Of a DNA stretch of 64,000 bases, positions 1 through 64,000 are shown piece after piece. The position numbers and the translations under genes were made by a program. Source of the DNA: Pseudanabaena sp. (lineage in GTDB: Bacteria; Cyanobacteriota; Cyanobacteriia; Pseudanabaenales; Pseudanabaenaceae); contig QBMK01000018.1 of assembly GCA_003249035.1 (NCBI GenBank), positions 17,229-81,228 of the forward strand, given 5' to 3'. Numbering within the stretch: position 1 is the first letter of the stretch; every line of letters starts with the position of its first letter. Below the pieces are notes generated by a model that searched no databases, was not told where the DNA came from, and saw only the letters and a list, made by a program, of their open reading frames with translations.

Positions 1-21
1 TGCCAGTAAATTTGATATAAA

Positions 22-121
22 GGGAACTCCAAGAAAAAAACGATCAATATAAAAACAAAAATATGGCGGCGGGCGAAGCCCGCCGCCATATTTTTGGGAT
101 CAATTATTTTTTGCAAGTCCC
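22..121 (-). repeat. Family A palindromic element, copy A1
   Basis: This 100-bp element is the reverse complement of a second copy at 15780-15879. Read on the minus strand it begins GGGACTTGCAAAAAAT and ends CTTGGAGTTCCC; the other copy has nearly the same two ends. The two ends are also imperfect inverted repeats of each other (GGGAACTCCAAG.A6..GATC against GGGACTTGCA.A5..GATC). The middle is a 20-bp perfect stem with loop GAA (56-96). It lies just beyond the 3' end of the sugar transferase gene, next to a family B element. No coding capacity is visible, so it is best read as a MITE-like element. Confidence 0.75.
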
Positions 122-126
122 TAATG

Positions 127-238
127 TATGAGCTTAGAATAATATAGAGCAATACAAAATTGGTGCAGATAGCTTTGCCATCTGCACCAATTTTGTGGGT
201 CAAGTCTTGAAAAGAAGTCTATAATTTTTGCTTAATAT
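127..238. repeat. Degenerate family B palindromic element, copy B4
   Basis: A 16-bp perfect stem (arms 155-170 and 180-195) carries the word ATCTGCACC, which also occurs in the arms of B1, B2 and B3. The outer parts are recognisable but eroded: GAGCTTAGAATAAT on the left resembles the GCTCAGTATAAT end of B1, and AATTTTTGCTTAATA on the right resembles its AATTTTGCTTAGCTA end. The boundaries are approximate. It directly follows element A1 and ends about 25 bp before the sugar transferase stop codon, where it may act as that gene's terminator. Confidence 0.5.
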
Positions 239-263
239 CTTAATCTTAGAAAGATAAAAAATA

Positions 264-1190
264 CTAGCAAGCTCCAAATCCAGAGAGGACTTTAGGAATC
301 GTCATTAACAAAATTTTTAAATCTGACCACAAAGTCCAGTTACAAAGGTAAGTTAAATCACAATCAGTAACCGCATCTAGATCAAGCATTGTTGATCGGG
401 CGCTGACTTGCCAAGCGCCTGTTACCCCTGGTAATGAATTCAATCTTCTTTTGCGATCACCATTAATACGCAAAGCATCATATAAAGCCCAAGGACGAGG
501 TCCAACCAGACTCATTTCACCACCCAAAACATTGAAGAGTTGGGGAAGTTCATCAAGGCTATACTTTCGCATCCAACGACCGACATTTGTAATCCTTGGA
601 TCGTCTTCACATTTATGAAGTCCGGTTTGTCCACTCATCACAAGATGATGCAATTTGTCTGCATCAGTAATCATGGTACGAAATTTAACTATTCTAAATA
701 ATTTCCCACCTTCACCTACACGCCATTGATGAAAAAATACTGAGCCTCTTGACGTACTAGCAATAATCACAGCTAATGAAATCATAACTGGACTAAGAAT
801 CAAGAGAATGAACAGAGCTGAGAACCAATCCAAAGCCCGCTTTACCATCCAAGTAATCGGTTTGATTTTTTGAGGTAATTCATCTGTATGAGGCAAGTTT
901 AATAATACGAATTTACCGGATTTTAAGCACACATCAGCTAAATTCTTAAGTTTAGTTTCTCCAATTTCTGCCTCAACTCGAATCAGGTTTAATTTTGACT
1001 GGCTATAATGACCAGATCTATTTTTACTCGGTGTAAAAGACTTAAAAACACTCAAGCAGTCACGAACGAATGAACCCAAGAGAATCTTGCTTTTCTTAGT
1101 ATTGAACATTGAATTAGATATACAAGAAATATCTTTGGGATGCTTTTTCAGTGCAGTTAACTGTATTTTTTCTGTAATAAGCCCAGTCAT
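264..1190 (-). CDS. Exopolysaccharide sugar transferase (undecaprenyl-phosphate glycosyl-1-phosphate transferase type)
   Basis: A 308-aa protein whose C-terminal 200 residues form a bacterial sugar transferase domain. A membrane helix (about residues 117-145) is followed by KFRTM, then SLDELPQLFNVLGGEMSLVGPRP and LPGVTGAWQVSARS, the usual signatures of this fold. The family moves a sugar-1-phosphate from a nucleotide sugar onto a polyprenyl phosphate at the inner membrane and so starts a capsule or exopolysaccharide repeat unit. The N-terminal 110 residues have no multi-helix region, so this is a short form without the N-terminal membrane domain of WbaP-like enzymes. No other polysaccharide genes are visible, but the window edge is near. 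The sugar specificity cannot be read from sequence. Confidence 0.9.
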   Translation of the reverse strand: MTGLITEKIQLTALKKHPKDISCISNSMFNTKKSKILLGSFVRDCLSVFKSFTPSKNRSGHYSQSKLNLIRVEAEIGETKLKNLADVCLKSGKFVLLNLPHTDELPQKIKPITWMVKRALDWFSALFILLILSPVMISLAVIIASTSRGSVFFHQWRVGEGGKLFRIVKFRTMITDADKLHHLVMSGQTGLHKCEDDPRITNVGRWMRKYSLDELPQLFNVLGGEMSLVGPRPWALYDALRINGDRKRRLNSLPGVTGAWQVSARSTMLDLDAVTDCDLTYLCNWTLWSDLKILLMTIPKVLSGFGAC

Positions 1191-1525
1191 TTCTTGCCTC
1201 TCAACTGCCTTTCTGTATCTACAATGTCAACTAGCTAACCTTGATTTTAATGATCTACTTTTATAAAATTGCACTGTTTAATATCACAAAAGGTTGTTAG
1301 GAGTCTTTAGGATAACGGAATCCATAATATGACTCACTAATCATGCGTTCGATGTGTATATCTAAGAGTCAAATTAATTATTCAATATGGCATTCAATGC
1401 AATCCATATAAAATAAATTCAAGTAATGTAAATCAAAAAAATGGTTCTTATTTTTGTATATCTACTTATCTATCAATTCAGTAGACATAGCAACCACTGG
1501 AAGTTAGCAAAAAGTCATTCAAAAA

Positions 1526-1543
1526 GTTATATAAAAGTTATAT
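1526..1543. repeat. 18-base direct repeat, distal copy
   Basis: GTTATATAAAAGTTATAT occurs here and again exactly at 1883-1900, just before the NTPase gene. This copy is followed by a third partial unit (AAAGTTATTA), so the AGTTATAT word is locally tandem. It could be an operator or simply AT-rich duplication. Confidence 0.5.
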
Positions 1544-1562
1544 AAAGTTATTAAGTATATTG

Positions 1563-1609
1563 AAATTTAAACTCTGTAATCTTTGCACAGACTAGGTTTA
1601 AATTTTTTT
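1563..1609 (+). terminator. Orphan terminator-like hairpin
   Basis: Arms AAATTTAAAC and GTTTAAATTT enclose an inner TCTGT/ACAGA stem, and the 3' side runs into T7 (1603-1609). No coding region ends nearby on the plus strand, so it may end a small untranslated transcript from 1200-1560. Confidence 0.45.
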
Positions 1610-1882
1610 AAGCTTAGGATTGTTGAGCTGTGTGCTCAGATTTGCTTGCAAGTCTTTTGGAGATTTTGCCAGCAGTTCTAGCTTTTTCTGTTTTGCTAAA
1701 ATTCCAAACCTACATAGCAATCTCAAATGAGCTATGGTCGTTTCGACGATTTTTTATATGGGTTAATATTGGGTTTTCAAGATTTACGCCATTAATCTAT
1801 TAAAAATGAGCCTCAAATTCACTAACTTTTAACTAGCCTTGGACGGTTATGTATAAAACGCCTTAGAATGAGCTAGAGCAAG

Positions 1883-1900
1883 GTTATATAAAAGTTATAT
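1883..1900. repeat. 18-base direct repeat, promoter-proximal copy
   Basis: An exact second copy of the 1526-1543 repeat. It ends 23 bp before the ATG of the NTPase gene, where a promoter or regulator site would be expected. Confidence 0.5.
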
Positions 1901-1923
1901 TTATTTCTTTAAAGGCGCATCAT

Positions 1924-3420
1924 ATGACACCTGAAGAGGCGGTGACATTTATAGAACTGGCTTTAAGAGAGCGCAGTTTATCACGTGTTGAGCGGTCTGT
2001 CTTTCTTGGAGTATGGCAAGGTTCTTCCTATGCGGAAATCGCGAAGGAAACTGGCTATGATGCGGGTTACATCAAATTGGTCAGTCATAAGCTATGGCAC
2101 TTATTGACAGATACCTTTGATGAAAAAGTTACCAAAAACACGGTACAAAGTGTAGTTCGTCGTCAGATTCACAAAAAAGTTGATGATCAATCTACTGCTG
2201 TGCCCTCTTTACAGTCTGGGAGTAGTAGCAATCAAGACTGGGGTGAGGTAGTCGATGTCACTTTTTTTTATGGTCGCGGAGCCGAACTTGATGTCTTAGA
2301 GAAATGGGTGGATCGCGATCGTTGTCGGTTAGTAGCGCTTTTGGGTATGGGTGGCTTGGGTAAAACATCTCTATCTGTCAAGCTCGCCCAAAAATTACAA
2401 GACAAATTTGATTTTGTGGTGTGGCGATCTTTAAATAATGCAAAAACACCAAGTGAAATGTTGACGGCAGTGATCCATTTCCTATCACAGCAGCGAGAAA
2501 CTCCTGAAACTACTGACATCAATGCCTTAATTTCACGATTAATGGAATATTTACAGCGCTATCGCTGTTTATTGGTGCTAGACAATTTCGAATCAGTACT
2601 TAAAGATGAAGCTCAAGCTGGTGCATACCGTAAGGACTATGAAGGTTATGGCTCACTACTCAGAAGAGTTGGTGAAGTATCCCATCGTAGTTGCGTAATG
2701 ATTACTAGCCGTGAAATGCCTGAAGAAGTAGCAACTTTGGAAGGGGATATTTTGCCCGTGCGCGCTTTACAAATGACCGGGTTAGATGAATCGGCGGCAG
2801 AGTCAGTTCTCGAATCCAAGGGCATTAAACCGATGACAGGAGATTTACATCGCTTAGTGGAATGGTATCGAGGTAATCCCTTAGCGCTTAAAATTGCCGC
2901 AACTTCAATCAAGGATCTCTATTCGGGTAGTATTAGTCGATTTTTGGAACAAAAGACGATTATTTTCAGTGGTATTGGTAATCTGATCGAGCAACAATAT
3001 AAAAGGCTGACTCCTCACGAGAAACAAGTTATGCTCTGGTTGTCTATCAATCGTGAGCCAGTCCAGCCTAATGAATTACGCTCCGATATTGTGCCAGCGA
3101 TTGAACAAAATCATTTAATGATGTCGTTGCGATCGCTAACAACGACGATCTCTAGTCGATCAGACACCCGCAGGCTTTACTCAGCAGCCTGTCGTCATGG
3201 AGTTTGTCACAAACTTATTAGTCGAACAAATTTATCAAGAGATTACTCAAGAGCATCCTCTTGGCGCTTTACCAAGTATCCAATTGAAGTTAAATCGGCA
3301 ACTTTTCTATTTGCGCCATTACGCCCTGATCAAAGCAACCAGCAAGGACTACATTCGCCAAAGTCAAATTCGCTTAATTCTAGAACCTCTGCTTACAAGA
3401 CTTTTAGGTCGCTTGGGTAG
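1924..3420 (+). CDS. STAND NTPase with NB-ARC domain, N-terminal part of a frameshifted NTPase-WD40 gene
   Basis: The N-terminal 90 residues (MTPEEAVTFIELALRER...) match the helix-turn-helix-like domain that opens many cyanobacterial NB-ARC/WD40 proteins. An NB-ARC ATPase follows: GRGAELDVLEKWV, the P-loop GMGGLGKTSL near residue 142, and a Walker B region LLVLDNFE near residue 217. Such proteins use ATP-driven oligomerisation for signalling or defence; the role here is unknown. Homology stops at about residue 405. From there the frame reads TTTISSRSD..., which is out-of-frame sequence, while the expected continuation (QRRSLVDQTPAGFTQQPVVMEFV) lies in the next frame and joins the WD40 reading frame. 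As written, the last ~90 residues are therefore spurious and the native gene was 1924-5668. Confidence 0.8.
   Translation: MTPEEAVTFIELALRERSLSRVERSVFLGVWQGSSYAEIAKETGYDAGYIKLVSHKLWHLLTDTFDEKVTKNTVQSVVRRQIHKKVDDQSTAVPSLQSGSSSNQDWGEVVDVTFFYGRGAELDVLEKWVDRDRCRLVALLGMGGLGKTSLSVKLAQKLQDKFDFVVWRSLNNAKTPSEMLTAVIHFLSQQRETPETTDINALISRLMEYLQRYRCLLVLDNFESVLKDEAQAGAYRKDYEGYGSLLRRVGEVSHRSCVMITSREMPEEVATLEGDILPVRALQMTGLDESAAESVLESKGIKPMTGDLHRLVEWYRGNPLALKIAATSIKDLYSGSISRFLEQKTIIFSGIGNLIEQQYKRLTPHEKQVMLWLSINREPVQPNELRSDIVPAIEQNHLMMSLRSLTTTISSRSDTRRLYSAACRHGVCHKLISRTNLSRDYSRASSWRFTKYPIEVKSATFLFAPLRPDQSNQQGLHSPKSNSLNSRTSAYKTFRSLG
3131..3145 (+). other. Single-base frameshift in the NTPase-WD40 gene
   Basis: The upstream frame reads SLRSL through cgatcgcta. 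Skipping one base after that lets the sequence continue as QRRSLVDQTPAGFTQQPVVMEFV, the normal family continuation, in the frame of the downstream WD40 part. One extra A in ctaacaac is enough to explain it. No slippery heptamer is evident, so mutation or sequencing error is more likely than programmed frameshifting. Confidence 0.7.
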
Positions 3421-5668
3421 TAAGCAAATGGTAGCCAAAGAACTGTTTCAGACCCTTGAAGAGTTGCGAAGACGCGAACTACGCCCCGAAGGAGAACTAA
3501 AGTCAACCTTTGGTTATGGTGGCGGTAATATTATTAATTTGTTATGCAATCTTGGAATTGATTTAACAGGTACTGATTTTTCTTATCTCGCCATCCGTCA
3601 AGCCTATTTGTCTGAAATTAAATTACATCGAGTTAACTTTTCTCGAACTGCTGTAATTAAATCAGTTTTTGCTGAGGTGATTGGCGGAGTCTTATCAGTA
3701 GCTTTTAGTCCTAATGGGAAATTATTAGCGATCGGGGATACAAAAGGCGATATTCATCTTTGGCAGGTCAGTGATGGTAAGCCAATTCTCACTTACAAAG
3801 GGCATAAGGGATGGGTAGTCTCAGTAGCTTTCAATCCTGAAGGAACAGTTTTAGCTAGTAGCAGTGTCGATCAATCGATCAAGTTATGGGATGTTTCAAC
3901 GGGTGATTGCCTAAATACTCTGCAAGGATATATCGGTGCAGTCATGTCAGTAGCCTTCAGTCCCGATGGCATAACTCTGGCTAGCGGGCACGCCGATCGC
4001 ACGGTAAGACTTTGGAGATCAGGACAATGTATCAATGTTCTGCATAGTCACGAAGATATTGTTGAAGCTGTTGCTTTTAGCTCAAAAGGTAATTTACTGG
4101 CAAGCAGCAGTGATGATTGTTCAGTGCGAATATGGGATGTTGATACTGGCGAATGTTTGCGAATATTTGAAGGTCATGAAGATACGATCTGGTCGCTCGC
4201 TTTTAGTCATAATGGCAATGTGTTAGCAAGTGGTAGCGAAGATAAAACCACACGACTATGGAATGTGGAAACAGGTAACTGTCTTAAAATCTTGACTGGT
4301 CATACTAATACTGTTTTTACAGTCAGCTTTAGTCATGACGGTTCAACACTTGCTACTGGAAGTGGCGATCGCACCATCCGCCTTTGGGATCTAAAGACAG
4401 CCCAATGCTTTAAAACTTTAACTGGGCATAACCATTGGGTGCGATCTGTGGCTTTTCATCCCGCGCGTCTAGTTCTCGCAAGCAGTAGTGGCGATGAAAT
4501 GGTGAAACTTTGGGAAATTGATACTGGTTTTTGTATGCGGACTTTTCAGGGGCATACTGGGCGATCGTGGACTGCCACAAATGATAATCAAAACGATACC
4601 CAAGCTTCTGACAATACTTCTAATGAACATCTCCTTAATCTGTGGGAGGTTTCAACAGGGCAGCAGTTTCGGATTTTGCAAGGTTATACCAATGCAGTCC
4701 GCTCCGTTGTCTTTAACTTAGAGCAAACTATCATAGCTAGCGGTGGTGATGACTCGATCATTCGGCTCTGGGATATTCAATCAGGTAAATGTATTCGGGC
4801 TTTGCATGGTCACGCGGGACAAGTTTGGCAAGTCGCCTTTAGCCCCCTTGGCACATTGCTGGCAAGCTGTGCCGAAGACTGCACGATCAAACTATGGGAT
4901 GTCAGCAGTGGCAATTGTCTAACCACAATTACGGAACATCCTGATTTAGCTAGAACGCTAGTATTTAGTCATGATGGTAAATTGCTGGCAACTGGCGAAA
5001 CCGGTCGAGTGATTAAGCTGAGAGACATTATTACTGGTGAGTGTTTGCGTATTCTTCAAGGACATACATCGGCAGTTTTGACGATCGCCTTTAGTCCCGA
5101 TGATCGCTATTTGATCAGCAGTAGTCGCGATAAAACTGTAAAAATATGGGATACAAAAAACGGAGATTGTCTACAAACGCTAGATACACTTCCCTCAGTT
5201 ACTTCTAATGCCACATTTATGCCAATGCAGCCCCATATTGCCTTTTGCTGCGGAAACAAATCTATCTATCGATGGAATATTAAAAATGGTGAGTTTATCC
5301 CTGAGCATATAAGTCACGATGGCAATGTCTTGACAATTGCCGCAGATCCCGAAGGGATTTTGGTGGCAAGCGCTGGTGAAGATGCCCAAATCAATATTTG
5401 GGACTGGCAAACTGGTGATGTGATAAGCAATTTAGTTGGACATACTGGTTCAATATATACTTTGGTGTTTTCTCCTCATGGCAGTCTGATTGCTAGCGGC
5501 AGTCGTGATGAAACAGTAAAGCTTTGGAATGCAAAGACTGGAGAATGCATCAGAACCTATCGTGAACCTAGACCCTATGAAGGTTTAAATATTTCCGAAG
5601 CCACGGGTTTAACTGCAGCTCAAAAAGATAAGTTAATATCCCTCGGAGCAATCGAAGTACAACTCTAG
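3197..5668 (+). CDS. WD40 repeat protein, C-terminal part of the frameshifted NTPase-WD40 gene
   Basis: Residues 1-160 are the helical linker that normally joins NB-ARC to WD40 in this family (MEFVTNLLVEQIYQEI..., ...GTDFSYLAIRQAYLSEIKLHRVNFS). About 15 WD40 units follow, each ending in a form of IKLWDV, enough for two seven-bladed propellers. One unit (about residues 455-495) holds an Asn/Asp-rich insertion, and one has KLRDI in place of KLWDI. The C-terminus (RPYEGLNISEATGL...LGAIE) is the usual family tail, so this end is complete. The ATG at 3197 is probably an internal methionine of the original long protein, because in-frame homology continues upstream to about 3140. WD40 domains in STAND proteins usually sense a ligand. 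Confidence 0.85.
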   Translation: MEFVTNLLVEQIYQEITQEHPLGALPSIQLKLNRQLFYLRHYALIKATSKDYIRQSQIRLILEPLLTRLLGRLGSKQMVAKELFQTLEELRRRELRPEGELKSTFGYGGGNIINLLCNLGIDLTGTDFSYLAIRQAYLSEIKLHRVNFSRTAVIKSVFAEVIGGVLSVAFSPNGKLLAIGDTKGDIHLWQVSDGKPILTYKGHKGWVVSVAFNPEGTVLASSSVDQSIKLWDVSTGDCLNTLQGYIGAVMSVAFSPDGITLASGHADRTVRLWRSGQCINVLHSHEDIVEAVAFSSKGNLLASSSDDCSVRIWDVDTGECLRIFEGHEDTIWSLAFSHNGNVLASGSEDKTTRLWNVETGNCLKILTGHTNTVFTVSFSHDGSTLATGSGDRTIRLWDLKTAQCFKTLTGHNHWVRSVAFHPARLVLASSSGDEMVKLWEIDTGFCMRTFQGHTGRSWTATNDNQNDTQASDNTSNEHLLNLWEVSTGQQFRILQGYTNAVRSVVFNLEQTIIASGGDDSIIRLWDIQSGKCIRALHGHAGQVWQVAFSPLGTLLASCAEDCTIKLWDVSSGNCLTTITEHPDLARTLVFSHDGKLLATGETGRVIKLRDIITGECLRILQGHTSAVLTIAFSPDDRYLISSSRDKTVKIWDTKNGDCLQTLDTLPSVTSNATFMPMQPHIAFCCGNKSIYRWNIKNGEFIPEHISHDGNVLTIAADPEGILVASAGEDAQINIWDWQTGDVISNLVGHTGSIYTLVFSPHGSLIASGSRDETVKLWNAKTGECIRTYREPRPYEGLNISEATGLTAAQKDKLISLGAIEVQL

Positions 5669-5827
5669 TGGCTTAGTCCCAATTCTTCGCGTGATATTGC
5701 ATAATTGACAACTTAGATGTCTGAATAGGCGATCTCGAAGTGGTTTTCTGACTCAAATCTCAGTAGCTGAACAAGATATTTACATCGGAATTCTTGAATT
5801 TGCGATCTTTAGATGCAAGGATTTTTA

Positions 5828-5928
5828 AGTAGCTCAGTATAATTAAAAAAGCAGAGCCAAAATCTGCACCGCACGCTGCAAGGCCTGTGCAGATTTTGGG
5901 GTTTTGTATTTAATTTTGCTTAGCTACT
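5828..5928 (+). repeat. Family B palindromic element, copy B1
   Basis: A 101-bp element with terminal inverted repeats: AGTAGCTCAGTATAATTAAA at 5828-5847 and the complement of AGTAGCTAAGCAAAATTAAA at 5909-5928. The centre is a hairpin with arms CCAAAATCTGCAC and GTGCAGATTTTGG (5857-5899). Copies in the other orientation lie at 39449-39546 and 63335-63424. It fills the gap between the WD40 gene and the ferredoxin (5669-6035), where I see nothing else. Confidence 0.7.
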
Positions 5929-6035
5929 GACAATCAATTTGGGGATTTTCTTCTCCATCGGCACTGCAAATTTCTAAATTAGTTTCATAATGAAATACAG
6001 ACGTAATCATTGCTCCAAATTGGATATCACTCTAA

Positions 6036-6254
6036 ATGTCTTATACGATTGCCTCGAATATATGTGAAGGTATAGCAGACTGTGTACCTGCCTGTCCTGT
6101 AGCCTGTATCGAGCAAGGGGAGGGAGCAAACATTAAGGGGACAATTTGGTTTAAGATTGATGCCTCGATTTGTATTGACTGTGGTGTTTGCTTTCAGGTA
6201 TGCCCTATACAAGGCGCTATCTTCCCAGAAGAGCGCCCAGAACTAGTAATTTAA
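6036..6254 (+). CDS. Small dicluster-type ferredoxin
   Basis: A 72-aa protein with two cysteine clusters. The first is C10-x5-C16-x3-C20-P-x2-C24 (CEGIADCVPACPVAC) and the second is CIDCGVCFQVCP. This layout is typical of bacterial-type ferredoxins carrying two [4Fe-4S] clusters or one [3Fe-4S] and one [4Fe-4S]. The widened spacing in the first motif resembles the seven-iron type, but the cluster content cannot be settled from sequence. It is a soluble electron carrier with unknown partners. The gene stands alone, with a 460-bp gap downstream, so no pathway is suggested by its neighbours. Confidence 0.88.
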   Translation: MSYTIASNICEGIADCVPACPVACIEQGEGANIKGTIWFKIDASICIDCGVCFQVCPIQGAIFPEERPELVI

Positions 6255-6716
6255 AATTTAAGTTCAAAGTGTGTTTTCAGCTAGTAATTCTGATAATAAA
6301 AACCAATTTTTTGAAAACATGCCTAAGGTAGTCTTTCAAAAATAGGTTTTGGTGTTTTCATCATGTTTTCTACTCTATCTGTAATCGACATGATAGTATA
6401 AACTCCAGTACTAATAGGTAAGTAGCTAAGAGTAAACACACTAAGGTAGTCGTGTTTTCCCTGTAGTGCACAAGCTACGAAGATGTATCTAGTCGCTACC
6501 TGCTGCATATTTTGCAGGAAGCAGTTAGAGCTACAGCAGCAAAAAGATCGCAACTATGATGTTTTTTACTGTGATTGGTTAAAGATAAAAGCACTCAAAA
6601 AGTGGGCAATTGTCCCACTTTTTTGCTTTTAAAATAACTCTTTGCAGCTTGTCTCAAAAGCTCTTACTTCAAAAGATAAAGAAACGCTCACACTGTAAGC
6701 TCAAATCTTAAATTCT
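6255..6716. other. 462-bp intergenic region with a terminator
   Basis: I see no convincing protein gene. The plus strand has short hairpins around 6510-6530 (CTGCA/TGCAG) and a strong intrinsic terminator at 6587-6630, about 330 bp beyond the ferredoxin stop. The transcript ending there is either a long ferredoxin 3' UTR or a separate small RNA. A 76-codon Cys-rich frame on the minus strand was not accepted. Confidence 0.5.
6587..6630 (+). terminator. Intrinsic terminator upstream of rimP
   Basis: The stem AAAAAGTGGG/CCCACTTTTT closes on a short AATT-containing loop, and T-rich sequence follows. The A tract on the left and T tract on the right pair with each other, so it could work in both directions. 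Confidence 0.75.
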
Positions 6717-7178
6717 ATGAGTCATCCTCTAATTCCGCAAATTATTCAAATTGCTGAAGAAGTTGCCTCGTCCCTTGGGTTAGAGGTTGTCGATGTTGTA
6801 TTGCATACCAATAAAAACCCTGTTGTGTTGCGGGTCGACATTCGTCATCCCGATCAAAATACGGGTTTAGATGACTGCGAACGGATGAGTCGCGCGTTGG
6901 AGCCAACTCTTGATGCTGCCGACTTGATTCCCCATGCCTATGTGTTAGAAATTTCTAGCCCTGGAGCCGATCGTCAATTGCATGGCGATCGCGAATTTGT
7001 GGCTTTTCGAGGTTTCTTGGTAACCGTCAGCACAACAGTCATCCATGAAGGCAAACAAAGTTGGAGTGGACACCTCATCTCACGAAACGAGACCCATGTG
7101 ACGATTAGCATCAAGGGACGTATTGTCAATATTCCCCGTGAGCTTGTTGAGCGTGTTGAATTAACCAAAATGGAATAA
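6717..7178 (+). CDS. rimP: Ribosome maturation factor RimP
   Basis: A 153-aa protein of normal RimP length. The N-terminal domain holds GLEVVDVVLHTNKNPVVLRVDIRHP and GLDDCERMSRALEPTLDAADLIPHAYVLEISSPGADRQL, the conserved family core. The C-terminal part (GHLISRNETHVTISIKGRIVNIPRELVERVEL) is the small beta-barrel domain. RimP binds the 30S subunit and helps it mature. It is followed by nusA and ylxR on the same strand, the normal order. A long palindrome (7224-7274) lies in the 206-bp gap before nusA. Confidence 0.93.
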   Translation: MSHPLIPQIIQIAEEVASSLGLEVVDVVLHTNKNPVVLRVDIRHPDQNTGLDDCERMSRALEPTLDAADLIPHAYVLEISSPGADRQLHGDREFVAFRGFLVTVSTTVIHEGKQSWSGHLISRNETHVTISIKGRIVNIPRELVERVELTKME

Positions 7179-7223
7179 AAAGAACTTATGAATATCTACA
7201 TCATTTTGCTATCAATCGAACCA

Positions 7224-7274
7224 CAATATTTTTGTTAGAAGTGTTGCTTTGCAACACTTCTAACAAAAATATTG
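7224..7274. repeat. 24-bp perfect palindrome between rimP and nusA
   Basis: Two 24-base arms flank the loop TTT with no mismatch, and the apex reads GTTGC-TTT-GCAAC. It sits inside what should be a rimP-nusA operon. It has no separate T run outside the stem, so termination efficiency is uncertain; it could partly terminate or mark an RNA processing site. Confidence 0.75.
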
Positions 7275-7384
7275 GGTTCAACTACAGAGATTTGAGCCAA
7301 AGTTAATTGAACGGCGCTCGGCTCTGATTCACACTATCCCTAAATCCCTACAGTTATTGATTTTTATAGAAGCGAGAAATATTT

Positions 7385-8656
7385 ATGTCACTATTGAATT
7401 TACCTGGATTAGGACAAATGGTGGAGGTAATTAGCAAAGAGCGTAATCTTCCCAAACTTGCTGTCCAAAATGCTTTACGTGAGGCTTTACTCAAGGGATA
7501 TGAGCGTTTTCGTAAAACCTATCGCTCTGATGGAATTAACTTTGAAGAAGAATATTTTAATAATTTTGATGTAGAGCTAGATCTTGAAAGTGAGGGGTTT
7601 CGGGTTCTCGCGACAAAAACTATTGTTGATGAAGTCGGTGATGCTGATCATGAAATTGGCTTATTTGAAGTGCGTGAAGTTGCTCCTGAAGCCCAAGCGG
7701 GTGGAACTGTAGTTGTCGATGTGACTCCAGAACAGGGCGACTTTGGACGCATGGCAGCAATTCAGACTAAACAAGTACTGGCTCAAAAACTAAGAGATCA
7801 ACAGAGAAAGATCATTCAAGAAGAGTTTCAAGATATTGAAGGGACAGTTCTGCAAGGTCGAGTGCTCCGTTTTGAAACTAATTCCGTAATTGTTTCTGTC
7901 AGTAGTGGATTTGGACAACCTGAAGTTGAGGCAGAACTCCCAAAACGAGAACAACTTGCTGGCGAACGTCCCTACCGACCCAATATGACTCTAAAGGTTT
8001 ACCTGAAAAAAGTTTTTGAGGGTTCACGACGTGGACCTCAGCTATTGGTCTCTCGTGCAGATGCAGGTTTGGTTGTGTATTTGTTTGCCAACGAAGTGCC
8101 TGAAATTGAAGAGGAGATTGTCCGTATAGTGGCAGTAGCTAGAGAAGCTAATCCACCATCACCTGCTGTTGGACCACGTACTAAAATTGCAGTAGATACA
8201 CTTGAGCGCGATGTCGATCCTGTGGGTGCTTGCATTGGAGCCCGTGGGGCAAGAATTCAGGCGGTAGTAGCTGAGCTGCGCGGCGAAAAGATCGATGTGA
8301 TTAGATGGTCGCCGGATCCTTCAACTTATATTGCCAACTCATTAAGCCCTGCGAGGATTCATGAAGTGCGCTTGATTAATGCCAATGAAAGAATTGCTCA
8401 TGTGATTGTGCCTGAGGATCAGCTCAGTCTGGCGATCGGCAAGGAAGGACAAAATGTGCGTTTGGCAGCAAGGTTGACCGGCTGGAAAATTGATATCAAA
8501 AATTTATCAAAGTATGACTATGAGGAAGAAGATCGCAAGGCTCAAGATAATGTTGTAAGGACAGTAAAAAACTTGGCATCATCAGAACAAGATGATGAGA
8601 TTGATGATGACATTAACGAAGAAAACGAAGAAAACGAAGAAAATGATGAAAATTAA
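7385..8656 (+). CDS. nusA: Transcription termination/antitermination factor NusA
   Basis: A 423-aa protein. The N-terminal RNA polymerase-binding domain ([42 protein letters not shown]) is followed by an S1 domain near residues 150-215 ([22 protein letters not shown]) and two KH domains ([37 protein letters not shown] and [33 protein letters not shown]). There are no C-terminal acidic AR repeats of the E. coli kind. The protein ends in a short acidic tail coded by a nine-base tandem repeat ([11 protein letters not shown]). NusA binds RNA polymerase and nascent RNA and tunes pausing and termination. Confidence 0.95.
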
Positions 8657-8733
8657 AAATTTAGAAGCAAGATCAATGCCGCAAAACGCTGCCTTTCTAA
8701 ACCCAAATCATCAAAATCAGGAGTAAGTTTAGT

Positions 8734-9018
8734 TTGGCTCTAAAGCTACACAGACGTTGTGTTAGTTGCCAGCGCCTCTCTCAGCGCGATGATTTTTGGC
8801 GTGTTGTACGTGTGTCGATCGCCCCGATTGATAATTCTTCTATCGAGGTTGCTACTAAGCATTTTCAGATTCAACTTGATCATGGGATGGGGCGATCGGC
8901 GTATCTCTGCCAGAAGTTAGAGTGCTTAAAGATTGCCCAAAAGAAAAATCGTTTAGGACGATCGCTCCGCACCCCGATTCCCACTGAAATTTTTGAGATT
9001 CTCAAATCACGCATGTAA
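8734..9018 (+). CDS. ylxR: YlxR (DUF448) family RNA-binding protein
   Basis: A 94-aa basic protein beginning MALKLHRRCVSCQRLSQRDDFWRVVRV, the YlxR signature with its CVSC pair, and continuing with GRSAYLCQKLECLKIAQKKNRLGRSL. The start is TTG at 8734, preceded by an AGGAG-type ribosome site at about 8719-8724. YlxR proteins bind RNA or nucleoids and nearly always lie between nusA and infB. Here infB is absent and galE follows 81 bp later. Confidence 0.87.
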   Translation: MALKLHRRCVSCQRLSQRDDFWRVVRVSIAPIDNSSIEVATKHFQIQLDHGMGRSAYLCQKLECLKIAQKKNRLGRSLRTPIPTEIFEILKSRM

Positions 9019-9099
9019 GTCAGAAATTATTTGTCCCAGATTCTGAGATAAATAGTAATTATCTCAACTCACGTTTATTTAGAAATAACCAGCAAAGTT

Positions 9100-10089
9100 A
9101 TGAGCAAACAGACAATTTTGGTTACGGGAGGGGCGGGCTATATCGGCTCCCATGCAGTCAAGGCGCTGCAAAAGGTTGGTTATAAGGTGGTGATTTTAGA
9201 CAGTCTGGTCTATGGGCACCAAGATATTGCTGAAACCCTAGATGCAGAATTAATTATTGGTGACACTAATGATCGAGCCTTACTCGATCGCTTATTTAGC
9301 GATCGCCAAATTAGTGCCGTTATGCATTTTGCCGCCTACGCCTATGTGGGTGAGTCGGTGACACAGCCAGATAAGTATTATCGAAATAATGTAGTGGGGA
9401 CTTTGTCGTTGTTGGAGGCGATGGTTGCCGCGAATGTAAAAGCCTTTGTATTTTCTTCCACCTGCGCAAGTTATGGAGTACCACAGCAAATCCCCATTAC
9501 TGAAGATCATCCACAAGCACCAATTAATCCCTATGGTGCAACCAAGCTGATGGTCGAGCGTATCTTACAGGATTTTGATATCGCTTATGGGCTAAAGTCG
9601 GTAATTTTTCGATATTTCAACGCCGCAGGAGCCGATCCAGATGGGGCGATTGGAGAAGATCATAATCCTGAGACACATTTGATCCCGTTAATTTTGCAAA
9701 CAGCTCTAGGAAAACGCGAAGCGATCACAGTTTATGGATCTGATTACCCGACAGCCGACGGAACTTGCATCCGCGACTATATTCACGTAACGGATCTGTC
9801 TGATGCGCATGTATTGGGCTTGGAATATTTGCTTAATGGCAACAAAAGCGAAATTTTTAATCTCGGCAATGGTAATGGCTTTTCGGTAAAACAAGTAATT
9901 GATGCGGCGAAAAATCTTACTGGTAAGCCGATTAATGTCGTTATGGGCGATCGCCGTGCAGGTGATCCACCGGCTTTGGTTGGCAGCAGTGAGAAAGCAA
10001 GGACTATTTTGAATTGGCAACCTAAGTATGCTGATTTAAATCTGATTTTACAGCACGCGTGGAAATGGCATCAAAAGCGACATGCCTAA
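9100..10089 (+). CDS. galE: UDP-glucose 4-epimerase
   Basis: A 329-aa extended short-chain dehydrogenase. The NAD-binding GGAGYIGSHAV motif is at residues 9-19, the catalytic Ser/Thr region is FSSTCASYG, the YxxxK pair is in NPYGATKLMVER, and substrate-binding YFNAAGADPDG and CIRDYIHVTDLSDAH follow. It converts UDP-glucose to UDP-galactose in the cytoplasm and supplies exopolysaccharide, LPS and galactolipid synthesis. It lies downstream of ylxR on the same strand and ends in a bidirectional terminator. Confidence 0.95.
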   Translation: MSKQTILVTGGAGYIGSHAVKALQKVGYKVVILDSLVYGHQDIAETLDAELIIGDTNDRALLDRLFSDRQISAVMHFAAYAYVGESVTQPDKYYRNNVVGTLSLLEAMVAANVKAFVFSSTCASYGVPQQIPITEDHPQAPINPYGATKLMVERILQDFDIAYGLKSVIFRYFNAAGADPDGAIGEDHNPETHLIPLILQTALGKREAITVYGSDYPTADGTCIRDYIHVTDLSDAHVLGLEYLLNGNKSEIFNLGNGNGFSVKQVIDAAKNLTGKPINVVMGDRRAGDPPALVGSSEKARTILNWQPKYADLNLILQHAWKWHQKRHA

Positions 10090-10120
10090 AAATAGGTAGC
10101 GTTTTGCGCTACCTATTTTT
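10088..10120. terminator. Bidirectional terminator between galE and the pterin dehydratase gene
   Basis: A 14-bp perfect stem AAAAATAGGTAGCG/CGCTACCTATTTTT overlaps the stop codons of both convergent genes. A and T tracts at the base let it serve both strands. Confidence 0.88.
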
Positions 10121-10403
10121 ATAATAGCTTGTCAATTTTCTGCGCTAACTCAAAGTCGAGATCGCTTATACCGCCAGCATCATGGGTGGTAAGGTCTATC
10201 TTGACTTTGTTGTAGACATTAAAGAGTTCGGGATGATGTCCCATCTTGTCAGCAACGATCGCAACTTTGCTGATAAAACCAAAGGCTTCGACAAAATCTC
10301 GAAACTTAAAGTTTTTTTGTAACTTGCGATCTACTACAGCCCAACCAGCTAACTGTGCGATCGCAGATGAGATTTCGACTTCAGACAATTTTTGAATAGC
10401 CAT
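10119..10403 (-). CDS. Pterin-4a-carbinolamine dehydratase family protein
   Basis: A 94-aa protein of the full length for this family, with the signature [32 protein letters not shown] (HHPE, then Y, THD and D). The family dehydrates 4a-hydroxytetrahydropterins during aromatic amino acid hydroxylation; many cyanobacterial copies have no hydroxylase partner and their role is unclear. An alternative role as a RuBisCO-associated fold relative is not supported, because the catalytic residues are kept. It is convergent with galE, and its start is ATG at 10403. Confidence 0.92.
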
Positions 10404-10442
10404 AGATTTAGCAAAATATAGGACTAATCTTAATATTCACAC

Positions 10443-10483
10443 ATAAAAACAAAGGCGACACGAAGTGTCGCCTTTGTTTTTAT
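10443..10483. terminator. Terminator hairpin of the SpoIID-like gene
   Basis: A 19-bp perfect stem with loop GAA (apex GACAC-GAA-GTGTC) and a T5 tract on the plus side matched by A5 on the other. It touches the stop codon of the SpoIID-like gene and lies about 40 bp upstream of the dehydratase start, so it separates two genes on the same strand. Confidence 0.8.
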
Positions 10484-11289
10484 TGTTTGATAGGTTGATC
10501 TCGATACCACCAAGCCAAAATCTGTACCCAGTTCCAGCCATTTTCAGCCATTTGTTGAGTCATTTCTTGATCGAGGTGTTGTCCGTCGGAGACGGGCATA
10601 TATCCGCCACCCCAACTAATCCAGTTACGGGGGAGTCGAGCTCGATAATAACCCTTAAACCCCGGTCTGAGCATATAGCCAGCGGTTGAGGCTACAGCCT
10701 GATCGCTACGACTATGAATTAGGGCGATCGCTTGACCTGTCTGTGGATCAAAGCGGTAGAAGCCTTTATATACTTGATCGCGAGTATCACTCACTAGATC
10801 ATAGGGAGCTTCGCCCCATTTGCGCTGACGTTGGGTATTGACAGCATAGCTTCGGGCAGCCACTGCTTGCGCCATTAATGCGTCCATATGCCAACTGGCA
10901 GGCATTTCACTAGGTACAACGCTGCGAAGATATTCCTCAAGGGACAACACGTTAACCGCGATCGCCTTGTTATTCCAAGCACGTAATTCGATTTCGCCTG
11001 GGTAAAGATTGCTGCCGACTTGCACCAATCCATTATTGCTAGGAGCAATACGGTAGGCAGAAGTAAGGGGTAATGTATACCACTTCCCGGGATCGAGTCG
11101 GCGGTTCGGCTGTCCTAGAGCCTGCAGAGTTGCTGGTTGAGTTACGGCTACGGACATTTTGGAGCCTTTTTCCTCTTTAACCAAAACCCTCAATAAATTA
11201 GCAGCCGCCGCCTGAGATACCCCTACGACAATTAGCAGCACCAAGGACAAAATTAGCGTGTACATCCCTTTGGAGAAGTGTTTCATCAT
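10480..11289 (-). CDS. SpoIID/LytB domain protein, exported
   Basis: A 269-aa protein. The N-terminus is basic then hydrophobic (MMKHFSKGMYTLILSLVLLIVVGVSQAAAANL), a signal peptide or membrane anchor. The SpoIID core is clear: AVNVLSLEEYLRSVVPSEMPASWHMDALMAQAVAARSYAVNT, with the catalytic-type Glu in PSEMP, then YDLVSDTRDQVYKGF. SpoIID proteins are lytic transglycosylases that cut denuded peptidoglycan in spore formers. In cyanobacteria the family is common and probably acts in cell wall remodelling. The C-terminus (NWVQILAWWYRDQPIKQ) is complete. Confidence 0.9.
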   Translation of the reverse strand: MMKHFSKGMYTLILSLVLLIVVGVSQAAAANLLRVLVKEEKGSKMSVAVTQPATLQALGQPNRRLDPGKWYTLPLTSAYRIAPSNNGLVQVGSNLYPGEIELRAWNNKAIAVNVLSLEEYLRSVVPSEMPASWHMDALMAQAVAARSYAVNTQRQRKWGEAPYDLVSDTRDQVYKGFYRFDPQTGQAIALIHSRSDQAVASTAGYMLRPGFKGYYRARLPRNWISWGGGYMPVSDGQHLDQEMTQQMAENGWNWVQILAWWYRDQPIKQ

Positions 11290-11536
11290 TTAGTTAGTCA
11301 CTCACACCTGTAAGCAAAGAATGTAATAAATTTTTAATACAAGTTAAAGCAGTCTAGTCTAGTCTCGGATAAAGAGACAGTTTAGCAAAACAATATGATT
11401 TTGATAAACATTATTTCCGCCTATTTATAACAGCTTTTACATGAGTTTTACCAAAGTACACTGCCAATAAATTTTTGTGGTTATCAATTTTACACAAGGA
11501 CGTGCACCTTCGCGCCACCTTGTCTATGTTCTAGTT

Positions 11537-11579
11537 CAAGAATTGATTAGAAGCGCGGACCGCCGCTAATCAATTCTTG
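11537..11579. repeat. Family C palindrome, copy C1
   Basis: Arms CAAGAATTGATTAG and CTAATCAATTCTTG flank an imperfect GC-rich centre. The same arm word bounds the palindromes at 34547-34593 and 52226-52280. Confidence 0.7.
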
Positions 11580-11691
11580 GCTTTTGGTCTTAAGACAATT
11601 GACTGTAGCTATCGATCAATTTCTCCATAGGTTCAATACGAATTTAACACTTAGTTTTGATATTGGAGTCGCTACAAGCCCCCTACTATCA

Positions 11692-11740
11692 AAACCGAAA
11701 AGTAAAAGCGTTGCGAAGCAACGCTTTTACTTTCCGGTTT
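11692..11740. repeat. Long palindrome with GAA loop
   Basis: The 23-base arms have one mismatch, and the apex is CGTTGC-GAA-GCAACG. It is not next to a gene end on either side (SpoIID-like start 400 bp left, rnpB about 90 bp right), so a plain terminator role is not obvious. Confidence 0.7.
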
Positions 11741-11815
11741 GTAAATTTATCAAAATCAGCCCACACTGACGCTAAGTAAAAAGGTCACAAACCCCCTTCA
11801 AAGCATCCTTTAGTA

Positions 11816-11821
11816 CATAAT
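11816..11821 (+). promoter_or_regulatory. Candidate -10 box of rnpB
   Basis: CATAAT lies 7 bp before the expected rnpB 5' end. I see no good -35 hexamer, so this is a weak call. Confidence 0.35.
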
Positions 11822-11827
11822 GTTAAT

Positions 11828-12299
11828 GAGGGAGAGTAAGCGCGCGGTTGCGAAATTTGTCCCATGATTAACCTAAAGTTTATTGTGAGTATAGGTTTTG
11901 AGGAAAGTCCGGGCTTCCATGAAGATCAGGCTGCTGGATAATCCCCAGTGCGAGCGATCGTGAGGATAGTGCCACAGAAAGATACCGCTTGTTGACATAT
12001 TGTTTTGCAATATGTCAACAGGTAAGGGTGCAAAGGTGTGTTAAGAGCGCACCAGCAGAGTCGTGAGGCTCTGGCTCGGTAAACCCCAGTTGGAAGCAAG
12101 GCGAGAGGATACAAGTGTTGCGATCTTCAGTTGATCTTGTGTCCGTTGCTTAATGATGTTGCTTGGTGAAAGCTGGGCGATTTCTATATAAGTGTGTGCC
12201 GCATGAGGTATTTGGTAACAAATATCCCAGATAGATAACCGATAAGGCAGTTGTTAAAACTCCTGAAACAGAACCCGGCTTATGTCTTGCTCTTCCTAT
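11828..12299 (+). ncRNA. rnpB: RNase P RNA
   Basis: The universal core blocks are readable in order: GAGGAAAGTCCGGGC near 11900, then GCTGGATAATCCCCAGTGCGA, GAGGATAGTGCCACAGAAA, ATACCGC, GGTAAGGGTGCAAAGGTG, GGTAAACCCC, and near the 3' end CAGAACCCGGCTTATG. The ends pair (GGGAGAGTAAGC at about 11830 with GCTT..GCTCTTCC at about 12280-12296), which sets the approximate limits. The variable P12 helix is a long perfect stem (11990-12020), and the region after the GGTAAACCCC block is longer than in compact bacterial versions. The RNA is the catalytic subunit that trims tRNA 5' leaders. The exact ends are estimates. Confidence 0.93.
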
Positions 12300-12310
12300 T
12301 AAAATTCTCT

Positions 12311-12355
12311 AAGGGATCGGATTTACGGCATGAAGTAGCGTAAATCCTGTCCCTT
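12311..12355 (+). terminator. Hairpin after rnpB, possible terminator
   Basis: Arms AAGGGAT.CGGATTTACG and CGTAAATCC.GTCCCTT form an imperfect stem 12 bp after the rnpB end. No T run follows, so it may instead be a 3' end protector. The rest of the gap to 12643 shows nothing clear beyond AT-rich promoter-like sequence. Confidence 0.45.
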
Positions 12356-12643
12356 GCGCATCTTAGATCTTATTCAGTCAGCCTTAAAACCCAAAAAAAT
12401 TCCTAGGTCTGATTTTCAGGATCAAAGAATGAGTGCGAGCTCATTTGCAAACCGCTATAGACCTGAAGTGTTTTTAATCTTTTGCCATAGTTTGGTCAAA
12501 AAACAAAAAGTAGATTTTAAGTTTTTTGTTTGATATTAACCTTGTAGATCTGGTAGATCTAGAATCAAGATTAAATCGCTTGAATTTCAAACTTTAAAAT
12601 TGCATTGGTTTTTACGAAACATTTTAACTAGAGTAATTAAACT

Positions 12644-15070
12644 ATGGGAATTGCTCCCAACCATTCATCGTTGCTCCCTGAAACGACCCATCGCTTATCC
12701 CGAAAGTGGTCTGGTAGAGCAGTTATAGGAATTACCTTCGTCTGCCTCATCTCAACCCTCAGTTTTCGTTTTTATTCTGAGCCACGCTTAGGAATTGGTA
12801 CGTTTGTAGATCAAGATATACGATCGCCTAGAACAATAGAGGCGACAGATATTGAGGCAACTAAGCAGGCAAAAGAACTAGCTAAACAACAAGTCATACC
12901 CATTTATCGTAGTAATCCTGAGATTGATGATAATGCCGTAAAGCATCTAGAAAAACTTTTGCAAGTAGGCGATGACCTACGGATATCATCTGGCAACTTA
13001 CCTTACGTCGATCACAAAATTCTCAGTGATGATGTGCAACGTTACCTTAGACAAATTTCTAATCTGGAGTGGACTCAGTTACAAGATAGAGCGAATAAAC
13101 TTGCCGCAAATGCTAATAATCAGGCTGCTATAGCTAGTCTGATCAACAGAGATAAAGAAACCCAGTTCGTAGCATTGGTTGAGTTAACTCAATACAAAAT
13201 TAAGGCGCTTCCCGCAGACTACCAAGCGCTAATCAATACTGTGACCGATATTCGCAAAGCCTATGCAAAAACTCAAGAGAATGTCGCAAAAGGCCCAGAG
13301 ATGTTTCGAGATCGACTCTTGGAGATGACAAATGAAGAATGGGAAACCATTAAAAAATTAGCTCGACAAGCTCTGATCGATTTGCAGTCCACGGGGATTG
13401 TATTTGGATTACCCGATGAAATGTTGCAAAAACGGATAACAAACCTGAGCAACTTGCCCACAAACAAATTGGATCGAGTCATGACGATCGCTTTGATCAG
13501 CGCCACAGTCAAACCCAATATGACTCTTGATTTTGTGGCTACAACCGAAAGAGCGATCAAAGCATCGGAATCAGTTCAGACTCAAAGAATTTCAGTTAAT
13601 TTAGGTGATTTAATCGTTAAAGGTGGAGAAAAAATTACCGAGCGGCAGTTCGTTATTTTAGATGACCTAAAAATGACTCAAAGACAAGTCAATCTCACAG
13701 GATTGATCTTGATGGTTGCTACTACAGCGATTTGCTTTGGTACATTTGGCTATGCTAATCGGCGATGGCAATATTTACTCAAAGTAAAATTACATAACAA
13801 AGATCTTTTAGTGCTTGGTATTATCTGCACGGGCAGTGCTTTAGCCACTGTGCTGATGGCTCCTAGTATGATCGTATTTCTGCCATTAGCGAGTACTGGG
13901 TTAATCATTGGTAGCTTTTACAGCTCTCGCCTTGCACTTTTGATTATCTGTCTCACATCATTCTTGCTAGCGATCGCAATTAGCTCAGACTTATTAGCAT
14001 TTGCACCAATAATTATTGGCTCGATCGTTGCTGCGGCAATTACTAATCGTCCCCTCACACGATCGCATTTAGCAGCAACAGGTTTAATCATCGGTGTTTT
14101 ACAAGCATCTGTATATGTTGCGATCGCAATTATTGTTGGCTCAACTCCACCAGGACTGATCGCGATTACTGCGCTTCAGTATGCATCCGGCGGACTGATT
14201 TCCGCGATTATCGCTCTTGGTTCAATTCCTTATCTAGAGCAGATTTCTTACGCATTAACCCCATTTCGACTAGCAGAGTTAGCTAACCTTGATCGTCCTT
14301 TACTGCGTCGTCTAGTTACAGAAACCCTAGGTACATTTCAGCACACTTTATTTGTGGCAAATCTTGCCGAAGCTGCCGCCCGCGAACTGGGAGCTGACAC
14401 TGCTCTAGTAAGAACAGGAACTCTGTACCACGATATCGGCAAAACTCTAAAGCCAGAATATTTTATCGAAAATCAAATGGGACTACCCAACCCTCACGAT
14501 CTACTTAACAATCCTTGGGAGAGCGCCAAAATAATCAAAGAGCATGTCTCAGGCGGTATTAAATTAGCTCAAAAACATCATCTTCCCGAAATGCTCCAAG
14601 CATTTATCCCAGAGCATCAGGGTACGATCTCGATCAGCTATTTTTATTGCCAAGCTCAAAAGCGATCGGATCATGTAGGTGAGGCAGATTTTCGCTATGC
14701 TGGGCCAATTCCTCAATCTCGTGAGACTGGAATTGTCATGTTAGCTGATGCCTGTGAAGCTGCTTTGCGATCGCTGGGCACGGAAACAACCCTAGAAGCC
14801 GCTAAAACTCTACTCATGCGAATTTTTCAAGCTCGATGGGATGACGGCCAACTCAAAGATTGCTCTTTATCTTGGGAAGATTTAGATCGGATTGCACCTG
14901 TATTCATCAAGGTCTGGCAAGAGCGCAATCATGGCAGAATTAAATATCCCCACTTAGCAGACAAACTGGATCCTTCAGGCTCGGCTTTACCCGATCATCT
15001 TTGTAAGCCAAAAGATTCAGCAACCACTCAAATTCAAACAGCAATATCAAAAACAATTGCTTTAAAGTAA
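12644..15070 (+). CDS. 7TM-HD family phosphohydrolase (PgpH-like)
   Basis: An 808-aa membrane protein. A first membrane segment lies near residues 24-42 (AVIGITFVCLISTLSF). A large extracytoplasmic 7TMR-HDED domain follows (GTFVDQDIRSPRTIEATDIEATKQAKELAKQQVIPIYR, with ending IVKGGEKITERQFVILDDL). Several hydrophobic helices cover about residues 350-530, then comes a cytoplasmic HD domain: HTLFVANLAEAAARELGADTALVRTGTLYHDIGKTLKPEYF with HD at about 597, and FIPEHQGT. In Listeria this architecture (PgpH) hydrolyses cyclic di-AMP, and the same role is inferred here. It follows rnpB after a 344-bp gap. Confidence 0.9.
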   Translation: MGIAPNHSSLLPETTHRLSRKWSGRAVIGITFVCLISTLSFRFYSEPRLGIGTFVDQDIRSPRTIEATDIEATKQAKELAKQQVIPIYRSNPEIDDNAVKHLEKLLQVGDDLRISSGNLPYVDHKILSDDVQRYLRQISNLEWTQLQDRANKLAANANNQAAIASLINRDKETQFVALVELTQYKIKALPADYQALINTVTDIRKAYAKTQENVAKGPEMFRDRLLEMTNEEWETIKKLARQALIDLQSTGIVFGLPDEMLQKRITNLSNLPTNKLDRVMTIALISATVKPNMTLDFVATTERAIKASESVQTQRISVNLGDLIVKGGEKITERQFVILDDLKMTQRQVNLTGLILMVATTAICFGTFGYANRRWQYLLKVKLHNKDLLVLGIICTGSALATVLMAPSMIVFLPLASTGLIIGSFYSSRLALLIICLTSFLLAIAISSDLLAFAPIIIGSIVAAAITNRPLTRSHLAATGLIIGVLQASVYVAIAIIVGSTPPGLIAITALQYASGGLISAIIALGSIPYLEQISYALTPFRLAELANLDRPLLRRLVTETLGTFQHTLFVANLAEAAARELGADTALVRTGTLYHDIGKTLKPEYFIENQMGLPNPHDLLNNPWESAKIIKEHVSGGIKLAQKHHLPEMLQAFIPEHQGTISISYFYCQAQKRSDHVGEADFRYAGPIPQSRETGIVMLADACEAALRSLGTETTLEAAKTLLMRIFQARWDDGQLKDCSLSWEDLDRIAPVFIKVWQERNHGRIKYPHLADKLDPSGSALPDHLCKPKDSATTQIQTAISKTIALK

Positions 15071-15465
15071 AGGATTTTGTAAAACAAAACAAAAGAACTA
15101 AAAGCAACGCTTTTAGTTCTTTTGTTTTGTTCTAATTTCCGTATCTTATTTAAAAATTGATTTTGGCTTGATATAGCCTAATGCTTTTAAGTAAAAACAC
15201 TTAGAAGAAATACAAATAAAACTATCTTTATCTTTTCTTAATTATTAGAACATCTAATTTAATCTATAAATTCCCCAAATAGATTGTTATGAAAGCATTA
15301 CAGGAATCAGTTAAGACATTATTAAGTTTATGTTTTATTTAGGATCGCTGAAATGCTTTCTGAGCAAGTATTAGAGCTTGCTTAATGCTGAATTACAACC
15401 CTGCATAATTGAATTAATAAATAAATCGCTTTTAATGAATATTTTGGCAAAGCCAAATTTAATAT
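15071..15465. other. 395-bp intergenic region
   Basis: Only the terminator at 15083-15131 is clear. The rest is AT-rich with very short frames, and a small GAGCAAG/CTTGCTT inverted repeat lies near 15360-15383. Nothing else is supported. Confidence 0.5.
15083..15131. terminator. 22-bp perfect terminator hairpin after the HD phosphohydrolase gene
   Basis: Two 22-base arms flank the loop CAACG. The outer arms are A/C and T/G tracts, and the 3' arm contains TTTTGTTTTGTT. It begins 13 bp after the stop codon. Confidence 0.88.
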
Positions 15466-15747
15466 ATGAGTACTTCAGGCAAATCGGTTTCAGCTTGTCG
15501 GTTGTGTCAGCACTACAATCCTGAAGGAAGAAGGGGCGGGTTTTGTGGGAAATTAGACGTTCCTGTTATTCCTACATGGGAAGCTTGTAGCCTAGCGGCA
15601 CATCCCTTTGAGATGTCTTGGGATCCTAGCAATGATTTTAACTCCCTTCTTCATGAATCATTTCATGAATCAATTCCTAAAAAGAATGAAGAAAACATAG
15701 AACTGCAAGATATCAGTACTAGATCTCTCAGTTTCTCTGAGTATTAG
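15466..15747 (+). CDS. Small four-cysteine protein, function unknown
   Basis: A 93-aa protein with CRLCQHYNPEGRRGGFCGKLDVPVIPTWEAC, that is C11-x2-C14-x12-C27-x13-C41. This spacing suggests a bound metal, probably zinc or an iron-sulfur cluster. The C-terminal half is acidic and probably disordered. No membrane segment or signal peptide is visible. It resembles conserved small cyanobacterial proteins of unknown role, and I do not assign a function. The gene stands alone, with a family A element 33 bp beyond its stop. Its start is ATG at 15466. Confidence 0.75.
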   Translation: MSTSGKSVSACRLCQHYNPEGRRGGFCGKLDVPVIPTWEACSLAAHPFEMSWDPSNDFNSLLHESFHESIPKKNEENIELQDISTRSLSFSEY

Positions 15748-15779
15748 TAATGCTTAAGTTGTTATTGGTAGATTAATAA

Positions 15780-15879
15780 GGGACTTGCAAAAAATATAAA
15801 ACCCCAAAACATGTCGGCGGGCGAAGCCCGCCGACATGTTTTGGGGTTTTATATGGATCATTTTTTCCTTGGAGTTACC
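15780..15879 (+). repeat. Family A palindromic element, copy A2
   Basis: A 100-bp element with ends GGGACTTGCAAAAAAT and CCTTGGAGTTACC and a 29-bp perfect central stem with loop GAA (15794-15854). TAA stands on both sides (15777-15779 and 15880-15882), a possible target duplication. Copy A1 at 22-121 is its reverse complement in overall layout, but the stem arms differ by paired changes. It occupies the middle of the 417-bp gap before comM, where I see nothing else. Confidence 0.78.
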
Positions 15880-16164
15880 TAAACAACTGATTTTATAATG
15901 AAGAAATAAATTTAGATGTATATAGTTATTTAATTGATAACTCCAATTTCAAAAACAAACATTTTAATGAAATAAGTCTTGATTGCTCGTGCCGAACTAA
16001 TGAGGAGTTTAAATTTCTGCTATCTCAAACAACCTTAGGGTAATTGCTCAATATGCTCAAAATATACTTGCACGTCGCGTATTTATCGCTACAAGCAGCG
16101 CATTGTAAATTTGCCTGTGATAATCTTAATTGAGAATTCAAGTCTTATTTTAGATAGGTAAAAA

Positions 16165-17688
16165 GTGCTAGCAAGGGTTTGGAGCGCAGCAATCTTAGGC
16201 ATCGATGCAATCCAAGTGGGTGTGGAGGTAGATGTATCAGGAGGTTTACCCGGAATCACCTTAGTGGGATTACCAGATACAGCAGTGCAAGAAAGCCGAG
16301 AACGAGTTAAGGCGGCGATCAAGAATGCAGGCTTCGCTTTCCCTATGCGAAAGATTGTGATTAATCTTACACCTGCCGATCTTCGTAAAGAAGGACCTAT
16401 CTTTGATTTGCCAATTAGCATCGGCATTTTAGCTGCCTCTGAACAGATTGATCCTCAGTTATTAGGCGATCACTTATTCTTAGGCGAGGTTTCTCTTGAT
16501 GGCTCGCTTCGACCTGTCTCTGGTGTATTACCTATCGCTGCCGCAGCTAAGCGCTTAGGAATGATTGGCATTGTTGTGCCGAAGGAAAATGCGCAAGAAG
16601 CGGCTTTGGTTAAAGGTCTCTCTGTGTATGGATTGCAAAGTATTACCGAGGTAGGGGATTTCTTAGCTAATCCTGACAAATATGCACCAGTAGTTGCAAA
16701 TCCTGAACTGAAATGGCATGAAAGTGAGTTTAAATTAGATCTTAAAGATGTTAAAGGTCAACAACATGCTCGTCGCGCCTTGGAAATAGCCGCTGCAGGT
16801 GGACACAATCTAATTTTTGTTGGTCCCCCCGGTTCCGGTAAAACTCTATTGGCAAGACGATTACCCAGCATTTTGCCCAATATGAACTTTGATGAAGCAC
16901 TAGAAGTAACAAGAATTCACTCTGTAGCTGGCTTGTTAAAAGGTAAAGGAATGGTATCTGATCGCCCATTTCGCAGTCCCCACCATTCTGCGTCTGGCCC
17001 CTCGTTAGTTGGCGGCGGCAGTTTTCCGCGACCCGGGGAAATCACTCTAGCCACAAATGGCATCCTTTTTTTGGACGAGCTTACTGAGTTTAAGCGGGAT
17101 GTATTGGAATTTTTGCGACAACCATTAGAAGATGGGTTTGTGAGCATTTCCCGTACTCGCCAATCCGTAACCTTCCCGGCTCAATTTACACTTGTCGCAA
17201 GTACAAACCCTTGCCAATGTGGATACTACGGTGATTCTGTGCAGCCTTGCACTTGTACTCCACGTCAGCGTGAACAATATTGGGCAAAATTATCAGGTCC
17301 GTTAATGGATCGGATCGACTTACAGGTAACAGTGGCAAGACTAAAACCTGAGGAGATGACACGATCATCCGAGGGGGAAAACTCTAGCGCTGTTAAAGAA
17401 AGAGTTCAAGCAGCTCGCAAGATTCAACAAAATCGATTTCAACAAGAAGCTAGAGTAAATTGTAATGCTCAAATGCAATCTAGGCACTTGCGCCAATGGT
17501 GTCAACTAGATAATCCTTCACGTGATTTATTAGAAGCTGCAATTAAACGTTTAGGTCTATCAGCTCGGGCAACTGATCGCATTCTCAAAGTATCCCGCAC
17601 GATCGCCGATCTAGCTAATGCCGAAAACATTCAAGTAGTTCATGTTGCTGAGGCAGTCCAATACCGCACTCTTGATCGAGTCACATGA
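16165..17688 (+). CDS. comM: ComM/YifB family Mg chelatase-like AAA+ ATPase
   Basis: A 507-aa protein of normal length, starting at GTG 16165. An N-terminal ChlI/Lon-like domain (LARVWSAAILGIDAIQVGVEVDVSGGLPGITLVGLPDTAVQESRERVKAAIKNAG) is followed by an AAA+ module with Walker A GPPGSGKTLLARRLPSILP, Walker B GILFLDELTEF and a Cys-rich insertion NPCQCGYYGDSVQPCTCTPRQREQY that is standard for the family. ComM is a hexameric helicase that promotes branch migration during natural transformation in Vibrio. It lies just upstream of the pilus chemotaxis genes on the same strand and shares the window with comEC, which fits competence. Confidence 0.93.
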   Translation: MLARVWSAAILGIDAIQVGVEVDVSGGLPGITLVGLPDTAVQESRERVKAAIKNAGFAFPMRKIVINLTPADLRKEGPIFDLPISIGILAASEQIDPQLLGDHLFLGEVSLDGSLRPVSGVLPIAAAAKRLGMIGIVVPKENAQEAALVKGLSVYGLQSITEVGDFLANPDKYAPVVANPELKWHESEFKLDLKDVKGQQHARRALEIAAAGGHNLIFVGPPGSGKTLLARRLPSILPNMNFDEALEVTRIHSVAGLLKGKGMVSDRPFRSPHHSASGPSLVGGGSFPRPGEITLATNGILFLDELTEFKRDVLEFLRQPLEDGFVSISRTRQSVTFPAQFTLVASTNPCQCGYYGDSVQPCTCTPRQREQYWAKLSGPLMDRIDLQVTVARLKPEEMTRSSEGENSSAVKERVQAARKIQQNRFQQEARVNCNAQMQSRHLRQWCQLDNPSRDLLEAAIKRLGLSARATDRILKVSRTIADLANAENIQVVHVAEAVQYRTLDRVT

Positions 17689-17966
17689 CAATTGTCTGCA
17701 CTTAATGCCACTAATTGTTATGTGATTTAAAAAAATATTTTGATTGTAATGCTAGAGCTAGACTATATACATGCTATTTTGTGTCTTGACTTTCGGCTCT
17801 ACTCTTAAACTCATTTATCGGAGAAGACTAAAATATGAACAGTTTAATAAGTTGTTAAGCGCTAGCTTAAGTTTTAAGATCGGCAAAGCAAAATGCTAAG
17901 CGTCTTAACCCTAATATATTTGTTTAATGATTTGCTAGTGCAAGAATCCTATCGGGGCATTCATAT

Positions 17967-18335
17967 ATGAGTAAAGTTCTGGTGGTTGAAGACAGCTTTC
18001 CACAAAGAGAAATGATTGAGGAATTACTCAAAGGCAGTGGCTTAACTGTTAAGACTGCCAATGATGGTGTGGAAGCACTAGAGCAAATGCAAGTCAATTG
18101 TCCAGACATCGTGGTTATGGACATAGTCATGCCCCGCATGAATGGTTATGAACTATGTCGGCGTATTAAAACCGATCCTAAAACTGAGCGCGTTCCTGTT
18201 GTAATGTGTTCATCCAAGGGTGAAGAATTTGATCGCTACTGGGGAAGGAAGCAAGGTGCTGATGCTTATATCGCCAAACCCTTTCAACCTCAGGAGTTAG
18301 TTGGAACAGTTAAGCAGTTACTAAGAAAAACTTAA
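17967..18335 (+). CDS. CheY-like response regulator of the pilus chemotaxis operon (PilH-type)
   Basis: A 122-aa single receiver domain. The acidic pocket is E8-D9, the phosphoacceptor is D52 in VVMDIVMPRMNG, the Thr/Ser position is in VMCSSKG, and the conserved lysine is K104 in IAKPF. No output domain is present. It is the first gene of a four-gene set (CheY, CheW, MCP, CheA) that matches the pilus chemotaxis arrangement of Synechocystis. The gap to cheW is about 170 bp. A PatA/PilG-type regulator, often the first gene of such clusters, is not seen here; comM takes its place. Confidence 0.9.
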   Translation: MSKVLVVEDSFPQREMIEELLKGSGLTVKTANDGVEALEQMQVNCPDIVVMDIVMPRMNGYELCRRIKTDPKTERVPVVMCSSKGEEFDRYWGRKQGADAYIAKPFQPQELVGTVKQLLRKT

Positions 18336-18504
18336 TCATTTCACGAAGAATGCTAAAAGTATAAATAATTCTTGATTATTTAAAGTCTGTTGCTAAACAT
18401 CAGTAATTTAAAGTCTTCTAAATATTATCTAATGTTTATTTTCAAAACTTGAACACATTTACACTTTCACAGATGCTATTTTGCAAGGTAGAGATCCTCA
18501 AATT

Positions 18505-19032
18505 ATGTTAGGAAACCAAGAATTCTTCCCTGGCATGGGACAAGATCAAGCAAATGACTTTGATCAAGGCATCGAAGCTCCAGAAGGTGAGCTACATTTA
18601 AGATTTTTTGTGGCTTCTGGAATTGAGTTTGCTTTACCTGCAATTGGTGTCAGTCAAGTTTTGGAATATGCTCCAGATCGGATTAATCCGATGCCTAATG
18701 TCTCGCCCTTATTGCTAGGTACAGTGAATATTCGGGGTAGAGTAGTCTGGGTAGGCGATCTTGGTCAGTTTTTGGGAGAAGCTCCTCCTGTCAATACTGA
18801 TCGTGCAGAAATTTCGATCATTGCGATCGAGGATCAGGGCATGATGTTAGGTTTAGCTGTAGAACAAATTGGCGTAATGGCTTGGCTTGATTCTTCGCAA
18901 CTAAACGTCTCAAGAAATAGTTCTGATAGTATGGCTCCGTTTATTAAAGGTGAGTGGATAATGGAAGACAGCGATCCCCTTAAGTTGCTGGATCAAGTCA
19001 ATATTTTGAGATCGGCACGTTGGGCATCCTAG
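18505..19032 (+). CDS. CheW-like coupling protein of the pilus chemotaxis operon (PilI-type)
   Basis: A 175-aa CheW domain protein (LHLRFFVASGIEFALPAIGVSQVLEYAPDRINPMPNVSPLLLGTVNIRGRVVWVGDLGQFLG). I chose ATG 18505 because it has GGTAGAGA upstream; an in-frame TTG at 18481 would add eight residues but lacks a ribosome site. CheW proteins link the receptor to the CheA kinase at the membrane. The MCP gene follows 69 bp later. Confidence 0.9.
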   Translation: MLGNQEFFPGMGQDQANDFDQGIEAPEGELHLRFFVASGIEFALPAIGVSQVLEYAPDRINPMPNVSPLLLGTVNIRGRVVWVGDLGQFLGEAPPVNTDRAEISIIAIEDQGMMLGLAVEQIGVMAWLDSSQLNVSRNSSDSMAPFIKGEWIMEDSDPLKLLDQVNILRSARWAS

Positions 19033-19101
19033 CTAGATAGAGTAATTTCAAGATGACTTCGTACAAATGGCAGAGATTTTAGGGATTTTAGGAGAAAGGA
19101 C

Positions 19102-21450
19102 ATGGCATCAAGTACACAATATCAAAAAGAATATGAAAAGGCTTCCTTGGCATACATGCAAGGAGACTACAGTCAAGCTGGCAAGTTGACGCAAGAACTG
19201 GTCAAAGTCTGTCCTAGCGATCCTATGTATAGGTTACTTCATGCCCATATAAATCTTGCCCTAGAGCGTTATCAAGACTCAATTGGTGAATATGAAACTG
19301 TTTTAAATTTGACGGACGATAACTCTATTTTGGAATATGCCCATAGCGGTATTGCTGCAGCCAAAGAAAGACTAGATCTTGACGATGATAGCTACGGCCT
19401 GTCAGATATTGGTAGCGAAGCCGATGAGTTTAGTGACAAGCAATATGCTTACGAAGATAATAAATCCAACCAATCAACTTACATGCAAGGATCTTGGTCT
19501 ACCAATGATAGTGGTGGCCAAAGTACTGGATCAAATCGTATAGACGATTTTGATTTTGAAGATTTTAGTTCTGGCTCCTCGCTGAATGGCTCTAGCCAAT
19601 ATAGTTATGGTTCGGAAACTCAGCTTACTGGAGCGTCAAGTTTTAGCTCTGGGTTCAAGCCTAGTAGTGCCTCAGGGAGCTTAAATGCAGATACTGAAGT
19701 TGACTTTATGGATGAATTTGATGATTTTGATGACATTAATGAATCATCTTTTTCAAGCTCATTTAGTGACTCAGACGCAACTCAGATGGTCTCAGACATA
19801 TCCATGTCTGACTTTGGGAGTCAAGACTTTACAACTTCTGGGCGCTCAAATACGACATCATTAGCCAATCAGGACATTACCTCTGGCCAATTTAACCAAT
19901 CAGGAAATGAGGCGGAACTATTTGGATTAGGGGCAATAAATGCACCAGTATCAGCAAAAAGCTCGGGTACCGATGCAGTAACAGAAGGTTCTGAGCAGGG
20001 TGGATTATTCTCTCCTTTTGATAACTTGCCTCTAAAGACCAAGAATGTGATCACAGCGATCGCCGCAGGAGTAGTAGCTATGGTTGCCGCAGGTGTAGTT
20101 ACTAACTTTGCAACAGGCGCGATCTTAGATAAAGGCTCACGCGAACAAGTACGGAATACTGGCTGGATGATGGGCGGAGCAGCAGCTTTGGCAAGTGGCG
20201 CGATCGCTTTAGGCTTGGGCAAAAGATCTTCTAGGCTAATTGCTCAATCGACGACAAACCTACAAGCTCAGTTTGAAGCGGTAATTCGTGGTGATATGAA
20301 TCCCCGCGCGAACGTATACAGTGAAGATGAGTTTGGTAGACTTGCCGCTAGCTTTAACCAAATGATGCAATCGATTGTATCCAATACCACTGAAGCCCAG
20401 CGCAAAGCTGCCGATCAGGAACAAGCCAAAGAAGATTTACAACGTCAGGTAATCCGCTTGCTTGATGATGTTGAAGGTGCTGCTCGCGGTGACTTGACTG
20501 TACAAGCGGAGGTGACCGCCGACGTTCTTGGCGCAGTCGCTGACTCCTTTAACCTTACTATTCAAAACTTGCGCGAGATTGTTAATCAAGTAAAAATTGC
20601 GGCGCGTCAGGTAAATGAAAGTTCTCGAGAAAATGAAGCATTTGCCCGTAGTTTGTCATCAGAAGCGTTACGTCAAGCTGAAGAGCTAAGCGTTACCTTA
20701 AACTCTGTGCAAATGATGACCGAGTCGATTCAACGGGTAGCTGAAAGTGCGCGTGAAGCTGATCAGGTTGCAAAACTCGCGTCTGAAACTGCTATCAAGG
20801 GCGGTGATGCAGTAGAACGTACCGTGGCTGGTATTTTAGACATCCGTGAAACGGTTGCTGAAACCACGCGCAAAGTTAAGCGACTCGGTGAGTCTTCGCA
20901 AGAAATTTCTAAGATCGTAGGAGTGATTTCTGGGATTGCTTCGCGTACTAACTTACTTGCTTTAAACGCTAGTATTGAAGCAGCGAGAGCAGGAGATGCT
21001 GGAAGAGGTTTTGCGATCGTTGCGGACGAAGTCCGCCAGCTCGCGGATCGTGCCGCTAAATCATCTAAGGAAATTGAACAAATTGTATTGCAGATTCAGA
21101 GTGAAACAAGTGGCGTACAACAAGCGATGGAAGTCGGTACACAACAGGTTATTGATGGTACAAAGCGGGCTGAACAAGCACGACAATCATTAACTGATAT
21201 TATTCAAGTTTCACATCGCATTGAAACGTTGGTACTATCGATTACTGAAGATACAATCAAGCAAACCGAAACCTCAAGGACGGTATCACAGGTTATGCAG
21301 TCAGTTGAATTGTCCGCACAAGAAACTTCTCAGGAGTCCCAGCGGGTGTCCGCATCACTTCAAAATCTGGTAGGAGTAGCCCGCAGCCTGCAAGATTCGG
21401 TAGAACGATTCCGTGTTGATACAGGTGATAGAACAACGGGAGTTCGTTAG
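19102..21450 (+). CDS. Methyl-accepting chemotaxis protein of the pilus operon (PilJ-type)
   Basis: A 782-aa protein. Residues 1-90 are TPR-like ([54 protein letters not shown]), then comes a Ser/Asp-rich linker to about 310. Two membrane helices follow (about 313-338 and 353-375) with only a short loop between them. HAMP-like segments cover about 375-495, and the signalling tip is [56 protein letters not shown] (about 610-665). There is no periplasmic ligand domain, so input probably comes through the N-terminal cytoplasmic region. The cheA gene follows 54 bp later. Confidence 0.92.
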
Positions 21451-21504
21451 GAATATTTACCTCTGTCTAGTTACTTATACCCCAATCTTTGAGAGGATTC
21501 TGTC

Positions 21505-24500
21505 ATGAACTCGGAACAACAACAACAGCGAATCATGGGTTACTTCATTGAAGAAGCCCGCGAACATCTCCAGACAATTGAGCAAGGAGTATTAAATTTA
21601 CAAGATATTCTTAATGACTCTGAGTCTATGAATGAGCTTTTTCGGGCAGCTCATTCAATTAAAGGTGGCGCTGCTATGTTGGGGGTAGGAAGTATTCAGC
21701 ATGTTGCGCACCGATTAGAAGACTTTTTTAAAATTCTTAAAGAGAATCATCATCTGACCGTCGATGAGCGCTTAAAAAGCTTGTTGTTGTCAGGATTCGA
21801 TCCACTGTCTGAACTTTTAGACGAATTGCAAGATAGCTACAAAATATCCGATGAGTTGACGATTGAGACAAATAACCGTGTCAAGCCAGTCTTTACCGAG
21901 TTAGAGTCCTACTTAAATCAGTTAGTCTCAGATTCTGATGGTCAGATATCTAATACATTTAGCCAAGAAGAAGAGAGGATTCCTCAATTACAGGAATTAG
22001 TCGTCTCTAAACAGTCAATATTTCAGCAAGAAATTACGACTAAAATGCGAGACATGCTGCAATTGTTTCGAGCTACAGATAATGCAGAGAGTCGATCGCA
22101 ATTACAAGCAATTTGCAATTACTTCCAAGAGGTTGGCAGTAACTTTGATCTGGAGCATTGGACTAATTTAGTCATCCAAATTAAGAATGCGATCGCTCAG
22201 TCTAGCAACTCATACCGCACACTTGCACCTATCTTAATTCGAGAGTTAAAAGAAGCCCAAGATCTGGTGTTGGCTAATCGGCAAGCAGAAATTACTGTGT
22301 CATTACAACTTCAAAATCTATTGCCATATAGATTTTCGGAGCCAGAGGATGATGAAGTTAGTACGATTTTCACTACAGCGTCAGGAGAAATTACCGAGGA
22401 TTCAATTGTAGATGGATTTGATGTTTCAGATATATCCACTACTGCAGATGCCGATCTAAATACAGATGTAGAGATTGATCTATTTGCGGATCAGGTAAAT
22501 GAAGAATCATTTGATTTGTCAGATACCAGTAAAAGTCAAGTAGACCAAATGGATTGGATGGATGGCGAATACGAAATCACTGAAAATCAGAATATTGATG
22601 GACCAAAAGTCGGCGCTTCAGAATTGAAATCTTTGGCTATTCTATTTGAAAACGATGACATTGATTTTGATTCTGCATGGGAAGATATTGAGTCCAATGA
22701 AACGAATATCGCAAACCATGGAGCTACTGAGGTCTCTGACACTCATGATGAGTTTGCCGATCTCCTTGACCATAATTCTGACAACAATGATGTAACTACC
22801 ATAAACTTGAGTACTGGAGAATCTAGTATTGATCAACTATTTGGTGACTTTTCTACCCAAGACTCAACGTCTGAGGATAATGATAGCTCTCTATTCCCAG
22901 ACGATCTTGAAGATTCTTGGGAAGAGCCATCTGATGCCATTTTGGAAACTAGTTCCGATATTATTTCTGAAGGTGGACAAGCAAGTCTAGACGACCTATT
23001 TGCAGAAAATTTTACTGGTGAACAGACTCTAGACAATCAATTTGATCTTGATTTAGGTATGGACATCGTTGAGCAAATTAGTGTTGAACAAGATAGTGAA
23101 TCTCAAGTAGATGTTGCACTTTCAATTGGCAATCAGTTTAATGATAGTGAATTCAGTGAAGTCGATGTTGAGGAGAATGGGTTGGGATTGCCATCGCTAG
23201 TAGATGGAACCGAACAGTCAGCAGATAGTAGACTGGATGACACAGATGATTCACAGCCTCTGTCTAGTGAGGAATATTTTGCAGCGCTCGCAAGGCAAGA
23301 AAGTGCGATCTCTAGTAATGAGATTACTGATGATGAATTCCTCAATTCTGATGTTGATATTTTCTTTGAAGATTCTATCGAAAATACATCCGGGGATTAT
23401 GCTCAAGTAATGTCCGAAAGTTCTGACTCCTATGGGATCGACACTTCTGGATTGAATATATTTGATGAGTTAGGATTTGATAATGATGCATTTGATGATG
23501 TAGAGAACTGTCAAGGATTTGTGGAATCAACAAATGCCGTATCAAATATTGCCGCTGATGAAAATCATGATGATTTTTTAGTAGCTATAACTGACGCTTT
23601 AGATGGAGATGGGAATGCTAGTACACTGAAGGGGAGCGATGAATTTATGGAAGATCCAATCTTAGCTATCAATAATGCTGAATTGGATGACTCCATAGTA
23701 GATGAAGTAGCTTCAGAATTTGTTGAGTTTATTGAAGGTGACGAGATTAGTGTCGCTGATGATTTTGCTGTGTTCTTTGCGGATTCCTTAAAGACAGAGG
23801 ATGTCTATGACTCTATCTCTACCGATAATTTTGGTGACGAATTTACTCTTACTGATAATTTAGTCGATTTCCTTGCAGAATCGGAAGAACCTACTGAGCC
23901 TGTAATTTCTAACGATATTTCTGATATTGAAAATGTGGTCGATGAATATACTAGCGACAGTGGTTTGGATTTCTTTACGACTGGAAGCTCTGAAGAACCT
24001 GAAACTTCTTTAAGCGATATCAATGATAAATATTTTGACGGTATTGACCAAGACAAAAATAGTATTGATGAACTAGGTGATTTCTTTGCCGATTCTGAAA
24101 AGCCCGAAGCTTTTAGTGATGTGAATAACGACTTAGAGGCTCTAGTTGATCGCACAGATAATACTGACGAATCAGATGATTTCTTTAATGAGTCTGAAGA
24201 GTCTGCTGTTATTTCTAGTGATATCATCGATAATCCTATTGAGGATTTCGAGCAAGAATTCAGTGTTACTGACGATATCAATTCCTTCTTTCCTTCTTTG
24301 GAAGCACCTGAAATTCCTAGTGATATTCTTGATGATCCTGAGAATGAATTTAACAATACTAGTGATCTAGATGATTTCTTTGTTGCTTCCGACGATCCTG
24401 AAATTGATTTTGGTGAACGCAATAATGAATTAGATGATCCCAATAATTTTGTTGACGGTGCTGATGATTTAAATAATGTCTTTGACGGACTAGAAGAGCA

Positions 24501-27492
24501 TCAGAATTTAGTAGATAATCTAGAAGTAGAAGATTTCGATGAATTTAGTACTGCTCCGATTAATAATATCGCCAGCAACAACTTAATTGACGTAAACGAT
24601 CAAGATGAACTGGAATCAATTAATTTTGACTTTCCTCAAGATCTTAATTCCGAGCTCTTGCCAATTGTAAATGAGAATATTACTGAGGTGAATTCTACAG
24701 ATTTAGAGAGAGAATCTTTTGAGGAAATTCATCATTCATCTGGTTATAATTTAGAGAGTTTATTTGATGTAGCTGAAGAGATAGAAGCATCTGGTCAAGA
24801 ACATGATTTAAACTTCGATCAAGATATAGCAATAATTCCAAGTGATGATATTGACGATTTCGGAAACATATTAGAAGAAGACTTCCAATCCTCGTTTTCA
24901 CAGTCTTTGGCAGTGGAGTTAACAACTATTCAAGAAAATCTTCATTTGCAAGATGAAGATTTCAGAGATGCCGACGCAATTGATAATATAGCCGATTTCT
25001 CCCTAAGTGATGATGACTTGATGGAAAGTTTGTTGAAACTCCCAGAAGAAGTCATCGAAGTCATCAGTGAAAATATAGCAGTTGATGAAATCCAGAGCTT
25101 TGGAGAATTTAATGAATCTGTTGACTTAAATGAAGATGCTTTTGAAATATCGGATCATTCTCTTTCACAAGACCTAGAAACAAGTATGCTGGAACCTGCG
25201 CAGCTATTGCAAACCGAAGAGTTAAACGGGATTGATGACGACTTCAACTTCGATGACTTAGAATCAATGATTGGTAGTTCAAGTAATATGCCAAATGACA
25301 TTGATGAGAGTATCGCCAATCAAGTCATAGAACCATTTGTCGATAGCCAGACATCTGATAGTTCTGACGATATGAATTTTGATGAATTGGAAGCACTACT
25401 AGGTGGCGGTGGAAGTGTTGTCGAACCGGAAGTAACACAGAAAACAACTGACGAGTTTGATGAGTTAGAGAGCATGCTTCAGACAGCTTTTGCTAAAGAT
25501 GTTGGGCCGATAAAGACTAAAGCTTCTGCTCGTCAACCTGCAACTACTCGCAAACCAAGACTGACAGACTCAACCATGCGTGTTGATGTAAAGTATCTCG
25601 ACAGTCTCAATAACCTCGTTGGTGAGCTGGTTGTCAACCGTAATCTGTTGGAACAAGATCAGGAGAGATTGCAACAGTTTATTTCTAACTTGTTACATCA
25701 AGTGCAGTTGTTAAGTGATGTATCGCAGAGAATGCGCGATCAGTATGATCGCTCTTTGTTAGAAGCTTCTCTAACTGCCGGGCGTGGTGGACGTTCCTAT
25801 AATTTTGATACGCCATCATATGCAAGCGATGGAGCAAACGCAAATATTTCTGTTACTAATGATTTTGAGGGAATTGAGTTCGATCGCTACAACACTTTCC
25901 ACATTTTATCCCAAGAAATCATCGAGTTAATTGTCCGAGTTCGGGAATCTGCTTCTGACATTGAGTTTGTGGTTACTGAGACAGATCAGGTAACTCGGCA
26001 ACTAGGAACGATTACCACCCAAGTTCAAGATGATCTTAAACAGTCTCGCATGGTTCCCTTCGCGCAGATCGCCGATCGCTTACCTAGAGGTATTCGCGAT
26101 CGCGCTCTCAAAACTGGTAAACAAGCGGATCTAGAAATCTTTGGACGTGAAACTCTGATCGACAAAGCAATCTTGGAACAGCTTACCGATCCGCTTACGC
26201 ACCTTGTAAATAATGCGATCGACCATGGATTGGAAGACCCATCAACCCGTCAAGCAGATGGTAAGTCAGCAACTGGAAAATTGACTGTTCGAGCCTATCA
26301 CCAAGGTAACCAGACCGTAATCTCTATTAGTGATGATGGTGCTGGGATCAGTCCTGAAAAGGTTAAGAAAAGTGCTGTTTCTAAGGGAGTGCGATCGCAA
26401 GCTGAAGTTGATCGTCTCAATGAGACTGAAGTGTACTCTTTACTATTTGAAGCTGGATTTAGTACTGCGGCTAAAGCAGATGAATTTAAAGGTCGCGGTG
26501 TTGGTCTAGACGTTGTGAAAACCTGCCTTGATGATATTCGTGGCGTAATTATTGTGGAATCTTCAGTTGGTAAAGGTACGACTTTTACGATTCGCTTACC
26601 GCTTACTCTGAGTATTTCTAAGGCGATGTTTTGCATTAGCGATCGCGCTCGAATTGCCTTCCCAGTTGATGGTTTCGAAGATATGGTGGAAGTTCCTCAA
26701 AGCCAGATCATCCTCAACGAGAAAGGTCAGCCTTGCCTACCTTGGAAGGATACGGTTTTGCCATTCCAACATTTATCTAATTTACTTTCCTACAGCCGAC
26801 ATCTCAGCCGCAGCAGTATCTATGGTAAGCAAGAAAACGATGAACTTTGTATAATCATTCTCCGCAATGACAGTAGTTTCTTGGCGCTACAAGTCGATCA
26901 ATTCCTTGGTGAACAAGAAATCGTAATCAAGCAACTAGAGGGCCCAATTCCTCAACCTGCAGGAATTGCGGGTGCAACCGTATTAGGAGATGGCCGTGTC
27001 ATGGCGATCGCTAACGTATTGGAGTTGTTTGACATCGCTAGCGGCAGATTGCGTCCTTCGACTTCAGGAATGACTATTCAGCCAACAGTAGAAGAAGATG
27101 TTGCTGCCGATCCGACGGTGCTAATTGTCGATGACTCGATTACGGTACGTGAGCTACTGTCGCTAACCTTCGCGAAGGTTGGCTATCGTGTCGAACAGGC
27201 AAAGGATGGTCAAGATGCATGGGAAAAACTCCGCGCTGGTCTGCCCTGTGACATGATCTTCTGTGATATCGAGATGCCACGGATGGATGGATTAGATTTA
27301 TTATCTAGACTCCAAAAAGATTCTCGACTGAAAGAGATTCCTGTGGCGATGTTAACTTCACGTGGAGCCGATCGACATCGTCAGTCAGCTATTCAGCTTG
27401 GGGCAAAGGGTTACTTCACTAAGCCCTATCTCGAAGAAGAATTACTGAGTGCCTCGAAGCGTCTTTTAGCTGGAGAGACTTTGCCTATCTAG
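21505..27492 (+). CDS. Very long CheA-type hybrid histidine kinase of the pilus operon (PilL-type)
   Basis: A 1995-aa protein. An Hpt domain opens it (LFRAAHSIKGGAAMLG, His50), with a second helical region to about residue 290. Residues about 300-1330 are extremely rich in Asp, Glu, Ser and Asn, with loosely repeated units such as DDFFxxSEEPEISSDI. The CheA core follows: dimerisation region from about 1350 (MRVDVKYLDSLNNLVGELVVNRNLL), N box LVNNAIDHGLED (about 1560), ISDDGAGISPEKV (about 1607), GRGVGLDVVK (about 1664), a CheW-like domain, and a C-terminal receiver (VLIVDDSITVRELL; phosphoacceptor in FCDIEMPRMDG, about 1921). It should phosphorylate the operon's CheY protein and control pilus motility. 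The acidic insert is the odd part. Confidence 0.93.
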   Translation: MNSEQQQQRIMGYFIEEAREHLQTIEQGVLNLQDILNDSESMNELFRAAHSIKGGAAMLGVGSIQHVAHRLEDFFKILKENHHLTVDERLKSLLLSGFDPLSELLDELQDSYKISDELTIETNNRVKPVFTELESYLNQLVSDSDGQISNTFSQEEERIPQLQELVVSKQSIFQQEITTKMRDMLQLFRATDNAESRSQLQAICNYFQEVGSNFDLEHWTNLVIQIKNAIAQSSNSYRTLAPILIRELKEAQDLVLANRQAEITVSLQLQNLLPYRFSEPEDDEVSTIFTTASGEITEDSIVDGFDVSDISTTADADLNTDVEIDLFADQVNEESFDLSDTSKSQVDQMDWMDGEYEITENQNIDGPKVGASELKSLAILFENDDIDFDSAWEDIESNETNIANHGATEVSDTHDEFADLLDHNSDNNDVTTINLSTGESSIDQLFGDFSTQDSTSEDNDSSLFPDDLEDSWEEPSDAILETSSDIISEGGQASLDDLFAENFTGEQTLDNQFDLDLGMDIVEQISVEQDSESQVDVALSIGNQFNDSEFSEVDVEENGLGLPSLVDGTEQSADSRLDDTDDSQPLSSEEYFAALARQESAISSNEITDDEFLNSDVDIFFEDSIENTSGDYAQVMSESSDSYGIDTSGLNIFDELGFDNDAFDDVENCQGFVESTNAVSNIAADENHDDFLVAITDALDGDGNASTLKGSDEFMEDPILAINNAELDDSIVDEVASEFVEFIEGDEISVADDFAVFFADSLKTEDVYDSISTDNFGDEFTLTDNLVDFLAESEEPTEPVISNDISDIENVVDEYTSDSGLDFFTTGSSEEPETSLSDINDKYFDGIDQDKNSIDELGDFFADSEKPEAFSDVNNDLEALVDRTDNTDESDDFFNESEESAVISSDIIDNPIEDFEQEFSVTDDINSFFPSLEAPEIPSDILDDPENEFNNTSDLDDFFVASDDPEIDFGERNNELDDPNNFVDGADDLNNVFDGLEEHQNLVDNLEVEDFDEFSTAPINNIASNNLIDVNDQDELESINFDFPQDLNSELLPIVNENITEVNSTDLERESFEEIHHSSGYNLESLFDVAEEIEASGQEHDLNFDQDIAIIPSDDIDDFGNILEEDFQSSFSQSLAVELTTIQENLHLQDEDFRDADAIDNIADFSLSDDDLMESLLKLPEEVIEVISENIAVDEIQSFGEFNESVDLNEDAFEISDHSLSQDLETSMLEPAQLLQTEELNGIDDDFNFDDLESMIGSSSNMPNDIDESIANQVIEPFVDSQTSDSSDDMNFDELEALLGGGGSVVEPEVTQKTTDEFDELESMLQTAFAKDVGPIKTKASARQPATTRKPRLTDSTMRVDVKYLDSLNNLVGELVVNRNLLEQDQERLQQFISNLLHQVQLLSDVSQRMRDQYDRSLLEASLTAGRGGRSYNFDTPSYASDGANANISVTNDFEGIEFDRYNTFHILSQEIIELIVRVRESASDIEFVVTETDQVTRQLGTITTQVQDDLKQSRMVPFAQIADRLPRGIRDRALKTGKQADLEIFGRETLIDKAILEQLTDPLTHLVNNAIDHGLEDPSTRQADGKSATGKLTVRAYHQGNQTVISISDDGAGISPEKVKKSAVSKGVRSQAEVDRLNETEVYSLLFEAGFSTAAKADEFKGRGVGLDVVKTCLDDIRGVIIVESSVGKGTTFTIRLPLTLSISKAMFCISDRARIAFPVDGFEDMVEVPQSQIILNEKGQPCLPWKDTVLPFQHLSNLLSYSRHLSRSSIYGKQENDELCIIILRNDSSFLALQVDQFLGEQEIVIKQLEGPIPQPAGIAGATVLGDGRVMAIANVLELFDIASGRLRPSTSGMTIQPTVEEDVAADPTVLIVDDSITVRELLSLTFAKVGYRVEQAKDGQDAWEKLRAGLPCDMIFCDIEMPRMDGLDLLSRLQKDSRLKEIPVAMLTSRGADRHRQSAIQLGAKGYFTKPYLEEELLSASKRLLAGETLPI

Positions 27493-27509
27493 CTATTTAA
27501 GAAAAAACT

Positions 27510-29321
27510 ATGCTGCTGAGTCTCAAAATTGAAAATTTTGCCCTGATCGATCGCTTAGAGCTTGAGCTATATGCGGGTCTAAATATTCTCACAGGCGAAA
27601 CAGGAGCAGGGAAATCAATTGTCCTCGATGCTCTAGATGCTGCACTTGGCGGCAAAGTATCAGCGCGAATGTTGCGAACTGGAGCAGATCGCGCCAATAT
27701 CGAAGCTACTTTTTCGACTAATCAGGCGATCGCCCAATGGCTTGAGATTCAAGAGATTGATGCATTGGATGCAGACACCTTAATTTGTAGCCGCGAAATT
27801 ACGGCGCGGAGCAATCGCACCCGCATTAATGGCGTGGTTGTGAATAAACAGCAAATTCAAGAATTGCGTGATCGCCTTGTCGAGATTACGGCGCAAGGTC
27901 AGACGATCTTGCTGAGCCAAGCTTCTCAACAGAGGGAATGGCTAGATAGTTTTGGCGATGAAGCTTTTAATCAGGCTTTGTTATTACAGCGGCAAAAAGT
28001 TGCCAAATTATTTGAAATAAAAGAGCGATCGCGCAAAGCTTTATTCGATCGCCAACAAAATGAGCGCAATCGATTGCAGCATTTAGACATGTTGCGCTAT
28101 CAATTAAAAGAACTTGAAGCTGCGAACTTAGATGATCCTGATGAGTTAGACAATCTCGAAAGCGATCGCAATCGGTTAGCTCATAGTGTGGAACTGCAGA
28201 AGCAAGGCTATGCCGTGTATGAAGCGCTTTATCAGAATGACGATGGTAAGGCATGTGCGGATTTGTTAGGACAAGCAGAGTCGATACTTACAGAAATGGT
28301 GGCACTCGATCGCGAAGCAGAAGGTATTCTCGAATTAGTTTCTAGCGCTCTTGCTCAAGTCGAAGAAGCGGGACGACAGATCAACAATTATGCCAATCGT
28401 CTTGATTCTGATCCTGAACAGCTAGAAGCGATCGAGCAACGGATTAATCAAATCAAGCAAATCTGCCGTAAATACGGCACGCTTCCCGAAGCGATCGCCT
28501 ATACCGAAAAGTTGCAACTTGAACTCGCTGAACTAACCGATCAAAGTATTTCCATTGAAGATTTGGAACGTAAAGCATCGGCTGATTTACAGGCTTTACT
28601 GAAGAGTTGTAAAAAACTGACGGAATTACGTCGACAAACTGCGATCGCCCTCGAACAAGTGCAAATCGATGCTCTAAAAATGCTTGCCATGGAAAAAGTC
28701 CGCTTTCAAGTCGGGATTTATCCGACGGAACCAACTGTACTAGGTAGCGATCGCATTGTCTTTGAATTTAGTCCTAACCTTGGAGAGCCTTTGCAACCTC
28801 TTGCCGAAACTGCTTCAGGCGGTGAGATGAGCCGATTTTTATTGGCGCTGAAAACTTGTTTTGTGAAACAAAAAAATCAAGAATCTCAACCGATATCTGC
28901 GGAATTCAATCATGCAAATGTCGGCACAATGGTGTTTGATGAAATTGATGCAGGAGTATCGGGTCGCGTTGCTCAAGCGATCGCAACTCAACTTTGGCAA
29001 CTGAGCCGTAGTTCTCAAGTCCTTTGTGTGACCCATCAGCCATTAATTGCGGCGATCGCCGATCAACATTTCCATGTCAGTAAGCAGGTAATAGGCGATC
29101 GGACTCAAGTGCAAATTCGTCTGTTGGAATTGGAAGAACGGAAGCAGGAGCTGGCTCAGATTGCTTCTGGGATGACGGTTGAGGAGGGGAAAGAAGGAAA
29201 AAGGAAAAAGGAAAAAGGAAAAAGTTTGGATAAGGAGGGCGTTAGTAGTAAGGTGTCTCAGGCGATCGCGTTTGCTGAGTCTTTACTGGAGCAGGCTGCT
29301 GCTATTAAAGCTAGCAGCTAA
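27510..29321 (+). CDS. recN: DNA repair protein RecN
   Basis: A 603-aa SMC-like ATPase. Walker A GETGAGKSIVLDAL lies near residue 30, the signature ASGGEMSRFLLALK near 430, and Walker B VFDEIDAGVSGRVAQAIA near 475, with coiled-coil regions between. RecN tethers DNA ends during double-strand break repair. It starts 17 bp after the cheA stop. Near the C-terminus the sequence is interrupted by a Lys/Glu-rich stretch (KEGKRKKEKGKSLDKE) coded by a seven-base tandem repeat; the frame stays open and the conserved AIAFAESLLEQA end resumes. Confidence 0.94.
   Translation: MLLSLKIENFALIDRLELELYAGLNILTGETGAGKSIVLDALDAALGGKVSARMLRTGADRANIEATFSTNQAIAQWLEIQEIDALDADTLICSREITARSNRTRINGVVVNKQQIQELRDRLVEITAQGQTILLSQASQQREWLDSFGDEAFNQALLLQRQKVAKLFEIKERSRKALFDRQQNERNRLQHLDMLRYQLKELEAANLDDPDELDNLESDRNRLAHSVELQKQGYAVYEALYQNDDGKACADLLGQAESILTEMVALDREAEGILELVSSALAQVEEAGRQINNYANRLDSDPEQLEAIEQRINQIKQICRKYGTLPEAIAYTEKLQLELAELTDQSISIEDLERKASADLQALLKSCKKLTELRRQTAIALEQVQIDALKMLAMEKVRFQVGIYPTEPTVLGSDRIVFEFSPNLGEPLQPLAETASGGEMSRFLLALKTCFVKQKNQESQPISAEFNHANVGTMVFDEIDAGVSGRVAQAIATQLWQLSRSSQVLCVTHQPLIAAIADQHFHVSKQVIGDRTQVQIRLLELEERKQELAQIASGMTVEEGKEGKRKKEKGKSLDKEGVSSKVSQAIAFAESLLEQAAAIKASS
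29195..29225 (+). repeat. Heptamer tandem repeat inside recN
   Basis: About four units of GGAAAAA in a row. It resembles the short tandemly repeated heptamers known in cyanobacterial genomes, here placed inside a coding region without breaking it. Confidence 0.75.
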
Positions 29322-29365
29322 AATTAAGGGTGGGCTGCTCGAAGTGCAGCCCACCCTTAATTTTA
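29319..29365 (+). terminator. Terminator of recN
   Basis: A 20-bp perfect stem (arms 29319-29338 and 29346-29365) with loop TCGAAGT overlaps the recN stop codon, and T-rich sequence lies in the 3' arm. Confidence 0.85.
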
Positions 29366-29377
29366 GTGTTTTAAGAT

Positions 29378-29515
29378 ATGAATACTCAACCTCAACCTGA
29401 TAAGCAACCTTCCCCTGAGACTAAGCAAGAGCCTATTCTTTGCGCTCACTGTTTACGTACAGCCACCAATGGCATTAAATGCCAAGGTATTTGTGTTGCT
29501 GATAGTAATTATTGA
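29378..29515 (+). CDS. 45-aa four-cysteine protein, function unknown
   Basis: A short frame from ATG 29378 to TGA 29515. After a Pro/Gln-rich start it reads [20 protein letters not shown], giving C22-x2-C25-x9-C35-x3-C39, and ends VADSNY. The cysteine pattern suggests a zinc ribbon or knuckle. It lies 12 bp beyond the recN terminator stem and 50 bp before acs on the same strand. I recall similar tiny proteins from cyanobacteria, but no function is known to me. Confidence 0.6.
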
Positions 29516-29539
29516 TTACTATAGCTATAGCTATTTTCA

Positions 29540-29560
29540 TTACAGCGCAAAGCGCTGTAA
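29540..29560. promoter_or_regulatory. Perfect hairpin in the acs leader
   Basis: TTACAGCGC-AAA-GCGCTGTAA is a nine-base perfect stem ending five bases before the acs ATG. As RNA it would overlap the ribosome site, so it could lower translation; as DNA it could be an operator. It keeps the GC-NNN-GC apex seen in the intergenic palindromes. Confidence 0.5.
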
Positions 29561-29565
29561 TTACT

Positions 29566-31536
29566 ATGTCAAAACCCACGATTGAATCTGTTTTACAAGA
29601 AAAGCGCTTGTTTGAGCCTTCTGCGGAGTTCTCGCAAGCCGCCCATATTAAAAGTCTTGCTGAATATCAACAAATTTATGATCGCGCCAAAGCTGATCCT
29701 GCTGCATTCTGGGCGGAGCTAGCAGAGCAGGAACTGCATTGGTTTGAGAAATGGCACACCGTTCTCGATTGGCAACCGCCTTCGGTGAAATGGTTTGATG
29801 GGGGAAAAATCAATATTTCATATAACTGCCTCGATCGCCACTTGACCACTTGGCGCAAAAACAAAGCTGCCCTAATTTGGGAAGGCGAAAATGGCGACTC
29901 GCGCACGCTGACCTATGCCCAATTGCATCGCGAAGTCTGTCAGTTTGCCAATGCCCTCAAACAATTAGGAGTTACAAAAGGCGATCGCGTTGGTATTTAT
30001 ATGCCAATGATTCCCGAAGCCGCGATCGCCATGCTTGCCTGTGCCAGAATCGGTGCGGTACATGGTGTTGTATTTGGTGGATTTAGTGCTGAGGCTTTAC
30101 GCGATCGCCTTGTCGATGCTGAAGCGAAACTCGTAATCACCGCTGATGGTGGTTGGCGCAAAGATGCGATCGTGCCCTTAAAAGATCAAGTAGATAAGGC
30201 GATCGCTAATGGAGCCGCTCCATCTGTTACCGATGTCTTAGTTGTGAAACGTACAGGTCAAAATACACACATGACCGCAGGGCGCGATCATTGGTGGCAT
30301 GACTTGCAGCAGGGTGTTTCTGCTAAGTGTGAAGCCGAACCAATGGATAGCGAAGATATGCTATTCGTTCTCTACACTTCTGGCAGTACTGGTAAACCAA
30401 AGGGAGTTGTGCATACTACGGCTGGCTATAACCTCTATAGCCACATGACCACCAAATGGATTTTCGATCTCAAGGATACCGATGTATATTGGTGTACGGC
30501 AGATGTGGGCTGGATTACTGGACATAGTTATATTGTCTATGGGCCCTTATCTAATGGTGCAACGACATTGATGTACGAAGGAGCGCCACGTCCTTCTAAT
30601 CTTGGCTGTTTTTGGGATGTAATTGAGAAGTATCAAGTCAGTGTTTTCTACACCGCACCTACGGCAATTCGCGCTTTTATCAAAATGGGCGAACATCATC
30701 CTAATACCCGCGATTTAAGTTCGCTGCGCTTATTGGGAACTGTGGGCGAGCCGATTAATCCTGAAGCTTGGATGTGGTATCACCGCGTGATTGGCGGTAG
30801 TCGCTGTCCGATTGTGGATACATGGTGGCAAACTGAAACGGGTGGAATTATGATTACGGCTCTCCCTGGCGCTGTCCCGACCAAACCAGGTTCTGCAACG
30901 CTTCCATTTCCTGGGATTATTCCTGATATTGTCGATCTTGAAGGCAATTCAGCGCCAGATAATGAAGGTGGCTACCTGATCGTGCGTCATCCTTGGCCAG
31001 GGATGATGCGAACTGTTTACGGCGACCCCGATCGCTTCCGTAAGAGCTATTGGGAACATATTCCACCCAAAGATGGCAAATATGTATATTTTGCGGGTGA
31101 TGGCGCTCGTAAGGATGAGGATGGATATTATTGGGTGATGGGTCGTGTCGATGATGTCATCAACGTCGCTGGTCACCGTTTGGGAACGATGGAAATCGAA
31201 TCAGCGCTAGTTTCTCATCCTGCGGTTGCAGAAGCTGCCGTAGTTGGCAAGCCTGATGACTTGAAGGGTGAAGATATCTTTGCCTTTGTAATTCTGGAAG
31301 GCGATCATAAGCCTAGTGATGAACTCGCGAAGGAATTGAAGAAACATGTTGTTTCAGAAATTGGCGCGATCGCGCGTCCGAATGAGATTCGCTTTGCAGA
31401 AGCTTTACCAAAAACACGATCGGGTAAAATTATGCGAAGATTGCTGCGATCGCTAGCTTCTGGTCAAGAAATCACCAGCGATACTTCAACTTTAGAAGAT
31501 CGTTCAGTTCTAGATAAGTTACGCGAAGGAGTTTAA
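29566..31536 (+). CDS. acs: Acetyl-CoA synthetase
   Basis: A 656-aa adenylate-forming enzyme. I chose ATG 29566 ([22 protein letters not shown]) because the family starts there; an in-frame TTG at 29512 would add an unlikely hydrophobic stretch and overlap the upstream small gene. Motifs are [15 protein letters not shown] (P-loop), [52 protein letters not shown], and the C-terminal SGKIMRR with the regulatory lysine at about 621. It makes acetyl-CoA from acetate, ATP and CoA in the cytoplasm. Confidence 0.95.
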
Positions 31537-31572
31537 AGAAAGAGCTGTGACTTGCGACACCGCTCTTTCTTT
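31535..31572. terminator. Bidirectional terminator between acs and the TPR gene
   Basis: An 11-bp stem AAAGAAAGAGC/GCTCTTTCTTT with an inner imperfect TGTG..CACA pair overlaps the ends of two convergent genes. Confidence 0.8.
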
Positions 31573-32668
31573 ATTTGAGTTCTGCCATAGCTTTGCGGGC
31601 TTGGGCTAAACCATCAACATTACCTTGTTGATTAAAGAAACGCTCAGCATTTTCTAACATCTTACGAGCCTCGAGAGCACGCTGTTGGGTTGCCAGAAGC
31701 TTTCCTAAAGCCAGATAAGTTGGTGCATCCTCTGGCTCCGCCTCAAGAATTTGGCGATAGGCAACGATCGCACCTGATAAAGAACCTTGCTGAATATAGA
31801 TATTCGCGATCTCCCGCTGCAGCTCAATCAAAAAATTAGTAGGAATATTTCGTGCTCCTGTCGCACGACGAAGAGAGGAGAGAGCTTCAGCATAATTACC
31901 TTCACTTTGAAGTACCTTAGCAATTGCCAGATTGGCTTGAGGATGTCGAGGATTTATCTCTATGGCTCGTTTGTACTTCGCGATCGCTTTCTCATATTGA
32001 TTTTGCTCAGCAAATAAATCCCCGATCGCGACCAGTACATCAGCATCAAAAGGCGCTATCTTATCAGCTTGGTTATATATTTCAAACGCACCCTTGACAT
32101 CACCAGTTATTTTCAAGATGTAGCCCAAATTGAGATAGCTTTTAGTCTCTTTTGGAGCAACAGCGATCGCTTGACGATAAATCTTTACAGCTTCGGTATA
32201 TTGTTTTTGTTCAGTCAACAAAAAGCCGACGCTGTTATAGGCATCAATATTTTTGCGATCTAAGGTAATTACACGGCGATAGGCAGTTAATGCACTAGGG
32301 TAATCTTTAATACGCACATAGACAAAACCCAAAGCATTAAAGGCTTTAGCATTATTGGCATCCAGCTTGGTTGCTTTGTCTAGAGCAGTAATCGCGCCAG
32401 AATAATTATTCTGCTTGGTGAATAAAAAGCCAAGACTAGTTAAAATGCGAGAGTTTTTGGGTTCTAAATTAGCAGCCTCTTGATAAGCAGCGATCGCCCC
32501 TGAAATGTCATTTTTTTGCCATAGTTGCCGTCCCTTTTTGATCCATTCTGTAGCGTCTTTTTTAGCCTGAGCATAGACGCTTTCGCTAATTGGCAGAGTA
32601 ATCAACCCTGCGATCGTCATTACTAGGACGAGATTTGTAAGTCTTGTGAGTGAACGAAACAAGCGCAT
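31571..32668 (-). CDS. Exported TPR repeat protein
   Basis: A 365-aa protein with an N-terminal signal peptide (LFRSLTRLTNLVLVMTIAGLITLPISESVYAQA; likely cut after AQA). About nine tetratricopeptide repeats follow (for example AIAAYQEAANLEPKNSRILTSLGFLFTKQNNYSGAITALDKATKLDANNAKAFNALGFVY). It should be periplasmic or lumenal and serve as a protein-binding scaffold, with partners unknown. It lies 62 bp downstream of the pentapeptide gene on the same strand. Confidence 0.85.
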   Translation of the reverse strand: MRLFRSLTRLTNLVLVMTIAGLITLPISESVYAQAKKDATEWIKKGRQLWQKNDISGAIAAYQEAANLEPKNSRILTSLGFLFTKQNNYSGAITALDKATKLDANNAKAFNALGFVYVRIKDYPSALTAYRRVITLDRKNIDAYNSVGFLLTEQKQYTEAVKIYRQAIAVAPKETKSYLNLGYILKITGDVKGAFEIYNQADKIAPFDADVLVAIGDLFAEQNQYEKAIAKYKRAIEINPRHPQANLAIAKVLQSEGNYAEALSSLRRATGARNIPTNFLIELQREIANIYIQQGSLSGAIVAYRQILEAEPEDAPTYLALGKLLATQQRALEARKMLENAERFFNQQGNVDGLAQARKAMAELK

Positions 32669-32730
32669 AAGCTTTTTAAATTACGTTAATAATTTTAAGG
32701 TTGTGTGTATAGCACTTGACCATAAAATTG

Positions 32731-33438
32731 CTATTCTTCAGGATTTAACTCTTCCATACTAACAAGCGAGACCAAGTTCGGGGCATTACGCGCATCGGTA
32801 AAATCCGTACCTTCAATACTTTTAAGCGTTGATAGATAAGTTCCCGTCAAATCTGCACCAATTAACTTGGCATTGGCAAGATTTGCCCAATTTAGCTTGG
32901 CATTAGTCAAATTTGCGCGGCTAAGATCTGCACCAGCCAGATTTGCACCAGTCAAATTTGCTCTTGTTAAATCTGCCTCTGTGAGATTTGCCCCACGTAG
33001 ATCCGCACCGTTCAAGCATGCGCCCGTCAAAAAGGCATTCGATAGATTTGCTCGACATAGGCGCGATCGCGTCAGGTTAGCACTAGTCAAAAATGCATGA
33101 CTAAAATTTGTTTCTATTAAGACCGCATCACTGAGATCTGCTTCAATCAAAAAAGCTTCAGATAGATTTGCACCAATCAATGAAGCCTGTTCAAGAATTG
33201 TGCCATTGAGATTTGCTTGAATCAATATTGAACCACTCAAGTTCGCTCTGATTAAATTTGACAGATTTAGTTCTACATCTTCTAAATTAGCAATATCCAG
33301 CGTAATCTCTTCGAGATTTGACTCAATAAAATTTGCTCCAGACAAATTCGCCCCAGTCAAAATCAATCCAATAAGCGATCGCTTACTAAAGTCGCGATCG
33401 CCCAAAGCGTAACTTTCAAGAAGTTCTTTTGCGTTCAT
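32731..33438 (-). CDS. Pentapeptide repeat protein
   Basis: A 235-aa protein. After about 25 residues (MNAKELLESYALGDRDFSKRSLIG) it is a run of A(N/D)Lxx pentapeptides to about residue 205, such as ANLSGANFIESNLEEI and ADLTRANLTGANLAGADLSRANL, which form a right-handed quadrilateral beta helix. The N-terminal ELLESYALGDRDFS motif is common in cyanobacterial members. No signal peptide is seen. The molecular role is unknown. It begins 17 bp after the hemB stop. Confidence 0.88.
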   Translation of the reverse strand: MNAKELLESYALGDRDFSKRSLIGLILTGANLSGANFIESNLEEITLDIANLEDVELNLSNLIRANLSGSILIQANLNGTILEQASLIGANLSEAFLIEADLSDAVLIETNFSHAFLTSANLTRSRLCRANLSNAFLTGACLNGADLRGANLTEADLTRANLTGANLAGADLSRANLTNAKLNWANLANAKLIGADLTGTYLSTLKSIEGTDFTDARNAPNLVSLVSMEELNPEE

Positions 33439-33455
33439 GGTTGAGGGGAAGACAA

Positions 33456-34481
<1,026 letters not shown>

Positions 34482-34546
34482 TTAAAAGCATTTAGTAAAA
34501 CATTTATTTTTTAGATATGTATTATATCAGAGTCGCGCTTCACTAT

Positions 34547-34593
34547 CCCAAGAATTGATTGGCGGTGCATCGCGCCGCCAATCAATTCTTGGG
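34547..34593. repeat. Family C palindrome, copy C2
   Basis: Nineteen-base perfect arms (34547-34565 and 34575-34593) with the word CCCAAGAATTGATTGGCGG. It lies between hemB and purB, both on the minus strand, about 50 bp from a second palindrome at 34644-34676. Confidence 0.75.
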
Positions 34594-34643
34594 TTTTATC
34601 TCTATACTTGGTGCTAGTTATAAATGCCCAAACCCTATCCCAA

Positions 34644-34676
34644 AAAGAAAGGTGGCGCACCGCGCCACCTTTCTTT
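34644..34676 (-). terminator. Terminator of purB
   Basis: A 15-bp perfect stem (AAAGAAAGGTGGCGC/GCGCCACCTTTCTTT) overlaps the purB stop codon. The loop is three bases. Confidence 0.82.
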
Positions 34677-35970
34677 AAATACCCAAACGTTGATAGATTT
34701 GGTCAAGATTTTTGAGATGTTTATTCGGATCAAAACAAGCTGCTAGTTCTTCGTCGGATAAAGTAGATCGCACGGTTTCATCTTCGCTAATAAGCTTACG
34801 GAAATCACCTTCAGGTTTATTCCATGCTAAGTGCGCCGCTTGCTGGACGATCGCATAGCTATCTTCGCGACTCAAACCCTTGGTTACCAAGGTGAGTAGC
34901 ACTTGCTGACTGAAGACCACGCCACCATAACAGTAGAGATTGCGCTCCATATTATGAGTATGCACCAACAGATTTTTGATCAGATCGGTGATTTCTCTAA
35001 GCATGAAATGGGTGAGAATGCAGCTATCGGGTAGCAGCACCCGTTCCGCCGCACTGTGAGAAATATCGCGTTCATGCCATAGGGCTACATTTTCAAGAGC
35101 CGTCGTTGCATAGCCGCGTAACAACCGTGCCATACCAGTTAAGCGCTCCGAGCGAATCGGATTGCGCTTGTGAGGCATAGCCGAAGAGCCTTTTTGACCT
35201 TTGGTGAAGTGCTCCTCAACTTCCAGCACATCAGTACGCTGCAAATTACGAATCTCCACCGCAAAGCGCTCGATCGATGCACCGATCAACGCTAATACTT
35301 GCGAATATTCAGCATGGCGATCGCGGGAAATTACCTGCGTAGAGGCACAGTCGGGCTGAAGTCCTAACTTTTGACAAGCGATCGCTTCAATCCGCGGATC
35401 GACATTGGCATAGGTTCCGACTGCACCTGAAATTTTGCCGACAGCGATAGTTTTGCTTAAGTTCAATAGGCGATCGCGATGGCGGAGCATTTCGGCTAAC
35501 CAGCCAGCCAACTTAAATCCAAAGGTAATTGGCTCCGCATGGATCCCATGGGTGCGACCAGACATAATCGTGTAGCGGTGTTGTTGGGCTTGGTAGCGAA
35601 TGGCTTGGATTGCTTCTTCTAACTGGGCTTGGATAATTTCTAAGCTATCAACTAATTGCACTGCAAGAGCTGTATCTAGTACATCGGAACTAGTCAAACC
35701 GAGGTGGATGTAGCGACCTGCATCACCCACATATTCATTTACGTTGGTCAAAAACGCGATCATGTCGTGTTTGACTGTTAATTCAATTTCATTGACGCGA
35801 TCGGCATCGAAGTTTGCTTTTGCTTTTATTTCTTCGACAGCATCTGCAGGTATATAGCCTAATTCGGCCTGTGCTTCACAAACGGCGATCTCAACTTGCA
35901 ACCAAGTTTGATATTTGTGCCGATCTGTCCATAACCGACCCATTTCGGGCAATGTATAGCGTTCTATCAA
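34675..35970 (-). CDS. purB: Adenylosuccinate lyase
   Basis: A 431-aa member of the fumarase/aspartase superfamily. The signature GSSAMPHKRNP is intact, as are SGRTHGIHAEPITFG and TSSDVLDTALAVQL. It acts twice in purine synthesis: on SAICAR, and on adenylosuccinate to give AMP. The start is TTG at 35970 (MIERYTLPEMGRLW), which is where the family begins, and I see no better upstream start. Confidence 0.95.
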   Translation of the reverse strand: MIERYTLPEMGRLWTDRHKYQTWLQVEIAVCEAQAELGYIPADAVEEIKAKANFDADRVNEIELTVKHDMIAFLTNVNEYVGDAGRYIHLGLTSSDVLDTALAVQLVDSLEIIQAQLEEAIQAIRYQAQQHRYTIMSGRTHGIHAEPITFGFKLAGWLAEMLRHRDRLLNLSKTIAVGKISGAVGTYANVDPRIEAIACQKLGLQPDCASTQVISRDRHAEYSQVLALIGASIERFAVEIRNLQRTDVLEVEEHFTKGQKGSSAMPHKRNPIRSERLTGMARLLRGYATTALENVALWHERDISHSAAERVLLPDSCILTHFMLREITDLIKNLLVHTHNMERNLYCYGGVVFSQQVLLTLVTKGLSREDSYAIVQQAAHLAWNKPEGDFRKLISEDETVRSTLSDEELAACFDPNKHLKNLDQIYQRLGI

Positions 35971-36051
35971 GACTTACGCTCTTGGAATAATCACAATTTT
36001 TAACTATAGCAAATTTTCTCTGCTATAGCTATAGCTGTCGCCAAGTGTATT

Positions 36052-36092
36052 AATAAGAGAAAGGCGGCGCTTTGCGCCGCCTTTCTCTTATT
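36052..36092. repeat. 19-bp perfect palindrome between purB and YggT
   Basis: Arms AATAAGAGAAAGGCGGCGC and its complement with loop TTT. Both neighbours are on the minus strand, and it lies about 80 bp upstream of the purB start. Its right flank (TTGGGGTTTCATTTTGTTCTA) resembles the right flank of the palindrome at 58196-58247. Confidence 0.7.
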
Positions 36093-36142
36093 GGGGTTTC
36101 ATTTTGTTCTAACACAAGTGACGATAGCAATAACAACTCAAA

Positions 36143-36177
36143 AATAGAAATAGGGCGCGAAGCGCTAATTTTCTATT
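36143..36177 (-). terminator. Hairpin at the end of the YggT gene
   Basis: Outer arms AATAGAAA/TTTCTATT and inner GCGC-GAA-GCGC overlap the stop codon, with an imperfect middle. Confidence 0.6.
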
Positions 36178-36469
36178 GCATCATCGTCAAAATACCTTGC
36201 TGACCTAGCAACATTTCACGCAAGAGGCTAAAAATGCCAACCCCAATTACTGGTGAAATATCGATACCACCGATTGGTGGAATTAACTTACGCAGCACAA
36301 ATAATAAAGGCTCAGTAGGAAAAGTAATCAGGCTATAGGGAAATTGCTTGAGAGGAATCTGGGGATACCATGTCATGATGATTCGAAATATATACATCAG
36401 GATGAATAGTCCCAACACAATATTGAGAGTAAGAGTGCTAATGGAGATCGCGTCCACGTCAGTAACCAA
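36173..36469 (-). CDS. YggT family membrane protein
   Basis: A 98-aa protein with two hydrophobic helices (LNIVLGLFILMYIFRIIMTWYP and the C-terminal ISPVIGVGIFSLLREMLL) around the loop PYSLITFPTEPLLFVLRKLIPPIGGIDISP, the YggT signature. Family members include plant CCB3, needed for heme attachment to cytochrome b6, and proteins affecting cell shape. The start is TTG 36469, or possibly GTG 36457 four codons later. Confidence 0.87.
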   Translation of the reverse strand: MVTDVDAISISTLTLNIVLGLFILMYIFRIIMTWYPQIPLKQFPYSLITFPTEPLLFVLRKLIPPIGGIDISPVIGVGIFSLLREMLLGQQGILTMMQ

Positions 36470-36531
36470 TTTTCAAAATTAAATAAAAATATATTGAACT
36501 CGATCCTAGCAGTTTTGCCTGCTTTTTGAGA

Positions 36532-36560
36532 AAGTAGGGTGGGCATTGCCCACCCTACTT
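36532..36560 (-). terminator. Terminator of the M16 peptidase gene
   Basis: A 13-bp perfect stem AAGTAGGGTGGGC/GCCCACCCTACTT with loop ATT, starting just past the stop codon. Confidence 0.8.
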
Positions 36561-36563
36561 CTA

Positions 36564-39422
36564 CTATTTCTCAGCTTTAGGAACTACCGACACAATCAAG
36601 AGATTATCAGGTTGTAATAACTCCTTAGCAGCACGATTAACCTGCTCAAGCGTTACCGATTGGATACGCTGTGGAAACTTATAAAAATCGCCAACTGGTA
36701 AGCCATAGATCTCATCGCTAAGTAAAGAGCTAGCAATGTTATCAGGATCGGCAAACTCAGTGGAGAAATTGTTGATCAAGCTCTTCTTTGCCACCTCAAA
36801 TTCAGCTTGGGTAATACCCTTATCGCGGACATCTCTGAGTAGACTAACCGTTGCCGCGATCGCCTTTTCCGTATCCTTGCCACTGGTTTGCATTTGCACG
36901 ATAAATGCACCCTGTGGAGGTCTACCTGCTTGGAAGTAGCTATAAATGCCATAGGTCAAACCAAGGCGATCGCGTATTTCCGTGCCAAGGCGGCTGGATA
37001 AAGTATCACCACCTAAAACTTGATTAAGTAACAGTGCGGGATAAAATTGCGGATCGGAACGAGAAATACTCGGATGTCCGATGATTGTGACCGCTTGAGT
37101 TTTACCAGCTAAAGAGGTTTGTTTCTCGTTGGTAGCTTTGAGGTTTGGGACTTCGGGGAATTGGAACTTTGGCGCTTTGCCCGTTGCTTGCCATTTACCC
37201 AATTTTTCTTCGAGTAAGGCTCTCACCTCAGCAGGATCGAAATCTCCCATGAGAGTGAGGATCGTACTGTCGGGGCGATAAAAGGTTCTATAGAACTTCT
37301 CTAAATCTTCGCGTTTTAAAGATTTGAGAGTTTCTTCAGTTCGCATCGCATTAAATGGATGCCCTTTAGGATAGAGCGTTGATTGGAAAATTCGCCGCAC
37401 TAAAGAACTAGGGTTATCCATCTCAGACTTGAAGGCTTGGAGATTGCGCTGAAGATTTAGATCAAATTCCTTTGATGGAAAAGTCGCATTTTGCAACAAG
37501 TCGGCTAATTGATCGATCACAATTGGCAAATCCTTTGACATCGACACCCCAGAAATAACTACACTTTCACGGCCTGCTGCAAGCCCTAAACTAGCTCCTC
37601 GATTTTCTAAACGTGATGCAAGGGTTAACGCATCTTTGGTAGTCGTGCCATTGGAAAGATTTTGTGCCGTGATTCCTGCCAAGCCAGCTTTTTCAATCGA
37701 GTCAAAACCAGAACCTGCATTGACTTCACCCACGATAGTTACCGTGGGCGTACTGCGATCGCGCAATAATAATACTTTCAAACCATTGGATAGTGTGAAC
37801 TTTTCGGGCTTCACTGCCGTGGGAACACCAGCATTAGAGACCAAAGCACTCTCTGGTAAATACTTTGCCACCTCCGCTGGATTGACGGGAGAGCTAGGTT
37901 TAAATGCTTCGGCAGAATGCGCATTACTAGGAGTTGCGCCACCTCCAGCCGTAATCACCGAAGGCTCGAAATATCCGACCACACGGCGCTCGCGTTGCAA
38001 ATATTGCTTGGCTACGCGCATGACATCCGCGCTTGTGACCTTATCCATCGCATTTAAATAGCGATCGCTATATCTGTAGTCTTTAGCGACAGTCTGGTTA
38101 TAACCAATTTGCGTAGCTTGAGAATTGACATCGCGATTGCCCAAAATATAGCTAGCTCGCATACTAGTTTTGGCTCTTTCTAATTCTTCAGGGGTAATTG
38201 GCTGCGTTTGTATTTTGTCAATTTCGGCTAACAACAAGCGATCGATTTCTTCGAGAGATTTTCCTTCTGTTGGTGTAGCGCCCATAAAGTACCAACCCGT
38301 ACCAATCATTGAAGAAGCACTACCACTAGCGCTGCTCGCTAAGCCAGTTTCCACCAAAGCTTGATAAAGTCGCGAACTTCTCCCTGACGTAAGGATACTA
38401 TCCATCACATCGATCGCCGCCACGTCTTCACCAATAACATTAGGCAAATCTGGATAGACTACTTGTAAAAATGGCACACTACCAGGCTCTTTCAGTCGAA
38501 TTGGCTCGCGCGCTGATTTTGGCTCTGGGGACTTGGGCTTGCCTTGCTGTACTTCTGGGGTGATTAAAACTTTGGGCTTCGATGGGGCAACAATCGCACC
38601 AAAGATTTCGCGTACTTTTTTGAGTGTTGCTTCTGTCTCGAAATTGCCGACAATTACCAGAGTGGCATTATCGGGACGATAGAAAGTACGGTAATAATTT
38701 TGAACATCCTCAACTGTATAGTTCTCAACATCAGGACGATAGCCGATTACTGGCCAACCGTAGGAACTATCGGGATAAGCTGCCAACATTACTTGTCGAT
38801 AAAGTCTTGTTCCGGGACTGTTGTTCCCTCCATCTAGTTCTGATAAAACAACAGTACGCTCACTTTTTAGCTCATTTTCACCCGCGACCGTATTGACCAT
38901 GCGATCGGCTTCTAGTCTGAGCATCGCATCGAGCTTATCGCTACCTGTTGTTCCGACATAGGCAGTCATGTCGTAGCTAGTAAAAGCGTTAGAGTCACTA
39001 CCTAAAGCGCTAAACAAGCGTCCAAACTGGATTGGCCGATCTTTTGTACCTTTAAACATCAGATGTTCAAGCTGATGGGAAATACCTGTAATCCCCTGCT
39101 TTTCATTTTGGGAGCCAACTCGATACCAAACCTGCACGCTGACAACGGGAGCTGTATTTACTTCCTTGGTTAAAACCGTCAGACCATTTTCTAAGACAGT
39201 TTTAACCACATTCCCAGTCAGCGATTCAGGTGATTGGTTAGTGATTTTAGTGTTTTTGGCAACTAGATCAGGTTGAGCAGCATATGCTTGTACGCCTGAC
39301 AATTGCAATAAAGATGATTGCCAAGATAGTGGCAAGTTACTGAGCATCACCACTGCGATCGCAGTGGCTAGTCCTCGACTCAAAAAAGAGAGCATAAAAT
39401 TACGCTTCACCGAAATCTCCAC
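36564..39422 (-). CDS. M16 family zinc metallopeptidase, double domain, exported
   Basis: A 952-aa protein. An N-terminal hydrophobic segment with AYA is a probable signal peptide. The inverted zinc motif H116-QLE-H120 and the downstream Glu region (ENELKSERTVVLSELDGG) give an active first half. The second half (from about residue 540) repeats the fold (EKFTLSNGLKVLLLRDRSTPTVTIVGEVNAGSGFDSIEKAGLAGITAQNLSNGTT) but lacks HxxEH, as is usual for such fusions. It probably degrades peptides in the periplasm. The start is GTG 39422; a GTG four codons later is also possible. Confidence 0.92.
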   Translation of the reverse strand: MEISVKRNFMLSFLSRGLATAIAVVMLSNLPLSWQSSLLQLSGVQAYAAQPDLVAKNTKITNQSPESLTGNVVKTVLENGLTVLTKEVNTAPVVSVQVWYRVGSQNEKQGITGISHQLEHLMFKGTKDRPIQFGRLFSALGSDSNAFTSYDMTAYVGTTGSDKLDAMLRLEADRMVNTVAGENELKSERTVVLSELDGGNNSPGTRLYRQVMLAAYPDSSYGWPVIGYRPDVENYTVEDVQNYYRTFYRPDNATLVIVGNFETEATLKKVREIFGAIVAPSKPKVLITPEVQQGKPKSPEPKSAREPIRLKEPGSVPFLQVVYPDLPNVIGEDVAAIDVMDSILTSGRSSRLYQALVETGLASSASGSASSMIGTGWYFMGATPTEGKSLEEIDRLLLAEIDKIQTQPITPEELERAKTSMRASYILGNRDVNSQATQIGYNQTVAKDYRYSDRYLNAMDKVTSADVMRVAKQYLQRERRVVGYFEPSVITAGGGATPSNAHSAEAFKPSSPVNPAEVAKYLPESALVSNAGVPTAVKPEKFTLSNGLKVLLLRDRSTPTVTIVGEVNAGSGFDSIEKAGLAGITAQNLSNGTTTKDALTLASRLENRGASLGLAAGRESVVISGVSMSKDLPIVIDQLADLLQNATFPSKEFDLNLQRNLQAFKSEMDNPSSLVRRIFQSTLYPKGHPFNAMRTEETLKSLKREDLEKFYRTFYRPDSTILTLMGDFDPAEVRALLEEKLGKWQATGKAPKFQFPEVPNLKATNEKQTSLAGKTQAVTIIGHPSISRSDPQFYPALLLNQVLGGDTLSSRLGTEIRDRLGLTYGIYSYFQAGRPPQGAFIVQMQTSGKDTEKAIAATVSLLRDVRDKGITQAEFEVAKKSLINNFSTEFADPDNIASSLLSDEIYGLPVGDFYKFPQRIQSVTLEQVNRAAKELLQPDNLLIVSVVPKAEK

Positions 39423-39448
39423 GAAATACAGCTCTTATTATAGTTTGA

Positions 39449-39546
39449 CTAAATCAGCAAAATTAAATATAAAACTCTAAAACCTGCACCGCCCGCTACG
39501 CGGGCGGTGCAGGTTTTGGTTTTGGGTTTTATATTCTGAACTACTT
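39449..39546 (-). repeat. Family B palindromic element, copy B3
   Basis: In inverted orientation relative to B1. The plus strand carries AGCAAAATTAAATATAAAAC on the left (39456-39475), which matches the complement of the B1 right end with one change, and the complement of AAGTAGTTCAGAATATAAAA on the right. The centre is an 18-bp perfect stem with loop TAC (39479-39517) and the shared word CCTGCACCG. It lies between the divergent M16 and HTH genes. Confidence 0.7.
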
Positions 39547-39605
39547 AACGTCAGTTTGAGCCAGTTTGAGATTATCCTGAACTCACGTCAAATATCACCA
39601 TCATT

Positions 39606-40001
39606 ATGAATACAAGCGATGACATGAGTTCTTCGTTTTCTCCCTCTGAACTAAAGTCTGATTATACTTACGAGTTAATGGATGTAGAAGCGATCCAAAA
39701 AGCATTGGGGCGATCGCGGGCTTCGATATATCGCTATGCCCATACTGACCCAGTGCAAGGCTTACTAAATTTACCCTATGATCCCACAAGGCTCAATCCT
39801 GAACTGCGCCAAAACGATCGCGAACCTTTGTTGTTTCATCCCACCGAGGTGTCAAGATTTGCGCGGGATGTCCTGAAAATGAAACAGGTGACTATTCAAG
39901 TACAGGAGCCAACCCAAAACGAGACTAATCGACTATTACGAGAAATTTTGCAAGAAATGCGATCGCTAAATATTGCGATCGCATCTTTGCGTAATCCCTA
40001 A
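39606..40001 (+). CDS. Small helix-turn-helix DNA-binding protein
   Basis: A 131-aa protein. Residues 24-45 (LMDVEAIQKALGRSRASIYRYAH) form an excisionase- or MerR-like helix-turn-helix. The middle (LNLPYDPTRLNPELRQNDREPLLFHPTEVSRFARDVL) looks like a wing and linker, and the C-terminus is a short amphipathic coil (NETNRLLREILQEMRSLNIAIASL). I recognise it as a conserved cyanobacterial HTH protein but not as a named regulator. It is divergent from the M16 gene and is followed by two tandem palindromes. Confidence 0.75.
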   Translation: MNTSDDMSSSFSPSELKSDYTYELMDVEAIQKALGRSRASIYRYAHTDPVQGLLNLPYDPTRLNPELRQNDREPLLFHPTEVSRFARDVLKMKQVTIQVQEPTQNETNRLLREILQEMRSLNIAIASLRNP

Positions 40002-40030
40002 CGCCAGTTTGAATTACGCTTACAAAATCT

Positions 40031-40073
40031 ACAAAACAAAAAAGCCTTGCTTAGCAAGGCTTTTTTGTTTTGT
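40031..40073. terminator. Terminator of the HTH gene
   Basis: A 20-bp perfect stem with loop TTA (apex CTTGC-TTA-GCAAG) and a T6GTTTTGT 3' arm, 30 bp after the stop codon. Confidence 0.88.
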
Positions 40074-40114
40074 TTTTGAGAGATGGTTTGCGTAGCAAAC
40101 CATCTCTCAAAAAC
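40072..40114. terminator. Second tandem palindrome, facing rpoC2
   Basis: A 20-bp perfect stem with loop GTA that starts within two bases of the previous palindrome. A small third hairpin (AAAAAGC/GCTTTTT) follows at 40122-40138 next to the rpoC2 stop, so this convergent spot carries three hairpins in a row. Confidence 0.82.
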
Positions 40115-40141
40115 AGTTTTAAAAAGCACCGCTTTTTTTAT

Positions 40142-43100
40142 TTAGTCTTCATCCTCAAACTCATCATCATCTTCCTCATCATCATCCTCAAATTCAACAT
40201 CATCATCCACTAGCTCGTCGTCAAAACCGCGACGACTGCGAGGTTTATCGACAACGCGAATTGGCTCGATCCGAGGCTCAATAATTTGATAATTACGCGC
40301 AGTATTGTCATCAATGATCACATCATCCGCTTCTTGGTCATAGCCGAGTTCTGGCTCATAGCCATTATCGACATCCACGATTGGCGTATCGTAAGCATTA
40401 AAGCCAGTACCTGCAGGAATCAAACGACCGATAATCACGTTTTCCTTCAAGCCACGTAACCAGTCAGACTTACCTTCGATCGCAGCTTCAGTGAGAACAC
40501 GAGTGGTCTCTTGGAAACTCGCTGCCGAGATAAAGCTGTCAGTATTTAAACTTGCCTTCGTAATACCCATCAATACTGGCGTGTAATCAGCAGGTGCGCC
40601 ACCAGTAATTTCCATCGCTTCATTGATTTGTTCAACTTGGTGAAGTTCTACCAACTCACCAGGGAGACGAGTGGTATCACCACCATCCTCGATCCGTACC
40701 TTGGAGGTCATTTGCTTAACGATTACCTCAATGTGCTTATCAGAAATATCTACACCTTGAGATTGGTATACCGACTGGACTTCGTTCATTAAGAACTCTT
40801 GTACCTTTTGCAAACCAATTAGGGCAGCTTTTCTGACTCCAAGGGATTCCTTGTAAGCATGGAAATAGATGTCGAGAATGTCGTGGGGGTTGGCAGGTCC
40901 ATCGGTAAGCGCTTCACCAGCCAAAAGCTTTTGACCATCAGAAATAATTACACTCTGACCTGCATTGAATGAATAGTCATCATCTAAAACGCCATCGTCT
41001 CCGAGAATCTTTACTTCAGGATTGTCATCAGAGTCGTAGGTAACTTGAGCCGTCCCAGTTGTCCGCGCCAGTACACACATTTCCTTGGGCTTACGTGCTT
41101 CGAGCAGTTCTTCGATCCGAGGTAATCCTTGGATGATGTCTCCAGTTTTGGCACGTTCAAATACCAGCAGTGCAATGTTGTCACCACGCTGAACAAGGTC
41201 AGCATCATGGATTTGCAACAATGCTCCAGGAGATACAAGGTAGGGGCGACCAATCCGAAATACAACTGAGTCATCTTCAATTCTAAGGACTTGACCAGAC
41301 TCTTCCGTAATCACGCCCACACCAATTTCATCACCCGATCGCAATAGATCGCCAACTTGAACTGTGGGGTTAGGACAATGTGTCGTAATGCAATCTGCTT
41401 CAGTGACCACCAGCAAACGACGAACTACTTCAGAGCCCTGGCGAATACCACGGATTTGTCCTGGTTTCTTACAGAGAATTTCAGTACGGGCGACAACTGC
41501 ACCTGGATCAATGCGATCGCCGTCATTTACCAATAGTCTCGTACGCGAGTTGCTATGAGCAGGATCGCCAGAGTTGTCTTGACGAATTACCAAAGATTCT
41601 AGAATTACCAATTGCAAGCGCAGACTACCCAGATCAGCTTCGTTAGGAATAAACTCAATGTCTGCCGCTAATTGCGGTGCGTCGGTATCAACTTCCAGCA
41701 ACAATTGAGTTTTTAGTAGCTCAACGCTATCGATCGCCTTTACGCGATCGCCATCCTTATAAGGAATGCGTTGAACCGCGCGTAGACCAATCGAACGACC
41801 TTCTTGGTTAACCGATTCTTGGCTAGGAACAGTTGGTACATCAGGAACTTGGTATTCTTCCACAGGACGCAACAGCAACGCTGGGCCCTCGGTTGAGTCC
41901 AGATATTCCACATAGCGGAGTTCAGGCGAAGTCAATCCCGGCATGATTTCCGTGCCTGGATAAGCCAAAGACCCATTCTTTTGCATCGCCGTTTGCGGAT
42001 CATCGACCAAGTGCAAGTCACCTGGCTTGATCACGATTTCGCGTAAAATATCATTCTTTTGGAATACTTCGACAACACCAGCAGTTTGGCTGAAGATATC
42101 CTTGACAACTTCCGTACCAGCTTCGATAAACTGATTTTCTTCGACCATCAACAGGGAAGCATCTTTGTTGACCTCATGGGTTTCTTCAGGAACCCAGAGC
42201 AATGTGCCGCCCTTGACGACTTCATAACCCTGCTTGCCCTTGCTGCGCTTAGCGACTTCTACTCCAGCAAACTTAATAATACCGCCACTCTTAGTTTGGT
42301 AAGTATCATCAATCAATTCAGCAACAACTTGATTGTTAATCAGTTTTGAGCCTGGAGAAGCCTTCAGGGAGAAACTTTGACCACCTTGAGTCTCAAGCAC
42401 ATAATGCTCTCGCCCTTGATAGCTCTCTTCTTTAACGATCGCCTGATCCAAGATTACTGAAGCAGTAATGATCTCCACTTCACGATTATGGCGGCTATCT
42501 TCTTCACTAAGACGTACAACGCCACCATGCTCAGTTATCAGACGAGTCTCAGCAAGCACATCGCCCTCTTGGACTTGCGCTTCATTTTTGACGGTTGGTT
42601 CCGCAGTTGGCGGTAAGTCATAGACTTCGCCCGCCAAAACCCAGACTCGGCCTTTTTCCCCACGAGCTACGTAGCTAGTATTACCTTGACGATCTTTTTT
42701 CTCTTCGATCGCTAGATCTGAGAATAATACTTCGCCAGCTAAACCAGTATTGAGCGCTTTAGTCGCTTTTTCGGTGGTTTTACGCGAGGTTTTACCAGTT
42801 ATCGATACCTCAGCCATGAGTTGATTCTGAGTTACTTTCTTTCCATCACGTACCAACAAAGTTGAACCTTGTGTGATCGCATAGACTTTTTTCCCTTCAG
42901 AACTTTCTAAGGAAAAGTCACCATTTGACTCAACAATAAAAGCATCTTCTCCATGACGAGTACGCATGGGGCGAACTTTCAACTTTTTGTTGTATTTGAT
43001 TGTGCCATCATGGGGAGCGCGTTGCTGATCAGCAACTTCCCCAGTAAATACACCACCCGTGTGGAATGTCCGCATGGTCAGCTGTGTACCAGGTTCACCA

Positions 43101-44119
43101 ATGGACTGAGCGGCGATAATTCCCACAGCTTCGCCGATGTTTACTAACTCTAAATGAGCCAGACTCCAGCCATAACACATCTGGCAAACTGCGCGAGTAG
43201 ATTCGCAAGTAAAGGCAGAACGAACAGAAACTTCTTCGACACCTGCCTTAGCCACGGCTAGGGACAAGTCTTCAGAAATCTCTTGGTTGTGAAAAACTAT
43301 CACTTCGCCTGTTTTTGGATCGACAATATCCTCAGCCGCTACACGACCAAATAAGCGATCGGAAAGCTTGATCAGTGTCTTCTCGCCATCTTTCATCGCC
43401 TTTAAACGAATGCCTCGAATCGTGCCGCAATCATTCTCGCGTACGATCACATCTTGTGATACGTCTACCAAACGGCGAGTAAGATATCCAGAGTCGGCAG
43501 TCCGCAACGCTGTATCTACTAGCCCTTTACGAGCACCGTATGAAGAAATAATGTATTCGGTAACTGTAAGCCCTTCGCGGAAGTTCGTTTTAATTGGTAA
43601 ATCGATGATTTCCCCTTGCGGATCAGCCATCAAACCACGCATACCCACTAACTGTCGCACTTGTGAAATATTACCACGAGCGCCAGAGAACGCCATCATA
43701 TATACAGAGTTAAGAGGGTTGTTACTGCGGAAGTTTTTAACCACTTCATCCTTCAGATTTTCGTTAGCCACATTCCATGTGTCAATAACCTTTTGGAAAC
43801 GTTCTACTTCAGTGATCTCGCCTCTTGTATAACGACTTTCAGTCGCTTCAATTTCTTCCTCTGCGGCAGCTAATAAAGCTTTTTTAGTGGCAGGTACTTG
43901 TAAGTCCTCAATACTAATTGATACACCTGCTTGAGTCGCATAGCGAAAGCCTAATTCTTTTAGTTTGTCGGCAACATGGGCGGCACTAGTGGTTCCATAG
44001 TGAGTAAAAGCCCATGCAATCAACTTTTTTAATTGCCCTTTGTCAATGGTGCGATTGATAAAGCGCCGAGGTTTGTTCTCATTAGGCGAATCCGTGCTGA
44101 TAGTGGTGAAATCTGCCAT
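40142..44119 (-). CDS. rpoC2: DNA-directed RNA polymerase beta'' subunit
   Basis: A 1325-aa C-terminal half of the split beta' subunit, as found in cyanobacteria and plastids. The N-terminal part carries the trigger-loop region ([24 protein letters not shown]). A zinc site is formed by cysteines in ENDCGT and [16 protein letters not shown]. The long middle insertion seen in cyanobacteria is present (about 350-900), and the C-terminal jaw and clamp parts are readable ([36 protein letters not shown]). The protein ends in a very acidic tail ([21 protein letters not shown]). It is the last gene of rpoB-rpoC1-rpoC2. Confidence 0.97.
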
Positions 44120-44172
44120 GGTATTAAGCTATTAAATAATCTTTTGAGTAATTAATCTGGGAACCCCATAAA

Positions 44173-44220
44173 TTTGTTTTGAGAAGAGAGATGATAAATC
44201 ATCTTGCTTCTCAAAACAAA
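44173..44220 (-). repeat. Palindrome inside the rpoC1-rpoC2 gap
   Basis: The 23-base arms have two mismatches and a two-base loop, starting with TTTGTTTTGAGAAG. It lies between two genes that should be cotranscribed. On the minus strand no T run follows the stem, which argues against efficient termination; RNA processing or a dormant element is more likely. Confidence 0.65.
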
Positions 44221-44234
44221 AAATAGTGATGTAG

Positions 44235-46271
44235 CTAGCTAGCTAGAGATTCGTAAATTGCCTGATTGAAGATCACACGTCCTGCACTGGTCTTAAGATA
44301 CTGAGAAATTAAGCCTCCTTCAGCATCTTCACGAATACGTCGGAAATCAAATTCCTTCACCTTCGTACCATCTTCTAAAATCGTTACTTTCGGCTCTTCG
44401 TCTTCTTTTTCTTCACCTTGACCTTCAATGATTCCTTCAAAGCGAACCCATACATTGGCATGAATATCAATTTCACCTTGTTCGTATGCAATTACGACAT
44501 CATTGAAATTGGAAAAATAGCGACCCAAACCTTTCTGCTTGTAAGGATTTTCAGTAGTGAGATAGTAACAGCCCAAAACCATATCTTGGCTAGGTGTGAC
44601 GATCGGACGACCTGTAGCCGGCGAGAGGATGTTGTTAGAAGCAAGCATCAATAGACGAGCTTCAGCCTGTGCCTCAATCGATAGAGGAACGTGAACCGCC
44701 ATTTGGTCACCATCGAAGTCAGCGTTAAAAGCAGGACATACAAGGGGATGTAGTTGGATTGCCCGACCACTAACTAGCAATGGCTCAAAAGCTTGAATAC
44801 CCAATCTGTGTAGCGTCGGCGCACGGTTTAGCATGACTGGATGTTCGCGTATAACATCCTCAAGGACATCCCAAACAGCTGGATCATTGCGTTGAATTAG
44901 TTTCTTCGCAGCTTTAATGTTATTTACCAGACCGGTTTTAATCAGGCGATGAATGACAAAAGGTTGGAATAGCTCGATCGCCATTTCCTTAGGCAAACCG
45001 CATTGATGAATCTTCAGGTTAGGCCCTACGACGATAACTGAACGACCAGAGTAGTCAACCCGTTTACCGAGCAAGTTTTGACGGAAACGACCCTGCTTAC
45101 CTTCGATGATGTCCGAGAGAGACTTGAGTGGGCGATTATTTGCACCAACAACCGTGCGTCCACGACGACCATTATCGATCAATGCATCAACAGCCTCCTG
45201 CAACATCCGCTTTTCGTTGCGGACGATAATTTCAGGCGCAAGAATTTCCTGTAATCTCGCTAGGCGATTATTACGGTTAATTACTCGACGATAGAGATCA
45301 TTTAAGTCGCTTGTAGCAAAGCGTCCACCGTCAAGCTGTACCATCGGACGCAAATCTGGAGGAATTACTGGAATGACATCCAATACCATCCAGTCGGGTC
45401 TAGAACCCGTCGCCACAAAGTTATCAACCACGCGCAGACGCTTAATTAATTTGGCGCGTTTTTGACCCTTAGAGTTTTCGATATCGGTGCGAAGACGCTC
45501 TGCTTCTTTCTCAAGATTGATATTTTGCAATAACTGCTTGATTGCTTCTGCACCAATACCTACTTCAATTCCATCTAGGACAGGATCCTCAGCATAAATC
45601 TGATCCTCAAGATCGATCCATTGATCTTCGGATAGTAATTGTTTATAAGTGAGGTTGTAGGCAGTAGCGATTACTTCTCCTACTTCTACAATTTTCCCTT
45701 CTGATGTAGCGGGAGTATGTTTGGGGTGGAGAGGGTAAGCTATTTCAGCGCCGTCAACTCCTCGCACACGAATTTCACGGCTATTTACTAGGGTAACCTC
45801 GCCATCAACATCGGACTGAATTCCAGGATTAATGACAACGTAGGCATTGAAGTAAACAATCTGCTCAACATCACGAAGAGGAATATCCAATAGAGTTGCC
45901 ATATAGCTAGGGATACCCTTGAGATACCACACATGGGTAACTGAAGCAGCCAGCTTAATAAAACCCATGCGATGACGACGTACTCGTGATTCTGTCACTT
46001 CTACGCCGCAACGTTCGCAGACAATACCGCGATGACGTACACGTTTATACTTGCCACAATGGCATTCCCAGTCCTTTGCAGGACCAAAAATCCGTTCACA
46101 AAACAAGCCATCCATTTCTGGCTTAAGTGTACGGTAGTTAATAGTTTCAGGTTTTGTGACTTCGCCAACCAAACTTCCGTTTGGTAGAACGCGCTCGCCC
46201 CACTTACGAATGCGATCGGGTGATGCCAAGCCAATCTTGACATAGTCAAATCGCTGTTCCACTTTCGCCAT
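44235..46271 (-). CDS. rpoC1: DNA-directed RNA polymerase gamma (beta' N-terminal) subunit
   Basis: A 678-aa N-terminal half of beta'. It carries the zinc ribbon [23 protein letters not shown] near residues 70-92, the clamp and rudder regions, and the catalytic motif NADFDGDQM in [21 protein letters not shown], whose three Asp bind the active-site magnesium. Split rpoC1/rpoC2 is a cyanobacterial hallmark. A 115-bp gap with a palindrome separates it from rpoC2. Confidence 0.97.
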
Positions 46272-46331
46272 ACGTTACAACGTCCTTAATAAATTGCGTA
46301 TTTGTATTGATGAATTTTTTAGCTATGTGTT

Positions 46332-46369
46332 GATAATTCGTAATTATCAATTAGGAATTACGAATTATC
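46332..46369. repeat. Inverted repeat in the rpoB-rpoC1 gap
   Basis: Arms GATAATTCGTAATT and AATTACGAATTATC with further copies of ATCAATT in between and after. Similar AATTCGTAATT repeats are common between genes of filamentous cyanobacteria. It has no U tract and lies inside the operon. Confidence 0.65.
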
Positions 46370-46388
46370 AATTGCGAATCATCTAAAG

Positions 46389-49300
46389 TTAGTCATCATC
46401 TTCATCAAAATTGATATCGCTTCGATATGCTGACTCATAGGTGGGACGATTTGGCGTACGGCGTGAGCCAGTATCCACCATCAAATCCACTTCTGTATCT
46501 TGGTTACTACCGTCCTCAGATAGCTTGTGGACTGATACATCCAAGCATAAAGACTGAAGCTCTCGCACCAATACCTTAAAGGATTCTGGAGTCCCAGGAC
46601 GAGGAATTGCATGCCCTTTAACGATCGCATTGAGTGCTTCGTTACGTCCCGTCATGTCATCAGACTTGACTGTGAGCAACTCTTGGAGAATATAGGCAGC
46701 ACCGAAGGCTTCCAATGCCCATACTTCCATTTCTCCAAAACGCTGACCACCCTGTTGAGCTTTACCACCAAGAGGCTGCTGCGTAACTAATGAGTAAGGA
46801 CCAGTCGAACGAGCATGGATCTTGTCATCGACAAGGTGAACTAGTTTCAGCATATATGCTTTACCAACAGTCACTGGCTGATCAAATGGCTCACCAGTAC
46901 GTCCGTCATAAACGACCAATTTGCCCGGAAATTCATCATTAAAGATCCAGTCTTTGCCAGTATGCTTGCGGGCATGTTCTAGCTGACCATTCACTAACTC
47001 TCTTGAAGCCTCTTCGCCGTACATTTCATCAAATGGCACGATTTTGAAACGAGCATTCAAGTTTTCCGCAGCCCAACCGAGCAAGCACTCAAATACCTGT
47101 CCAACGTTCATCCGTGAAGGTACACCCAGAGGGTTCAATACGATATCAAGAGGAGTACCATCTGGTAAGAAAGGCATATCTTCTTTCGGCAAAATGCGCG
47201 AAATAATGCCCTTGTTACCATGGCGACCTGCCATCTTATCTCCGACTTGGATCTTGCGTTTTTGTGCGACATAGACGCGGACGACCATGTTTGCCCCAGG
47301 GGGTAACTCATCGCCTTGTTCGCGAGTAAATACGCGCACATCTACTACACGTCCCTTTTCACCGTTAGGCACGCGCAAAGAGTTATCTCTGACATCACGA
47401 GCTTTTTCACCAAAGATCGCTCTGAGAAGTTTTTCTTCAGGCGGCTGGTCGGATTCACCTTTAGGTGTCACCTTACCCACAAGGATTTCTCCAGAACTTA
47501 CCCAAGCACCAATGCGGATAATGCCCTGCTCATCAAGGTTGCGGAGCGAATCTTCACCGACGTTAGGAATTTCGCGAGTGATTTCTTCGGGGCCGAGCTT
47601 GGTTTGCCTTGCCTCAATTTCGTATTTTTCAACGTGAATTGAGGTGTAAACGTCATCAATTACCAAACGCTCATTGATTAGAATTGCGTCTTCGTAGTTG
47701 TAGCCTTCCCAAGGCATATAAGCAACGAGAATGTTCTGTCCAAGAGCGATTTCGCCGCCTTCGGTTGCTGAACCATCGGCAAGAACTTGTCCTGAAACCA
47801 CAGTATCACCAACCCAAACCAGAGGACGCTGATTTAGGCAGGTGTCTTGGTTCGATCGCTGATATTTTTGCAGGCGGTAGCTGCTCTCTAGTCCAGTATC
47901 ATCAGCCTTGACACGAATCTCATCGGCAGATACATAGGAGACTTCGCCTGTAACTCGCGAGACGATCACCATACCTGAGTCACGAGCGGCTTGAGCTTCT
48001 AGCCCAGTACCAACAAGAGGACGCTCAGGACGCAATAGTGGTACTGCTTGACGCTGCATGTTAGATCCCATCAGAGCTCGGTTTGCGTCATCATGCTCAA
48101 GGAATGGAATGAGCGATGTTGCTACCGAGATAATCTGTACGGGTGAAACCGCAACATAGTCGATTTCCTCAGGCGTTGCTGTTCCCCATTCTTGACGATA
48201 GCGAATCGGTACAATTTCGCTAAAGATGTAGCCTTCCTCATTGGTGGCTACGTCGCCAGGAGCTACACGGAATTCATCTTCTTCATCGGCTGTCATGTAG
48301 ACAGGTTCTTCGTTCTTATGTACGCGACCGTTTTCGACCGCATAGTAAGGAGTTTCAATGAAGCCGTATTGGTTCACGCGAGCGTGAGTTGCTAGAGAAC
48401 CGATTAGACCAGCGTTAGGACCTTCAGGAGTTTCAATGGGGCAGATACGACCATAATGGCTAGGGTGAATATCCCGCACAGCAAAGCCTGCACGTTCACG
48501 AGTTAGACCGCCAGGTCCAAGAGCGCTAAGACGACGCTTGTGAGTTAGCTCAGCGAGAGGATTGGTTTGATCCATGAACTGCGATAGTTGACTAGAACCA
48601 AAGAATTCTTTGATTGCGGCTACTAAAGGTTTAGGGTTTACCAAAGAAGCTGGTGTAAGCGCATCAACATCAGAAACAGTCATCCGTTCGCGAATGATCC
48701 GCTCTAGACGGTTTAAGCCAACACGTACTTGGTTTTGCAGCAATTCACCAACTGACCTGACGCGACGGTTGCCCAAGTGGTCAATGTCATCAATTTCACC
48801 AATGTCAAACTTGAGATTGATCAGGTAATTGATGGCAGTGAGAATATCCTTCTCGGTTAAAACCCGCATGGTGTCAGGGGTATTCAATCGTAATTTCTTG
48901 TTGAGCTTATAACGTCCAACCTTTCCGAGGTCATAACGTTTTGGGTCAAAAAAGCGCGAACGCAATAGTTCACGACCACCGGACTCTGTAGGTGGTTCAC
49001 CTGGACGCAGTTTCCGATAAAGTTCTTTGAGTGCTTCGTCTTCGTCAAACTGACCTTCTTTGTCAATTGTTTTCTGGAAGTACTCACGGTGAGTAAGAGC
49101 ATCAAGAATTTCGGCATCACTCAAGCCGATCGCTTTGAGTAGCACCTGTGCAGAAAGTTTACGAGTTTTGTCAATACGAACCCATACAAGATCATTCTTG
49201 TCGGTTTCAAATTTCAGCCATGCTCCTCGGTTAGGAATAAGGCTGGCGTTGTATGTGCGGCGACCATTCTTGTCAATCTCTTGTTTGTAATAAACCCCAG

Positions 49301-49691
49301 GGCTACGCACAATCTGATTGACGATGACTCGCTCAGCACCGTTGATAATAAATGTTCCACGATCTGTCATTAGAGGCAGATCGCCGATAAAAACTTCTTG
49401 CTCCTTTATTTCTCCTGTTTCTTTGTTAATAAGCCTCGTGGGAACGTACATCTGTACGGCATAGGTGGCATCCCGACGTTTGGACTCATCAACACTGTAT
49501 TTTGGTCGCTTGAGTTTATAATCTTTGGCAATGAAATGGAGTTCCATTTTGCCCGTATAATCTGTAATCGGTGAGAAACTCTCAAGCTCTTCAATAAGTC
49601 CTTCTTCTAGGAACCATCGAAAACTCTCCCGCTGGATTTCTACAAGATCTGGTAGAACGAAGGCAGGAGTAACAAGAGTAGGCTTATTCAT
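46389..49691 (-). CDS. rpoB: DNA-directed RNA polymerase beta subunit
   Basis: An 1100-aa protein of normal cyanobacterial length. The rifampicin region [62 protein letters not shown] and the C-terminal [29 protein letters not shown] are intact, and the end [21 protein letters not shown] is canonical. The start is ATG 49691. It is the first gene of rpoB-rpoC1-rpoC2, preceded by a good promoter at 49760-49789. Confidence 0.97.
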
Positions 49692-49759
49692 GCACTAAGT
49701 GACTGCAGTTTTAGTGGGCGGAGGATATGTCTAGATTTGACTCAAGACATAAGCTCATT

Positions 49760-49789
49760 ATCCTAACTCAGCTGTGATCTAATTGTCAA
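49760..49789 (-). promoter_or_regulatory. Sigma-70-type promoter of rpoB
   Basis: On the minus strand TTGACA (49784-49789), an 18-bp spacer and TAGGAT (49760-49765) fit a housekeeping promoter. The -10 box is about 70 bp before the rpoB ATG and lies just downstream of the gcvT terminator. Confidence 0.7.
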
Positions 49790-49809
49790 GCTCTTTTTCC
49801 ATGCAACCC

Positions 49810-49854
49810 AATTTTAAGATTTATCGCGCCGATGGCGCGATAAATCTTAAAATT
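49810..49854 (-). terminator. Terminator of gcvT
   Basis: A 21-bp perfect stem with loop GAT (apex GCGCC-GAT-GGCGC) starting 12 bp after the gcvT stop. It separates gcvT from the rpoB promoter. Confidence 0.87.
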
Positions 49855-49865
49855 AACAGAAAAAA

Positions 49866-50954
49866 TCACAAGAAGTTTCGTTTGGTAACTTTGGCTGGAA
49901 ATTCTTTGTCGCGAATTTGGACTTGGAGAATTTGCCCCATTTTTGCAAGTTCAGATGGGACATAGCCAAAGGCGATCGCTTTGCCTAATGTTGGTGACAT
50001 TGTTCCACTGGTGACAAGCCCGACAGTTTCGTCTTCATAACGAATGGGATAATCATGACGAGCGATATTGCGACCTTCTAATTCTAAACCGATTAATTTG
50101 CGGGTGACTCCATTCTGTTTTTGCTCTTCTAAAACTTCGCGACCAATAAAATCACCTTTCTCTTTGAGATGCACGATCCAATTAAGATCTGCTTCGAGAG
50201 GTGTGATCGTGTCATTCATGTCTTGACCATAGAGATGCATTCCTGCTTCCAGACGCAAGGTGTCACGACAACCTAAGCCACAAGGTACAACACCAAGATC
50301 GAGTAATTTTTGCCAAAGCGCTTTACCCGTTTCGATATCAGTCATGATTTCGCAGCCATCTTCCCCTGTATAGCCCGTCCGAGCAATAAAGCTGGATGTT
50401 CCCAAAATATCGGTGCGAGTATGCCCAAATCGCAAACGCGGTAATTTCAATAAATCCGCTGTTACTAACTCTTGTAATGTAGCGATCGCAGTTTTGCCTT
50501 GTACAGCAATCAAGGTTTGCGATGCCGAGTTATCAATCAAGCGATCGCCTAAGTGCTGTTGTAACAATGCTTTGTCTTTGTCAGTGGTCGAGGCATTGAC
50601 AATTACTGACCAATTTTCGCGATCGCCTTCAGGTTCATGACGATAAAAAATCACATCGTCAATAATTCCTGCCTGCTCATTGAGTAAAACTGTATAGAGT
50701 GCTTGCCCAACTTTTAATCGTCCTAAGTTCGATGGCACAAGTTTGTTCAAGGCTTCGAGAACGCCTTCACCTGCGATCGCAAATTTGCCCATATGCGACA
50801 CATCAAACATCCCCACCTGTGATCGCACGGCATTATGTTCAGCGACCAGCCCTTTGTATTGAACGGGCATCTCCCAACCACCAAATTCCACTAATCGCGC
50901 ACCAGAAGCTACATGGAGGTCGTAAAGAGGAGTGCGTTTGAGAGGAGGAGTCAT
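49866..50954 (-). CDS. gcvT: Aminomethyltransferase, glycine cleavage T protein
   Basis: A 362-aa protein with the folate-binding fold: LYDLHVASGARLVEFGGWEMPVQYKGLVAEHNAVRSQVGMFDVSHMGKFAI at the N-terminus, RTGYTGEDGCEIM in the middle and VTSGTMSPTLGKAIAFGYV near the end. It moves the methylene unit from the lipoyl H protein to tetrahydrofolate, part of photorespiratory glycine breakdown. Other gcv genes are not in the window, and no glycine riboswitch is visible upstream. Confidence 0.95.
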   Translation of the reverse strand: MTPPLKRTPLYDLHVASGARLVEFGGWEMPVQYKGLVAEHNAVRSQVGMFDVSHMGKFAIAGEGVLEALNKLVPSNLGRLKVGQALYTVLLNEQAGIIDDVIFYRHEPEGDRENWSVIVNASTTDKDKALLQQHLGDRLIDNSASQTLIAVQGKTAIATLQELVTADLLKLPRLRFGHTRTDILGTSSFIARTGYTGEDGCEIMTDIETGKALWQKLLDLGVVPCGLGCRDTLRLEAGMHLYGQDMNDTITPLEADLNWIVHLKEKGDFIGREVLEEQKQNGVTRKLIGLELEGRNIARHDYPIRYEDETVGLVTSGTMSPTLGKAIAFGYVPSELAKMGQILQVQIRDKEFPAKVTKRNFL

Positions 50955-51209
50955 GATTATCCTTAATAATTATGCAATCAGAATTATATTGTCGGGAAGA
51001 GAAAAAATGAGCTTAGTAAATGATGACTCAATATAGGAAGGACTGTAACGTGCAGTTTTGTCCCAAAGAAAAGATCTGTCTAGTACTTAGCGATACATTA
51101 GAGAGACAAAGAAATCCACAACAATTTCCTGAATTTTAAATCTTCGTATTCTAACTTTTCTAGCTTACGCTTAGAATAAAGCTACTGAGCCTTACTTAAA
51201 TAAATATTT

Positions 51210-52091
51210 ATGGTTGTGCGTCCCCTCAAATTGCCCTTGTTAATTGGTCTGAGTTTGTTGGCAGCGATCGCGGCCATAATGTTTGGGGTATCTCGTGCCG
51301 ATGCATTGCAAGCGATGCTTAGACCCAATACCCCAAAGCTTGGAGATACTATATCAGTATGGATTTCAACTAACCAAACTTCAGGCTTACCACCAACAGT
51401 ATCAGTTAATAGTAAGCAATTTCCTGCCTTTGCGATGTCCCCAAATCGTTGGCGAGCATTCATTCCTACGACTCCGCTTGATAAAGCGGGACTTCGCCAA
51501 GTGGTGGTGACGGCTGATGGCTTACAGCAAAATTTGCCGATGCAATTAGGCGATCGCAAGTTTCCCACTCAAAGTATTTGGATTAATGATTCAGGTGGTG
51601 GATCGGAGCCAACCGATTATGAATGGGATAAGGTCTCGGCTTTTAAAAAACTAGTTACTCCGCAGAAATTTTGGAATGGCGCTTTTCTGAGACCTAATGA
51701 TGGTGAGATTACGACAGGTTTTGGAGTGCAGCGCTATTACAATGGTGAATTTGCTAATGACTATTACCATCGTGGTGTGGACTATGCAGGAGATACTGGT
51801 TCGCCCGTGACCGCCCCAGCTTCTGGCTATATCCGTTTAGTAGGGACACTAGCTCAGGGCTTTCTGTTGCATGGCAATACGATCGGATTGGATCACGGTC
51901 AGGGCGTAGAGAGTATCTTTTTGCATCTCAGTAAAATTTATGTAAAAGAAGGAGATTTTGTGAAGGCTGGTCAAGTAATTGGTGCAGTCGGCGCAACAGG
52001 TGCGGTTACGGGTCCTCATTTACATTGGGGACTTTATGTAAATGGTGAAGCGATCGATCCTGTCGCATGGCGATACGAAGGTATTGAATAA
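51210..52091 (+). CDS. Exported M23 family peptidoglycan peptidase
   Basis: A 293-aa protein. An N-terminal hydrophobic segment (LKLPLLIGLSLLAAIAAIMFGVSRADA) is a signal peptide or anchor, a beta-rich domain covers about residues 30-135 (RPNTPKLGDTISVWISTN...), and the LytM/M23 domain follows. Its zinc-binding motifs are complete: HRGVDYAG near 189 and HLHWGLYVNG near 270, with HLSKIYVKEGDFVKAGQVIG between. It should cut peptide cross-links in the wall or activate amidases. It diverges from gcvT. Confidence 0.92.
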   Translation: MVVRPLKLPLLIGLSLLAAIAAIMFGVSRADALQAMLRPNTPKLGDTISVWISTNQTSGLPPTVSVNSKQFPAFAMSPNRWRAFIPTTPLDKAGLRQVVVTADGLQQNLPMQLGDRKFPTQSIWINDSGGGSEPTDYEWDKVSAFKKLVTPQKFWNGAFLRPNDGEITTGFGVQRYYNGEFANDYYHRGVDYAGDTGSPVTAPASGYIRLVGTLAQGFLLHGNTIGLDHGQGVESIFLHLSKIYVKEGDFVKAGQVIGAVGATGAVTGPHLHWGLYVNGEAIDPVAWRYEGIE

Positions 52092-52162
52092 TCCAAGAAC
52101 TTGGGAGGCTAGCTAAAATCTCAAGTTTGCTAAAAATTCTAAAGTCATGTGAGGAGAAAATC

Positions 52163-52215
52163 AAAACCCCAAAGAGAGTGGCGGCACATTGCGCCGCCAC
52201 TCTCTTTGGGGTTTT
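52163..52215. terminator. Terminator of the M23 gene
   Basis: A 23-bp perfect stem (AAAACCCCAAAGAGAGTGGC... and its complement) about 70 bp after the stop codon. The outer AAAACCCCAAA word is shared with element A2. Confidence 0.8.
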
Positions 52216-52225
52216 CGTCAAGTGT

Positions 52226-52280
52226 AAAACCCAAGAATTGATTGGCGTCGCGGAGCGACGCCAATCAATTCTTGGGTTTT
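52226..52280. repeat. Family C palindrome, copy C3
   Basis: A 26-bp perfect stem with loop GGA containing CCAAGAATTGATTGGCG. It lies 10 bp after the previous palindrome and 22 bp from the comEC stop, so each convergent gene has its own hairpin. Confidence 0.8.
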
Positions 52281-52302
52281 GGTAGGATTCTCCAAAACTT
52301 TC

Positions 52303-54654
52303 TTAGATTGGCGATCGCGTGTCTTGTTGATCGCGTAGGGTATGAAAATCTTTTTCAGGAGTCCATTGAATCGCGCCATCGCGACCTGTATAAAACACTC
52401 TGATTTTGGATTCATAAAGTTGATTGACCATGGCTTCCACGACACTAGTTGCAGAGGCGATCGCTATTTTCGGATTAATCGCTTGCAAAACCTCTGGCTC
52501 TATTTGCCCACCTGTCCACCAGAGAATATTCGCTGATAGTTTGGGAAGTAGATCTTTTTTAGTGGCGATCGCTTGTTGAGATTTTGGATCGGCATTAGGC
52601 AGAAGCAACCAAGTTAGTTCCCCAGTTTTAATTTTTAAAACATCAGGGGATTGATTGAGCAGTTGAATCTCCACTTGATTGTTAACTGTTAATGTTTCAC
52701 CAGCCTTAAGAGATGCTAATGGAGTTTTGGCATTGGCTAGAGATTGTTGGAGATTTTGATAAGGTTTAGGCGTGACACCAACACTAATATCTCTAAACTG
52801 GGCGATCACTACTGAGTCAGATATCAGCTCATTCCAACCGTCGCTAGCATCGGGCTGCGTATCGGTAGCTATCGCCCAATCAAGACGATTAACGCCAAGC
52901 TTTTGTAAAAATGGCTGCAACGTAAAACTGGCAAATTGCCGATCGCCACTATTAATTAGCACTGTTTGATTTTGATTTCTGATCAACATGATCGGGACAT
53001 CATTAAATGCTGGTAATGTCACTTGAAAAGTATTTGCTTGAGCGATCGCATTTGGAACAAATAGCACGACACAAGCTAAAACAAAGGCGATCGTCCAACG
53101 CTGCATTTTGCCAAACCAAGGAACAAGCCAAATCGCCATGAATAATGCATAGGCAATGAACATTTGCCAGAGATGAATCGAGCCCACACTTGTACTAGCA
53201 CTGGGCAAAGTATTCACCCATTGGGCTATCTCAATTGTCCAACGTAGCAATGGATAGAGTAACCATGCGATCGCCGCACCAATCGGCACAAAGACTATTC
53301 CTAATAGCCCACTAATAATGCCGCCATAGGTGGATATCAACACTAGGGGTGTAGTCAAGACATTGGCGATCAAGCTGTAGGGAGAAAGTTTGCCAAATAC
53401 TAGTAGCTGTAAAGGCAATGTCCAGATATAAGCGGCGATTGGTACTGATAACAATTCGGCGATCGTTGGGGGCAGCCATTCTAAACGTTCGGCAATCGAT
53501 CGTGAGCTGGTGAGTAGACCAAACGTAGCAAGAAAACTAAACTGAAATCCTAAATCCCAAATCCATAGTGGTTGGTATAACAATAACAAGACAGCTGTAA
53601 CTAGTAAACCAATAACAGGACGACTACGGCGTTGCACCACTAAACCAATCAAACTGCCGAAGCCCATCACAACGGCTCGTAAAATTGACGGGCTGGCACC
53701 CGTAAGTAATAAATATCCTGCCAAACTAAGGCTGCCGATCGCAAATTGCATCTTTAAAGATTTATTCCGACTCAAGGCGATCGCAGCACCTAACACCAAT
53801 GTCACCTGAAATCCTGAAGCTGCAAGTACTGCCGCCAATCCCGCTTGAATAAAAGCATCCTTCAGATCGCTCGGCAAATCTACAGCTCGACTACCCAAAA
53901 CCAATGAGCTAAGCAACGCACCTTCTGGCACACCTGCACCCATCACATGGGCACGGACAATCCGACTCACAAACCACCATTCGCCAAAAAAAGGAGCATC
54001 GCTTTTTTCAATTAGCGATCGCCCATTCATTCCTGCGAACACGCCTTCGCGTGCTAAGTAAGATTTAAAATCAAAGGCTCCAAAATTATCCGCCCGATTT
54101 GGTACGTATAATCTTCCTGAAAGCTCGACCTCCTGTCCTGAGCGTAAACCTGTTGCTTCAATCAATGGCACGGTCACATATAATTTGCCGGATGCCGCTA
54201 CAAACTTATTAGCCTCATCGGGCTTGGTTTCCGTATTGCTGCTGCTAGGATTCGCCTCAGTATTTTGGATAAGATTTTTGATATTCAATTTCCCAGAGGT
54301 ATTTATCTCTTTTACCTCTAGCAAAAATCTCGCCCTCTCACTCCGCGTCAAGCTAGGCGATTCGATTACTTGTCCCCGAACGATCGCATTCGATAAAGGT
54401 GCATATTTAGAAATATCTTCAACTTGAGGTTGGGGAGTGCGAAATTTTACGTAAAAGCAAGCAAAGATAGCAACTAATGTGGCGACCAGATAAACCCAAC
54501 GTTTTGGGCCCAAGCGCCAAATTTTAGGAGCCACCAACGATAAGCCTAACCCGATACCAAAAACTGTATAGAAGCCAGTCCCATCGGGTAAAAAGCTGGC
54601 GTAGGCTCCTACTACAAAAAACAAAGCTAAAACTAAGACAACTTGCGATTTCAT
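52303..54654 (-). CDS. comEC: ComEC/Rec2 family competence protein
   Basis: A 783-aa membrane protein. Two N-terminal helices precede a soluble OB-like domain (about 75-215, ...GQEVELSGRLYVPNRADNFGAFDFKSYLAREGVF). The competence core of multiple helices follows (GLAAVLAASGFQVTLVLGAAIALSRN, GASPSILRAVVMG, LYQPLWIWDLGFQFSFLATFGLL). The C-terminal domain resembles a metallo-beta-lactamase fold, but where HxHxDH is expected it reads ATDTQPDASDGW, so it seems catalytically inactive. ComEC forms the inner membrane channel for DNA uptake. It starts 4 bp after the small zinc-ribbon gene. Confidence 0.93.
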   Translation of the reverse strand: MKSQVVLVLALFFVVGAYASFLPDGTGFYTVFGIGLGLSLVAPKIWRLGPKRWVYLVATLVAIFACFYVKFRTPQPQVEDISKYAPLSNAIVRGQVIESPSLTRSERARFLLEVKEINTSGKLNIKNLIQNTEANPSSSNTETKPDEANKFVAASGKLYVTVPLIEATGLRSGQEVELSGRLYVPNRADNFGAFDFKSYLAREGVFAGMNGRSLIEKSDAPFFGEWWFVSRIVRAHVMGAGVPEGALLSSLVLGSRAVDLPSDLKDAFIQAGLAAVLAASGFQVTLVLGAAIALSRNKSLKMQFAIGSLSLAGYLLLTGASPSILRAVVMGFGSLIGLVVQRRSRPVIGLLVTAVLLLLYQPLWIWDLGFQFSFLATFGLLTSSRSIAERLEWLPPTIAELLSVPIAAYIWTLPLQLLVFGKLSPYSLIANVLTTPLVLISTYGGIISGLLGIVFVPIGAAIAWLLYPLLRWTIEIAQWVNTLPSASTSVGSIHLWQMFIAYALFMAIWLVPWFGKMQRWTIAFVLACVVLFVPNAIAQANTFQVTLPAFNDVPIMLIRNQNQTVLINSGDRQFASFTLQPFLQKLGVNRLDWAIATDTQPDASDGWNELISDSVVIAQFRDISVGVTPKPYQNLQQSLANAKTPLASLKAGETLTVNNQVEIQLLNQSPDVLKIKTGELTWLLLPNADPKSQQAIATKKDLLPKLSANILWWTGGQIEPEVLQAINPKIAIASATSVVEAMVNQLYESKIRVFYTGRDGAIQWTPEKDFHTLRDQQDTRSPI

Positions 54655-54658
54655 CGGC

Positions 54659-54934
54659 TCAACTTAAATCGTCGTCATAATTGTTTCTAATGGCGCGATC
54701 GCTAAATTCTGAAGGTGGGCGATCGTTGCTCCAAGCCCACCAAACCGCCTGACATTCACAGTGATAAAACTCTTGCCACTTGCGTTGATGGTTTTCGGTA
54801 TAAACAGGCGATCGGCGATTAACCCACACAGCTTTAGCTTGACTGGGTGGTTGACCACATTTAGGACAACAAAACCCATTAGCATGTGTAGCCTTTTCGA
54901 CCCACTCTGGCGGAATCGGATTGAAAGCTTCCAT
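54659..54934 (-). CDS. Small zinc-ribbon-like protein, function unknown
   Basis: A 91-aa protein with FCCPKCGQPPSQAKAVWVNRRSPVY and, 38 residues after the first pair, FYHCECQAVWWAW, so a four-cysteine ribbon (CPKC...CEC) is likely. The N-terminus is MEAFNPIPPEWVEKATHANG. I do not know a function. It is just 4 bp upstream of comEC on the same strand, so the two are probably cotranscribed, which links it loosely to DNA uptake or simply to the same transcript. Confidence 0.75.
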   Translation of the reverse strand: MEAFNPIPPEWVEKATHANGFCCPKCGQPPSQAKAVWVNRRSPVYTENHQRKWQEFYHCECQAVWWAWSNDRPPSEFSDRAIRNNYDDDLS

Positions 54935-55251
54935 AAAATATAGACAGGTAGCGCAACTTCGCGGTAATTGTTTCCGGATATCTTGTCTTAAGTTAATGCA
55001 AGATTAGCAATAAATGTCCAGCGGTGCTTATTTATTTGTAATTATGTTTTTGTAAATACCTTATAGATATCTTGGTGCATAAACTCATGCAGAAGTGTAT
55101 AGAGACATAAAATGTAGGTTTAAGTTACCCTGACCTTCTCTCCCAATCAATCACAGCCTTTTTTGAAGGAATCGCTCCTTATCCCCGAACAAGCTTTAGA
55201 CGAAAGTTTTTTGCCTGAAGATTAATTACAGCAATTTACTCTAAAACCAAA
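54935..55251. other. 317-bp intergenic region
   Basis: The promoters of the diverging small genes should lie here. It also holds a 33-codon stretch (55124-55225) that looks like the end of a lost gene. No other feature is visible. Confidence 0.5.
55124..55225 (+). pseudogene. Possible gene remnant
   Basis: A frame without start codon, directly after a stop, reads VTLTFSPNQSQPF then LKESLLIPEQALDESFLPED and stop. The composition looks protein-like and the end is a typical C-terminus, but it is too short to assign. It may be chance. Confidence 0.3.
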
Positions 55252-55635
55252 ATGTCAACTAATTGGCTCACTCTTAATCGCAAGTACTTCTACTCAACAG
55301 TTTTACTCTTTCTAATAGAAGTTTATATAGCGGTTTTTATTGATGATCAGTTTATTCGTCCACTTGTTGAGGATGTTTTAGTGGTTATTCTTATTTACTG
55401 CTTTATCAAATCATTTTGGAAAGTTCGCCCAAACGTAGCGGCTCTATCTGTTTTTGTCTTTGCCTGCGTGATTGAAGGATTGCAATATTTAAATCTTGTC
55501 GATAGGCTAGGACTAAGGCAAAATCGGGTTTTAGCAACTATTTTAGGAACTACTTTTGATTGGAAAGATATCTTTGCTTACGGTCTTGGGACTGTGATTA
55601 TACTGGTATGGGAATATAGAAGTCGTTGGAGGTGA
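55252..55635 (+). CDS. DUF2809 family membrane protein
   Basis: A 127-aa protein with about four membrane helices (YFYSTVLLFLIEVYIAVFI, VEDVLVVILIYCFIKSF, VAALSVFVFACVIEGLQYLNLV, DIFAYGLGTVIILVWEY). The FxIRPLVEDVLVVILIYCFIK and EGLQYL..LGL....ATILGTTFDWKDIFAYGLG motifs are typical of DUF2809. The function of the family is unknown. Confidence 0.85.
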   Translation: MSTNWLTLNRKYFYSTVLLFLIEVYIAVFIDDQFIRPLVEDVLVVILIYCFIKSFWKVRPNVAALSVFVFACVIEGLQYLNLVDRLGLRQNRVLATILGTTFDWKDIFAYGLGTVIILVWEYRSRWR

Positions 55636-55667
55636 TGAATTTCTATATTGCGCTGATTTCAGGGAAT

Positions 55668-56294
55668 TTATCGAGATCCAATCATTGCTTCTAATTGCCG
55701 AAGACGACCTTCAGCTAGCCGATCGCGACATTGTTTGACCGATCTCGATGGCTCGGCGGAACGCAATGACTCAAACTGGCAATGCTGTGCTTGGTATAGT
55801 AGCCATTGACGTTGCCCAGAGGAATTCTTCAGCTTTTCGAGAGTAAGGATTTTAGCTAGACGTTGGGTAGTTTCGTCTGATGTGAGTTGAGAGTTGTTTT
55901 TTCCTTGCAAGTCGGCAATGCGATCGTTAGTAACGCGCGCACGACAACTGAAATACAAAAGAGGATAAATTGAGCCTGTGCGGAATGGTGCACTTAACTC
56001 ATCGCAGAAGATATTTCGATAGGAAGTCCAAGTTTGTTCGATCTCCTTGAGTTGGGATTTCCTCGCTTTAGGTATCTGACTATAAACTTCGTCATAAATC
56101 AGCGATCGCAAGAAATCGGCAGTCTTAGCCCATCGCGACGCACAGATGTTTAAGGCAAGCTGATTTTCTTCCTCACAAGCCGGAGGTGCGACTCCCCACT
56201 GCTCAGAATTAGCGATCGTTTTCGAGGAGACGGGAGCAATCGCGATACATGACAATCCGAATGCGATCGTCAGCGTATTCAAAAAAAATTTCAT
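55668..56294 (-). CDS. LprI-type (DUF1311) exported protein
   Basis: A 208-aa protein with a signal peptide (KFFLNTLTIAFGLSCIAIAPVSSKTIA). The LprI-like domain covers about residues 38-130: CEEENQLALNICASRWAKTADFLRSLIYDEVYSQIPKARKSQLKEIEQTWTSYRNIFCDEL and YFSCRARVTNDRIADLQ, with the usual paired cysteines. A second Cys-containing segment follows. The founding member inhibits lysozyme in mycobacteria; whether this one does is unknown. It is convergent with the DUF2809 gene. Confidence 0.82.
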   Translation of the reverse strand: MKFFLNTLTIAFGLSCIAIAPVSSKTIANSEQWGVAPPACEEENQLALNICASRWAKTADFLRSLIYDEVYSQIPKARKSQLKEIEQTWTSYRNIFCDELSAPFRTGSIYPLLYFSCRARVTNDRIADLQGKNNSQLTSDETTQRLAKILTLEKLKNSSGQRQWLLYQAQHCQFESLRSAEPSRSVKQCRDRLAEGRLRQLEAMIGSR

Positions 56295-56440
56295 CTAAAT
56301 TACCTTTGGAACACTTGCAGAACTTGAAGCTGAAGGCTAAACATGAAGCTGATTTATAGTAAACATCCCTTGGTTTTTATAAAAGTAGACATCTAATAAC
56401 CCTATAATTCTTACATCTTTTTAACCAATTTCTAGTAAGC

Positions 56441-56878
56441 ATGACAATACCTGCATCGCCATCATCTAAATCAGAACTGCTTTCATCCATGCTTTTAGAA
56501 TTAATCGAAATATTGCGCGATCGCCAAGGTGACACTTGGTCATCAATCATCAACATCGCCTCCGGCAAATCAGCGACGATTGCGATCGATGATGCTCGAA
56601 TACATCTGCAAGCAGAAGGCGGACAGGAATTGCAAATTACTGTTTCTACTGCTGAGCCTGATGCTATCAATGATTTTGAAAGTACTGGCATCGCTTTACG
56701 CAAAATCATGTTCGGAAAATCTACTCTCGAAAAGTCTGTCGCTTCTGGCAAAATCTTCATTCGTGCTAGTTTCGGAGATTTATTAAAGATTCGTTCAGTT
56801 GTTGCTTCTGTTCTTGCTGATACAGAGATTGATCAAAGATTACTCAGCCTTTGGAATCGATTTGATCGGGAATGGTGA
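56441..56878 (+). CDS. Conserved hypothetical protein
   Basis: A 145-aa soluble protein with mixed alpha/beta character. It begins with a helix (SKSELLSSMLLELIEILRDRQGDTWSSIIN), continues with beta-rich sequence (ATIAIDDARIHLQAEGGQELQITVSTAEPD) and ends with helical IRASFGDLLKIRSVVASVLADTEIDQRLLSLWNRFDREW. I recognise no family. The gene lies convergent to the CcdA-like gene (gap 7 bp). Confidence 0.65.
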   Translation: MTIPASPSSKSELLSSMLLELIEILRDRQGDTWSSIINIASGKSATIAIDDARIHLQAEGGQELQITVSTAEPDAINDFESTGIALRKIMFGKSTLEKSVASGKIFIRASFGDLLKIRSVVASVLADTEIDQRLLSLWNRFDREW

Positions 56879-56885
56879 AATAGAG

Positions 56886-57632
56886 CTAGGCAATCTTGCT
56901 CAAAATGGAAAGTGTGCCAAAGCCAATGAGAATGATGCCGCTTCCCCAATTGAGCCAACTTGACCAACGACGAAGCTCTAGAAAACGTTTGATGATGCCT
57001 GTAAAGGTACCTGCGATCGCTAGTGGTAGTACTGAACCGATCGCATAGGCAAGCAAAAATTCTGTACCAACTAGCAAGTTCCCTGAGCCTGATACCCAAG
57101 CCAACAGAGTCACTAATACGGGCGTACTACAAGGCGAAGCCACAAACCCAAAAGATAAGCCTATTAATAGCGATCGCAGTCCTGTCGGCAAATTTTGAGA
57201 TATTTCCCAATTACCGAAGCTGGGTAAACGGAAAGAAATCACTTCCAATAATTGCAATCCCATCGCGATCGCAATGATTCCCATCACCACTGACCAACCC
57301 CAAGCTGTCTGTCCATATATTTTACCAAGAAGAGCAGCGGCTAGTCCAAAACCGGTGAGAGCGATCGCAAATCCCAAACAAAACCACGCCGATTGCAAGG
57401 CAGACTTCAAAGTGCTTTTGGACTCATAGCCACCGATATAACCAATTGTAAGCGGCAACATCGACAAAGTGCAGGGAGTGAGACTGGTGACTAGACCGGC
57501 TAAAAAAACGACACCTACACTTGTCCATGAGGCTTGATTGAGTTGACTATTCACCAAGGCATCAGCCCATTGTTCGAGTTGGTAAAACCAGTTTGGTAGC
57601 GATCGCAAGATGGTGTCGATAAATTGCAACAT
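56886..57632 (-). CDS. CcdA/DsbD-type cytochrome c biogenesis membrane protein
   Basis: A 248-aa protein with about six membrane helices. The two redox cysteines lie in GLVTSLTPCTLSMLPLTIGYIGGYES and in FGFVASPCSTPVLVTLLAWVSGSGN, the family signature. It passes electrons across the membrane to keep c-type cytochrome precursors and their carriers reduced. In cyanobacteria this protein works with Ccs1 in system II cytochrome maturation; ccs1 is not in the window. The start is ATG 57632. Confidence 0.92.
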   Translation of the reverse strand: MLQFIDTILRSLPNWFYQLEQWADALVNSQLNQASWTSVGVVFLAGLVTSLTPCTLSMLPLTIGYIGGYESKSTLKSALQSAWFCLGFAIALTGFGLAAALLGKIYGQTAWGWSVVMGIIAIAMGLQLLEVISFRLPSFGNWEISQNLPTGLRSLLIGLSFGFVASPCSTPVLVTLLAWVSGSGNLLVGTEFLLAYAIGSVLPLAIAGTFTGIIKRFLELRRWSSWLNWGSGIILIGFGTLSILSKIA

Positions 57633-57885
57633 AGTGATGATGTGATTACGATTAAATTATTTCTATTTGGGTTAGCGATCAATTTTTATAATGAGAATTG
57701 CTAGCACTTCACATTTTTGGGGTTGGTACTTATAATGTAGATGAGCATTAAGTATTATTACTATCTTAACTATGAACGCAGATCTGCAAGCCCTTTAACT
57801 CTGCTAAATGCACCAAACTAATACTGCAATTATCTAACGTCAAAAGATTTCCTGTTATTTCAAACCCTTATTGAAGGCAACTTAT

Positions 57886-58167
57886 ATGTCTACCGAAACT
57901 ATTTCTCGTCCTGAAACTATACGCAAAATTGCACCAAGATATCGAGTCTTATTACATAACGACGATTACAACTCAATGGAATATGTCGTTGAAACCTTAA
58001 TGCAAGTCGTAAATGGTCTTACACAGCCTCAAGCTGTCGATATTATGATGGCAGCCCATGCAAATGGCTGCGCATTAGTTATTACTTGCGTGCAAGAACA
58101 TGCAGAATTTTATTGTGAAGGCTTGCAAAGTAAGGGCTTAACGAGCACGATGGAGCCAGAGTCATAA
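57886..58167 (+). CDS. clpS: ATP-dependent Clp protease adaptor ClpS
   Basis: A 93-aa protein with the ClpS core (IAPRYRVLLHNDDYNSMEYVVETLMQVVNGLTQPQAVDIMMAAHANGCALVITCVQEHAEFYCEGLQSKGL). The N-degron pocket residues (NDDYN, then hydrophobic M at the usual position) and the ClpC contact helix are present. ClpS brings N-end-rule substrates to ClpC. I chose ATG 57886 because GAAGG lies just upstream; an in-frame TTG at 57871 is less likely. Confidence 0.92.
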   Translation: MSTETISRPETIRKIAPRYRVLLHNDDYNSMEYVVETLMQVVNGLTQPQAVDIMMAAHANGCALVITCVQEHAEFYCEGLQSKGLTSTMEPES

Positions 58168-58195
58168 TTAAAAAAGTGGGCGTGTAGCGCTCAAC

Positions 58196-58247
58196 AAGCC
58201 CAAATAGATGAAGGCGGCGCGAGCGCCGCCTTCATCTATTTGGGCTT
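58196..58247. terminator. Terminator of clpS
   Basis: A 25-bp perfect stem (arms AAGCCCAAATAGATGAAGGC... and complement) with apex GGCGGCGC-GA-GCGCCGCC, 28 bp after the clpS stop. Confidence 0.83.
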
Positions 58248-58283
58248 TGATTTGTTCTAGCTATCTTTGTCATTGCTATAGAG

Positions 58284-58322
58284 CAGGTAGGATTGTTAAT
58301 AACAAAATCCTACCTGTTTTTT
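58284..58322 (+). terminator. Terminator or attenuator abutting the CPBP start
   Basis: An 11-bp perfect stem CAGGTAGGATT/AATCCTACCTG with an 11-base loop and a T6 run at 58317-58322, only 3 bp before the GTG at 58326. It is a second terminator after clpS or, if transcription starts just before it, a leader attenuator. Confidence 0.8.
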
Positions 58323-58325
58323 ATT

Positions 58326-59177
58326 GTGAATCTCGATCGCTTAAATTCTTATCCAGCCCCATTACGCATTATTCTTTTTTTAATAACTTTATTGGTACTA
58401 TGGCTTCCAATCGCAGCACCAATGTATCTGATTTGGGGCGAGGCGGTTGGAGTTGCCCTCACAATTTTGCTGTATTGCGGATTTTTGGGGTTAATTTGGT
58501 TCTGGGGGCGCAAAATTGCTAAGTATTCGCATCCTTATCGCTATTACGGGCTATTATTTACCCGAAAAAATGGACAGGATTTTTTATTAGGTTTAGCGCT
58601 TGGCTGTGTAGCATTACTCATCTTTTTTAGCTCACAGGTGAGTCTTGGTTGGCTAGCAGTGCAAACTGTCTCTTGGCAGCAGCCCTTGCCAGATAACCTA
58701 CTACCAGCGATCGGTGTGTACTTTGTCGATTGGCAAGGAGCAATATTCCCAGGGCTTTTGACTTCTGTAGGCGTAGGATTTGCGGAGGAAATGTTGTTTC
58801 GTGGTTGGCTACTCTCAGAGCTAGAGCGCGATTATTCAAAAAATACGGCTTTAATTAGTTGCAGCTTAGTATTTGCAATTTTGCATTTCATTAAGCCCCT
58901 AAACGTCATTCTGGCTACATGGAGCCAGTTTCTCGGGTTGGTGATGCTCAGTGTTGCCCTAGTTTTAGCGAGACGCAGATGTGACGGCAGATTGGGAATA
59001 GCGATTGGCTTACATGGTGGTTTGGTTTGGTGTTATTACATCGTAAATACAACTCATTGGCTCAAACCAACTGGCGCTGTACCTGAATGGGTAACTGGTA
59101 TTAATGGAAATCCGATCGCTGGCGTGATGGGTATCATTTTCTTAAGTGCGATCGCGATCGGGTTCCAGAAAAAATAA
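58326..59177 (+). CDS. CPBP family intramembrane metalloprotease
   Basis: A 283-aa membrane protein with about eight hydrophobic segments. The CPBP motifs are present: EEMLFRGWLLSELE (EExxxR), FAILHFIKPL (FxxxH) and the C-terminal GLHGGLVWCY. The start GTG 58326 (NLDRLNSYPAPLRIILFLITLL) matches the family; a TTG at 58293 would code through a terminator stem and is rejected. Members process prenylated or membrane peptides and have varied roles. The substrate is unknown. Confidence 0.88.
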   Translation: MNLDRLNSYPAPLRIILFLITLLVLWLPIAAPMYLIWGEAVGVALTILLYCGFLGLIWFWGRKIAKYSHPYRYYGLLFTRKNGQDFLLGLALGCVALLIFFSSQVSLGWLAVQTVSWQQPLPDNLLPAIGVYFVDWQGAIFPGLLTSVGVGFAEEMLFRGWLLSELERDYSKNTALISCSLVFAILHFIKPLNVILATWSQFLGLVMLSVALVLARRRCDGRLGIAIGLHGGLVWCYYIVNTTHWLKPTGAVPEWVTGINGNPIAGVMGIIFLSAIAIGFQKK

Positions 59178-59211
59178 AAAGAGGCTAAGCCTCTTTTTAT
59201 TTTTTCTGGAA
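59163..59211. terminator. Terminator overlapping the CPBP stop codon
   Basis: A 23-bp perfect stem with loop TAA (apex GAGGC-TAA-GCCTC). The left arm includes the last codons of the CPBP gene, and the right arm ends 7 bp before the tRNA promoter. Confidence 0.88.
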
Positions 59212-59218
59212 ATAACTA

Positions 59219-59247
59219 TTGCCAGTGTCGCAATAAGTGTATATGAT
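59219..59247 (+). promoter_or_regulatory. Promoter of tRNA-Tyr
   Basis: TTGCCA (59219-59224), a 17-bp spacer and TATGAT (59242-59247), placed 30 bp before the tRNA 5' end. Confidence 0.7.
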
Positions 59248-59276
59248 TAGATCCGCTTGGAAAACAACCAAGCAAA

Positions 59277-59357
59277 GGGTCGATGCCCGAGTGGTTAATG
59301 GGGGCGGACTGTAAATCCGCTGCGTAAGCTACGTTGGTTCAAATCCATCTCGGCCCA
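59277..59357 (+). tRNA. tRNA-Tyr (anticodon GTA)
   Basis: An 81-base class II tRNA. The acceptor stem GGGTCGA pairs with TCGGCCC (one G-U), the anticodon loop is CTGTAAA on a GCGGA/TCCGC stem, a long variable arm (TGCGTAAGCTACG) follows, and the T arm is TGGTTCAAATCCA. The discriminator is A and CCA is not encoded. It has its own promoter and terminator. Confidence 0.94.
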
Positions 59358-59361
59358 TCTT

Positions 59362-59397
59362 AAAAAAGAGAGTGAATTTAGTTCATTCTCTTTTTTT
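59362..59397 (+). terminator. Terminator of tRNA-Tyr
   Basis: A 15-bp stem with one G-T pair (AAAAAAGAGAGTGAA/TTCATTCTCTTTTTT) and T7, 4 bp after the tRNA. It also sits at the end of the convergent epimerase gene. Confidence 0.88.
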
Positions 59398-59398
59398 G

Positions 59399-60319
59399 TT
59401 AAGCAAAGATTTGACCTAGTGCTGAGTCAATATCGGGATATTGGAACGTAAATTTATTAATCTCAGCTTTATGTGGCACAACTCTCTGGCCATCTAGTAA
59501 TACCATTGCACTTTCGCCAAATACTAAAACCAATGCCGCCGCAGGAACAGGTAAAAAGGCAGGGCGTTTTATTGCTTTGGCAAAGGAGATTGTGAAGTCT
59601 TCATTGGTCACAGCTTTAGGAGCCGTAGCATTGAGTGCGCCTGTGACTCGATCATTCTTCAACGCATAGATGATTAACTCCACGAGATCATCGCGATGAA
59701 TCCATGAAAACCATTGTTTGCCAGTGCCAATTTTGCCGCCGCCGCCAATTTGGAATATCGGGAGCATTTTGGCGATCGCACCACCCATACCTAACACAAT
59801 TCCTGTTCTAAGCTTAACAAGACGAATACCCATATCTGTAACTGCATCAGCAGCAGATTCCCAGTCTTTGCAAACATTAGCTAAGAAGTCATCGCCTGCA
59901 TAACTGTACTCGTCAAAGGATTTATCAAGGCTCGTGCCGTAATAACCGATCGCAGAGGCGCTAATTAAGACTTGTGGCTTAATGTCGGCTTTAGCGATCG
60001 CCTCAACCAACACTTTTGTAGTTAAAATACGACTATCTCTGATCTCCTGCTTGCGTTTATCAGTCCAGCGGACGCCAGCTAGGGGTTCCCCAGCCAGATT
60101 AATAACTGCATCACTTCCAGATATCGCCTTAGCCCAATCGCCCATCTCAAAGGGTGTATAGCCAATGACTTCGACATTGGGGAAAGCATCTTGAGGAAAT
60201 TGCCGATTTGCTTTTTGTGAATTACGCGCTAAAACAACAATGCGATCGCCTAAAGCTTGCAATCGCTCAACTAATTTCACACCAACGAACCCAGTAGCAC
60301 CCGTCACTACAATTTGCAT
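59399..60319 (-). CDS. TIGR01777 family NAD-dependent epimerase/dehydratase-like protein
   Basis: A 306-aa SDR-type protein. GATGFVGVKLVERLQALG (residues 7-24) binds the nucleotide, and INLAGEPLAGVRWTDKRKQEIRDSRI, ISASAIGYYG, WESAADAV and LRTGIVLGMGGAIAKMLPIFQIGGGGKIGTGKQWFSWIHRDDLVELI are the family signatures. The C-terminal DUF1731-like region (FLPVPAAALVLVFGESAMVLLDGQRVVPHKAEINKFTFQYPDI) is complete. In plants a relative (GC1/SulA) affects plastid division; the enzyme's substrate is unknown. Confidence 0.9.
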   Translation of the reverse strand: MQIVVTGATGFVGVKLVERLQALGDRIVVLARNSQKANRQFPQDAFPNVEVIGYTPFEMGDWAKAISGSDAVINLAGEPLAGVRWTDKRKQEIRDSRILTTKVLVEAIAKADIKPQVLISASAIGYYGTSLDKSFDEYSYAGDDFLANVCKDWESAADAVTDMGIRLVKLRTGIVLGMGGAIAKMLPIFQIGGGGKIGTGKQWFSWIHRDDLVELIIYALKNDRVTGALNATAPKAVTNEDFTISFAKAIKRPAFLPVPAAALVLVFGESAMVLLDGQRVVPHKAEINKFTFQYPDIDSALGQIFA

Positions 60320-60404
60320 AATATATTTTTGATTTAATTACTAGAGACATCAGCCCAAGACTAATCGCCTATTTTAATGCGAAAACCTCTTTGTAATCAC
60401 ATAT

Positions 60405-63335
60405 ATGCATAGTTCAACAGAAGACAACCTCAAAAACAAATTACTGATCGTTGATGATGAAGCTGATAACTTAGATCTGCTTCACCGTATTTTTCATCGA
60501 AGTCATTTGATTCTGCGAGCTAAAGATGGATTTGAGGCATTGGCAATTTTAGCCAGTGAGCCAGATGTTGCGGTGATTGTTTCCGATCAACGAATGCCAA
60601 TGATGTCTGGGACTGAGTTTTTGAGTCAAGTTGTGGAGAGGTATCCAGACACTTTACGGATTATTTTGACCGCCCATACCGATGTAAGCGATTTAGTGGA
60701 AGCGATTAATCAATCACAAGTCTATAAATACATTACTAAGCCCTACAATGTTGAGGCTTTACAGGGAGTCGTGCAACAGGCGACCGAAATGCATAAATTA
60801 TTGAAATTGAGAACTTCTAAACTTCGTAACGATCTCGAAAATGCCGAAGCAAAATATAAAGATATTTTCGAGAATGCGATCGATGGAATTTTTCAATCAA
60901 CCATAGACGGGCGTTATCTAATAGCCAATTCAATGTTAGCTCAGATTTATGGCTATCCTTCTGCTGAATCTCTGATAAGTAACGTCACGAATATTGCCAA
61001 TCAGGTTTATGTTAATCCATCACGACGACAAGAGTTTATCGATATTTTACTTACCCAAGATACAGTTTCTGATTTCGAATCTCAGGTTTATCGCCGAAAT
61101 GGAACGAAAATCTGGGTTTCGGAAAATGTGCGAGCTGTAAGAGATCTTGATGGAACCCTGATCGGTTTTGAAGGAACTGTTCAGGACATTTCACTTCGCA
61201 AGCGAGCTGAGGAAGAATCGCAATTATTACAATGCTTGACCTTAGAAATTAGCGCCGCCAATGATTTTCAAACAGCTTTAAAAATAGCGCTCACCAAGAT
61301 TTGTCAATTTACGGGATGGGACTATGGCGAAGCATGGATACCATCGGGTGACTTACCGGTTTTGATATGTAATCCTGCATGGTACAGCAGTATTGATGGA
61401 TTAGAAGGGTTTCGTCAATATAGTGAAAGAATCTCTTTCCCCGCAGGAATTGGTTTCCCTGGAAGGATATTTTTAAATCAGCGACCAGAATGGATTTGGG
61501 ATATTTCTCTCGAAACAGAAACACATTTCTTGCGCAAATACCCTGCTCTGGAATGTGGCTTGCGATCGGGTTTGGCGATCCCTGTAAGTGCTGATAACAA
61601 TGTTGTTGCGATCATCGCTTTCTTTATGAGATCTCCCAACGATCGCGATCAGCAATTGGTGGGCTTAATCAGTGCGATCGCTTTGCAATTAGGTACATTA
61701 ATGCGTCGTAAGCGAGATGAGGAAACTCTCCACTTGATGAATGAAGAACTATCTCAAGCACGCGATCGCGCCTTAGAAGCCAATTGTGCCAAAAGTAGTT
61801 TTATTGCCAACATGAGCCATGAATTACGCACACCGCTCAATGCGATTATCGGCTATAGCGAGATGTTACAGGAAGATGCAGCTTTACTGGGATTAGAAGA
61901 TTTTGGCGATGATCTCCAGAAAATCCATCGATCTGGTAAGCATCTACTAGATTTGATTAATGACATTTTAGATATGACCAAAATCGAAGCAGGTAAATTA
62001 GAAATTTACTACGATAATTTTGATGTGCCAATGATTGTATGGGATGCCAGCTCCTCAATTCAACCATTGTTGATCAAAAACAATAATAATTTGGATATAG
62101 AATGCGATCTTCAACTGGGGGAGATTCGTGCTGATATGACGCGCTTACGACAAGTTCTCTTAAACATTTTAAGCAATGCTTGTAAGTTTACGAAATCGGG
62201 TGAAATTAAAATTCAAGTAAATCGCCAAATGTCTATCCAAGGGGAAATTTTTTGCTTCACGATTAGTGACACTGGAATAGGGATTAGTCCAGAAAATCTT
62301 CAGAAACTTTTTCAGCCATTTACCCAAGCTGATAGTTCTACAACTCGACAATATGGGGGAACAGGTTTAGGGCTTGCCATTAGTCATCGTCTTTGCCAAA
62401 TGATGAGTGGCGACATTACCGTAATCAGTGAATTAGGAAGAGGCTCAACTTTTACTGTTTGTTTACCCGTCGATTGCGAAAAAGCATCCAAGAAACCACC
62501 AAAAAGCGAGCAAAACTCCTCCCCTAATTTATCGATACTGCCTATGCATCTGCCACAGGACTCAGGCAATCCACAGCAAAGAGAGACTTCTATTTTAGTG
62601 ATCACAGGCGATCCGATGATCCATCAATGCGCTCACTCCTCTCTTAATCATCTTGCCGTTTCGATCCATTCATCCTTGGATGGAGAAAGTGCGATGAAAT
62701 TAGTTTGTCAAATTTTACCCAATGCCATTATCTTAGATATGCAAACTCCCTCTATGAGTGGATGGGAGATGCTTAAGGAATTAAAGTCGCAGCCTTTAAC
62801 TTCAGGAATTCCGATAATTTTACTGACAACTAATGACGACAAACATGAAAGCACTGAGATTGGGGCAAATGAGTATTTGTTTAAGCCAATCGATCGCGAT
62901 CGCCTGATTCCAATAATAGAGAAATACCGCTCTGAGCAGAAGTCCGAACTTTCGGTGTTAGTGATCGAAGATGATCTCAATGTTAGAGCAATGTTAAAAC
63001 GGATGCTGGAGAAAGAGAATTGTATTGTCTTTGAAGCCCAAGATGCACAGGTCGCTTTAGAGATGATGAAGCTTCAAGTTCCGCAATTAATTTTGCTCGA
63101 TCTGATGATTCCTAATGGCAATGGTTTTGAATTTATGCATTTGCTAAGGCTGCAAAATAAAACTCTCTCAATTCCGATCATCATTTTCACAGCTAAAGAT
63201 TTGACCAATGAAGACTGCATTCGTCTAAGCGGATCGGCACAAAAAATCCTGCAAAAGAATCATTATAGTTATCCTCAATTGCTTGAAGGAATTGTGGAAC
63301 GACTCTACAAATTAGGAGTTTTGGCAAAAAGCTAA
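60405..63335 (+). CDS. Hybrid histidine kinase: REC-PAS-GAF-HisKA-HATPase-REC-REC
   Basis: A 976-aa soluble kinase. Receiver 1 covers residues 12-130 (VDDEADN, acceptor D61 in VSDQRMP, lysine in YITKPYN). A PAS domain follows at about 150-265, then GAF at about 275-430 (a heme or bilin cysteine is not obvious). HisKA has NMSHELRTPLNAIIGY (His near 473), and the ATPase has ILSNACKFT, DTGIGISPENL and GGTGLGLAISHRL. Receivers 2 (ILDMQTPSMSGWEML) and 3 (LLDLMIPNGNGFEFM) follow; receiver 3 has lost the usual KP lysine context. No membrane segment is seen. The signal is unknown. It diverges from the epimerase gene. Confidence 0.92.
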   Translation: MHSSTEDNLKNKLLIVDDEADNLDLLHRIFHRSHLILRAKDGFEALAILASEPDVAVIVSDQRMPMMSGTEFLSQVVERYPDTLRIILTAHTDVSDLVEAINQSQVYKYITKPYNVEALQGVVQQATEMHKLLKLRTSKLRNDLENAEAKYKDIFENAIDGIFQSTIDGRYLIANSMLAQIYGYPSAESLISNVTNIANQVYVNPSRRQEFIDILLTQDTVSDFESQVYRRNGTKIWVSENVRAVRDLDGTLIGFEGTVQDISLRKRAEEESQLLQCLTLEISAANDFQTALKIALTKICQFTGWDYGEAWIPSGDLPVLICNPAWYSSIDGLEGFRQYSERISFPAGIGFPGRIFLNQRPEWIWDISLETETHFLRKYPALECGLRSGLAIPVSADNNVVAIIAFFMRSPNDRDQQLVGLISAIALQLGTLMRRKRDEETLHLMNEELSQARDRALEANCAKSSFIANMSHELRTPLNAIIGYSEMLQEDAALLGLEDFGDDLQKIHRSGKHLLDLINDILDMTKIEAGKLEIYYDNFDVPMIVWDASSSIQPLLIKNNNNLDIECDLQLGEIRADMTRLRQVLLNILSNACKFTKSGEIKIQVNRQMSIQGEIFCFTISDTGIGISPENLQKLFQPFTQADSSTTRQYGGTGLGLAISHRLCQMMSGDITVISELGRGSTFTVCLPVDCEKASKKPPKSEQNSSPNLSILPMHLPQDSGNPQQRETSILVITGDPMIHQCAHSSLNHLAVSIHSSLDGESAMKLVCQILPNAIILDMQTPSMSGWEMLKELKSQPLTSGIPIILLTTNDDKHESTEIGANEYLFKPIDRDRLIPIIEKYRSEQKSELSVLVIEDDLNVRAMLKRMLEKENCIVFEAQDAQVALEMMKLQVPQLILLDLMIPNGNGFEFMHLLRLQNKTLSIPIIIFTAKDLTNEDCIRLSGSAQKILQKNHYSYPQLLEGIVERLYKLGVLAKS

Positions 63336-63424
63336 GTAGCTAAAATCCGAAACCCCAAAATCTGTAACGCTCGCAGCGAGAGCGGTGCAGATTTTGCCTC
63401 TGCTTTTTTATTATGCTGAGTAAT
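63335..63424 (-). repeat. Family B palindromic element, copy B2
   Basis: In inverted orientation relative to B1. Outer ends are AGTAGCTAA (63335-63343) and the complement of CTCAGCATAATAAAAAAGC at the right. The central hairpin has an imperfect stem around CCAAAATCTG/CAGATTTTG, with the shared CTGCACCGCTC word. It starts right at the kinase stop codon and touches the next palindrome. Confidence 0.68.
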
Positions 63425-63469
63425 ACCAAAACACAAAATGGCTACGCCATTTTGTGTTTTGGTATTACT
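63419..63469. repeat. 24-bp perfect palindrome upstream of lpxA
   Basis: Arms of 24 bases with loop TAC (apex ATGGC-TAC-GCCAT), 160 bp before lpxA and overlapping the end of element B2. Confidence 0.75.
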
Positions 63470-63628
63470 GGGTTTGCGAATAATTTGCGACCAATATTTA
63501 GGATTCGCTAAGACTATGGCAGGGCAAATCCTAATATTTGGTTTTGTCGAATTTCTGGGTACTTTACCTATGATTGCGATAGAATATTGATTGTTTTCTA
63601 GCGCCCCAGACTATAGACCGCTATTTCA

Positions 63629-64000
63629 ATGTCATATACCAAGCCAAATATTAATATCACGATTCATGACCGTGCCATCGTTCATCCACATGCCAAAATT
63701 GGCGAAGGTACATCAATTGAAGCCGATGCCATTGTTGATGAGTTTGTAGAGATCGGCGATCGCTGCGTGATCAGGGCAAGGGCAATCATCACAGGGCATA
63801 CCAAGATTGGCAACGACAACCAAATTGGCTATGGGGCAATCGTTGGCTCGGAGCCACAGGATACTTCCTACCAAGGAGCAATTAGTTTTGTAGAAATCGG
63901 CGATCGCAATGTGTTACGAGAATATGTGACGGTCAATCGTGGTACGAAGGAAGGCTCGGTTACTAAAATTGGCAATGATAATTTATTTTTTACTGGAGCA
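63629..64000 (+). CDS. lpxA: UDP-N-acetylglucosamine acyltransferase LpxA, partial at window end
   Basis: The first 124 codons from ATG 63629; the gene runs off the window. Left-handed beta-helix hexapeptides start at once (IHPHAKIGEGTSIEADAIVDEFVEIGDRCVIRARAIITGHTKIGNDNQIGYGAIVG). The LpxA marks SEPQDTSYQG and GDRNVLREYVTVNRGT are clear. LpxA adds the first acyl chain to UDP-GlcNAc in lipid A synthesis, which fits an outer membrane. Confidence 0.9.
   Translation, partial: MSYTKPNINITIHDRAIVHPHAKIGEGTSIEADAIVDEFVEIGDRCVIRARAIITGHTKIGNDNQIGYGAIVGSEPQDTSYQGAISFVEIGDRNVLREYVTVNRGTKEGSVTKIGNDNLFFTGA

Follow-up and report, generated by a model that had tools for sequence, protein, structure and literature searches.

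Hairpin-carrying MITEs of Pseudanabaena and their probable mobilisation by ISAzo13-family transposases

The genome of Pseudanabaena sp. carries a family of MITEs whose cargo is a terminator-like hairpin. Our preferred reading, to which we assign a probability of roughly 0.8, is that these elements are moved by ISAzo13-family transposases and that template switching keeps the two arms of their hairpins complementary. MITEs as such are a known kind of element; it is the combination of mobiliser, terminator-like palindromic cargo and signs of template switching that is new.

Results

Two copies in the window

The window, a stretch of 64,000 nucleotides, belongs to a draft genome of 4.55 Mb in 60 contigs (G000). 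The initial annotation had pointed to a pair of 100-bp elements, and both, here A1 and A2, are indeed present (Table 1). They can be aligned end to end (81% identity, E 2.4e-19), have the outer sequences GGGACTTGCAAAAAAT and TTGGAGTT(A/C)CC in common, and differ in their inner arms by paired changes; the TAA reported on both sides of A2 was also found. The folds of both elements greatly exceed chance expectation (z about -8 to -10), and Rfam covariance models gave no match at either of them.

Table 1. Coordinates of the elements and associated features in the window.
Feature	Position	Strand	Remarks
Contig edge	1..55		repeats flank and element start seen upstream of the 74-N gap; probable assembly redundancy
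MITE copy A1	22..121	-	100 bp; bases 22-55 at contig edge, unreliable
Hairpin of A1	56..96		arms 56-74 and 78-96; loop GAA (+ strand); terminator-like on - strand
TAA target duplication beside A1	122..124		partner 19-21 is AAA in the window, TAA in the other contig end
93-aa ORF	15466..15747	+	stop about 33 bp short of A2; G035, G008 and G011 conserve it, all without the element
TAA target duplication left of A2	15777..15779
MITE copy A2	15780..15879	+	100 bp
Hairpin of A2	15794..15854		perfect 29-bp arms, loop GAA; terminator-like, both strands
TAA target duplication right of A2	15880..15882

The start of the window directly adjoins a 74-N scaffold gap (C9:17155-17228), upstream of which the 20-bp flank and the start of the element recur as GCCAGTAAATTTGATATTAA followed by GGGAACTCCAAGGAAAAAACGATCCATATA (L141). 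This is most simply read as two contigs, both ending in one element, that were scaffolded with a gap and not merged, bases 1-55 of the window being probably a redundant, error-bearing end of the A1 locus and unfit for sequence comparison. When A1 is read from the other contig end, TAA is found on both sides; thus, the duplication is missing in the window probably because of an assembly error at this unreliable edge. The odd bases GATCAATATAAAAACAA of A1, where the family has GATCCATATAAAACCCAA, are likewise suspect. The two genes that flank A1 are not neighbours in any relative found and, in relatives assembled into few contigs, those on either side (window 1-700 and L141) lie far apart, which indicates a rearrangement near A1 in the window's genome.

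A multi-copy family with target site duplications

Querying the window's own genome with A2 gave 74 matches, of which about 20 were full-length and the others partial copies or the hairpin core only; the core, being palindromic, was often counted once per strand. The search for further copies that the initial annotation had proposed thus yielded at least 20 full-length ones in this genome, to which 16 from sister species are added, 36 distinct copies altogether, gathered by similarity searches that could overlook copies too different from the query. The alternative outcome that it had named, only two copies, located at the same places in relatives, is not what was found. Full-length copies measure 98-103 bp, are non-coding, and end in imperfect inverted repeats (GGGACTTGCAA..AAAAAT versus GGGAACTCCAAGGAAAAA). 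Reversed-pattern controls in the genus-level copy search were all zero; a scan of GTDB contigs placed the exact right end in Pseudanabaena only, and plasmid, phage and viral collections gave no match. Scaffold gaps or contig ends were observed inside these hairpins (G000:C9:17155-17228, L025, L126, L134 and contig ends of G034); since the hairpins break assemblies, the copy counts are minimum values.

Identical 3-bp flanks were found in 27 of the 36 copies (13 TAA, 13 TTA and one TCA; p about 1e-41 versus 1/64). For L003, where the scripted trim was one base off, inspection by eye reads GGAAACTCGC...CCC between two TAA. One copy in G008 (L196) runs straight into the start of another, with TAA common to both. 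In G030, two copies at different places (L176 and L193) are identical over 101 bp, indicating recent movement.

Absence at orthologous loci

Sites lacking the element were sought by joining the flanks of four copies (a query of 1,118 nt). Such sites, which the initial annotation had suggested looking for, were found in relatives at both loci tested, L003 and A2. At L003, which lies in a convergent gene pair, the MITE is absent from 18 relatives. By inspection, the spacer of 15 of these carries a different hairpin in its place, in two cases (G009 and G032) within apparent other MITEs, and that of the other three, G014, G004 and G017, is only 10-12 bp long and holds neither hairpin nor MITE. The element at this locus in G032 (L245), which bears another hairpin and has ends TAGGACTTACGCA / TGCGTAAGTCCTA, was seen beside a remnant of the relatives' hairpin. 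At the A2 locus the element is absent from G035, G008 and G011, the right-hand flank aligning only loosely. The L003 comparison supports, for this one locus, a turnover of putative terminators with the MITE as one supplier.

A partner insertion sequence of the ISAzo13 family

Left-end matches that lacked the MITE right end led to an insertion sequence (IS) of 1,325 bp at G000:C21:16721-18045 (L028/L062). Its two ORFs, of 196 and 250 amino acids, match the two halves of ISAzo13 transposases (PF07592, E 1.5e-60; NF033519), and the element reads GGGACTTGCAAGAAAT...TCTGGAAGTCCC with TAA on each side. An IS of equal length, with TTA on both sides and an enzyme 93% identical, is present in G034. The left ends of MITE and IS score 17.5, the best of 2,000 shuffles reaching 7.5, and the right ends 11.5, the best shuffle again reaching 7.5; both elements are asymmetric in the same manner, with CTTGCAA at one end and CTTCCA or CTCCA at the other. 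Other ISAzo13 members in the genus have TTGATCC about 20 bases in, like the MITE, and a further cyanobacterial member in G334, with ends GGGACTTGCAAGG and GGGACTTCCAAGG, displays the MITE's left/right asymmetry. TWA is duplicated around the ISs of G000 (TAA/TAA), G034 (TTA/TTA), G029 (TAA/TAA) and further cyanobacterial members; the flanks of the G334 copy, TAA/TTA, do not match. For distant ISAzo13 elements, where the inverted-repeat scan gives many chance pairs, only pairs with GGG ends and TWA flanks were used. We also observed that in the G000 IS (L028:1461-2806) the transposase is divided between two frames, the first stop being closely preceded by eight consecutive A, and that the G034 gene is split alike, which suggests programmed -1 frameshifting.

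The initial annotation had called for a transposase gene bounded by the same ends as the MITE. A full-length IS does exist in the same genome, the one complete ISAzo13 element found there; its ends, however, are similar and not identical, so that the actual mobiliser might be a lost relative. In G030, the genome with identical, recent copies, the search gave no ISAzo13 match. From the likeness of ends and duplications we consider it very likely that a transposase of the ISAzo13 family, encoded elsewhere in the genome, moves the MITE in trans. A literature search found no paper linking ISAzo13 to MITEs.

Related hairpins in the same genome

Besides this family (family A), a second set of MITEs was noted in G000 (L155-L171; for example L155 and L165). 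These are 98 bp long, read GGAATGATAATTT...ATTTTCATTCC with ends GGAATGATAATTTA / ATTTTCATTCC and a TWA duplication, and carry a hairpin AAAACCC...GGGTTTT in the style of family A; one of them adjoins a family A copy (G000:C30). When oriented by their ends, 7 of 12 second-family copies have the loop GAA and 5 of 12 TTC. Hairpins with TATAGC-type inverted ends, at window positions 36052-36092 and 58196-58247 and in L173, probably belong to a third type of MITE whose cargo is similar. Overall, 17 perfect hairpins (arms of at least 14 bp, loops of 3-5 nt) were counted in the window and none in five Markov-simulated controls; many of the 17 lie outside any recognised MITE.

This abundance of perfect short-loop hairpins outside the family, with 17 in the window and none in the Markov controls, would favour reading the hairpins as ordinary host terminators, the flanking repeat being incidental and nothing mobile. 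Such a reading is already contradicted by the duplications and the absent sites; moreover, the conserved ends lie outside the hairpin, identical copies in G030 have different flanks, and an IS has similar ends, all of which makes it extremely improbable. Equally hard to credit is a mobilisation by RAYT (Y1) transposases, as for REP/REPIN-type elements: these too are short, palindromic, intergenic and present in many copies, but a DDE element is what the inverted ends and the 3-bp duplication fit, and the genome does contain a DDE-type IS whose ends are similar. Insertion might instead replace a pre-existing hairpin, in the manner of the inverted-repeat replacement that PMC5678879 associates with IS1272. 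The L003 site, where relatives have other hairpins and the window's genome has the MITE, would agree with this; nevertheless, the TWA duplications that copies carry are what plain insertion would leave, that site is empty of hairpin and MITE alike in three relatives, and at L002, which lies next to a flanking hairpin, and L017, which lies between the arms of one, both arms are still in place, so that replacement appears improbable. The MITE reading of the initial annotation is thus upheld by the multiple non-coding copies with imperfect inverted ends, by the TWA duplications, by orthologous loci that lack the element and by the IS whose ends are similar, and we regard it as nearly certain.

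Placement near gene ends

Of 35 copies, 28 have a 3' end as their closest gene boundary (expected 36%; p 1.8e-7), and 24 of the 35 lie no more than 70 bp from a 3' end, versus 26% expected; here gene ends were taken from ORF calls with the element removed and not from annotation, and expectations from intergenic TWA sites in the window. Some insertions fall exactly at a TAA stop codon. Orientation relative to the gene (13 same, 7 opposite) is not significantly biased. A scan for intrinsic terminators, defined by a GC-rich stem and a T-rich tail, scored A2 on both strands and A1 on the - strand only. Judged by these sequence rules and by position, it is reasonably likely that the hairpin functions as an intrinsic terminator, and some copies may have taken over termination at gene ends.

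Covariation of arms and reversal of loops

The family hairpin is typically 21-29 bp with a loop of 3 nt. Both-sided changes occur in 13 of 18 arm pairs, as many being reached in 0 of 500 shuffles, and 98.1% of cells are paired; shuffles give 84.6%, and sliding the partners by 1-3 columns gives 42-53%. In 10 of 13 loop types the reverse complement is also in the set (GTA/TAC, GAA/TTC, GGA/TCC, TTA/TAA, GCA/TGC; random P 0.0005). Whole outer arms of 10-12 nt have been rewritten in both directions: AATTGATCCC is replaced by ATATAAAACCC, complementary to the right arm, in the outer left arm of L001, L002 and L051, and in L189 it is the right arm that is the complement of the left. Perfect palindromes could be a short-read artefact; this was rejected, as those of G030 (6 contigs) and G029 (30 contigs) are also nearly perfect or perfect.

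In yeast, replication template switching leads to arm homogenisation and spacer inversion (PMC8604942). Alternatively, stepwise compensatory substitutions, favoured by selection for an RNA hairpin (a terminator or an mRNA stabiliser), could by themselves account for the paired changes of the MITE. Strong covariation, the existence of G-U and mismatched intermediates, the 3'-end bias of copies and the persistence of hairpins of unrelated sequence at one convergent gene pair all speak for stepwise compensation, and on a minimum spanning tree 56 arm changes are paired and 40 leave a mismatch, so that part of the data agrees with ordinary compensatory change under selection as well. However, loops are free of pairing selection and yet occur as reverse complements, and outer arms, left as well as right, appear rewritten in one piece so as to complement the opposite arm. 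Since pairing selection alone does not predict reversed loops, template switching is favoured and is probably the main cause of the paired changes, and an origin by stepwise compensation only seems rather unlikely.

Discussion

We propose that an ISAzo13-family DDE transposase would mobilise these non-autonomous MITEs in trans, recognising GGGACTT(G/A)CA(A/C)AAAAT and GGGAACTCCAAGGAAAAA as the two opposite ends and inserting at TWA (TTA or TAA), a 3-bp target that would be duplicated. The long hairpin that the MITEs carry as cargo is A-rich in its 5' arms and T-rich in its 3' arms, and could then act as an intrinsic terminator. Copies would be retained mostly just downstream of genes, where they may be harmless or assume termination; where a TAA stop codon was the putative target, the duplication would restore the stop. 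Template switching during replication would copy one arm onto the other and flip the 3-nt loop, and would be the reason why arms stay complementary, with selection for a working hairpin as a possible added or alternative force.

The MITE resembles ISAzo13 ISs in its GGGACTT-type ends, their left/right asymmetry and the 3-bp TWA duplication seen in most copies read, but whereas those ISs are 1.3 kb long and encode a transposase, the MITE combines a hairpin with about 20-25 bp kept from each end. SPRITE repeats of Streptococcus pneumoniae also have a terminator-like hairpin (18-bp stem), are enriched at gene 3' ends, and have been proposed as co-opted terminators (PMC3049150); they differ in their AAAA/TTTT ends, and for them duplication, empty site and related IS are not established (PMC3049150), all of which are available here. 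RUP, from the same species, is small, has inverted ends and duplications, and is thought to be moved in trans by the resident IS630-Spn1, whose transposase is of another family; RUP folds by pairing of its own ends and not through a central palindromic cargo (PMC3049150). The family described here joins SPRITE-like and RUP-like sets of features. Nezha, as cited in PMC10969869 (Zhou et al. 2008), is likewise a cyanobacterial MITE. The yeast inverted repeats altered by template switching offer a parallel in arm homogenisation and in the inversion of spacers 2-5 nt long, GAA to TTC being one case (PMC8604942), although those were in coding genes and ours are dispersed copies of one mobile element.

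The family provides a MITE partner for ISAzo13 and dozens of natural replicates with which the evolution of bacterial palindromes, through arm copying and loop flips, can be measured; its hairpins also disrupt short-read assemblies, of which the first bases of the window are an example. More tentatively, several unrelated MITE families of Pseudanabaena might deliver one interchangeable bidirectional terminator hairpin, gene 3' ends being re-equipped by transposition and template switching keeping the hairpins perfect despite drift. Whether terminators are supplied by mobile repeats can be tested directly, since species that have the element and species that lack it at one gene pair are available.
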